Below are positions 1-36,814 of a stretch of DNA of 36,814 bases, in pieces (positions within the stretch are counted from its first letter, which is position 1; every line of letters starts with the position of its first letter). The notes beneath the pieces were generated by a model. The model was not told the DNA's origin. It saw only the letters and a program-made list of their open reading frames with translations, and did not search any database. The position numbers and the translations under genes are program-made. The stretch is from Chitinophagaceae bacterium (GTDB taxonomy: Bacteria > Bacteroidota > Bacteroidia > Chitinophagales > UBA10324). Location: positions 1 through 36,814 of the forward strand of contig CANJII010000031.1 in NCBI GenBank assembly GCA_947474435.1, written 5' to 3'.

Positions 1-402
1 AAAAAATCTGTTTTAATAATCAATTGCGGAACATGTATCATTTATGATTTTGTGAATGTGAAAGGCGAATACCTTGGAGGAAGTATTTCTCCCGGATTAG
101 AAATGCGATTTAATGCGCTGCACACTTTCACCAGCAAACTTCCGAAAATTAAAAAAGCGGTTCCCGAAAAATTTATTGGCAGCACAACTGAAGAATCCAT
201 ATTGAGCGGAGTAGTATTCGGAGCTTCAAAAGAAATTGACGGAATGATTGACGAATACAAAAAACAATTCTCGGGGTTGAAAGTGATAATTTCAGGGGGC
301 GATGCTCCAATGTTTGTTCCCCACCTTAAAAACAAGATATTTGCCGTCCCTCAAATTGTTTTAAGAGGTCTTTATCAAATTCTAAAGTTTAATGCTCGTT
401 AA
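1..402 (+). CDS. coaX: Type III pantothenate kinase, C-terminal part (5' end outside window)
   Basis: Type III pantothenate kinase phosphorylates pantothenate, the first step of coenzyme A synthesis, in the cytoplasm. The frame is open from base 1, so the start lies upstream of the window. The visible 133 residues begin with an N-C-G-T-C-I-I-Y-D stretch, the family's ASKHA-fold nucleotide/metal-binding segment. Then come G-E-Y-L-G-G and I-S-P-G-L motifs typical of CoaX, and a late I-S-G-G-D-A segment that matches the second nucleotide-binding loop. A GTG at 52 is internal and not a real start. The stop overlaps the ATG of the next gene by 11 bp, which implies translational coupling with the outer-membrane gene. 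The coaX-barrel-lptC order is seen in other Bacteroidota. Identification is firm; only the N-terminus is missing. Confidence 0.9.
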   Translation, partial: KKSVLIINCGTCIIYDFVNVKGEYLGGSISPGLEMRFNALHTFTSKLPKIKKAVPEKFIGSTTEESILSGVVFGASKEIDGMIDEYKKQFSGLKVIISGGDAPMFVPHLKNKIFAVPQIVLRGLYQILKFNAR

Positions 403-1687
403 CTTCAAAAGTTCCACTCTCCTGTTTTTTATTGTTTTAATTTCTTCGTTCGCATTTGCACAGGAGAATAATGTGTTAACCCGTTTTGGTATTGGTGATT
501 TAAAAAATCATTCGTCTGTAAACCTGCGCGGATGGGGAGGTTTAAGCGCTGCATACAACAGCACTAAAAATTACAACAACGATAATCCTGCGGCGCTTGG
601 TTACCTGAAATTTTCAACTTTTCAGTTTGCGGCTTATGGTGATTTTTTATCAGTGAAAACAAACTCTGCAAACGGTAAATTCGGTTATTCAGCTCCTGAA
701 TATTTAACACTTGCTGTTCCACTTAAAAAAAATAAAGCAGGCCTTGCATTAGGAATTCAAAGTTTCAGTCGTGTGAATTATGATATCAGACAGGTGAATG
801 ATTCTACTGAATACATTGGCAATTCATTTAACGCTTACACCGGCAGCGGTGGAACTTACAAAGTGTTTTTAGCCACCGGAATAAAATTTAAAAATTTATC
901 AATCGGGTTAAAAGCAAATTATTTATTCGGAACTTTGAAATATGTGAACATGCTTTTTTTAACCGACTCGGCCATCAACGCTTATTACTCTCGTAGTCAG
1001 GAAATAAAAAATTTCAGTACCATTTTATTGGAAGGCGGAATTCAGTTTCAACATGAATTTAAAAATAAAACAAAACTGAGTTTAGGTGCAACCGGAAATT
1101 TGCAAACGAATTTATCAGCTCATCATGATTTGTTATTTGAACGGTTGTATTACTCCGGAAGCTCGTTGGTTGCCAATGATACAGTGTACAATCAATCTAA
1201 TGTTAAAGGTGATGTGGTGATGCCGATGCAGATTGGTGCAGGTTTTATTTTTTCGAAATTGAAAGAAAGCCAGAGTGAAAAATGGGCAGTGTGGTCGTTG
1301 GGTGTTCAACTGAATTATGGCAGTTGGGCCAATTATAAATCGTTTGGTGTGAGCAGTTCAACAGTTAACAAAATGAAAATTGCTTTTGGTGGCGAGTGGA
1401 CTCCCGGAAAAGGATTTTACGATTCGTATTTCCGCAATGTGAGCTACCGCCTTGGTGGATATGCAGGAACAAATTATATATCAATCAATGGAAATACGGT
1501 TTCAGAAAAAGCAATCACACTTGGTTTTGGTTTTCCTGTTCGCCGGAGTGCGAGCGAATTGAATTTATCTTTTGATGCAGGCACAACCGGAAGCATTAAA
1601 CAAAATAACCTGCAACAGTTTTTTGTTAAGGGAACATTCGCTATCACACTCAGCGATTTCTGGTTTGTGAAACGGAAGTTTGAATAA
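392..1687 (+). CDS. Outer-membrane beta-barrel protein, conserved in Bacteroidota
   Basis: This 431-residue protein starts with a signal peptide (hydrophobic core at residues 9-22, cleavage probably after A-F-A-Q). The mature part is rich in alternating hydrophobic/polar strands with many Gly, Asn, Tyr and Phe, and it ends in a strand closing W-F-V-K-R-K-F-E. The pattern fits a transmembrane beta-barrel of the FadL/OmpP1-like or generic Bacteroidota porin type. An early L-T-R-F-G-I-G-D-L segment and N-D-N-P-A-A-L resemble the N-terminal part of such barrels. The ATG at 392 overlaps the coaX stop, and lptC follows three bases after its own stop, so the three are very likely one operon. Its substrate is unknown. 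It could be a transport barrel or a structural barrel, and the sequence does not decide. Confidence 0.7.
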   Translation: MLVNFKSSTLLFFIVLISSFAFAQENNVLTRFGIGDLKNHSSVNLRGWGGLSAAYNSTKNYNNDNPAALGYLKFSTFQFAAYGDFLSVKTNSANGKFGYSAPEYLTLAVPLKKNKAGLALGIQSFSRVNYDIRQVNDSTEYIGNSFNAYTGSGGTYKVFLATGIKFKNLSIGLKANYLFGTLKYVNMLFLTDSAINAYYSRSQEIKNFSTILLEGGIQFQHEFKNKTKLSLGATGNLQTNLSAHHDLLFERLYYSGSSLVANDTVYNQSNVKGDVVMPMQIGAGFIFSKLKESQSEKWAVWSLGVQLNYGSWANYKSFGVSSSTVNKMKIAFGGEWTPGKGFYDSYFRNVSYRLGGYAGTNYISINGNTVSEKAITLGFGFPVRRSASELNLSFDAGTTGSIKQNNLQQFFVKGTFAITLSDFWFVKRKFE

Positions 1688-1690
1688 TGT

Positions 1691-2248
1691 ATGCGACTTC
1701 TTGTTTCGATTTTATTAATTGTAATTCCATTTTTTTATTCCTGTGAAAATGATATTTCCGAAATAAATAAAATTTCGTCGCCGGAAGATGCGCAGCTGGA
1801 AATTGGAAAAAAAATTGAATTGCTTTACAGCGCTGATGGAAAAGTGAAAGCAAGATTATTGGCTCCTGAATTAAAAAGGCACCGCACAAAAATTCCATAT
1901 ACTGAAATGCCGAAGGGATTGAAAATGTATTTCTACAATGATTCGATGGTGAGCGAAAGTAAACTGACTGCAAAGTATGGAATCACTTATGAAAAAAGTA
2001 ACGAGATGATTGTGCGCGATAGTGTGGTGGTAATAAATCTGAAAGGAGAAAAGCTGGAAACCGAAGAACTGATTTGGAACGAACAAACACAAAAAATAAC
2101 AAGCAGTAAGTTTGTAAAAATTCAAACCCGCGACGAAATTATTTATGGTGATGGCATGGAAGCCAACAGTGATTTAACAAATTATAAAATCAAAAAAATA
2201 AGAGGCACCATCCGGTTGAAGGATAATCCGCTTGAAGAGAAAAATTAA
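1691..2248 (+). CDS. lptC: LptC-type lipopolysaccharide export protein
   Basis: LptC takes lipopolysaccharide from the inner-membrane LptBFG extractor and passes it to the periplasmic LptA bridge. The 185-residue protein begins with a short hydrophobic segment ending in F-F-Y-S-C, a plausible lipobox, so here it may be a lipoprotein rather than a bitopic protein. The body shows the strand pattern of the OstA/LptC beta-jellyroll: Y-S-A-D-G-K-V-K-A-R-L, then M-P-K-G-L-K-M-Y-F-Y, then repeated short strands (L-E-T-E-E-L-I-W, I-Y-G-D-G-M-E). These are features of the Bacteroidota LptC family (PF06835-like). The start ATG lies three bases after the preceding stop. The next gene has its own promoter, so the operon probably ends here. 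Confidence 0.8.
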   Translation: MRLLVSILLIVIPFFYSCENDISEINKISSPEDAQLEIGKKIELLYSADGKVKARLLAPELKRHRTKIPYTEMPKGLKMYFYNDSMVSESKLTAKYGITYEKSNEMIVRDSVVVINLKGEKLETEELIWNEQTQKITSSKFVKIQTRDEIIYGDGMEANSDLTNYKIKKIRGTIRLKDNPLEEKN

Positions 2249-2291
2249 TTTAACCCTCTGTTTAGAATATTTAATTTATGAATTAACTTAT

Positions 2292-2336
2292 GATAAACTA
2301 ACTAACAAGATTTGTACGGGGCTTGTTTTGTTTATC
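2292..2336. repeat. Two-part imperfect hairpin downstream of lptC
   Basis: The outer arms GATAAAC (2292-2298) and GTTTATC (2330-2336) and the inner arms AACAAG (2304-2309) and CTTGTT (2322-2327) pair around a 12-nt loop, with a 5/2-nt asymmetric internal loop. No T-run follows, so it is not a textbook intrinsic terminator. It may still stabilise or end the lptC transcript. The 3' half contains a 16-mer that recurs in inverted orientation at 12050-12065. Confidence 0.4.
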
Positions 2337-2431
2337 CTAAAATAAAATAATCTTCACTACTCCCCTCCAACAAAAAAATCGATTTGTTTCTAAATTAATA
2401 AAAAAATTTTATCTGCTTGTTTTCCGAATAA

Positions 2432-2439
2432 TAAATTTG
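2432..2439 (+). promoter_or_regulatory. -7 box (TAAATTTG) for the DinB-like gene
   Basis: An exact match to the Bacteroidota TAnnTTTG element, ending 20 nt before the ATG at 2460. No good -33 TTTG lies at the usual 19-21 nt distance. The position argues that the GTG at 2439, which overlaps the box, is not the start codon. Confidence 0.55.
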
Positions 2440-2459
2440 TGAATACTAAATTTCTCCTT

Positions 2460-2984
2460 ATGAAAATTCAAATGCCTGATACTGATTCCCTTTCAACTTA
2501 CTATAAAAGTTATTTAAAATATATACCTGAAGATGATTTAATGGAAGCGTTAATACAACAAAAAGAAATCAGTTCTGAATTTTTAACAACAATCCCGATA
2601 GAAAAAGAAACATTTCGATATGCTGAAGGTAAGTGGATGCTGAAAGAAATTGTCGGTCATATATGCGATACCGAACGAATATTAAATTATCGCGCACTCC
2701 GTTTTTCAAGAAATGATTCGAGCCCTTTAACAGGTTTTGACGAAAACTTTTATGTTCCAAATTCCAATCAAGCACATTTAAGTTTAAATAAAATTTCAGA
2801 AGAGAAATCAGCCATCAGTTCATCAACTATTTTACTTTTTAAAAATATGAATCAGGAAATGTTGGACCGAAACGGAACAGCAAATAATTTAAAAGTCACT
2901 CCGCGTGCAATATTATTTTTCATAGTAGCACATGAGCGGCATCACTTAAAAATTATTCAGGAAAAATATATTAATGCAATGTGA
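2460..2984 (+). CDS. DinB-like putative metal-dependent protein
   Basis: This 174-residue protein has the DinB/YfiT four-helix-bundle pattern (DinB_2 type). An early W-M-L-K-E-I-V-G-H-I-C-D-T-E-R segment carries the first histidine plus Asp/Glu. A late A-H-E-R-H-H-L-K-I-I segment carries the second and third metal-ligand histidines. Members include damage-inducible proteins, thiol S-transferases and hydrolases, usually with a Ni or Zn ion. The exact reaction here is unknown. The ATG at 2460 is chosen because an upstream GTG at 2439 falls in the -7 promoter box; a second in-frame ATG at 2472 is also possible. The gene stands alone between lptC and the large secreted genes. Confidence 0.8.
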   Translation: MKIQMPDTDSLSTYYKSYLKYIPEDDLMEALIQQKEISSEFLTTIPIEKETFRYAEGKWMLKEIVGHICDTERILNYRALRFSRNDSSPLTGFDENFYVPNSNQAHLSLNKISEEKSAISSSTILLFKNMNQEMLDRNGTANNLKVTPRAILFFIVAHERHHLKIIQEKYINAM

Positions 2985-3079
2985 GCATGTAAGAAGCCCC
3001 TTATCATAATAGAAAATAGTGGAAATTATGCTTCCCAGATGAAAAATAATTATTACTTTTCGGAAGTAAATTATTACGG

Positions 3080-6000
3080 ATGACAAAAATCTACACGCCC
3101 CTGATTTCATTAATTATTTTAATGCAGGTGTTTTCATTTGAGAAAGTTAATGCTCAACAAACAATTCAGATTTATCAGGAAGATTTTAATAGTGGTGGAG
3201 CAAATTTTTTATTGAACACAGGCGGGCCATCTTCCAATTCAGGCCCCAATCAATGGATCATCAATAACAGTTTTAATGGCAACGGAACTTATCCAAATAC
3301 TCCCGACGAAACACAAACCGTAAGCGGAACTATTGCCGGCGCACCCATCAGTCCGTATCTGCACATTCATGATATTGCTGTTGCTCCGGCAACTTCGAAT
3401 GCAAATTACAATCCTGCAGTTGCTTCCGATAATTTCGCTCAGATTAATGAAGACATGTGCACCGTTGGTTTAGAAAATACGATACTGACATTTTTTTATA
3501 TTGGTGAAGGAAACGCCAGCGACTATTGTGAATTATATTATAGTATAAATAGCGGGGGCAGTTGGACTCAGGTTGGAATGAGTCAATATAATAACGCCAG
3601 TTTATGGAAATATGAAATTGTAACCGATCCGAATTTTGATAATCAGGCAACTCTTCGTTTCGGGTGGAGATGGAAAAATCTGGGTGTAGGTGCTAATGCA
3701 ATTTCAATTGGCATAGAAGATATAATAGTTGTAAGTACTTACGACAATGTAAACAATCCGGTAAACATAAATATTACCTCCATTGCGCCGAATCCGGTTT
3801 GTGCCGGAAGTTTTCTTTCAATTTTTTACTCATTAACGCACGCATTGTGTGATGGAACCTATCAAATTCAGATGTCGAACTCAGCTGGAACATTTACCGG
3901 GAATAATTTAGGGGTGTTCACAATTGCTTCCGGAACAGTTTCTGGTGGAATTGGTGGTATGATTCCAAGTGCTACACCAGCAGGAAATTGTTATAAAATC
4001 AGAATTGACCGGCTTGCTCCTCCGCCAGCTATTACTGGAATAGCAAGTATTTGTTTTGAAGTAATACTTTGTCCGAACACCATCACCACTCTTCAACCCG
4101 TTGTAACATTTGGTCCTGATACTTTATGTGCCGGCAGTGTAATTGATGTTCCTTTTTATTCAACAGGTGCGTTTCAGGCAAGCAATAATTATATAGCGCA
4201 GTTGTCTGATGCAAATGGAAATTTTACAACCCCGGTTGTATTGGGTGTTTTGCCAAGTGGTTCAGCATATGATCCAATGGTGGGATCTCCACCCGGAAAT
4301 GTTTCAGGGTTAGTTCCATTAAATACGCCTGTTGGATGTAATTATTTTATCAGAGTGGTTTCTACCAATCCGAATGTTATTCCACCACCTCAAAATTATT
4401 TCGGTCCTTTCTGTATCAAGCACTGTGATAATACCACGAACAACATGCAGGATATTCAAGTATGTATAACATTAACACAAGGGGTTGACACCACTATATC
4501 TTACGACATAAATACTTTTACCGGCAGCACAACATACGGTGCCGGAAATGTTTTTGAAGTACAGGTATTGAGTTCTCAAACTTATGCAGTATTAAATAAT
4601 GGATCGTTTGGTTCGGTGGTATCAAGTTCGTCAGGAACTTTGACTCTGTCTATTCCAGGTTTAACGCAAGTGATTGCATTACTTGGTTCGCCAGGAACCG
4701 GAATGTATTATATCCGGTTAGTGGCAAGCAATCCGATTCCGGCATGGGATAGCTTAGGTTCATTGGTAAGATTGATTATTGGTTCACCTGATTCGCTTTC
4801 ACCATTAATTTTTCCGGATGATACTTTAATTTGTCCCGGAGATATTCTTGCAATTACAATCGGAAATTATAATCCAACAAGTCAGTACCAATGGCATTCG
4901 CCGATTTTAAGTAATGGAAACCCTTTCTTTTGGTCATACAACCCATTGTTAATTCAATTTAACAATAGCACACCGGCAGGTACCTATTGGTTTACTTGTC
5001 GTGAAAAAAACAATGGTTGCTGGGGGCCCTTATCTGATACCGTGTTTGTTACAGTTTTAACGATTCCCAATGTTCAAATAACCGCCCCTACTCCCGTATG
5101 TCAGGGTGATACTATTTACATGCATGTGCCATTTCAACCAGCCACTTACTATTCGTGGGGAGCAACCTGGGGAACAATTACTGATACATCAAACAATGAA
5201 TTATACATGGTGTTTGATTCAGTTGGAGCAGTGCAAATAAATATTTTTGCTTTGAATCAATGTGGTCAGGCAAATGGTATTAAAAATATAACCGTTCAAA
5301 CCCGGCCAATAGTTGTTGCTTCAAATGATACTACCGTTTGTTCGGGTCAACCTGTAACATTATCCGCATTAAGTAATGTAAATAATTATACTTGGACCGA
5401 TACTTCAAATGTTCAATTGGGAACCGGCACTTCATTAAATGTTTCACCTGATAGTGCGACTTCTTATATTATCACTTCAACAAATACAGTTGGGTGCAAG
5501 GATAAAGATACCGTTACTGTTTTCATCAATCCATTACCTGAAATAATTTTGGGGCAAAATGGAATTTCATGTCCTGGTGAAAGTGATGGAAGTATCAATA
5601 GCCAAATAATTTTAGGAACTGCACCATTTACTTATGCCTGGAGTACAGTGCCTGTACAAACCACTCCATCTATTTCAAACCTTCCATTTGGAAGCTACAC
5701 TGTTTTTGTAACCGACGCTTTTGGTTGCATAAACTCAAATTCAATAACAGTTATTCAACCTGCAGTTCTTGGTTTAAGTTTTACAGTTGTGAATGCTGAT
5801 TATGGAATTAACAATGGATCAATAACCGCAAGTGCTGCAGGAGGAACAGCCCCATATACTTATGTATGGAGTACTATTCCATCACAAACCGGTTCAACAA
5901 TTTTAAATCTTGGCCCCGGAATTTATCATGTTACGGTTACAGATTCACATGGGTGTACTGCTGAAGGTGAAGTAACCATAGTTATTACCGGAAGTGAATT

Positions 6001-6265
6001 ATATATACCAAATGGGTTTTCACCAAACGGCGATGGAATTAATGATGAGTTTTTAGTAATTGGGAGAAACATGTCGGACTTACTCATTCGCATTTATAAC
6101 CGTTGGGGCGAGCTTGTGTATGAATCTACCAGCATGACCAAGGGATGGGATGGAGTTTATAAAGGGTTGCCTTGCTCACTGGGTGTTTTTGTTTATTATG
6201 TTGAAGCTGATTTTTACGACGGTAGTAGAAAAACAGCTAAAGGAAACTTAACGCTCATTCGCTAA
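3080..6265 (+). CDS. Large secreted adhesin-like protein with SprB repeats and T9SS type B sorting domain
   Basis: This 1061-residue protein has a signal peptide (about residues 1-25, cleavage near V-N-A-Q). A long region of Ig/PKD-like beta modules with regularly spaced cysteines follows, for example two related modules starting N-P-V-C-A-G-S and D-T-L-C-A-G-S. Near residues 815-975 are two SprB-type repeats (G-S-I...G-T-A-P-F-T-Y-A-W-S and G-S-I-T-A-S-A-A-G-G-T-A-P-Y-T-Y-V-W-S). The last ~85 residues are a gliding-motility-associated C-terminal domain: P-N-G-F-S-P-N-G-D-G-I-N-D, then Y-N-R-W-G-E-L-V-Y, then W-D-G, the hallmark of T9SS type B cargo. It is therefore likely exported through T9SS to the cell surface, possibly for adhesion or gliding. 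The next gene begins 42 bp downstream on the same strand with no terminator between, so the two may be cotranscribed. Confidence 0.85.
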   Translation: MTKIYTPLISLIILMQVFSFEKVNAQQTIQIYQEDFNSGGANFLLNTGGPSSNSGPNQWIINNSFNGNGTYPNTPDETQTVSGTIAGAPISPYLHIHDIAVAPATSNANYNPAVASDNFAQINEDMCTVGLENTILTFFYIGEGNASDYCELYYSINSGGSWTQVGMSQYNNASLWKYEIVTDPNFDNQATLRFGWRWKNLGVGANAISIGIEDIIVVSTYDNVNNPVNINITSIAPNPVCAGSFLSIFYSLTHALCDGTYQIQMSNSAGTFTGNNLGVFTIASGTVSGGIGGMIPSATPAGNCYKIRIDRLAPPPAITGIASICFEVILCPNTITTLQPVVTFGPDTLCAGSVIDVPFYSTGAFQASNNYIAQLSDANGNFTTPVVLGVLPSGSAYDPMVGSPPGNVSGLVPLNTPVGCNYFIRVVSTNPNVIPPPQNYFGPFCIKHCDNTTNNMQDIQVCITLTQGVDTTISYDINTFTGSTTYGAGNVFEVQVLSSQTYAVLNNGSFGSVVSSSSGTLTLSIPGLTQVIALLGSPGTGMYYIRLVASNPIPAWDSLGSLVRLIIGSPDSLSPLIFPDDTLICPGDILAITIGNYNPTSQYQWHSPILSNGNPFFWSYNPLLIQFNNSTPAGTYWFTCREKNNGCWGPLSDTVFVTVLTIPNVQITAPTPVCQGDTIYMHVPFQPATYYSWGATWGTITDTSNNELYMVFDSVGAVQINIFALNQCGQANGIKNITVQTRPIVVASNDTTVCSGQPVTLSALSNVNNYTWTDTSNVQLGTGTSLNVSPDSATSYIITSTNTVGCKDKDTVTVFINPLPEIILGQNGISCPGESDGSINSQIILGTAPFTYAWSTVPVQTTPSISNLPFGSYTVFVTDAFGCINSNSITVIQPAVLGLSFTVVNADYGINNGSITASAAGGTAPYTYVWSTIPSQTGSTILNLGPGIYHVTVTDSHGCTAEGEVTIVITGSELYIPNGFSPNGDGINDEFLVIGRNMSDLLIRIYNRWGELVYESTSMTKGWDGVYKGLPCSLGVFVYYVEADFYDGSRKTAKGNLTLIR

Positions 6266-6307
6266 TCATTAATTAGTTCAACATCAGTTTTAAAATAAAA
6301 ATTTTCT

Positions 6308-8383
6308 ATGAAAAAAATTCTTGCTATTGCATTTTTGATTTCTTCATTTTCAGTTACTGCACAAACTTATTTTGTAAGTCAGATACCTTACAATCCAATG
6401 CCGTTTGATTCAGGCATTGAAGTATTGAATTATGTGGATGATCAATACAGCACACCAATGGCTATCGGATTTGATTTTTATTTTTTCGGTCAAGCCTATA
6501 ATCAACTTCTTTTCAGCACAAACAGTTATGTTACTTTTGATTTATCGGGTTCAGGTAGTTATAGTCAATGGAATATTTCAACACCTATTCCGGCAAATAC
6601 AAATCCGATGAATTCAATTTATTTTCCATTTCAGGATTTGTTACCAGCTGTAACAGGTTCTGGTACTATGCATCATCAGGTATATGGTTTCCCTCCGAAC
6701 AGAAAGTTTGTTATGTCTTTTGACTCCATTCCATTTTTCAGTTGTACGAATTTGTTTTATTCCGGCCAGCTTATTTTATATGAGGGTACAAACAATATTG
6801 AAATTAATATTCGACAAAAAGATTTATGTACAGCATGGAATAGTGGTGCCGGCATATTAGGAATTCAAAATGCAACAGGTACACAAGCTTTTACTGCATC
6901 AAATTATAATTACCCAACGCAATGGACTGCTAATAACGAATCATGGTTGTTCAGCCCCGATAGTATTTACTCTCCGCAAACAAATCAAAACAGAATCAGT
7001 GGTCGTGTGTTTGCCGATTTGGATTTTGATTGCAATTTCGGTGGATTGGATTATCCATTGATGAACAAGCCTGTTTTAATTTCTGATACTGCCGGTAACA
7101 CGCAATACATGTTTACTGATATGCAGGGATATTACAGCAAGTATGTTGATGCGGGAGTTTATACCTGGACCACCAACAATATTGCAAACCAGAATTATTC
7201 AACCAATTGTCCGGTTAGCGGAAGCTTTAATTATACTTTCACTGGATTTAATGACAGTACAGACAACAATATGATTGCCGATACCATTGTTGATTATTGC
7301 AGTGATCTTACAACATCTATCTGGGTTTATGGTGAACCGGATTCCACTTTCTGGTGGGGCGCCGATCCACTCGGAGTTTGTGATACCGGTTACATTCAAT
7401 TGCATGTTTCAAACAACGGAACAATGAATGACAATGCAACTGTGACTTTAACTTTGAATGATTCTACTTCCATTCTTAATTGTCCGGTTACATTTATTTC
7501 GCTTGGCAATAATCAAATTTCTATTGACCTTGGAAATTTAGTTGCCGGTGCCGACACTACTGTGGTAATTATGATTCAGGCAGGGTGCGATACAATCGGA
7601 ACTCCTTATTGTTTTGCTGCTTCGGTTGCAGGTGGAGTTTATGATTGCTGGATGTATAACAACATTGATAATTTGTGTGTGCAGATTGGAGTACCGTTTG
7701 ATCCGAATGCCATGTTGGTTTCTTCAACGCTTCACCCGCAGGATGGTATTGTTGATTTTATTCAAACTCAACCGACTGATGATTTTACTTATACCATCAT
7801 GTTTCAGAATACCGGTTCAGCCGTAGCTCATGATGTGCGGGTTGAAACCATTATTGATTCGCACCTGAATATTAATTCAATTACACCCAGTGCATCAAGT
7901 GCAAATTTTAATTGGTTAGTGATTGGCAATAAACTGATTTTAGAATTTATTGGAATTGAATTGGCCGACAGTAATGCCAACGAACCTGCAAGTCATGGTT
8001 TTGTTCGGTTTAAAATTGAGCAGGCAGCAGGTAATAGCTACGGAACCTTTATACCGCAAATGGCAAATATTTATTTCGATTACCTGAGTCCGGTTGCAAC
8101 CAACAATGCAGTGGTTGAATTGCATCAGCAGGTTGTAGAATCAGTTGGTACTGCTTCAGTAACTGAAATTTTTATTACACCAAATCCGGCTACCGATAAA
8201 TTTTATATCAACTGCAATCAACAAGCACAATATTCCATTCAGGATTTATCAGGAAGAATTTTTGAGAGTGGAATAATTTCGGAACCAACAGAATTGAATT
8301 GCAGTGATTGGGCGAAAGGAATTTATTTTATTACTCTTCAAACAACAGAAGGAAAACAAGTAAAAAAATTAGTGAAAAATTAA
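6308..8383 (+). CDS. Secreted multidomain protein with T9SS type A sorting domain
   Basis: This 691-residue protein has an N-terminal signal peptide (M-K-K-I-L-A-I-A, cleavage near V-T-A-Q). Residues ~20-205 look like a beta-sandwich surface domain. Residues ~225-285 resemble a Cna-B/SdrD-B-like module (I-S-G-R-V-F-A-D-L-D-F-D-C, then D-M-Q-G-Y-Y). Residues ~330-460 are a DUF11-like beta module. A domain with F-Q-N-T-G-S-A-V-A-H-D-V and I-Y-F-D-Y follows, a combination frequent in Bacteroidota surface proteins (DUF7619-like). The last ~75 residues form a type A CTD: I-T-P-N-P-A-T-D-K-F, a D-L-S-G-R-I segment, G-I-Y-F-I-T-L, and a basic end V-K-K-L-V-K-N. It is likely T9SS cargo. The binding target is unknown. 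It sits 42 bp after the type B protein and converges with the next gene. Confidence 0.8.
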   Translation: MKKILAIAFLISSFSVTAQTYFVSQIPYNPMPFDSGIEVLNYVDDQYSTPMAIGFDFYFFGQAYNQLLFSTNSYVTFDLSGSGSYSQWNISTPIPANTNPMNSIYFPFQDLLPAVTGSGTMHHQVYGFPPNRKFVMSFDSIPFFSCTNLFYSGQLILYEGTNNIEINIRQKDLCTAWNSGAGILGIQNATGTQAFTASNYNYPTQWTANNESWLFSPDSIYSPQTNQNRISGRVFADLDFDCNFGGLDYPLMNKPVLISDTAGNTQYMFTDMQGYYSKYVDAGVYTWTTNNIANQNYSTNCPVSGSFNYTFTGFNDSTDNNMIADTIVDYCSDLTTSIWVYGEPDSTFWWGADPLGVCDTGYIQLHVSNNGTMNDNATVTLTLNDSTSILNCPVTFISLGNNQISIDLGNLVAGADTTVVIMIQAGCDTIGTPYCFAASVAGGVYDCWMYNNIDNLCVQIGVPFDPNAMLVSSTLHPQDGIVDFIQTQPTDDFTYTIMFQNTGSAVAHDVRVETIIDSHLNINSITPSASSANFNWLVIGNKLILEFIGIELADSNANEPASHGFVRFKIEQAAGNSYGTFIPQMANIYFDYLSPVATNNAVVELHQQVVESVGTASVTEIFITPNPATDKFYINCNQQAQYSIQDLSGRIFESGIISEPTELNCSDWAKGIYFITLQTTEGKQVKKLVKN

Positions 8384-8439
8384 TACTTCATTTTACACTA
8401 AGTAGTCGCTGACGATGATTAAAGTATGAAATTTGAACC

Positions 8440-10008
8440 TTAAAGAATCACAACTTTCTTTTGAAATGATTTTCCGTTAAAAACTATTTCTATAAAATAA
8501 CAACCTGCACTGAGTTTTTGTGTTGTATTAATTTTTAAATAATAGAAATTATTGTTCGGAATAATGGCAGTAGTGAAATAATTTTTTCCGGAAGCATCAA
8601 TTAAGCTGATTTTTATTTCAGCATCTTTTGCTCCGGTAATATTCAAATTCAAATTATCAAATGAAGTTGGATTCGGAATAATTGAAAAATTGAAATTGGT
8701 GAGTTGATAGTTTATCTGATCAACGATCGAATATTTATATGATCCATCAAAATCGGTTTGCTTCAATCGGTAATAAGAAATTCCTAATAACGGATGTTCG
8801 TCAACTTTGCTGTAATTTAATTCGTGAGTGCTATTGCCTGCAGCTTTTACTTTCATCAGTTCGGTAAAATGAATTCCATCGTAAGAGCGTTCAATGGTAA
8901 AATAATCGCTGTTGTATTCAGTAGCCGTAACCCATGTTAAATCAACTATATTATTATTCAATTCAGCATTAAAAGAAAGCAATTCAAGAGGCATTAAAAA
9001 TCCGTTTGTTGGAAAACAAATACCATAATCGGATGATAACGAAAGTGCAGAACGAACCGCAGTTACTGTTCCGCCTGATACAGCTTGTGTGCTGTTGTCG
9101 TGAGTTCCTACCGATTGCCAGGATAAAAATGAATTAATTCGTGAGAGCACTCCATAACTTTCAGGTGCACCCGCTGCATTTGATGCCCCGCGTTCATTTA
9201 ATGTAATTGTAAAATCACCTGATGTGATAGCTGAATTTGGTGTTAAGGTCCAGTAACCATAATCAAGCATATCATTTACAATGGTTCCGTTAATATTTAA
9301 TCCTGCAGTTAGAGGGGTTGGGTTGGGTATTGCATTCGTAAATAATCCAAGAACATTTGTAAATCCGATTGTTGATGACAGGTTCATATTAGCGAGTTCG
9401 TAAAATGCAGCCGTGCCTAATGGATAATTATAAGAACCTGTTCCTACCACATTTCTTCTGAGGTATCCGATGATATAACTGTTTTCAGAATATGAATTAA
9501 TTGCAGCAACATTATCGTTGGTTACATAAACTTCATTGGTGGAAGTAGTGATGTTTCCTAAGGTAAGATTTAATGTGCCAGCAATAGTAATTGTTTGTGA
9601 AAGGGTGAAGCCTGATGCATTGTTAAAAGTTGCATCGAAGAAAGGAGTGTTGTTTGAACCGCTTAAATTCTGAACGGCACTTCCCCAAAAAGTAACCTTG
9701 CCTCCTTCACTTAAAAATGTTCCATCGTTGGTCCAGTTGCCCTTGATGTACATCAATCCCTCATCCTGCGTGTTTCCTGCGCCGCTATTTGTAAATGAAC
9801 CTTCAGCAGCAAAAATTTCTCCTGTTGCTACATACAATATTCCTGAATTCGTTGCATCGTCGGCTTGTGCGTTTACAATAACAACATTTAATAATTCAAG
9901 GATTATAATAAAAAAAATATAGATGAAGAGGAGTATAGTGTTTTGTTTTTGAAAAAGCCCGTGGCTCTTTTGTATTTTTTTCGAATTCATTTTCCATTCT
10001 TGTATCAT
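8440..10008 (-). CDS. Secreted protein with T9SS type A sorting domain
   Basis: This 522-residue protein has a long basic n-region, a hydrophobic segment at about residues 27-43, and cleavage near V-N-A-Q. The first 300 residues are low-complexity beta structure rich in Asn, Ser, Thr and Gly (I-L-Y-V-A-T-G-E-I-F, G-N-W-T-N-D-G-T-F), of a kind common in Bacteroidota surface proteins. A fibronectin-III-like stretch follows (L-T-W-V-T-A-T-E-Y-N-S-D-Y-F-T-I-E-R-S, then Y-Y-R-L-K-Q-T-D-F-D-G), the usual module before a type A CTD. The end shows I-I-P-N-P-T-S and F-Q-K-K-V-V-I-L. ATG at 10008 is used; a second in-frame ATG at 9990 gives a shorter n-region and is equally plausible. It converges with the preceding gene across 56 bp. 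Function beyond secretion is unknown. Confidence 0.75.
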   Translation of the reverse strand: MIQEWKMNSKKIQKSHGLFQKQNTILLFIYIFFIIILELLNVVIVNAQADDATNSGILYVATGEIFAAEGSFTNSGAGNTQDEGLMYIKGNWTNDGTFLSEGGKVTFWGSAVQNLSGSNNTPFFDATFNNASGFTLSQTITIAGTLNLTLGNITTSTNEVYVTNDNVAAINSYSENSYIIGYLRRNVVGTGSYNYPLGTAAFYELANMNLSSTIGFTNVLGLFTNAIPNPTPLTAGLNINGTIVNDMLDYGYWTLTPNSAITSGDFTITLNERGASNAAGAPESYGVLSRINSFLSWQSVGTHDNSTQAVSGGTVTAVRSALSLSSDYGICFPTNGFLMPLELLSFNAELNNNIVDLTWVTATEYNSDYFTIERSYDGIHFTELMKVKAAGNSTHELNYSKVDEHPLLGISYYRLKQTDFDGSYKYSIVDQINYQLTNFNFSIIPNPTSFDNLNLNITGAKDAEIKISLIDASGKNYFTTAIIPNNNFYYLKINTTQKLSAGCYFIEIVFNGKSFQKKVVIL

Positions 10009-10055
10009 GTTAATGAATGTTTACTGTGAGAAAAAAATTTAACAGGTCTTTGTGT

Positions 10056-11807
10056 TTAGTTGGTTACTGCTTTTATCACCACAAACCGTATAACAATTGC
10101 CTCTGATAATGAACCGGCGGTATTATTTCTGACAGTTATTTTGAAAGAGCCGGCGGCCATTGTGTTGGCCGTAATGGTGTAAGCGCCAATGGTTCCGCCT
10201 GAATCATGCTGAGTATAAACTACATCATTGGCTGCAACACTGCTATTAGTAACTGTAAAAGAGACTACAGTCGCGGATGCTAAGGCAGCAGCCTGCATTG
10301 TAATTGTTCCACAGTTTTTGTTAAGTGTAACTCCTGTTGATTTACTAGTTATTTGAGTAACCGTTCCTCCGGCTCCTGTTGCATATCCAATTCCTGAAGT
10401 TGCTGAGGTACTTGTAATTCCTCCTGCAACTTGAAATGTTGTTCCGGGCGATGTGGTTCCGATTCCAACACTTCCGCTTCCTAAAATTGTCATTTGAGTT
10501 GCAGGGGTATTATCTGCAGTACCTGATGACCCTGCGGTTGAAACCTTGAAATAAATATTTGAAGTACCAGTACCGGTTGATGTTCCTGATGATAAGTTTA
10601 AATCGCCACCATTTAAATTGGTGCCGCCACTAAATGCACCACCTGACTGCATGGTTAAACTGAAACCTGCTGTTCCGGAATTGGTGTTTCGTTCCATCCA
10701 CATTGTGCGTGCTGCAGTTCCATCAAAACTTAAAGTATTGGTTGGAGAAGAAACACCTAATCCGACTTTTACTAAATTTCCACCTGAACCTCCGAGTACT
10801 AAACAATTACTTGAACTTACTATTGCACTATAGCCAATTGCAGTAGCATTTGTAAGTGCAGATGAACCTGCATCGGCATTGCTTCCAACAAAGGTATTAT
10901 TGCTTCCGGTTGTGTTTGTTGTTCCGGCTGTGTAACCAATTCCGGTATTGTAACTTCCTGTGGTAACTCCGCTTAGTGAATTATATCCTTCAGAAACATT
11001 TCTTCCACCTGTTGTGCATAATCTCAAGCCATTTACCCCAACTGCGGAATTATAAACACCAGTTGAATTATAATATAATGCGTTTTGACCGAATGCAGAA
11101 TTGCCATTGCCTGTTGAATTGGTATATAATGAGTTTGAACCGGTAGCTGTGTTTTGTCCACCAGTAGTATTTGCATAAAGAGCATTCATTCCAAATGCAG
11201 CATTATCAAAGCCCGTTGAATTGGTTTTTAAACTTGCATAACCCAGAGATGAATTGTTAAACCCTGTAGTATTGCCTTGTAAAGCATTCCAACCAACAGA
11301 ACAGTTGCTTGTTCCTGAAGTATTTGAATAACCTGCGTTGTATCCTATAAAAGTGCTTCCATTATATGTATTGCTGCTGCCCGACATGTAACCGAGCGTG
11401 GTATTACCTTCAGTCGAATTTCCGATTCGGCCAGCAACCTGATTATTAACTTTAAAATTAAAAGCAACATCATCGGTTGTACCCAGGAAATTAGTTCCAT
11501 CGGTAGTACCTGTGTTACCAAGTATTGACCAGCCGCCGGAATCGAATTTCAGCCACTGCGTTCCATCATAATACCAAAATCCTGCTGAACCATCGGTTTG
11601 ATAAACCAGCAATCCTGTAGCGGGGCTTGAAATGGCATTTTTTTGAGCGGCTGTCATTCTTGGAGCAAGCATTCCTTTAGATGTTGAACTCAAATCGAGA
11701 ATGGAAGAAGAATTTGGCGAAGTTGTTCCAACTCCAACCTGTGCCCTTGATAAAGTACTGAAGGCGATAATAAAAAACAATGCAAAGTATGTAAAGTTTA
11801 TTTTCAT
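10056..11807 (-). CDS. Secreted fibre-like protein with 17-residue head repeats
   Basis: This 583-residue protein has a signal peptide (residues 1-23, ending S-R-A-Q). An N-terminal region follows (V-G-V-G-T-T-S-P-N-S-S, then G-L-L-V-Y-Q-T-D-G-S-A-G-F-W-Y-Y-D-G) that is typical of Bacteroidota proteins related to phage tail-fibre and YadA-like adhesins. Residues ~134-340 hold about 12 tandem repeats of roughly 17 residues with the pattern N-x(4)-G-x-N-A-L-x-x-N-T-T-G. A second G-I-G-T-T-S-P segment and a beta-rich C-terminal domain follow. No T9SS CTD or intramolecular chaperone is visible. ATG at 11807 is chosen because the longer frame (to 11885) would place 26 non-signal residues before a good signal peptide. 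It may be a trimeric stalk or fibre; that is inference from the repeats. Confidence 0.7.
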   Translation of the reverse strand: MKINFTYFALFFIIAFSTLSRAQVGVGTTSPNSSSILDLSSTSKGMLAPRMTAAQKNAISSPATGLLVYQTDGSAGFWYYDGTQWLKFDSGGWSILGNTGTTDGTNFLGTTDDVAFNFKVNNQVAGRIGNSTEGNTTLGYMSGSSNTYNGSTFIGYNAGYSNTSGTSNCSVGWNALQGNTTGFNNSSLGYASLKTNSTGFDNAAFGMNALYANTTGGQNTATGSNSLYTNSTGNGNSAFGQNALYYNSTGVYNSAVGVNGLRLCTTGGRNVSEGYNSLSGVTTGSYNTGIGYTAGTTNTTGSNNTFVGSNADAGSSALTNATAIGYSAIVSSSNCLVLGGSGGNLVKVGLGVSSPTNTLSFDGTAARTMWMERNTNSGTAGFSLTMQSGGAFSGGTNLNGGDLNLSSGTSTGTGTSNIYFKVSTAGSSGTADNTPATQMTILGSGSVGIGTTSPGTTFQVAGGITSTSATSGIGYATGAGGTVTQITSKSTGVTLNKNCGTITMQAAALASATVVSFTVTNSSVAANDVVYTQHDSGGTIGAYTITANTMAAGSFKITVRNNTAGSLSEAIVIRFVVIKAVTN

Positions 11808-12130
11808 AATCGCAGTTTTTGATGAATAATATCTTACTGAATTATGCAGATTTTGTTGCGAAAAATCGAAAATAAATATTTCCAATATTACCGTTCAATA
11901 TATTATTATGCCTGTTAAACATTCAATTATTCCTGTTTAGTAACTTTTGGATAGGATGCCCGTAAAGGGATTTCGTACTTCAAATAAAAAAACAATGGAG
12001 CAATAAAAACCACCAGAATAAAAACATTGGTTTAACCTGTACCAGCGGTACAAAACAAGCCCCGTTTTACAACTGCACGAAAGCAAGTTTACGACCCGAA
12101 TTTTTTTAGTTCACATTAAAACCTTCGCTC
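11808..12130. other. Intergenic region between two divergent secreted-protein genes
   Basis: About 320 bp separating divergent starts. No exact TAnnTTTG box was found on either strand. It contains a small perfect hairpin, TGTACC-agc-GGTACA, at 12037-12051, and next to it ACAAAACAAGCCCCGT at 12050-12065, the inverted copy of a 16-mer at 2316-2331. Both divergent promoters must lie here, but their positions cannot be fixed by eye. Confidence 0.5.
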
Positions 12131-14113
12131 ATGAATTCAAAATTTTACACACTTGTAAAAGCAACTTCAAAAAGTAAAATTGAAAATTTCGGTTTTATAA
12201 GGGTATCGAAAACGCTAATTATAATTTTAGCAATTGCTTATTCATCTTCAATTTTTGCTCAGTCAATTCCATTGGCTCCAACTTCAGTGACTGCAACACC
12301 AGCTGCTGTTTGTCAGGGAAATTCAACATCATTAAAAGCAATTTCGCCAGGTAATACAATCAGATGGTACACTGTTATGACTGATGGCTCTCCGATAGGC
12401 ACAAGTGCCAGCGGCGCTAACTTTTCGGTTTCGCCAGGTGCAGCTACAACTTATTATGCCGAATCTTTTTCGTCACTGGCAGTTGCAAGTGCCACACGAA
12501 CTGCCATAACCATTACAGTTAATACATTGCCGGTAATTACATCCGTTCCTGCGGATATAAATACTTCAAACGAATCAGGGCAGTGCGGAAAGGTGGTTAA
12601 TTACCCGACAGTAATTGCTGAAGGCATTCCATCTCCAAATATTATGTATTCAAATGCATCGGGTTCCAATTTCGAAGTTGGAACTACCACTGTTTTGACA
12701 ACAGCGGTTAATTCTTGTGGAAACTCATCATTATCTTTTGATGTAACTGTGAACGATAACGAAGCTCCATTGGTGGTTTCGCCGCCTGATGTATCAATTG
12801 CAGCTCCAGTTGGTTCAACTTCAGTTAGTGGAATTAATTTAGGAACGCCAACTGCCTCTGATAATTGCGGTTCTGTTACTATTACTAATGATGCACCCGC
12901 TGTTTTTCCTGGAGGAGTAACAACTGTTACATGGACAGTTACAGATTCGCATGGACATACGGCTACAGCTGCACAATTGGTCACAGTTGCAGTCTCAAAT
13001 ACAGCACCTGTACTAAATGAAATTACTTCAAATGATGCGGATAATATTATTGCTCAGTACTCATCAGCAACTTTAAACATCAGCTGGGCTGATGAAGCAA
13101 GTGGAGGACCTTACACAGTTAATATTGACTGGAGAGATAGTTCAGCTCATACAATACTTACAGGTATTACCGGACACAGTGCTGCACCCTCTCATACTTA
13201 TAATAAAACTGGTGTTTTTGCCCCGGTTATCAGAATTTCAGATGGCAGTAATTCAATGGACACAGTTGTTTTTAAATACCTTGTTGTTTACATTGTTGGA
13301 AACTACAGTACCACAACTGAAGGTGAATTTACAGCGCCTGTCGGATCATTGGTTTCAAATCAGAACCTGTCGTGTTCAAACAGGAAAGTTAAAATTGGAG
13401 TAGAATGTAAACCTAAATGTAACCACCCGGGCGATTTTGATGGTGAAATAGAATTGGAAATGAACGGTGGTCGTTTTGAATTCGAAACTGAAAAAATTGA
13501 CTGGGATTATTTAGCAGTTTCTGCGTGTTTTCTTGCAACTTTTCAGGGTACCGGATACCTTTATTCTGAAGGTCACAACAGCGGTTGTCATGGCAGATGC
13601 CATGGCTCATGTAATCAGAATCAGGGACAGGGCACAGGGCATCATTACGGTATCCTGATTGTTCAGTCTGATAAATCAAAGTATCCAGCAAATGCAAATA
13701 AAATCAGAATTAAAATCTGGGACATTGACAATGGAAATATTGTTTTCGATACTCAAATGGGTGACCCAAATTATTCACTGCCGACTACATCACTATCAAA
13801 AGGATGCATTAAAGTAAGAGTGCCTAATAATTGTGTGGTAAGAATTGAAGATTTGAATATTCCGGTTTCAGGATTTGCCGCATCAGTTACTCCTAATCCG
13901 TTTACATCAAATTTTAATATCAATGTTGCCAGCAATTCATTAAATCCGATTCAGGTTGAAATTTTTGATATGGTTGGAAAATTGGTGCAATCAATTTCTG
14001 ATGTGGAAGCCAACGAACCATTAACTGTTGAAAATAATTTTCCTGCGGGCATGTACTTTATTCACTTGTTGCAGGATGGAAATTCACAAACAATTAAAAT
14101 GATTAAGAATTAG
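12131..14113 (+). CDS. Secreted protein with Ig-like, HYR and post-COAP-1-like domains and T9SS type A sorting domain
   Basis: This 660-residue protein has a long n-region and a signal peptide with cleavage near residue 44 (I-F-A-Q-S). Residues ~47-130 form an Ig-like module of the CHU-associated type (V-C-Q-G-N-S-T-S-L, then T-T-Y-Y-A-E-S). Residues ~212-290 are HYR-like (S-D-N-C-G-S-V-T, then F-P-G-G-V-T-T-V-T-W-T-V-T-D). Residues ~391-545 resemble a post-COAP-1 domain: G-G-R-F-E-F-E, then W-D-Y-L-A-V-S, F-Q-G-T-G-Y, K-I-R-I-K-I-W-D-I-D-N-G-N-I-V-F-D-T-Q. This domain carries an unusual Cys/His-rich insertion at residues 481-505 (C486, H487, C490, H491, C494, H504, H505). The last ~75 residues are a type A CTD (V-T-P-N-P-F-T-S-N-F, M-V-G-K-L-V, I-K-M-I-K-N). 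The ligand is unknown. A strong terminator follows. Confidence 0.8.
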   Translation: MNSKFYTLVKATSKSKIENFGFIRVSKTLIIILAIAYSSSIFAQSIPLAPTSVTATPAAVCQGNSTSLKAISPGNTIRWYTVMTDGSPIGTSASGANFSVSPGAATTYYAESFSSLAVASATRTAITITVNTLPVITSVPADINTSNESGQCGKVVNYPTVIAEGIPSPNIMYSNASGSNFEVGTTTVLTTAVNSCGNSSLSFDVTVNDNEAPLVVSPPDVSIAAPVGSTSVSGINLGTPTASDNCGSVTITNDAPAVFPGGVTTVTWTVTDSHGHTATAAQLVTVAVSNTAPVLNEITSNDADNIIAQYSSATLNISWADEASGGPYTVNIDWRDSSAHTILTGITGHSAAPSHTYNKTGVFAPVIRISDGSNSMDTVVFKYLVVYIVGNYSTTTEGEFTAPVGSLVSNQNLSCSNRKVKIGVECKPKCNHPGDFDGEIELEMNGGRFEFETEKIDWDYLAVSACFLATFQGTGYLYSEGHNSGCHGRCHGSCNQNQGQGTGHHYGILIVQSDKSKYPANANKIRIKIWDIDNGNIVFDTQMGDPNYSLPTTSLSKGCIKVRVPNNCVVRIEDLNIPVSGFAASVTPNPFTSNFNINVASNSLNPIQVEIFDMVGKLVQSISDVEANEPLTVENNFPAGMYFIHLLQDGNSQTIKMIKN

Positions 14114-14141
14114 GCATTAACCGTACAAATTAATTAAAAAT

Positions 14142-14170
14142 AAAACCGCTCCAAATTGAGGAGCGGTTTT
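14142..14170. terminator. Bidirectional intrinsic terminator between the T9SS gene and pyrH
   Basis: A perfect 11-bp stem, AAAACCGCTCC (14142-14152) with GGAGCGGTTTT (14160-14170), and a 7-nt loop. The A and T runs on either side give a U-tract in both directions. It lies between two convergent genes and can serve both. Confidence 0.9.
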
Positions 14171-14209
14171 ACTTTTAAATGCAGTCAATAAATAATTTTT
14201 TAAAAAAAT

Positions 14210-14923
14210 CTAATTCTTCACCAAAGTCCCAATCCTATTTCCTTTTAATACTTTCAACAGATTGCCGGGCTCATTTGCATTGAAAACAATGATTGGTAAA
14301 TTATTTTCCTGGCATAAAGTGAATGCGGTCATATCCATCACATTCAGGTTTTTCTGATAAGCTTCCTTGAATGAAATGGTTTCGAATTTTTTAGCGTTTT
14401 TATTTTTCTCCGGATCTTCCGAATAAATTCCATCAACTCTTGTTCCTTTTAATAAAACTTCTGCTTCAATTTCTATTGCACGAAGAGCAGCAGCAGTATC
14501 AGTAGTAAAATATGGATTGCCGGTTCCTGCTCCGAAAATAACAACTCTTCCTTTTTCTAAATGACGAATGGCACGACGACGAATATAAGGTTCGCACACC
14601 TGTTCAATTTTTATTGCTGATTGTAATCGGGTCGGAACTCCTGAATGTTCAATGATGCTTTGCAGTGCTATGCCGTTCATCAATGTTGCAAGCATCCCCA
14701 TGTAATCTCCTTGCGCACGGTCAATGCCGCTTCCTTCTGCATCCATTCCACGAAAAATATTTCCTCCACCAATTACAATGGCAACCTGCACTCCTGCATT
14801 CACTGCACTTTTTATTTCCTGCGCATAGAGTTTGGTCATTTCAGGATCTATTCCGAATTGCTGCTTGCCCATGAGTGATTCTCCACTGAGTTTTAAAAGT
14901 ATTCGTTTGTATTTCGAAGGCAT
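14210..14923 (-). CDS. pyrH: UMP kinase
   Basis: UMP kinase phosphorylates UMP to UDP with ATP in the cytoplasm and is the entry point to UDP, UTP and CTP synthesis. The 237-residue protein has the amino-acid-kinase fold: [11 protein letters not shown] at the N-terminus, [34 protein letters not shown], and [13 protein letters not shown]. Length is normal. ATG at 14923 is chosen because the longer open frame (to 14986) would add 21 residues not found in the family. A terminator lies just upstream (14987-15020), so pyrH may have its own weak promoter or depend on readthrough. The ribosome recycling factor gene often found next in other bacteria is absent; the downstream neighbour is a convergent surface-protein gene. 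Confidence 0.95.
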
Positions 14924-14986
14924 GATTACTAAGTGAAAAATTAAAAGTGAAAATTGAAAATTTTTTTGCGGGCGAAAAATAATCAC

Positions 14987-15020
14987 AAAAAAAAAGCTTC
15001 GATAAAATCGAAGCTTTTTT
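14987..15020 (-). terminator. Intrinsic terminator after tsf
   Basis: An eight-base perfect core stem, GCTTCGAT (14996-15003) with ATCGAAGC (15007-15014), has a 3-nt loop and is extended by A/T pairs. On the minus strand it is followed by a run of nine T. It should end most transcripts from the ribosomal operon before pyrH. Confidence 0.85.
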
Positions 15021-15024
15021 CTTT

Positions 15025-15852
15025 TTAGCTCAATGACATTCTTATAAAAGAATTGACTTTTAAGTTCGGGTCAATTTCTTTCAATACATCAGCCACAGTT
15101 TTATCGTTGTTCTTTACGAACTGCTGATTAATCAAAGTATTTTCTTTAAAGAATTTTTGCAATTTGCCTGCAGCAATTTTATCAATCATGTTTTCAGGTT
15201 TGCCTTCTGCTTTAATTTGCTCGCGGGCAATATCCAACTCACGGTCAATGGTTGCTTGTGGCACATCATCCTTGTCAACAGCAACCGGACTCATAGCAGC
15301 AATTTGCATGGCAATGTCTTTTCCGGTTCCTTCTAACTTAGGTGAATTAATGCTGTATGAAACCAACACGCCAACTTTATAACCAGTGTGGATGTAAGGA
15401 ACAACGAGTGCCCCTTCAATCCGCTCAAATTTTTTGATTGAAATATTCTCACCGATTTTTCCAACAAGGTCAGAAATTTTGTCGGCTACAGTGCGAGTTT
15501 CATAAGGAAGAGACATTGCTTCGGCAACAGTTTTTACATTGTTAATCAAAGCAAGTTCAGCCACTTCTTTTGCAAAGCCAACGAACTCTTCATTCTTCCC
15601 AACGAAATCGGTTTCGCAACCAAGGTTCAATGCAATACCTGATTTTCCGTCAATTGAAGTGATGGCTATTACTACTCCTTCTTTGGCATCGCGGTCAGAT
15701 CGAAGCGCTGCTACTTTTTGTCCTTTCTTACGAAGTAAATCTATGGCTGCTTCAAAATCTCCATTGGCTTCCACCAATGCTTTTTTGCAATCCATTAAAC
15801 CTGCGCCTGTTTTTTTGCGAAGTTCGTTAACGGCTGATGCAGTTATTTCCAT
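15025..15852 (-). CDS. tsf: Translation elongation factor Ts
   Basis: EF-Ts is the guanine-nucleotide exchange factor that recycles EF-Tu in translation elongation. The 275-residue protein starts with the UBA-like domain ([19 protein letters not shown]). It then has the core contact segment [12 protein letters not shown], and later I-A-M-Q-I-A-A-M and [13 protein letters not shown]. Length is normal. It lies 36 bp after rpsB, the almost universal rpsB-tsf pairing, and is followed by a strong terminator. Start ATG at 15852. Confidence 0.97.
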
Positions 15853-15888
15853 TTTAATTTTTCTTTTTAATTAGTTATGTAATTGAAA

Positions 15889-16869
15889 TTATTTACGAGT
15901 GCGATTTCCGCCACCACCACCAGGGCGACCTGCGCCACCACCGGCTCCGGTTCCGCCACCACGATTTCCTCCTGTTCCGCTACCACCACGACCTCCGCCG
16001 CTTCCACTACCACCACGAGTTCCACCACCTGATTTACCTGCACCACCACGACCACCGCCTGCTCCTCTTGGTCCTTTTTTCTTTTCGCCATCAGCACCTT
16101 CTTCCACTTCGGCAAATGCTCCGTGTCCTTCAGCACCTTCTTCGCTGTCATCACCACCTTCAGCAGCTTCGTCTTTATCTTTCTTTCTTTCACCCAAACC
16201 TTCAATCATTGCTTCGGTCAGGAAATTGGTGATGATAGAAATTGATTTAGTTGCATCGTCGTTTGCCGGAATGGCAAAGTCAACAGTTGTTGGATCAGAG
16301 TTAGTATCAACCATTCCGAAAGTTGGAATGTTCAATCTTTTTGCTTCTGCCAATGCAATGTGTTCGTGAGTAATGTCAACTAAAAATATAGCAGCAGGCA
16401 ATCGACCGAGTTGTGCAATACCGCCCAATACTTTTTCCAGCTTAGCTCTTTCACGCTCTAATTGCAGGCGCTCTTTCTTGGTAATGTTTTCGAAAGTACC
16501 ATCGGCCATCATCTTCTCAATGCTCTGCATTTTTTTGATCGACTTACGAATGGTAGAAAAGTTAGTGAGCATTCCGCCCAACCATCTTTCAGTTACGAAA
16601 GGCATGTTTACGCGGGTTGCCGCATCAGCCACAATTGCTTTCGCTTGTTTCTTGGTGGCAACAAATAATATTTTCTTTCCGCTGCGGGCAATACTGCGCA
16701 ATGCAGCTGCAGCCGCTTCAGAAGCTTCAATGGTTTTATTAAGGTCAATTAAATGAATTCCTTTTTTCTCCATGAAGATATAAGGAAGCATTTTCGGATT
16801 CCACTTTTTGCGCAAGTGCCCGAAGTGAACTCCTGCGTCTAATAAATCGGTGTGGGTTAGTTTTTCCAT
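15889..16869 (-). CDS. rpsB: Ribosomal protein uS2 with acidic linker and RGG/glycine-rich tail
   Basis: uS2 sits on the solvent side of the 30S subunit near the mRNA exit, where bS1, bS21 and bS18 also lie. Residues 1-228 are a normal uS2: H-T-D-L-L-D-A-G-V-H-F-G-H, W-N-P-K-M, F-V-T-E-R-W-L-G-G-M-L-T-N-F, V-D-T-N-S-D-P. Instead of ending near residue 230-250, the frame continues. Residues 231-262 are an acidic Asp/Glu-rich linker and residues 263-326 are a basic Gly-rich tail with repeated R-G-G, G-G-G-R-G-G and similar units. The tail DNA (about 15889-16080) is GC-rich simple repeat, unlike its neighbours. ATG at 16869 matches the family start; the longer frame to 16998 overlaps rpsI and is spurious. 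No stop or frameshift separates core and tail. RNA binding by the tail is inference. Confidence 0.95.
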   Translation of the reverse strand: MEKLTHTDLLDAGVHFGHLRKKWNPKMLPYIFMEKKGIHLIDLNKTIEASEAAAAALRSIARSGKKILFVATKKQAKAIVADAATRVNMPFVTERWLGGMLTNFSTIRKSIKKMQSIEKMMADGTFENITKKERLQLERERAKLEKVLGGIAQLGRLPAAIFLVDITHEHIALAEAKRLNIPTFGMVDTNSDPTTVDFAIPANDDATKSISIITNFLTEAMIEGLGERKKDKDEAAEGGDDSEEGAEGHGAFAEVEEGADGEKKKGPRGAGGGRGGAGKSGGGTRGGSGSGGGRGGSGTGGNRGGGTGAGGGAGRPGGGGGNRTRK

Positions 16870-16906
16870 TATGATGTAATGAATTGTAGATTTTAAATTG
16901 AAAAGA

Positions 16907-17296
16907 TTAACGCTTGCTGAATTGGAAGCTCTTGCGTGCTTTTTTCTTACCTGGTTTTTTACGCTCAACAGAACGCGGGTCGCGGGTAAGTAATCCATTC
17001 GGTTTTAACACCGTGCGGTATTCCGGATTTATTTTCAATAAGCCGCGAGATATGCCGAGGCGAATGGCTTCAGACTGGCCTTTCACTCCGCCACCTGCAG
17101 TGTTCGCTTCCACATCATACTGCCCAACAATGTTCAACAACATAAATGGTTGCTCGAGTAATTGCTGGTAAATGGCCTGAGGAAAATATTTTTTGTATTC
17201 AACACCATTGATGGTGATTTTGCCTGTGCCGCCAGAAACAATGTTTACACGGGCTGTGGCCTCTTTTCTTCTTCCGAGTGCTATCGTTTTTTCCAT
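16907..17296 (-). CDS. rpsI: Ribosomal protein uS9
   Basis: uS9 is a 30S head protein whose basic C-terminus reaches the P-site tRNA. The 129-residue protein shows G-R-R-K-E-A-T-A-R-V near the start, V-E-A-N-T-A-G-G-G-V-K-G-Q-S-E-A-I-R-L-G-I-S-R in the middle, and L-T-R-D-P-R-S-V-E-R-K-K-P-G-K-K-K-A-R-K-S-F-Q-F-S-K-R at the end. The final S-K-R is the conserved P-site tail. Length is normal. It lies 6 bp after rplM and 37 bp before rpsB in the same operon. Confidence 0.97.
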   Translation of the reverse strand: MEKTIALGRRKEATARVNIVSGGTGKITINGVEYKKYFPQAIYQQLLEQPFMLLNIVGQYDVEANTAGGGVKGQSEAIRLGISRGLLKINPEYRTVLKPNGLLTRDPRSVERKKPGKKKARKSFQFSKR

Positions 17297-17302
17297 GCTA
17301 TA

Positions 17303-17743
17303 TTATTTGATGGTTTTTGGTTGTTGAGCTTTATGAGGGTGTTCGCTGCCGCCGTAAACAAACAGCTTTTTGAACATCGCGTTTCCAAGTTTGGTGTGCG
17401 GGAGCATATCCTTCACCGCATTTTCAATCATGCGCTCAGGAATGCGCTCTAATAAATCGCGCGCAATTTCTGACCGCTGACCGCCGGGGTAACCCGTGTG
17501 GTGAATCACTTCCTTGGTGTCCATCTTTTTACCGGTCAGTTTTACTTTGCCGGCATTAAGCACAATTACAAAGTCACCGGTATCGCAGTGCGCGGTGTAT
17601 GATGGTTTGTTTTTGCCCATGAGAATCATGGCAATTTTTGAGGCGAGCCGACCAAGAACTTTGTCTTCAGCATCTACCAGATGCCACTCGCGTTTTACTG
17701 TTGCCGAATTGGCGTGTTTGGTTCTGTAACTAAGCGTATCCAC
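17303..17743 (-). CDS. rplM: Ribosomal protein uL13
   Basis: uL13 is an early 50S assembly protein. The 146-residue product shows V-D-T-L-S-Y-R-T at the start, [42 protein letters not shown] and E-H-P-H-K-A-Q-Q-P. The start is set to the GTG at 17743. The frame is open to a TTG at 17770, but that codon lies in the -7 promoter box, and family members start at the equivalent of this Val-Asp-Thr-Leu-Ser. An A/G-rich leader (AAAAAAAGAAGAAAA) precedes the GTG. It is the first gene of the rplM-rpsI-rpsB-tsf operon. Confidence 0.95.
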
Positions 17744-17767
17744 TTTTCTTCTTTTTTTAAGGGACGG

Positions 17768-17798
17768 CAAATGTAACGGCTCAGTTCACTTTACCAAA
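17768..17798 (-). promoter_or_regulatory. Promoter of the rplM operon (-33 TTTG, 19-nt spacer, -7 TACATTTG)
   Basis: On the minus strand TTTG (complement of 17795-17798) is followed by a 19-nt spacer and TACATTTG (complement of 17768-17775). This is an excellent match to the Bacteroidota sigma-ABfr consensus. The -7 box ends 24 nt before the GTG start of rplM. Confidence 0.85.
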
Positions 17799-18142
17799 CT
17801 TTTGTTTCACTATTTTAAAATTGTTGGGCGAAATTGGTATTGATAATCAGTGGGAAAAAAGACTGGCTGTTTTAATGTGGCAATTTTAAGTTGCTGAATA
17901 GAAGTTCCACTTTAAAAATGAAAAGTGGAACTTCTGAGTCGTATTTTTAAAAAGTGAAATTTTACTTTTCACAAATAAATATTTCATCATTCAAATATCG
18001 TTAACCCTCTGTTCGATATTTCTTTTTTTCTACTCAAGGAGAAGTTTCTCTTTATAAAAAGAAAAGTGGAACTTCTTTTACACCAATAATTAATTCATCA
18101 TTCAAAACTCGTTAATCATCTGTTCGATATTCTTTTTTAAAT
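17799..18142. other. Intergenic region between the rplM promoter and the propeller gene
   Basis: About 340 bp with no credible gene on either strand. It is occupied mainly by the two-copy hairpin repeat at 17900-18148. The remaining bases (17799-17899) are AT-rich and show nothing recognisable. The genes on both sides are on the minus strand, so the region holds the 3' end of the propeller transcript and the upstream flank of the rplM promoter. Confidence 0.6.
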
Positions 18143-18148
18143 CTACTC
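17900..18148. repeat. Two-copy tandem repeat, each copy led by a hairpin
   Basis: Copy 1 (about 17900-18035) starts with a perfect hairpin, AGAAGTTCCACTTT (17900-17913) with AAAGTGGAACTTCT (17922-17935). Copy 2 (about 18040-18148) starts with a near copy, AGAAGTTTCTCTTT (18040-18053) with the same right arm (18063-18076), having one wobble and one mismatch. Both copies share GAAAAGTGGAACTTCT exactly, then TTCATCATTCAAA (17983, 18094), TCGTTAA (17998, 18109) and CTGTTCGATATT (18009, 18120). The offset is 141 bp in the hairpin part and 111 bp afterwards, so copy 1 holds about 30 extra bp. Copy 2 runs into the stop codon of the propeller gene. Confidence 0.8.
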
Positions 18149-19912
18149 CCTCACAAACTTCACCGCCTCGCCGGTTTTTTTATTTCTGATTATGAAAATG
18201 CCGGCGCTTGCTTCGGCTAAATTAATGTTGTAACCGTTTGCTGATTTGGTGAATGATGCATTTTGTTTTCTGCCGAGAATATCTGTAACAGTTAAATCTT
18301 TTGCATTTGTTGCTCCGGTTATTTCGCAGGTGGTGCAGGGGTTGGGAAAAATGTTTAAATTATTTCCTGACAAAATATTTTCAATTCCAACAATTGTGAT
18401 TGAGTTTGATGTTGTACATCCATTTGCATCAGTAATGGTAACTGAATATGTTCCTGCACTTGTGACAATTAAATTTTGAGTGGTACTACCTGTTGACCAT
18501 TCATAACTATATGGAATTGTACCGCCTGAACTTGATGAATAAATTGTATCAGCATTACTACTTAATGTTAAACCTGAAGAAAGTACTGAAGGTTCGGTTA
18601 TCGTAACATTTGCTGAATCAACACATCCGGAATTATCAGAAATAGTCACAGCATATTCTCCTGCATTAAGATTAAATAAATCTTCGGTAGTAGAACCATT
18701 GTTCCAGCTATAAGAATAAGGCACAGACCCACCATTTAAAGTAAGGTCTATACTACCGTTCCCAAATCCATTGCATGCAGCATCTGTTACCGATGTTTGA
18801 ATATTTAATTGATTAGATGGATTATAATAATATTCAAAATGATTTGGTAAACCCGACCATCCAAGTGTTCCTGAAAGCAAAACAAATCCTGAATCTTCAT
18901 AATTACATGCAGCACCTGCAAGGTTTGGGTTATTGATAACTCCAAGTGTGTTTTGATTCGATTTGCAACAATATATTTTTCCATCAGGAGCTAATTGCAA
19001 AGATTCATGGTAAGCAGCAGAACTAGTAGTAACTGTATATGGAAAATTCTGAAAGTTTGGGAGTGTTAAATCAAACTGTTCTATTTTAGGTATAGACAAA
19101 GTTGCGAAATTGCTTATATATAGTTTTGTATTATCCGGTGAAAATTCCAAACCGTATTCAAGAAATGGAAATGGAATTGGAATGCAATTAGAAATCGTTC
19201 CTGTGCTTGCATTAAAATCAAAAAGTTCTACTGAGTTATTATTACTTGCATTTGAAACCTGAGCTAATTTTTGACCATTTGGCGAAATTTTTAAATATCC
19301 ATTGAATCCAAAAACGCTTGTAATTGGTTGGCCAATTGATTGGATAATCGGGGTGCCAATTCCACCTGCCGTTATGGGATAAGTATAAAATTCACTTGTA
19401 TTACACTTATGTACTATAACCCAATAGTCAAAACCATTTGTATTTCTTGTAGCAGTCATTGTTTCGGTCGAAGGATAAAGAAGTGGAATATTCATTGTGT
19501 CAATTCCTCCTAAACCACCATTTACAGTCATATCCACAATAGAATATTTTGTACCGCCAGATGCTCCCACCGCATTTGCGCTAAATAGGAAGAATTTATT
19601 TGGGTTGCTTGGAAACGGAACGATAAGAGTTTGAGCAGTTGTTGAACTCCCAGATAATCCTGAGCCCATTGTATCTCCTAACGAGTTGAAAACGACCCTT
19701 CCGTCTGTGGAAAATAAAAGATTACCTGAAGAATCGCAGATTGTAGAAACTGCTTCTAATGTGTTTATTGTACCATAAATAGCGGTTGGAACACACGAAT
19801 TAAAATCAATACCAGCATGATTTCCAAAATGCCAGATGTTATTATAACCTTGTCCGTATGAATTATATGAAATTATAAAAGTTATTAATAGGGTTAAAAT
19901 TTTTTTCTTCAT
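18143..19912 (-). CDS. Secreted beta-propeller protein with SprB-like repeats and T9SS type A sorting domain
   Basis: This 589-residue protein has a signal peptide (M-K-K-K-I-L-T-L-L, cleavage near S-Y-G-Q). Residues ~20-370 look like a beta-propeller: I-W-H-F-G-N-H-A-G-I-D-F at the N-terminus and repeated strands such as L-K-I-S-P-N-G-Q-K-L-A and L-E-F-S-P-D-N-T-K-L-Y-I-S-N, a type common in gliding Bacteroidota. Residues ~375-510 hold two SprB-like repeats (G-S-I-D-L-T-L-N-G-G-S-V-P-Y-S-Y-S-W-N and G-G-T-I-P-Y-S-Y-E-W-S-T-G-S-T). The end is a type A CTD (L-N-I-F-P-N-P-C-T-T-C, D-I-L-G-R-K, G-I-F-I-I-R-N). It is likely T9SS cargo on the cell surface; the ligand is unknown. It follows the split gene by 54 bp on the same strand. 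Confidence 0.8.
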   Translation of the reverse strand: MKKKILTLLITFIISYNSYGQGYNNIWHFGNHAGIDFNSCVPTAIYGTINTLEAVSTICDSSGNLLFSTDGRVVFNSLGDTMGSGLSGSSTTAQTLIVPFPSNPNKFFLFSANAVGASGGTKYSIVDMTVNGGLGGIDTMNIPLLYPSTETMTATRNTNGFDYWVIVHKCNTSEFYTYPITAGGIGTPIIQSIGQPITSVFGFNGYLKISPNGQKLAQVSNASNNNSVELFDFNASTGTISNCIPIPFPFLEYGLEFSPDNTKLYISNFATLSIPKIEQFDLTLPNFQNFPYTVTTSSAAYHESLQLAPDGKIYCCKSNQNTLGVINNPNLAGAACNYEDSGFVLLSGTLGWSGLPNHFEYYYNPSNQLNIQTSVTDAACNGFGNGSIDLTLNGGSVPYSYSWNNGSTTEDLFNLNAGEYAVTISDNSGCVDSANVTITEPSVLSSGLTLSSNADTIYSSSSGGTIPYSYEWSTGSTTQNLIVTSAGTYSVTITDANGCTTSNSITIVGIENILSGNNLNIFPNPCTTCEITGATNAKDLTVTDILGRKQNASFTKSANGYNINLAEASAGIFIIRNKKTGEAVKFVRE

Positions 19913-19966
19913 GATTGTTTTATTGTTTGTGAAATTGGAAAGTGAAATTGAGTTTAAGAAAAAAAA

Positions 19967-20890
19967 CTAAATCGGAAGATAAGCGAAGTAGGCAGTGTCT
20001 TTTCGTTTCATTTCAAAAAGAAAACTCTTATTGCTTATCCATGCAAAGCTGTTAAAGTTTAAAACAAGGTCGCTCCATTGCCATGCATAAATTATGTTTT
20101 CGCTTTGTTTTTTTCCTGCATCATTATAAACGAGCATCACTAAATCCTTGGTAGAACCGTCTTTTGAATCGGGCGAATATTTTTTATCAGGTATGGTAAT
20201 GAAAATATAGGTTAATCCATTTTTTACAATGGATGAAACTGATGTATTCAAATAATCCGGTATCGGATAATTCACGCTCCAGGTTTGCACACCCAGCGGC
20301 GAAATTTTAAGTACTTCAAAAACCCATTCGTTGGCAATAGAATTATCATGCAGCCCTTCATGGGTTATTGAATAAATAACAGATCCATCGGGCTGCACTT
20401 CTCTTGATTTTACGCTCATACTATACTTAGTCAGGTCGAGTGGTTTATTACCAAAACCAATATTGAGTTTACCATATATCGCTGCTTGAATGGGTAGCGT
20501 TTTGTTTATCAAAGTTCCTGTTGCTATGTCGTAAATAAGTACAAACCGTTTTGTAACATCATATGAATTATGATTTACGCCATATTTTTCAATTGCAATA
20601 TAACCCAGTATAAATATTTTATCCTTGGTGCGGGTATATGATTCTATATCGCGCATTCTTTCAATAGGGAAAGCTTTCATCTGCGATTTTCCGGTTTGCA
20701 TATCACACGAAAAAATATAATCGACTACATCTTTCCGGATCCATAAAATTGTCTCTGACATGGATGTAAGAATTTTTGGTGGAATTGCATGAAGTGAAAC
20801 AATTAGTTTTTGATCCTGGTAAACAAACCCTCCGAATTCTTCATAAATATTCATTCCGGTTACTTGTAACTGGAACTTTGCAGAATTCAT
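19967..20890 (-). CDS. Secreted protein, C-terminal part (frameshifted from the N-terminal part)
   Basis: From its first ATG this part encodes 307 residues. The same frame stays open upstream to 21172, well past that ATG, and encodes Y-A-C-P-V-E-D-D-G-T-L-D-A-E-K and more with the same composition. It therefore continues the reading frame that starts at 21468 after a -1 shift at the A-run near 21121. The joined protein would be about 500 residues, with a propeller-like or sheet-rich body (V-L-K-I-S-P-L-G-V-Q-T-W-S, F-L-F-E-M-K-R-K-D-T-A-Y) and no T9SS CTD. Function is unknown. The ATG at 20890 is probably internal rather than a true start. Confidence 0.6.
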   Translation of the reverse strand: MNSAKFQLQVTGMNIYEEFGGFVYQDQKLIVSLHAIPPKILTSMSETILWIRKDVVDYIFSCDMQTGKSQMKAFPIERMRDIESYTRTKDKIFILGYIAIEKYGVNHNSYDVTKRFVLIYDIATGTLINKTLPIQAAIYGKLNIGFGNKPLDLTKYSMSVKSREVQPDGSVIYSITHEGLHDNSIANEWVFEVLKISPLGVQTWSVNYPIPDYLNTSVSSIVKNGLTYIFITIPDKKYSPDSKDGSTKDLVMLVYNDAGKKQSENIIYAWQWSDLVLNFNSFAWISNKSFLFEMKRKDTAYFAYLPI

Positions 20891-21063
20891 TTCTTTTAAT
20901 TCTTTATCGTAACAGGTAGCTTTTATATTATAACTTGGTAGTTTATTGTCGCCCTTTCCATATTTTCCTTCGCAATAAATAAATTCGGTAGTGTCAAAAT
21001 TGAAAAAGATTTGGGTTGAGGTGGTTAAGGGCCCTCCATAAGAAGATGTGGCTTCCCATTCAT

Positions 21064-21468
21064 CTAATAAAACAGCTTTCTCAGCATCAAGTGTTCCATC
21101 ATCTTCAACAGGACAAGCATATTTTTTTTCTTTTTTTCTGATTTCACAAACCCACTGAAAAGAAGAATAGGTTTATTATTCAAGAAAATAAAATTTGAAG
21201 TTTTAGCATCTTCAAGGTTTTCAAATCCATTAAGTGTTACCGTATTGCGGCTGATTACATCACCTTTATCATTCACTTTTGCAAGATCAAAACTTTTTGT
21301 TCCGCTTACTGAGTAGTAGGCATTCTCTCCATCTTCACCTATGAAATCAAATTTATCCTGCCAATCAACAGGGTGTGTTGAATTTTCATTTACCTTCAAC
21401 TGATAATTCTGAGCTTGCAATATTGAGTTTGAAAACAGAAAAACAAAGAGTACAATTATTTTTTTCAT
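21064..21468 (-). CDS. Secreted protein, N-terminal part ending at a frameshift
   Basis: This part encodes 134 residues with a clear signal peptide (M-K-K-I-I-V-L-F-V-F-L-F, cleavage near L-Q-A-Q). The secreted sequence continues to L-F-S-G-F-V-K-S-E-K-K-K-K, then turns into a short unrelated tail that stops. The switch occurs where the coding strand reads GAAAAAAAGAAAAAAAATAT. Re-reading one A (a -1 shift on A-AAA-AAA) restores the frame of the downstream part. It may be a real disrupted gene, a programmed or transcriptional slippage site, or a one-base sequencing error in the homopolymer; the sequence alone cannot tell these apart. The gene is divergent from the small Xre regulator. Confidence 0.65.
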   Translation of the reverse strand: MKKIIVLFVFLFSNSILQAQNYQLKVNENSTHPVDWQDKFDFIGEDGENAYYSVSGTKSFDLAKVNDKGDVISRNTVTLNGFENLEDAKTSNFIFLNNKPILLFSGFVKSEKKKKNMLVLLKMMEHLMLRKLFY

Positions 21469-21578
21469 TGATTAAATTTTTTTATCGCTTGTGAATTTAA
21501 AATTGAATTTGATTGTGCAGATTATTTAATTGAAAAGAAAAAAGCTCCTTCAATCTTTTTTCACAAACATAATTAAAT

Positions 21579-21594
21579 ACCCAATATATTGGGT
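21579..21594. promoter_or_regulatory. Perfect 16-bp palindrome upstream of the Xre gene, probable operator
   Basis: ACCCAATATATTGGGT is its own reverse complement. It lies 34 bp before the GTG start of the small HTH gene. TATATTGG inside it is one mismatch from the -7 consensus TAnnTTTG, so bound protein could block the promoter. A second inverted repeat follows: ATGATGGAA (21601-21609) with TTTCATCAT (21613-21621), joined by one G-T wobble. Confidence 0.6.
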
Positions 21595-21628
21595 TGACTG
21601 ATGATGGAATAGTTTCATCATTTGTTCG

Positions 21629-21853
21629 GTGATAAATAACCGAGACAAAAAATTCTTAAAAGCATTCGGAGAAAACCTTCGAGAGCTGAGAACTGAACAC
21701 GGTTTATCGCAACAGGACCTTGCATTGCAAGCTGATATTAATAAAAATCAAATCAGCAATATTGAAAGAGGAGAAGTTAATCCCACCATCACCACATTAA
21801 ATTCAATTGCCAAAGCATTAAAAATTCCAACCAAAAATTTATTGGATTTCTGA
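21629..21853 (+). CDS. Small Xre-family helix-turn-helix regulator
   Basis: This 74-residue DNA-binding protein consists almost only of one HTH_3 domain: F-G-E-N-L-R-E-L-R-T-E-H-G-L-S-Q-Q-D-L-A, then I-N-K-N-Q-I-S-N-I-E-R-G-E-V-N-P-T, then L-N-S-I-A-K-A-L-K-I-P. Size and layout resemble controller (C) proteins of restriction-modification systems and other stand-alone Xre repressors. No methylase, endonuclease or toxin gene is next to it, so its partner is unknown. A GTG at 21629 is the only plausible start before the conserved helices. The perfect palindrome just upstream suggests self-regulation. It converges with the arsenic exporter gene across 37 bp. Confidence 0.85.
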   Translation: MINNRDKKFLKAFGENLRELRTEHGLSQQDLALQADINKNQISNIERGEVNPTITTLNSIAKALKIPTKNLLDF

Positions 21854-21890
21854 ATTTCATTTTTTCAGAAGAGAGCTGAATTATAAAATG

Positions 21891-22970
21891 CTATTTAGAA
21901 GTTATCTGGTTTTTATAAAATTTCCGACGCAACCAAAACGCCACATTCACTAAAGCAATTAAAGCAGGAACTTCCACCAGCGGGCCAATGACTCCGGTAA
22001 ATGCTTCGCCGCTGTTGATGCCGAAAACACCAATGGAAACTGCAATGGCGAGTTCGAAATTATTTCCGGCGGCGGTGAAGGAGAGTGCCGCATTTTGTGA
22101 ATAATCAGCACCCATTTTTTTCCCGATTAAAAAAGTAACCACAAACATAATAGCGAAATAAATAACCAACGGAACCGCAATGCGCAACACATCAAATGGA
22201 ATTTGCACCATCAGCTTCCCTTTCAAACTAAACATGGCGATAATGGTAAACAGCAATGCGACCAATGTAACGGGACTGATTTTTGGAATGAAAACAGTGG
22301 TGTACCATTCATCGCCTTTTATTTTTTTAAGAATTAGTCGCGTAAAAAATCCGGCGAGAAACGGAATGCCCAAATAAATAAAAACACTTTGCGCAATCTG
22401 ACTGATGCTGATGTTTACTTCATAACCATGCAAACCAAAGTACGGAGGAAGCACAGTAACGAACAGCCACGCAAACACACTGTAAAACAACACCTGAAAA
22501 ATACTGTTAAGTGCAACAAGTCCTGCGGCGTATTCGCGATTGCCTTCTGCCAGTTCGTTCCATACTATGACCATGGCAATGCATCGCGCAATGCCAATCA
22601 TGATTAAGCCAACCATGTATTCGGGATAGCCGCTTAAAAAAGTTATGGCTAATAAAAACATAAGCACCGGACCAATAATCCAGTTCATGATTAACGAGAG
22701 TGAAAGTATTTTCAGGTTTTTAAAAACCTGCCCCAGCTCTTCGTACCTCACTTTTGCCAGTGGCGGAAACATCATTAATATTAAGCCAATGGCAATCGGA
22801 ATATTTGTTGTACCCGATTGAAATGAATTAATAAAATCAGTTGTGCCTGGAATAAAATTTCCAACGCTCACTCCAATTCCCATTGCGAGAAATATCCATA
22901 GCGTTAAGTATCGGTCTAAGAAACTCAGCTTCTTCCTGCCTGTAACAGGATTACAATCATTGGCGCTCAT
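21891..22970 (-). CDS. acr3: Acr3-type arsenite efflux transporter
   Basis: Acr3 exports arsenite (and sometimes antimonite) across the inner membrane using the proton gradient. The 359-residue protein has about ten hydrophobic segments and the family signatures [19 protein letters not shown], with the conserved Cys at residue 130, and [18 protein letters not shown]. It is the bile acid:sodium symporter-fold type, not ArsB. It is the last gene of the arsR-arsM-arsC-acr3 operon and follows arsC after a gap of about 117 bp that contains a short hairpin repeat. Length and key residues look normal. Confidence 0.93.
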
Positions 22971-23053
22971 AAATTTTTTATTTCTGATTCTTGTTGATTT
23001 TAAAAAAATATTCTAAAAAAAATTTATCAGCGAATTTATTTTTCGCGACTGTT

Positions 23054-23074
23054 CCCCTCTCCTTGAGAGAGGGG
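23054..23074. repeat. Short GC-rich hairpin between arsC and acr3
   Basis: CCCCTCTC (23054-23061) pairs perfectly with GAGAGGGG (23067-23074) around a 5-nt loop, and is followed by TTAGGGGTGAGG. Similar C/G-rich 'CCCCTCTCC...GAGAGGGGTTAGGGGTGAGG' strings are scattered between genes in many genomes. It may attenuate expression of the exporter within the operon, or be a neutral intergenic repeat. Confidence 0.5.
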
Positions 23075-23087
23075 TTAGGGGTGAGGT

Positions 23088-23522
23088 TTATATTGGAGAA
23101 ATATTTTTTATAAATTCTTGCACCGCCGATTTTATTTTATCGCGTACCTCACGGGTCAGCATTAATTTTTCGTCGTGCGTTCCGTCAAATGATGAAGGGT
23201 CAGGAAAACTCCACGCGATTTTTTTATTTACTCCGGGAAATATAGGGCAGCGGGCAGCGCTTGCTTCATCGCAAACTGTTATTACATAATTGTAAATCCG
23301 ACCTTCTTTAAAAAAGTCGAATACATCGTGAGTACTGTTGTTTGAAATATCAATTCCATCTTCGCTCATTACTTCAACTGCAACAGGATTGAGTTTGCCG
23401 GCTTCCAATCCGGCGCTTTCAACATCAAATGTTTCGCCGCCAAATTTTTTCAGGTATGCTTCAGCCATCTGACTGCGAGCAGAGTTATGAATGCAGAGGA
23501 ATAGAACTTTTATTTTATTCAT
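23088..23522 (-). CDS. arsC: Arsenate reductase, low-molecular-weight phosphatase type (thioredoxin-linked)
   Basis: ArsC reduces arsenate to arsenite in the cytoplasm so that the exporter or methylase can handle it. The 144-residue protein starts with V-L-F-L-C-I-H-N-S-A-R-S, the C-x5-R-S phosphatase-type P-loop with catalytic Cys10. It has the relay cysteines in V-I-T-V-C-D-E-A-S-A-A-R-C-P (Cys84 and Cys92), as in the pI258/thioredoxin-coupled family, followed by W-S-F-P-D-P-S. ATG at 23522 is chosen because the longer frame to 23573 overlaps arsM and adds 17 residues foreign to the family. It lies 38 bp after arsM. Confidence 0.93.
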   Translation of the reverse strand: MNKIKVLFLCIHNSARSQMAEAYLKKFGGETFDVESAGLEAGKLNPVAVEVMSEDGIDISNNSTHDVFDFFKEGRIYNYVITVCDEASAARCPIFPGVNKKIAWSFPDPSSFDGTHDEKLMLTREVRDKIKSAVQEFIKNISPI

Positions 23523-23560
23523 ATTTTTTATTTTATTTTTTATGGAAAGTCTCGATGGAT

Positions 23561-24403
23561 TTAATTGCAACAAGTTTCACTATCACAACAAGGTTCGCTT
23601 TTTTTCTCTGCATAAACTGTGATGCTGAAAATTCCTACCCCGCTTTCTTTATACAAATTAATTTCTTCAGTGGTGAGATAGCTTAAAAGAATATCATCAG
23701 GAACGGTAATTACTTTTTCTTTTTGAATCAGTATGTTTTGAAATCCTACTTCGCGAATGATGTTTAAATATTCTTCTTTCTGAATGGCTCCTGAAATACA
23801 ACCGGCATACAACTCTGCAGTTTGTATAATTTTTTCAGGAAGATTTCCAACCAGCACCACATCCGATATACTGAAATGACCTCCGGGTTTCAGCACACGA
23901 AATATTTCACTGAACGCTTTTGCTTTATCAGGAACAAGATTAAGTACACAATTACTCACCACTACATCAGCCACCGTTGAAGTGAGTGGCATTTTTTCAA
24001 TTTCACCCAATCGAAATTCCACATTGTGAAAACCAAGTTTCTCGGCATTCACTCTCGCACGGTTAATCATGGCTTCGGTCATATCTATACCAATTACTTT
24101 TCCGGTTTCACCGGTTTCGGCTCTCGCAACAAAGCAATCGTTGCCGGCGCCTGAACCGAGGTCAACTACCACATCACCTTTTTCAATTTTTGCAAATTGA
24201 GTTGGCAATCCGCAACCCAAACCTAAATCGGCATCGGCAGCATAACCTTTCAATTCAGTATAATCATCACTCATGATGTTATACACTTCGTCAGTACAAC
24301 ACGAAGCACCACAACACGACGAACTGTTTTGTTCTTTATCCTGTAAAGCTATTTCGCTGTACTTGTCTTTTACCATTTGTTTAATTTCTTCAGCGGTTTG
24401 CAT
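23561..24403 (-). CDS. arsM: Arsenite S-adenosylmethionine methyltransferase
   Basis: ArsM methylates As(III) with S-adenosylmethionine, giving methylated or volatile arsenicals. The 280-residue protein shows the SAM motif V-V-V-D-L-G-S-G-A-G-N-D-C and G-K-V-I-G-I-D-M-T, and the three As-binding cysteines expected of the family: L-G-L-G-C-G-L-P (Cys64), S-N-C-V-L-N-L (Cys152) and A-G-C-I-S-G-A (Cys202). It also has vicinal Cys pairs near the N-terminus (30-31, 35-36) and at the C-terminus (C-C-D and C-C-N). It lies 31 bp after arsR. It is preceded only by the arsR promoter and is probably cotranscribed. Confidence 0.93.
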   Translation of the reverse strand: MQTAEEIKQMVKDKYSEIALQDKEQNSSSCCGASCCTDEVYNIMSDDYTELKGYAADADLGLGCGLPTQFAKIEKGDVVVDLGSGAGNDCFVARAETGETGKVIGIDMTEAMINRARVNAEKLGFHNVEFRLGEIEKMPLTSTVADVVVSNCVLNLVPDKAKAFSEIFRVLKPGGHFSISDVVLVGNLPEKIIQTAELYAGCISGAIQKEEYLNIIREVGFQNILIQKEKVITVPDDILLSYLTTEEINLYKESGVGIFSITVYAEKKSEPCCDSETCCN

Positions 24404-24434
24404 AGTATTTATTTTTTATTTTTTGAAAAGCGGT

Positions 24435-24767
24435 TTAACAACATTTAGGATTATTCGAATTTGTTTTCTTGAAAAATTCATTGGAAGTTTTTTCAAAACG
24501 CTCAACGGTTTTCCAGTTAATGCAGTAACACGATTTTGCTCCGTCCACTGTTCCGGTAATTAATTCTGCTTTCAATAATTCTTTCAGGTGTTGCGATACA
24601 GTGGATTGGGCGAGCGGTAATACTTCCACTATCTCCCCGCAAATGCAGGTTTCTCTCTTTGCAATTTCCTTCAGTATGGCAACCCGTGCAGGATGACTGA
24701 TGGCATTGGCAAAATCAGCCAGTTCATTTTCTTTTTTACTGAACTCATCTTTCTTATGAATGGACAT
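24435..24767 (-). CDS. arsR: ArsR-type arsenic-responsive repressor
   Basis: ArsR/SmtB repressors bind DNA as dimers and release it when they bind arsenite or other thiophilic metalloids. The 110-residue protein has the winged-helix core H-P-A-R-V-A-I-L-K-E-I, then E-T-C-I-C-G-E-I-V (Cys41 and Cys43, the sensor position), P-L-A-Q-S-T-V-S-Q-H-L-K-E-L as the recognition helix, and C-Y-C (Cys80, Cys82). Two more cysteines close the protein (K-C-C). It is the first gene of the operon. Its promoter lies within a palindrome, consistent with autorepression. Confidence 0.93.
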   Translation of the reverse strand: MSIHKKDEFSKKENELADFANAISHPARVAILKEIAKRETCICGEIVEVLPLAQSTVSQHLKELLKAELITGTVDGAKSCYCINWKTVERFEKTSNEFFKKTNSNNPKCC

Positions 24768-24781
24768 TTGATTAATAGTTT

Positions 24782-24818
24782 ATCGCAAATATACGATTGA
24801 ATATTTTTATTTTCCAAA
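24782..24818 (-). promoter_or_regulatory. ars operon promoter with overlapping palindromic operator
   Basis: On the minus strand TTTG (complement of 24815-24818) is followed by a 21-nt spacer and an exact -7 box TATATTTG (complement of 24786-24793). The -7 box is exactly flanked by ATCG (24782-24785) and CGAT (24794-24797), giving ATCG-N8-CGAT. A dimeric repressor bound there would occlude the -7 box. The box ends 18 nt before the arsR ATG. Confidence 0.8.
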
Positions 24819-24893
24819 TACACCTTAAAATATTTTATTGCCGGTTGAATGATTTAATGACCAGACTGAAAAATTTTGTCCTGCATAAATTAT

Positions 24894-24901
24894 TAGTTTT
24901 G
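24894..24901 (+). promoter_or_regulatory. Candidate -7 box (TAGTTTTG) for the methyltransferase gene
   Basis: An exact TAnnTTTG match on the plus strand, about 145 bp before the methyltransferase start, with TTTG at 24875-24878 (15-nt spacer, shorter than usual). A small hairpin, TAACCA (24926-24931) with TGGTTA (24938-24943), follows in the presumed leader. No gene lies in 24768-25045. Confidence 0.35.
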
Positions 24902-25045
24902 TTTCTCAAACAAAAAATATTTCAATAACCAAGTTGGTGGTTAAAAGAAATTTTTATGCAGATAGAATGAATGAAAAATTTAATTGTTTTATTGCATTCA
25001 TAAATTGTGTTGAGGCTGATAGAATTCAATAATTAAAAAGGTAAA

Positions 25046-25696
25046 ATGAACTACGAACGAATTTATCAATACCGGTTTCAGGGAGTTGACCAGCAGAAAA
25101 AGAAAATTGTGTGGACTGAAATATCAAAATTTATTTTTAAAAAATTAGCACAGCCTGCAAAAATACTGGAGCCTGCTGCAGGGTTATGTGAATTCATTAA
25201 TCTGGTTCCGGCAAAAGAAAAATGGGCGATTGATTTAAACGAAGAGTTCATAAAAAAATGGGCGAACCCCGATGTTAAAATTCTGATCGGCGATGTATTC
25301 AATATCGATTTACCTGAAAATTATTTTGATGGAATATTTATTTCTAATTTTTTAGAACACCTGCACTCGCAGGAAGAAGTTGCGGATTTGCTGGAGAAAC
25401 TATTTAAGTCACTGCGAAAAGAAGGAAAGATTGCAGTAATGGGTCCCAACTTTAAATATGTGTATAAACAATATTTTGATTTTGCCGACCACACAGTTAT
25501 ACTTTCTGAATTGGGATTGGCAGAACATTTATACGGAGCCGGATTTACTGTAAATGAAATTCATCCGAAGTTTTTACCGCTTTCATTCAGAGGCGGGTTA
25601 CCGGTAAATAGATTTTTAGTCCGCTTGTATTTATCTATTCCGTTCGCCTGGAAATTTATGGGAAAGCAATTTTTGGTGGTTGCCACAAAAGATTAA
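25046..25696 (+). CDS. Class I SAM-dependent methyltransferase
   Basis: This 216-residue cytoplasmic protein has a Rossmann-type SAM fold: motif I as I-L-E-P-A-A-G-L-C-E-F, an acidic ribose-binding end in A-I-D-L-N-E-E-F, G-D-V-F-N-I-D-L-P, and F-D-G-I-F-I-S-N-F-L-E-H-L in the motif IV region. The C-terminal half is basic and contains K-Y-V-Y-K-Q-Y-F-D-F-A-D-H-T. Methyltransferases of this kind often sit in polysaccharide or lipid-modification loci. Here the next gene is a membrane glycosyltransferase, which makes a cell-surface role likely but unproven. Substrate unknown. Confidence 0.8.
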   Translation: MNYERIYQYRFQGVDQQKKKIVWTEISKFIFKKLAQPAKILEPAAGLCEFINLVPAKEKWAIDLNEEFIKKWANPDVKILIGDVFNIDLPENYFDGIFISNFLEHLHSQEEVADLLEKLFKSLRKEGKIAVMGPNFKYVYKQYFDFADHTVILSELGLAEHLYGAGFTVNEIHPKFLPLSFRGGLPVNRFLVRLYLSIPFAWKFMGKQFLVVATKD

Positions 25697-25749
25697 AACA
25701 AGATACAAATATTGATCAGCGTGAAAAAGGAAAATAAAATTGATTGAAC

Positions 25750-25764
25750 TGAAATCAGATTTCA
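25750..25764. promoter_or_regulatory. 15-bp palindrome between methyltransferase and glycosyltransferase genes
   Basis: TGAAATC-A-GATTTCA (25750-25764) is a perfect inverted repeat with a one-base centre, 24 bp before the glycosyltransferase ATG. It could be an operator or chance in AT-rich DNA. Confidence 0.3.
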
Positions 25765-25788
25765 AATAATTAAAATTGAAAAAAAATT

Positions 25789-27216
25789 ATGGTCAGGAAT
25801 ACAATCATTAATTTATTGGAAGGAAAAAAAACATACTGGTCATTACTGCTTTTGAATTTTATTGTTGGCCTTCTAATTTTTATTTTAACCGGAAAAACAC
25901 TTGGAGGCGATTATGAAACATATAACAGTTTGGCAGATGGATTATTAACCGGAAATTATTCCATGTATCATTTTTTGCCTCAATATTTTCCAGATACATT
26001 TCGAAATCCCGGGTATCCGGTTTTTCTTGCCTTCTTTAAACTGTTTTCTTCGTCGTTATTGTTAATTCAAGTTGCACAATTACTCTTATACTTTGCAACC
26101 ATATTTCTGATTCTGAATATCATTGACCATTATTTTGAAAAAAGGTTGGTCATCAAAAATATTTTTCTGCTTTTGCTGTCAGGCAGTATTTACATTGCTA
26201 TTTATACACCAAGTATTGCCCCTGAAATATTAATGTGTTTCATGATGACATTATCCTTTTGGATTGACATAAAACTATCGGATAAAAAATACTTTAAATA
26301 CTTGCTGCTTGGTCTGTTGTATGGTTTCATATTTCAAGTGCGTCCTGTTTTTCTTTTTTTTCCGTTACTTAAATTCATACTTGACTGGATTGTTCTTAAA
26401 AAAGAGTTTTTGTTAAGAAAAAATTCAATCATACTGGTAATTTATGTTTTAACCATGATTCCTTATGGGTTATGGAATTATAACAACCATGGAGTTTTTA
26501 GTATTACCTCATTACGAGGCGGGGCTGAAGTTTTGAATGCCGGTTATTGGGCTCAAAAAATTCCAGGTTATAAAGAAGACCGGTCTTTTGCAAATACATT
26601 TTTTGAAGAGCCAATTTTATTTATCAATCGAGCCGACAAAGAAAAAAACATAGAACTATACAATAAGGAATGGGATTTTATTGATTCAAGCTGCGCCCGA
26701 TTTTTGACCCTCAATGATTCTTTTCAAATAAATTTATGGCACACCGGTCAATATCATTTTCCTGCAACTCTTAGCGGAAGATATACAATGGAGAGAGAGC
26801 GCTTAATAAAAGCAGCGACAATAAATGATATGATGCATGATAAAATGTATGTAATAAAATCAAAGCTTTACTCAGCCGTCAGACTCTGGGTTACAGGAGT
26901 GCAAATTGAAAACTTCAGAAAAGCTACCCTATCCGGTAAATTTATTCTCTTAATACCAATGCTGTTGACCGGAACAATTTTTTTGCTTTCTGTTTTATTT
27001 ATTCCCATTGCATTTATTAAATATAAATTCCTGTTCACTAAACTATATTCCATTTTGATTCTGATTATTTATTACGGATTAATTCATGTTCCATTTGTTA
27101 TTCAATCGAGATATACCATACCGGTTCGTATGTTATTGCTACTTGTTTTAGCTGTTAGTATTTATCATTTATTTCTGAAAGAAAAATCCGGCAAAAGTGA
27201 AATTCAAAAAAGTTAA
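25789..27216 (+). CDS. Multi-spanning membrane protein, GT-C-like glycosyltransferase
   Basis: This 475-residue protein has about ten hydrophobic segments. After the first transmembrane segment comes G-G-D-Y-E-T-Y-N-S-L-A-D-G-L-L-T-G-N-Y, a loop with the acidic residue and layout of GT-C (ArnT/PMT, GT39/GT83-like) transferases. The long loop near residues 240-370 holds G-G-A-E-V-L-N-A-G-Y-W and other soluble-domain sequence. These enzymes use lipid-linked sugars and act at the periplasmic face of the inner membrane. It follows the methyltransferase by 92 bp. The acceptor is unknown, and a non-catalytic relative cannot be ruled out. Confidence 0.65.
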   Translation: MVRNTIINLLEGKKTYWSLLLLNFIVGLLIFILTGKTLGGDYETYNSLADGLLTGNYSMYHFLPQYFPDTFRNPGYPVFLAFFKLFSSSLLLIQVAQLLLYFATIFLILNIIDHYFEKRLVIKNIFLLLLSGSIYIAIYTPSIAPEILMCFMMTLSFWIDIKLSDKKYFKYLLLGLLYGFIFQVRPVFLFFPLLKFILDWIVLKKEFLLRKNSIILVIYVLTMIPYGLWNYNNHGVFSITSLRGGAEVLNAGYWAQKIPGYKEDRSFANTFFEEPILFINRADKEKNIELYNKEWDFIDSSCARFLTLNDSFQINLWHTGQYHFPATLSGRYTMERERLIKAATINDMMHDKMYVIKSKLYSAVRLWVTGVQIENFRKATLSGKFILLIPMLLTGTIFLLSVLFIPIAFIKYKFLFTKLYSILILIIYYGLIHVPFVIQSRYTIPVRMLLLLVLAVSIYHLFLKEKSGKSEIQKS

Positions 27217-27296
27217 TTACTTGTTAATAAAAATTTACCGGTATAAGTTGGGAAAGGGTGATTGAATTAAGATTTTTACCATTCAATAATTATTAA

Positions 27297-27866
27297 ATGT
27301 TAGAACAACTGAAATCGCATATTGAAGCATTGGTTTTTTCGGCTGACCAGCCTATCACCATTGACGAAATTCAAACAACACTTTCGAAACTCGCCGGAGT
27401 TGAAGTTAGCAAATTTGAAATTGAAAATCACTTGATTGATCTGGTGAAAAAATTTGAAGGTGATGATTATGCATTTCAGGTTATAAATCTAGCAAGCGGA
27501 TATCAGTTCTTTACCAAGAATGAATATGCAACAACTGTTGCTGAAATGTTAAAGAGCAAACTGAACAAACGACTCAGCACAAATCAATTGGAAGTTCTTT
27601 CAATCATTGCATATAAGCAACCGATTTCAAAACCTGAAATAGAATCAATTCGCGGTGTGAATTGCGATTACTCTATTCAGAAATTATTGGAAAAAGATTT
27701 AATCGTTATCAGTGGCAGAGCTGCTCAGGTTGGCAAACCAATTTTATATAAAGTCAGCAGTTTCTTTATGAATTATTTTGGAATTAATTCTCCATCGGAA
27801 TTACCAAAACTTAAAGACATTGAACAGCCCGAGGAAAATACTATCGGAGTAATATCAGAAAACTAA
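27297..27866 (+). CDS. scpB: Segregation and condensation protein B
   Basis: ScpB, with ScpA and SMC, forms the bacterial condensin that compacts and segregates chromosomes. The 189-residue protein has two winged-helix domains: H-I-E-A-L-V-F-S-A-D-Q-P-I-T near the start, L-S-T-N-Q-L-E-V-L-S-I-I-A-Y-K-Q-P-I-S-K-P-E-I-E-S-I-R-G-V in the second, and I-S-G-R-A-A-Q-V-G-K-P-I-L-Y. Size is normal. scpA is not in this window. The start ATG at 27297 has no Shine-Dalgarno, as is usual in this phylum. Confidence 0.93.
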   Translation: MLEQLKSHIEALVFSADQPITIDEIQTTLSKLAGVEVSKFEIENHLIDLVKKFEGDDYAFQVINLASGYQFFTKNEYATTVAEMLKSKLNKRLSTNQLEVLSIIAYKQPISKPEIESIRGVNCDYSIQKLLEKDLIVISGRAAQVGKPILYKVSSFFMNYFGINSPSELPKLKDIEQPEENTIGVISEN

Positions 27867-27887
27867 AAGTTCATCGTTTTTATTTCC

Positions 27888-28628
27888 ATGAAAAATTACA
27901 TCAACTCCATCATCATTGGTGCTTGCATTGTCATCACCGCAGTTTTACTTTCAGGTGCATGGGTAAAATCGCATTTGAATGATTCGAACAAATCAACCAT
28001 TCGCGTAACAGGCAAAGCCGATCGGAATTTTACAAGCGACCTGATTGTATGGAGTGGTTCGTACACTAAAAAATCAGATAATCTTTCTGATGCTTATCAA
28101 TTGGTAAAAAAAGACCAGGATGTAGTGAATGCTTACCTGCAGGAAAAAGGATTGAAAAAAGAAGAGATAAAATTTTCGTCAATTACGATTGACAAAAAAT
28201 TTGAAAGCATTTATAACGACAAAGGATATGTGGTGCAAACTGTTTTTAAAGGATATGAATTAACACAAAATGTTTCTATCGAATCAAAAGAAGTGGACAA
28301 GGTGGAACAAATTTCACGCGAGATAACTGAGTTGATTAATCAGGGTGTTGAATTTTACAGCAGCGAACCTTCTTATTTCTCCACCAAACTTTCTGATATT
28401 AAAATTGAATTACTGAAAGCCGCCACTGAAGATGCACGGAAGCGCGCCGAAACAATTACGCAAAGTGCAGGAAGCGGATTATCCAGTCTTGTGCAATCGT
28501 ACATGGGAGTTTTTCAAATCACCGCACAGAATTCAAATGAAGATTATGAATATGGTGGAAGTTATAACACCACTTCAAAAGAGAAAACAATTTCAATTAC
28601 AGTTACGCTTGAATACGATTTAAAATAG
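27888..28628 (+). CDS. SIMPL-domain (DUF541) periplasmic protein
   Basis: This 246-residue protein has an N-terminal membrane anchor or uncleaved signal (about residues 5-27) and a SIMPL/DUF541 domain: I-R-V-T-G-K-A-D-R-N-F-T-S-D near the start, L-Q-E-K-G-L-K-K-E-E-I-K-F-S-S-I, Y-E-L-T-Q-N-V-S-I, and D-A-R-K-R-A-E-T-I-T-Q-S-A-G in the C-terminal helix. The family makes oligomeric beta/alpha assemblies at the envelope, some linked to stress resistance. The exact role here is unknown. It follows scpB by 21 bp and is probably cotranscribed. Confidence 0.85.
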   Translation: MKNYINSIIIGACIVITAVLLSGAWVKSHLNDSNKSTIRVTGKADRNFTSDLIVWSGSYTKKSDNLSDAYQLVKKDQDVVNAYLQEKGLKKEEIKFSSITIDKKFESIYNDKGYVVQTVFKGYELTQNVSIESKEVDKVEQISREITELINQGVEFYSSEPSYFSTKLSDIKIELLKAATEDARKRAETITQSAGSGLSSLVQSYMGVFQITAQNSNEDYEYGGSYNTTSKEKTISITVTLEYDLK

Positions 28629-28634
28629 TTACGG

Positions 28635-28691
28635 GTTTCGGGTTTGGAGTTATTGTTGCGAGTTAATTGTTAGCATCAAACAACCCGAAAC
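28635..28691. repeat. Inverted repeat between convergent SIMPL and Nfu genes
   Basis: GTTTCGGGTT (28635-28644) pairs with AACCCGAAAC (28682-28691) over a 37-nt gap. Further CCCGAAAC and CTCGAAAC copies surround it. Position between convergent genes makes a weak bidirectional terminator possible, but there is no clear U-tract. Confidence 0.35.
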
Positions 28692-28723
28692 TAAAAAACT
28701 CGAAACTATTTTCTAACCGAGTT

Positions 28724-29323
28724 TTACTCCGCTTCAGCAACCACTTCAGTTACTTCAGGAACCATTCGCTTTAATAATCCTTCGATACCTGCTTTCAGTG
28801 TGATGGTTGATGATGGACAGCCACTGCAACTTCCCTGTAACAGTAACGAAACTTTTCCTTCGTTGTAAGATTTGAATTGAATAGCGCCGCCATCCATTTC
28901 CACTGCGGGTTTAATATAAGTTTCAAGCATCTCTTTAATCTTCGAAACGATTTCGGTATCAGAAGAAGCCACCTGATCATATTTTATTTCTGCACTTGGT
29001 GTTGGCTTAAATCCTTTTTCGAAAACCGGTTTTCCTTCATCAAAATATTGTTTAATGAAATCTTTGAGCGAAGTATTTATATCCATCCACTCGGTATTCA
29101 AATCTTTTGTAACAGTCACAAAATTATTCATGAAGAAAACTCCTTTCACAAACGGGAATGAAAATAATTCCATGGCAAGCGGAGAAACTTTTGCAGCTTC
29201 AATATCCTTGAACTCAATGTAATTATCGAGCACTAAAATTTTATCGGTTACAAATTTCATGGTCTCCGGATTTGGAGTCATTTCGGTATAAACACTTGTT
29301 GGTACCAGTTGCGATGTTTCCAT
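28724..29323 (-). CDS. NifU/Nfu-type iron-sulfur carrier protein
   Basis: Nfu proteins carry Fe-S clusters to target apoproteins. The 199-residue protein has an N-terminal Nfu_N domain (M-T-P-N-P-E-T-M-K-F, then S-P-L-A-M-E-L-F-S-F-P-F-V-K-G-V-F-F) and a C-terminal NifU domain with the cluster ligands in G-S-C-S-G-C-P-S-S. The acidic hinge between the domains (about residues 105-120) is normal. ATG at 29323 is supported by a -7 box 19 nt upstream. It is divergent from corA. Confidence 0.92.
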   Translation of the reverse strand: METSQLVPTSVYTEMTPNPETMKFVTDKILVLDNYIEFKDIEAAKVSPLAMELFSFPFVKGVFFMNNFVTVTKDLNTEWMDINTSLKDFIKQYFDEGKPVFEKGFKPTPSAEIKYDQVASSDTEIVSKIKEMLETYIKPAVEMDGGAIQFKSYNEGKVSLLLQGSCSGCPSSTITLKAGIEGLLKRMVPEVTEVVAEAE

Positions 29324-29342
29324 TCTTTAAATTTTGAAGTCA

Positions 29343-29350
29343 CAAAAATA
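29343..29350 (-). promoter_or_regulatory. -7 box (TATTTTTG) for the Nfu gene
   Basis: Exact TAnnTTTG match on the minus strand, ending 19 nt before the ATG. No clear -33 was found. The divergent corA leader has a looser candidate (TTACATTTTTG near 29390-29408). Confidence 0.5.
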
Positions 29351-29413
29351 GAACATCCATGCTGTTGATTAGATTCCTGCTTACATTAATTGTTTTCTTA
29401 CATTTTTGTTCAG

Positions 29414-30493
29414 ATGAAAAACATCACTAATAAAATTAAGGAGCCAAGTGTTGCAAGCAAATCAGGTTTGCCGCCTGGCAGGTTGGTTTACATTGGCAAA
29501 GAAACTACAGCTCCTGTTCGAATCACTGTTATTGATTATGATGCTGATAATTTTGCAGAGCGTGAGGTAAAAGATTTGAAAGAGTGTTTTGCTTTTAAAG
29601 AAACCGATACAGTTACCTGGATAAATATTGATGGCATTCATCACACCGATGTGATTGATAAAATAGGTGCCGGGTTTAATATTCATCCGTTGTTTCTGGA
29701 AGATATCGTGAACTCACAGCAGCGACCGAAAGTGGAAGAAGGCAAGAGATATAATTTCATTGTATTTAAAATGCTGGATTATAACGACGCAACAAAAAAT
29801 GTGGAAGTGGAACAACTTTCATTGATTGTCGGAAAAAATTACCTCATTTCGTTTCAGGAAAACATAGGCGATATTTTCGATACGGTTCGCAACCGTGTAC
29901 GCAATCCCGATTCGCGCATTCGCAAGTACGGAACCGATTACCTCGCTTATGCCTTGATGGATAAAGTGATTGACAATTATTTTGTAATCATGGAAAAAAT
30001 GGGAGAGCGTGTAGAGGAAATTGAAGACAATGCTTTTACCAAACAAGACACAAAATTTATCCGCGACATCAGTTACCTGCGTCGCGAATTGGTTCTGCTC
30101 CGAAAAACTATCTGGCCATTGCGGGAAGTGATAAATACACTGTTGCGCGGTGAGGTGAAAGAAATAAAACCTGAAACGCTTTTATTTTACCGCGATTTAT
30201 ATGATCACACTGTTCAAGTGATAGATTCAATTGAGTCGTATCGCGATTCGCTGGCAAGTGTGTTGGATGTAAATTTTTCAGTTCAGAGTTTTCGCATGAA
30301 CGATGTAATGAAAGTGCTTACCATCATCTCCACCATTTTTATTCCACTCACTTTTATTGTTGGCGTGTATGGAATGAACTTCGAAAATTTACCGGAATTA
30401 CACTGGAAGTATGGTTATCAGTTAATCATGCTGATAATGGCTGGAATTGCTGCCGGAATGATTTACTACTTCAAAAAGAAAAAATGGATGTAA
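29414..30493 (+). CDS. corA: CorA-type magnesium/cobalt transporter
   Basis: CorA is a pentameric inner-membrane channel for Mg2+ (and Co2+, Ni2+). The 359-residue protein has the large cytoplasmic alpha/beta domain (W-I-N-I-D-G-I-H-H-T-D-V, then H-P-L-F-L-E-D-I-V-N-S-Q-Q-R-P-K) and a coiled helix. Two C-terminal membrane helices follow, with the diagnostic Y-G-M-N-F-E-N-L-P-E-L motif between them and a basic end. ATG at 29414 is chosen; a TTG at 29390 would add eight residues and overlaps the probable promoter. Confidence 0.95.
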   Translation: MKNITNKIKEPSVASKSGLPPGRLVYIGKETTAPVRITVIDYDADNFAEREVKDLKECFAFKETDTVTWINIDGIHHTDVIDKIGAGFNIHPLFLEDIVNSQQRPKVEEGKRYNFIVFKMLDYNDATKNVEVEQLSLIVGKNYLISFQENIGDIFDTVRNRVRNPDSRIRKYGTDYLAYALMDKVIDNYFVIMEKMGERVEEIEDNAFTKQDTKFIRDISYLRRELVLLRKTIWPLREVINTLLRGEVKEIKPETLLFYRDLYDHTVQVIDSIESYRDSLASVLDVNFSVQSFRMNDVMKVLTIISTIFIPLTFIVGVYGMNFENLPELHWKYGYQLIMLIMAGIAAGMIYYFKKKKWM

Positions 30494-30554
30494 CAATAAT
30501 ATTCATTTTAAAAAATTTCCCTGAGTTAAATTGCTATCAGAAAATTTGAGGATA

Positions 30555-30767
30555 TTATTTCACCTCCTCATAGTCAACATATTCGCCGGCTTTATCCGAA
30601 GTATGTTTTTTTTCTATTTCTTTTTCTTTATGAACGATAATAATCCGTTCGGTTTTCTTTTCTGATTTGAATGATTTGAGCGAAAACAGATTAGGGAAAA
30701 TAAACCGCAAGGCAAGCACAATCAGTAGTAAATCAATAATCCGGGAGTCGAGAATACGGGCAATCAT
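30555..30767 (-). CDS. Small membrane protein, DUF4834-like
   Basis: This 70-residue protein has one hydrophobic segment (about residues 10-27, I-I-D-L-L-L-I-V-L-A-L-R-F-I-F). A basic, charged cytoplasmic part ends in G-E-Y-V-D-Y-E-E-V-K. The single helix plus a G-E-Y-(V/I)-D-Y-E-E terminus is the pattern I recall for the Bacteroidota DUF4834 family, which has no known function. It is shorter than most members. The assignment is tentative. It is convergent with corA. Confidence 0.55.
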   Translation of the reverse strand: MIARILDSRIIDLLLIVLALRFIFPNLFSLKSFKSEKKTERIIIVHKEKEIEKKHTSDKAGEYVDYEEVK

Positions 30768-30808
30768 CCGGCGAAATTAAGTTAGCAGTTTTAAATTTTA
30801 ACAAAAAA

Positions 30809-30838
30809 CAAAGCCATCCCTTTGCAGGAATGGCTTTG
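30809..30838 (-). terminator. Intrinsic terminator after the GxxExxY gene
   Basis: A 9-bp stem, CAAAGCCAT (30809-30817) with ATGGCTTTG (30830-30838), and a 12-nt loop that can pair further through CC/GG. On the minus strand a T-run follows, fitting termination after the gene ending at 30889. Confidence 0.8.
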
Positions 30839-30888
30839 AAAATTATTTGAATTACTGTTTTCTGATCACAGTAATTTATTTAGTTTCA

Positions 30889-31275
30889 TTATACTTCTTC
30901 TATTTCAATTTTCTCATTCATGCGAGTGCGAATCTGCATTTTCTGAGTTCCGAAATTGATGAGCATACCCATGTCTTTCTCCGATTTTTTTAACCCGTTG
31001 CTGAAATGAACCATGTGTGGTACTTCCAAACGAGGAAGTGCTTTCAGTTCAATCATAATGTTTTCAACAAAAAATTCCATGCGACTGGCACCAATCTGTG
31101 CGCCGTCAATCATTCTTGTTTTTGCTTCCTTGGTTGTGTAAACAACTTTAGCTGAAGCGAATTCTTTGATCATAGCTTCCTGATAATGTTTTTCAGGAAA
31201 GCCGGGACCCATGTTTTCATGCACGGTAGTAGCGCAAGCTGTAATCCTTTCTACGAGTTTCTCAAGGTCTGTCAT
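30889..31275 (-). CDS. GxxExxY protein
   Basis: This 128-residue protein matches the GxxExxY family (PD-(D/E)xK_3 type, function not established). It has G-P-G-F-P-E-K-H-Y-Q-E-A near residue 23, then an M-E-F-F-V-E-N-I-M-I-E-L-K-A-L segment at the position of the nuclease-like core, and M-G-M-L-I-N-F-G-T near the end. In typical members the core reads with an Asp at the first acidic position; here it is Glu, and the usual A-Q-L-x-N-Y stretch reads M-V-H-F-S-N. It has its own promoter and terminator, so it is transcribed alone, downstream of rlmN. Confidence 0.85.
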   Translation of the reverse strand: MTDLEKLVERITACATTVHENMGPGFPEKHYQEAMIKEFASAKVVYTTKEAKTRMIDGAQIGASRMEFFVENIMIELKALPRLEVPHMVHFSNGLKKSEKDMGMLINFGTQKMQIRTRMNEKIEIEEV

Positions 31276-31298
31276 AAGTGGATTTTTTTAGAGGGACA

Positions 31299-31306
31299 CA
31301 AAAGTA
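31299..31306 (-). promoter_or_regulatory. -7 box (TACTTTTG) for the GxxExxY gene
   Basis: Exact TAnnTTTG match on the minus strand in the 47-bp gap after rlmN, ending 23 nt before the ATG. No -33 TTTG at consensus spacing is visible. Confidence 0.5.
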
Positions 31307-31322
31307 AATCATTTTCCTTCAA

Positions 31323-32369
31323 CTATTTCTTATTCGCCAACTGACCGCATGCTGCATCGATATCACGCCCTCTGCTCCGACGAATGGTAGCATTTAGCCC
31401 ATAGCCTTCCAGAATGGCGGAGAATTTTTCCATTTTATCAAACGATAATCCTTTGTAGGCAACTCCCTGAACCTTGTTGTACTCTATCAAATTCACATGT
31501 ATCAACTGGAATTTTTTACAAAGCGTAACCAGGTTTTTTGCGTCTTGCAAAGAATCATTAATACCTTCAAACAACACATATTCAAATGAAATACGATTGC
31601 CTGTTTTCTCCCAGAAATATTGAAGAGCCTCTGTTAAACTTTCTAAATTATTTTCCTGATTGATTGGCATCAGGCGGCTGCGCTTCTGATCATCAGCGGC
31701 ATGTAACGAAAGAGCTAAACGGAATCGAACTTTATCGTCAGCCAGTTTTTTAATCATCTTCGAAATTCCGGCCGTACTTACAGTAATTCGTCGCGGAGAA
31801 ATGACTAAGCCATCTGGCGCGCTTATTCTATCAATGGCCTTTATCACATTACTGTAATTGAGTAACGGTTCGCCCATTCCCATGAAAACAATATTTGTAA
31901 GCCTGCGCTGGTGTTGTTCTTCTGCAATTTTATTTAATTGAACTACCTGGTCAAAAATTTCGTCGTGTGTTAAATTTCTTTCCCGATCCATTAATCCGGT
32001 TGCGCAAAAAGTACAGGTTAAACTGCAACCTACTTGTGATGAAACACAAGCAGTTACACGATCAATTGCCGGAATTAAAACACCTTCGATAAAAAAGTTA
32101 TCGGAAGTTTTAAAACGAACTTTCACCACGCCATCACTACTGCGCTGAATGGTATCAACAGTAATGGAATAGAGGTCGAAATTTTCTTTTAGTTTTTCGC
32201 GTAATTCTTTTGAAAGGTTGCTCATATCATCAATTGATGAGGCACCCTTTTGCCATATCCATTCCCAAACTTGTGTGGCACGAAATGGTTTTTCGTCCAG
32301 CTCCACGAACATATTTTTTATTTCGTCTAATGAGAGGTGGCGAAGATTTTTTTTGTCCTGTATTTTCAT
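31323..32369 (-). CDS. rlmN: Dual-specificity 23S rRNA/tRNA adenosine C2 methyltransferase
   Basis: RlmN is a radical SAM enzyme that methylates C2 of A2503 in 23S rRNA and of A37 in some tRNAs. The 348-residue protein has the cluster motif C-S-L-T-C-T-F-C (Cys115, 119, 122) and F-M-G-M-G-E-P-L-L-N. It also has I-T-V-S-T-A-G, L-A-L-S-L-H-A, and the C-terminal A-A-C-G-Q-L with the methyl-carrying Cys. Length is normal. The ATG at 32369 lies only 8 nt after the -7 box, so the transcript should be almost leaderless. Confidence 0.96.
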   Translation of the reverse strand: MKIQDKKNLRHLSLDEIKNMFVELDEKPFRATQVWEWIWQKGASSIDDMSNLSKELREKLKENFDLYSITVDTIQRSSDGVVKVRFKTSDNFFIEGVLIPAIDRVTACVSSQVGCSLTCTFCATGLMDRERNLTHDEIFDQVVQLNKIAEEQHQRRLTNIVFMGMGEPLLNYSNVIKAIDRISAPDGLVISPRRITVSTAGISKMIKKLADDKVRFRLALSLHAADDQKRSRLMPINQENNLESLTEALQYFWEKTGNRISFEYVLFEGINDSLQDAKNLVTLCKKFQLIHVNLIEYNKVQGVAYKGLSFDKMEKFSAILEGYGLNATIRRSRGRDIDAACGQLANKK

Positions 32370-32377
32370 TGCGGCGG

Positions 32378-32385
32378 CAAATGTA
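32378..32385 (-). promoter_or_regulatory. -7 box (TACATTTG) for rlmN
   Basis: Exact match on the minus strand, 8 nt before the rlmN ATG. The predicted transcript start is within a few bases of the start codon. Confidence 0.6.
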
Positions 32386-32399
32386 AGCCATCAGAAATA

Positions 32400-32452
32400 G
32401 TTCATAGGTTCAGGGGTGGATTAGTTCATTTGTTCAAGGGTTCATTTGTTCA
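32400..32452. repeat. Three 13-bp direct repeats in the rlmN/amidohydrolase promoter region
   Basis: GTTCATTTGTTCA occurs exactly at 32424-32436 and 32440-32452, 16 bp apart. A variant, GTTCATAGGTTCA, lies at 32400-32412. All are between the two divergent -7 boxes. They could be regulator sites or a low-complexity repeat. Confidence 0.65.
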
Positions 32453-32456
32453 TTGG

Positions 32457-32464
32457 TATTTTTG
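32457..32464 (+). promoter_or_regulatory. -7 box (TATTTTTG) for the amidohydrolase
   Basis: Exact match, six bases before the ATG at 32471. It shows that the upstream TTG at 32453 is not the start and that the mRNA is probably leaderless or nearly so. Confidence 0.55.
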
Positions 32465-32470
32465 CAGAGA

Positions 32471-33649
32471 ATGAAAAAATATTCTGCGAATAAAATTTTT
32501 ACGGCGAAAGAAGTTCTGGAGAAATCAGTGGTGATTACTGATGAAGAAGGAAAAATTCTGGCCATTGATTCTATTGAAAATCACGACCGAGCATCGATTC
32601 AGTTTTTTGAAGGGGCAATTTGCCCAGGATTTGTAAATGCGCATTGCCATTTGGAATTATCTTACATGCGAAACCGGATTGCGAGAGGAAGTGGATTGGT
32701 TCAGTTTGTAAAAGACCTGTTGACCATTCGGAATGAAAAATTGAATATAATTATTCAGACTATTGATGAAGCGAATGAAGAAATGTTTCGGAATGGAATT
32801 GTTGCCGTTGGCGATATCAGTAACGACGACCATTCACTTTTAACGAAGCAGAAATCAAAAATTTTCTATCACACTTTTGTTGAGGCCTATGGATTCAAGC
32901 CAGAAAATGCAGAACAGTATTTCAGTGATGCGAAAAAAGTTTTTCTGAAAGCAAGTGAAATGAAACTTGCTGCATCTATTACTCCACATGCTCCCTATTC
33001 GGTTCCGCCAACATTAATGAATTTGATTTTTGAATGGAAAGAAAACCATCCGGAAATATTCAGTATTCACAACCAGGAAACAAAAGCGGAAACAAAAATT
33101 TTTTTGGATGGAACAGGAGATTTTAAAAATCTGATTGATGATTTTTTTAAATTGAATTCAGCGGAAGTATTTCACCCCACCGGAAAACGAAGCATTGAAT
33201 ATCTGTTACAGTTTTTACCAAAAGAAAAAAACGCATTGTTCGTTCACAACACTTTTACAACAGCCGAAGAATTGAAAAAAACTTCCGAAGATTTTCAGAA
33301 TGTGTTTTGGTGTGCATGTCCGAAAGCGAATATGTATATCGAAAATCGTTTGCCTGATTACAATAATTGGTTGCAAATAACAGATAAAGTCTGCATTGGT
33401 ACCGATAGTCTCGCTTCTAATAATACACTATCGATTTTAGATGAAATGAAAACAATTCAGTCAAATTTTCCGGAGATAAAAACAGAAACATTAATTAATT
33501 GGGCAACCATTAACGGAGCAAAGTTTTTAGAAATTGATAGTCAATTCGGCTCAATTGAAATTGGTAAGCAGCCGGGAATTAATTTGATTTCTGATTTGAA
33601 TGGGGATAATTCTTTTTCCAAGAATTCAGCTGTAAGAAAAATTATTTAG
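32471..33649 (+). CDS. Amidohydrolase-superfamily metal-dependent hydrolase
   Basis: This 392-residue cytoplasmic protein has the TIM-barrel amidohydrolase metal ligands: N-A-H-C-H-L-E-L (His58, His60), S-I-T-P-H-A-P-Y-S, S-I-H-N-Q-E-T, V-H-N-T-F, and the late Asp in G-T-D-S-L-A-S-N. The arrangement resembles the deaminase branch (guanine, cytosine, S-adenosylhomocysteine or aminofutalosine deaminases). The exact substrate cannot be read from the sequence. ATG at 32471 is chosen because an upstream TTG at 32453 is followed at once by the -7 promoter box. It is divergent from rlmN. Confidence 0.85.
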   Translation: MKKYSANKIFTAKEVLEKSVVITDEEGKILAIDSIENHDRASIQFFEGAICPGFVNAHCHLELSYMRNRIARGSGLVQFVKDLLTIRNEKLNIIIQTIDEANEEMFRNGIVAVGDISNDDHSLLTKQKSKIFYHTFVEAYGFKPENAEQYFSDAKKVFLKASEMKLAASITPHAPYSVPPTLMNLIFEWKENHPEIFSIHNQETKAETKIFLDGTGDFKNLIDDFFKLNSAEVFHPTGKRSIEYLLQFLPKEKNALFVHNTFTTAEELKKTSEDFQNVFWCACPKANMYIENRLPDYNNWLQITDKVCIGTDSLASNNTLSILDEMKTIQSNFPEIKTETLINWATINGAKFLEIDSQFGSIEIGKQPGINLISDLNGDNSFSKNSAVRKII

Positions 33650-33744
33650 TCAGCAGTTTCGTTCTGAAATAATTTTATCGGGATTCGATTTATAAAAATT
33701 ATTAACAACATATTTTCTCATCTGTTTCTACTAATAAGCAACAT

Positions 33745-33752
33745 TACATTTG
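33745..33752 (+). promoter_or_regulatory. -7 box (TACATTTG) for purH
   Basis: Exact match, ending 20 nt before the purH ATG. The nearest -33-like element (TTTC, 33725-33728) is poor. Confidence 0.5.
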
Positions 33753-33772
33753 CGCATTCATAAAAAATAAAA

Positions 33773-35296
33773 ATGCAATCCGTAAACATAAAATCAGCAC
33801 TCATTTCAGTTTACTACAAAGACAATCTTGAACCAATTATCAAAAAACTCCATGAGTTTGGAGTAAAAATGATTTCGACCGGAGGCACTTATGATTTTAT
33901 TACTTCATTGGGAATCGCGTGTGAAAAAGTAGAAACCATTACCGGATTTCCTGCCATTCTCGGTGGAAGAGTTAAGACTTTAGACCCACATGTATTCGGT
34001 GGAATTTTAGCACGAAGAGATTATGATGTGGATTGGGTGGAACTTGCACAACATAAAATTGATATCATTGATTTAGTGATTGTTGATTTGTATCCCTTTG
34101 AAGAAACACTTTTGAAAACTGATGATGAAAGTGAAATCATCGAAAAGATTGACATTGGCGGAATCAGTTTGATTCGTGCAGCGGCGAAAAATTTTAAAGA
34201 TGTTTTGGTTTGTGCTTCAAGAAATGATTATCCCGCATTGCTTGAAATTCTCACAAATAAAAAATGCACCACCGAAATCAGCGACCGACAACTTTTTGCC
34301 TTGAGAGCTTTTTCTGTAACTTCGAATTACGACACTGCAATTTTTAATTACTTTAATTCATCGGTTCAACTTCCTGTTTTCAAAAAAAGCATGCATCAAT
34401 CGCAGGTGTTGCGTTACGGGGAAAATCCGCACCAGCAGGGAATTTTTTATGGCAACTTAGATGAACTGCTCGAGCAATTTCATGGCAAGGAACTTTCGTA
34501 CAACAATCTGGTGGATGTGCATGCCGCAATGGAATTAATAAAAGAATTTGATGCGCCAACATTCGCAGTTATCAAGCACACCAATTCGTGCGGAGTAGCG
34601 AGTGATGAGAATTTATCTGAAGCATGGAAGAAAGCACTGGCAGGCGACCCTGTGAGTGCATTCGGTGGTGTGATAATTACGAACCGTAAAATAGATGAAG
34701 CCACTGCAAAACTGGTGAACGAATTATTTCTTGAAATTCTGATTGCTCCCGATTATGATTCTTCTGCGCTTGAAATTCTGAAATCGAAAAAGAACAGAAT
34801 AATTCTGCAACAGAAAAAAAATCTTCCCGAAGGAAAACAATTCAAAAATATTTTGAACGGAGTGATTGAACAGGATGAAGATTTGAAAACAGATGTTGCT
34901 GCTGAATTTAAAATCGCCACAGTAAAATCTCCTGAGAAAAATCAAATTGCTGATTTGGAATTTGCTTCTAAAGTGTGCAAGCATTTAAAATCAAACACCA
35001 TTACTTTAGTACGCAATCAGCAATTATTGTCAATGGGATGCGGACAAACTTCAAGAGTGGATGCATTGAAGCAGGCAATTGAAAAAGCAAAGAATTTCGG
35101 ATTCGATTTAAAAAATTCGGTGATGGCATCCGATGCATTTTTTCCTTTTGCGGATTGTGTGCAAATAGCAGGTGAAGCGGGTGTAACAGCCGTGATTCAG
35201 CCCGGTGGTTCCATAAAAGATAAAGACAGTATTGATTATTGTAATCAACACAACATAGCAATGGTACTGACCGGAACCAGACATTTTAAACACTGA
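33773..35296 (+). CDS. purH: Bifunctional AICAR formyltransferase/IMP cyclohydrolase
   Basis: PurH carries out the last two steps of purine synthesis, AICAR to FAICAR to IMP. The 507-residue protein has the N-terminal IMP cyclohydrolase domain: A-L-I-S-V-Y-Y-K-D-N near the start, S-T-G-G-T-Y, G-G-R-V-K-T-L-D-P-H, I-D-I-G-G-I-S-L-I-R-A-A-A-K-N. It also has the formyltransferase domain: L-R-Y-G-E-N-P-H-Q, I-K-H-T-N-S-C-G-V-A, F-G-G-V-I, and later D-A-F-F-P-F-A-D and Q-P-G-G-S-I-K-D. Length and motifs are normal. It has its own promoter. Confidence 0.97.
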   Translation: MQSVNIKSALISVYYKDNLEPIIKKLHEFGVKMISTGGTYDFITSLGIACEKVETITGFPAILGGRVKTLDPHVFGGILARRDYDVDWVELAQHKIDIIDLVIVDLYPFEETLLKTDDESEIIEKIDIGGISLIRAAAKNFKDVLVCASRNDYPALLEILTNKKCTTEISDRQLFALRAFSVTSNYDTAIFNYFNSSVQLPVFKKSMHQSQVLRYGENPHQQGIFYGNLDELLEQFHGKELSYNNLVDVHAAMELIKEFDAPTFAVIKHTNSCGVASDENLSEAWKKALAGDPVSAFGGVIITNRKIDEATAKLVNELFLEILIAPDYDSSALEILKSKKNRIILQQKKNLPEGKQFKNILNGVIEQDEDLKTDVAAEFKIATVKSPEKNQIADLEFASKVCKHLKSNTITLVRNQQLLSMGCGQTSRVDALKQAIEKAKNFGFDLKNSVMASDAFFPFADCVQIAGEAGVTAVIQPGGSIKDKDSIDYCNQHNIAMVLTGTRHFKH

Positions 35297-35400
35297 GTTG
35301 GAATAAGTTATTCAATTCAGTATTGTATAAAGTGAGTCAGGTAAAAATTATTATCGCCGAAAGAGAAGTGAAGTTTAAACAAATTAAAAAAGTAAAAAAC

Positions 35401-35433
35401 TATTTTTGATTTTGTAACGAATTTTAAATTCGT
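35401..35433 (+). promoter_or_regulatory. -7 box (TATTTTTG) followed by a palindrome
   Basis: An exact -7 box at 35401-35408 ends 30 nt before the ATG of the YD-repeat gene. ACGAATTT-T-AAATTCGT (35417-35433) is a perfect 8-bp inverted repeat with a one-base centre, just downstream of the probable start of transcription. It could be an operator or a 5' hairpin. Confidence 0.5.
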
Positions 35434-35438
35434 AGTTA

Positions 35439-36266
35439 ATGAAAAAAACTATTATTCTTTGGGTTTTATCGGTAGCAGTTCAAAGTTCGTATGCTCAATG
35501 CTTAACCAAGCAACAAGCACAGGAGAGTAAAATAAAATCGCAACGCGAAATTGCTTACAGTACTAAACATATTCCGGGAGAAGAAGTGAAGGATACTGTT
35601 CAGTCTATTCGTGTCTATCGTTATGATGATAAAGGAAATCTGACAGAACAATATGAGTACATCGCTGATGGAAGAAGGCAATCAAAAATTATTTTCTCAT
35701 TTGATGAATCAAGGAAAACCATTGAAGCCGACAGCACAGACGGAGAGAATATTTTTTCGAAATCAATTTACACTTATGATTTGAAAGGAAAATTGCTCGG
35801 AATAAAAACACAGGACACTTCAGGCAATCTTCTCAAACAACTTTCTTTTAATTACAACGAAACCGGAAAACTCAGAGAGGAAAAATGCACGGATGATTCC
35901 GGAAAAATCAGTTACAGAAAAGTTTGCAAGTACGATGCAAATGGAAAACTGACCGAGCATGATTATTTCAATGCTGACGCAAAAATGTATTTGAGTTCCA
36001 AGTTCAACCCGAGTGGAAAATTAATTGAACGCAAAACCTACAATGCCAGCGGTATAGCCACATCGCGCCATATGATTTTATATGATAATGCAGGAAGTAA
36101 AACAGAAGAAGATGATTTTGATGAAAACGGAAAACTGATTAAAAAATTTACTTTTCAATGCGGCCCGTTTGTTGGACCTGGTTTATGGATAAAGGAAACC
36201 AAGTACGATGCCGATGGAAAATCAATTCAAATTACTGACCGGGAGTTTGAGTTTTATCCGCAGTGA
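35439..36266 (+). CDS. Secreted YD-repeat-like protein
   Basis: This 275-residue protein has a signal peptide (M-K-K-T-I-I-L-W-V-L, cleavage near S-Y-A-Q). About nine imperfect repeats of some 20-25 residues follow, with the pattern Y-(D/N)-x-x-G-K-L-x-E (Y-D-D-K-G-N-L-T-E-Q, Y-D-L-K-G-K-L-L, Y-N-E-T-G-K-L-R-E, Y-D-A-N-G-K-L-T-E). These resemble the YD/MORN-like wrap repeats of many Bacteroidota secreted proteins, but not a full RHS shell. No sorting domain is seen at the end. Function unknown. Confidence 0.75.
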   Translation: MKKTIILWVLSVAVQSSYAQCLTKQQAQESKIKSQREIAYSTKHIPGEEVKDTVQSIRVYRYDDKGNLTEQYEYIADGRRQSKIIFSFDESRKTIEADSTDGENIFSKSIYTYDLKGKLLGIKTQDTSGNLLKQLSFNYNETGKLREEKCTDDSGKISYRKVCKYDANGKLTEHDYFNADAKMYLSSKFNPSGKLIERKTYNASGIATSRHMILYDNAGSKTEEDDFDENGKLIKKFTFQCGPFVGPGLWIKETKYDADGKSIQITDREFEFYPQ

Positions 36267-36350
36267 GAAAAAGTTTAACTTTAATGAAATATTGGTGGAA
36301 GACAAATTTTAAAAATTCTTCTTAATACAATTTAAATAACTACTCATTTT

Positions 36351-36814
36351 ATGATCAAACGAATTAATCTTTTGCTTTTACATGTATGTTTTCTGCTCAA
36401 TGTATCTGCTCAATCATACCAGGTCGGTCATCTACAACAAACAGTTGTTGATCCTTCCCGAGCAAACAGAAATATTACAACTGAAATTTATTATCCCTCA
36501 AATACAGCCGGCGATAATGTACCAATTGCCAATGGACAATTTCCGGTTTTGGTTTTTGGTCATGGCTTTGTAATGGTTTGGAGCTCTTATGATGTGCTTT
36601 GGAATGCATTAGTGCCACAAGGTTATATCATGGTTTTTCCAACAACTGAAACTTCCTTATCACCTTCTCATACCGATTTTGGAAAAGACATAGCTTTTCT
36701 GATTGGGGCAATGAAGACAGAAGGCAACACGGCTTCATCCAATTTTTTTGGAGCAGTCTCACCAACTTCTGCCGCAATGGGGCATTCAATGGGTGGTGGT
36801 TCCGCTTTTCTTGC
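36351..36814 (+). CDS. Secreted alpha/beta hydrolase, N-terminal part (runs off window)
   Basis: The frame is open from the ATG at 36351 to the window end (154 whole codons). It starts with a signal peptide (I-N-L-L-L-L-H-V-C-F-L-L, cleavage near V-S-A-Q). An alpha/beta-hydrolase core follows: F-P-V-L-V-F-G-H-G-F with the oxyanion-region His-Gly, then A-M-G-H-S-M-G-G-G-S with the nucleophile Ser in a G-x-S-x-G elbow. It resembles the chlorophyllase or dienelactone-hydrolase-like branch of secreted esterases. The rest of the triad lies beyond the window. It follows the YD-repeat gene by 84 bp on the same strand. Confidence 0.8.
   Translation, partial: MIKRINLLLLHVCFLLNVSAQSYQVGHLQQTVVDPSRANRNITTEIYYPSNTAGDNVPIANGQFPVLVFGHGFVMVWSSYDVLWNALVPQGYIMVFPTTETSLSPSHTDFGKDIAFLIGAMKTEGNTASSNFFGAVSPTSAAMGHSMGGGSAFL

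Follow-up and report, generated by a model that had tools for sequence, protein, structure and literature searches.

A predicted disordered, glycine- and arginine-rich C-terminal tail on ribosomal protein uS2 in Chitinophagales

A 2019 survey of low-complexity regions at the C termini of bacterial ribosomal proteins names S2, in its main text, as one of three proteins for which over 100 orthologs have such a region (PMC6821194). The protein lies at the back of the 30S subunit, at the hinge between head and body, and in Escherichia coli it is required for bS1 binding, is a late arrival in the 30S and, together with bS1, has a repressor activity away from the ribosome, as described in a 2024 review (PMC10931766). 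The review also states that why uS2 is essential in organisms that lack Shine-Dalgarno (SD) pairing has yet to be explained (PMC10931766). The Mycobacterium smegmatis ribosome is described as having bS1 beside uS2, close to the mRNA exit site, and the same source places the C-terminal domain of HPF at uS2 in Gram-positive 100S dimers (PMC6133939). Blindness to SD sequences is reported to be general to Bacteroidia (PMC9976891, PMC8710568), and an arm on uS2 may bear on how Bacteroidota choose start codons without SD pairing. Here we analyse such an arm, encoded in a 36,814-nt stretch of Chitinophagales DNA (hereafter, the window).

Coding sequence and selection

The rpsB gene occupies positions 15889–16869 on the minus strand of the window, in a frame that is open from its ATG (16869) to its stop codon (15889–15891), and its 326-residue product is the sole Ribosomal_S2 match in the 3.5-Mb assembly. 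The Pfam match spans residues 9–224 and the whole profile (1–216 of 216), at 305.5 bits against a cut-off of 26.1. The folded core (residues 1–228; 16186–16869, minus strand) is followed by an acidic linker (residues 231–262; 16084–16179, minus strand), inside which lies a short hydrophobic patch, F252-A-E-V255 (16105–16116, minus strand), and then by a Gly/basic tail (residues 263–326; 15892–16083, minus strand) that ends in GGGNRTRK. Residues 225–262 carry a net charge of −11. The 64 residues of the tail include 35 Gly, 8 Arg and 5 Lys and no Phe, Tyr or Trp, for a net charge of +13, and acidic and basic residues are segregated more than by chance (20,000 shuffles, P = 0.0001). The open 326-residue frame confirms the layout of an acidic linker and a 64-residue tail with no interrupting stop that had been proposed in an earlier note on this DNA. 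A tsf-like ORF (15025–15852), which we take from its sequence to be tsf, adjoins rpsB on the same strand. Just after this ORF, a stem of 14–17 pairs with T runs on both strands (14987–15023) looks like a bidirectional terminator separating it from the next ORF, presumably a pyrH-like gene by its sequence.

AlphaFold2, run with an alignment of 52 sequences, predicts most of the core confidently, with a last helix at residues 207–237. No secondary structure is predicted past residue 237, where pLDDT is mostly near or below 50; it is below 50 for most of residues 243–326. The best relative in the PDB is the 254-residue uS2 chain 9oy8_H, aligned to residues 3–243. None of 57 PDB chains with E up to 1e-30 aligns past residue 265, so no matched chain covers the Gly/basic tail.

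The local GC content peaks at 0.65 over the tail, compared with about 0.41 around it. The earlier note had described this DNA as a GC-rich simple repeat; the GC richness holds up, but the repeat does not. Tandem Repeats Finder returns no more than a pair of short arrays that overlap, with periods of 24 and 27 (2.6 and 2.3 copies, 69 and 83% matches), the Gly codons GGT (19), GGA (11) and GGC (5) occur in mixed order, and the GC content at third codon positions (GC3) is 0.21 in the tail versus 0.41 in the core. Because tail GC3 is below that of the core, the GC peak is a product of the encoded amino acids, through the first two letters of GGN codons. An origin of the tail in a DNA repeat or in GC drift is rejected by the repeat search, the mixed codons and the low GC3; core GC3 does not predict tail glycine content among 107 rows from the order (rho 0.16, P 0.10), a set in which the Gly/basic form is over-represented (see below). 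At the 3′ end of rpsB, an element acting as RNA is also rejected, given a fold z-score of −1.27 and the absence of Rfam matches in the window. Two other long frames over the tail, of 112 residues on the minus strand and 156 on the plus strand, are taken as by-products of the GGN codons, as most of the change seen in the frame of uS2 leaves the amino acid unaltered.

A codon alignment was made of the window and four congener assemblies (G001, G003, G004 and G005), the congener G002 having no match. The tail is present in all five genus members with the gene; its absence from all close relatives, the first part of what the earlier note had named as refuting evidence, is not observed. Differences in length between congeners are whole codons. 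The number of residues after residue 224 ranges from 76 to 102 within the genus and the middle of the tail is variable, while all five genus members begin the tail with KKK[GA]PRGAG and finish it with GGGNRTRK. Across the 10 congener pairs, dN/dS is 0.05–0.17 in the tail, where synonymous differences reach 0.72 per site, compared with 0 to 0.047 in the core and 0 to 0.29 in the linker; these ratios are approximate because alignment gaps in the low-complexity sequence are set so as to maximise matches, and both rates come out lower for it. Each of five pairs tested shows a significant excess of synonymous change in the tail (Fisher P 1e-6 to 3e-4). The whole-codon indels and the low tail dN/dS point to protein-level selection on the tail. 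Misassembly is unlikely because the same kind of tail is found in the four other congener assemblies, in a single-contig genome (G059/L025; Gly-rich tail, 83 residues after the core) and in isolate genomes such as those of Chitinophaga rupis DSM 21039 (L043) and C. niastensis DSM 24859 (L052). The uS2 tail is coding and real.

Distribution and order-wide architecture

We call a tail Gly/basic if it has at least 6 Gly and at least 2 Lys/Arg in some 20 residues. Our less biased sample of the order, 60 genomes chosen by kinship, yielded 56 complete tails (G002 and G020 had no match, and in G009 and G038 the gene is cut by a contig end). The Gly/basic form occurs in 24 of these 56, in 13 of the 14 from the window's family, and at least once in 8 of 21 families of the order. 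Families f2, f3, f17, f18 and f22, sampled with 2 or 3 genomes each, gave no Gly/basic tail, and all three f17 genomes have only 16–17 residues after the core. Outside the order, no Gly/basic tail was seen among 29 complete tails from the rest of the class (the best-scoring genomes, 28 of 78 with a match, plus G176) or among 48 from other classes (30 listed among 296 matching genomes, with a further 18 regions picked by hand, partly for long open frames). Tails there are shorter overall (medians of 33 residues in the rest of the class and 37 in other classes) and mostly Glu/Lys/Ala-rich.

A second set of loci was gathered with six peptide patterns, the 80 best of 371 relatives being retained. 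The linker and tail are the source of two patterns (ERKKDKDE and GGRGGAGK), and counts that use this set therefore overstate the Gly/basic form in the order; these include the order set beside the class comparison and the motif, charge-profile, tree, GC3 and hydrophobic-residue tallies. Loci recognised as duplicates were removed manually (L031, duplicating L012; L032, duplicating L014; L201, L202, L195 and L213), and removal of near-identical rows by similarity reduced 130 order tails to 115 for motif counts. A quick uS2 tree, from which L207, L212 and G061 (L143/L173) were also omitted, has 151 rows (107 from the order, 28 from the class and every third other-class row, 16) over 224 columns of one protein. 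The order falls on one side of a branch (SH-aLRT 98). Tail type changes at least 14 times among the 107 order rows, which over-represent the Gly/basic form, compared with a mean of 30.5 when labels are shuffled within the order. The tree and the tail counts together show a tail that is, in our sample, confined to the order, clustered within it and often gained or lost, and such patchiness makes it dispensable in many lineages.

Named relatives in these sets include Chitinophaga, Ferruginibacter, Segetibacter, Filimonas, Flavihumibacter, Sediminibacterium and other Chitinophagales, and it is on these relatives that our placing of the window in Chitinophagales is based. Nine Chitinophaga isolate records (L040, L041, L043, L052, L057, L058, L062, L063 and L068) have 104–119 residues after the core. 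Some record titles fit their uS2 poorly. One contig titled 'Phycisphaerales bacterium isolate MAG05' (L110, JASGCQ010000017.1) encodes a uS2 of the Chitinophagales kind, 73% identical and with a similar tail, and is probably a contaminant in that assembly. Six MAG records titled 'Chitinophaga pinensis' (L031, L035, L038, L050, L107 and L108) have uS2 sequences 65 to 98% identical to that of the window, so they cannot all be one species and the titles look unreliable. On viral contigs, 67 stretches fitted a pattern and none was confirmed.

Order-wide features were tallied, after removal of redundancy, in 87 tails of the order that have 6 or more Gly, a set that leans on the best 80 of 371 relatives. 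Mean net charge per residue is −0.50 at 11–20 residues past residue 224 and about +0.2 from 41 to 100, and in 84 of the 87 the final 30 residues have a net positive charge. Basic motifs recur, with [KR]RR[VTIP] in 47 tails (2.2 in shuffles), R[RK]P[AG]G in 34 (1.0 in shuffles) and a terminal Lys or Arg in 75 (17.6 in shuffles), excesses that are inflated by relatedness and follow rules set post hoc. Large hydrophobic residues peak 26–30 residues past residue 224, where they make up 25% of letters, compared with 0–7% in each later bin. Of 70 Gly/basic tails, 69 have a Phe, Leu, Met or Ile 21–33 residues past residue 224, where shuffles predict 23.8; among other tails of the order that reach this length the count is 19 of 31, with 11.6 predicted. 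Outside the order the frequency of such a residue is at the chance level (3/14 and 3/9). These excesses, too, are inflated by relatedness and follow rules set post hoc. The patch at this position differs by family (FAEVE, KFELEG, LEITEED, AARFE and RLEAEA) and may be two different elements.

Two RGG within 0–4 residues of each other define a di-RGG. The repeated RGG units that had drawn attention to this tail are there, four of them, but they are neither enriched beyond composition (mean 2.36 in same-residue shuffles, P = 0.17) nor clustered: the tail has no di-RGG, one di-RG and no tri-RG, and no RGG pair is 4 or fewer residues apart. Among the 70 Gly/basic order tails, 16 have a di-RGG and 15 a tri-RG. 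Order-wide, RGG occurs in 50 of 87 tails, compared with 37.6 in shuffles (shuffle maximum 49), a mild excess that is inflated by relatedness. The RGG unit is not the conserved feature; charge segregation and basic clusters are.

Readings of function

The reading that we prefer, and to which we give an even chance, is of a disordered C-terminal arm making a putative auxiliary RNA contact that helps 30S assembly or mRNA capture. The arm, of about 90 residues, would have three parts: an acidic linker that may space it and hold it off the rRNA, a hydrophobic patch at a near-fixed distance from the core that may dock onto a neighbouring protein, and a basic, Gly-rich end that could make loose, sequence-tolerant contacts with 16S rRNA or passing mRNA at the back of the 30S, near the bS1–uS2 site. 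Its role in assembly or mRNA capture would be auxiliary rather than essential. Counting for an RNA arm are the selection on the tail, its charge segregation, the recurrent basic motifs, the predicted disorder, the position of uS2 next to bS1 and a DEAD-box helicase in the same genome (G000:C7 46253–46768, L228; one of ten DEAD matches inspected) with a Ser/Gly/Arg-rich C-terminal tail. Counting against it are RGG content no higher than composition predicts, the lack of aromatic residues, the patchy occurrence and the acidic linker, which by itself would repel RNA. A genome search with the uS2 tail as query found only itself, which does not show uniqueness because the search missed the helicase tail. 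The only RRM match in the genome is a 92-residue frame (G000:C33 5823–6032, L227) without a Ser/Gly/Arg-rich tail.

What survives of the extra RNA-binding arm proposed earlier is a basic, Gly/Arg-rich extension of a 30S protein that is maintained and predicted to be disordered, with RNA contact as its likeliest use; the specific tie to SD-independent initiation finds no support. A gene for bS21, our stand-in for the SD-blind state, is present in 56 of 60 relatives, including all three short-tailed f17 genomes, and across the 60 we saw no sign of a link between bS21 and the Gly/basic tail, the presence of which does not follow the SD-blind state by this measure. Because f17 and the sampled Bacteroidota outside the order do without the arm (0 of 77 tails outside the order are Gly/basic), it is not needed for SD-independent initiation, and a helping role there is a possibility without specific support. 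The 30 bases 5′ of the rpsB start (16870–16899, minus strand) contain no SD-like stretch, nor do the 30 bases before the ATG of the neighbouring tsf-like and rpsI-like ORFs, the latter of which we take from its sequence to be rpsI. Unlike these three window genes, the bS21 gene (G000:C21 52636–52791, L190) has a strong SD-like AAAGGAGGT just before its ATG. This fits the autoregulation of rpsU, with a strong SD, described for several orders of Bacteroidia (PMC9976891, PMC8710568). The genome also has a bS1-like ORF (G000:C44 1915–3396, L219) with six matches to S1 and a C-terminal tail rich in Glu, Pro, Thr and Ala. The SD-poor leaders, the bS21 SD and bS1 all fit an SD-blind ribosome and do not single out the uS2 tail. 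A search of the assembly for 16S rRNA found none, by a method that was positive in only 9 of 14 control genomes.

Unlikely, though the best of the alternatives, is an arm for docking a protein, in which the acidic stretch and the patch form a functional motif for a partner such as bS1 or a biogenesis or hibernation factor, assisted by the basic end. The near-fixed position of the hydrophobic residue, in Gly/basic and other order tails alike, speaks for it, and the genome has bS1, which together with the HPF C-terminal domain of Gram-positive 100S dimers is described as using the uS2 site (PMC6133939). However, the patch varies between families and may be two elements, the partner is putative, and the long basic end is left unexplained. 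Somewhat less probable is an arm with a role in assembly or solubility, or one like that of a chaperone; its acidic and basic halves would bind one another or nascent rRNA, which would help free uS2 to remain soluble and to join the 30S. Opposite charges do adjoin in one chain, and the late joining and off-ribosome repressor activity of E. coli uS2 (PMC10931766) would suit such a role, but most sampled Bacteroidota outside the order have short or Glu/Lys-rich tails.

We rate lower still a weakly constrained disordered spacer, in which net charge and flexibility alone matter. The spread in length within one genus and the minimum of 14 switches in tail type across the order speak for a spacer; a tail dN/dS well below 1, termini kept in all five congeners and basic motifs that recur order-wide speak against it. 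A more ambitious form of the RNA arm, which we regard as improbable, would make the tail a dedicated second mRNA-capture arm at the uS2–bS1 site of Chitinophagales, its patch docking a conserved 30S partner and its Gly/basic end holding SD-less leaders near the exit channel; if so, ribosomes with and without the arm would prefer different mRNAs. An artefact, whether from GC-rich DNA that was misassembled or is prone to slippage or from an element at the nucleotide level where rpsB ends, has a negligible chance of being right: the local GC peak might suggest one, but independent genomes share the tail, its codons are mixed with AT-rich third positions, and the RNA fold score and Rfam search are negative.

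Comparison with known systems

Eukaryotic uS5 (RPS2) has an N-terminal Arg/Gly-rich arm that is disordered and arginine-methylated. The window tail resembles it in being Gly/Arg-rich, disordered by prediction and carried by a small-subunit protein, and differs from it in protein family and in terminus; no homology is implied. The window uS2 shows that a bacterial ribosomal protein can bear a Gly/Arg arm of a kind mostly discussed for eukaryotes. RNA-binding proteins with RGG/RG boxes are likewise disordered, Gly/Arg-rich and basic, whereas the window tail lacks their clustered RGG and their aromatic residues.

Among bacteria, the extensions of actinobacterial 30S proteins are also terminal, are in some cases near the mRNA entry or exit and have been proposed to act in initiation, as described for Cutibacterium acnes (PMC10085706) and Mycobacterium smegmatis (PMC6133939). 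They differ from the window tail in being on other proteins (uS5, bS16 and uS17, for example), in having other sequences and in being ordered in some cases (PMC10085706, PMC6133939). No description of a Gly/Arg tail on a bacterial uS2 was found in the titles, opening lines of abstracts and text excerpts of the literature searched, which comprised few subscription journals and no preprints. A patchy yet maintained arm offers natural comparisons with and without it inside a single order.

The closest described relatives are the C-terminal low-complexity tails of the 2019 survey, which match that of the window in position, low complexity, exposure at the ribosome surface and, for S2, in the protein itself (PMC6821194). 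The window uS2 belongs with them in being C-terminal, of low complexity and predicted disordered. According to the main text of the survey, those tails are on average mainly Ala/Glu/Lys-rich, although its supplement may hold Gly/Arg cases, whereas the window tail is acidic and then Gly/Arg-rich (PMC6821194). Low-complexity uS2 tails are already known in general, and the Gly/Arg form described here would, by its sequence, be a new variant of them.
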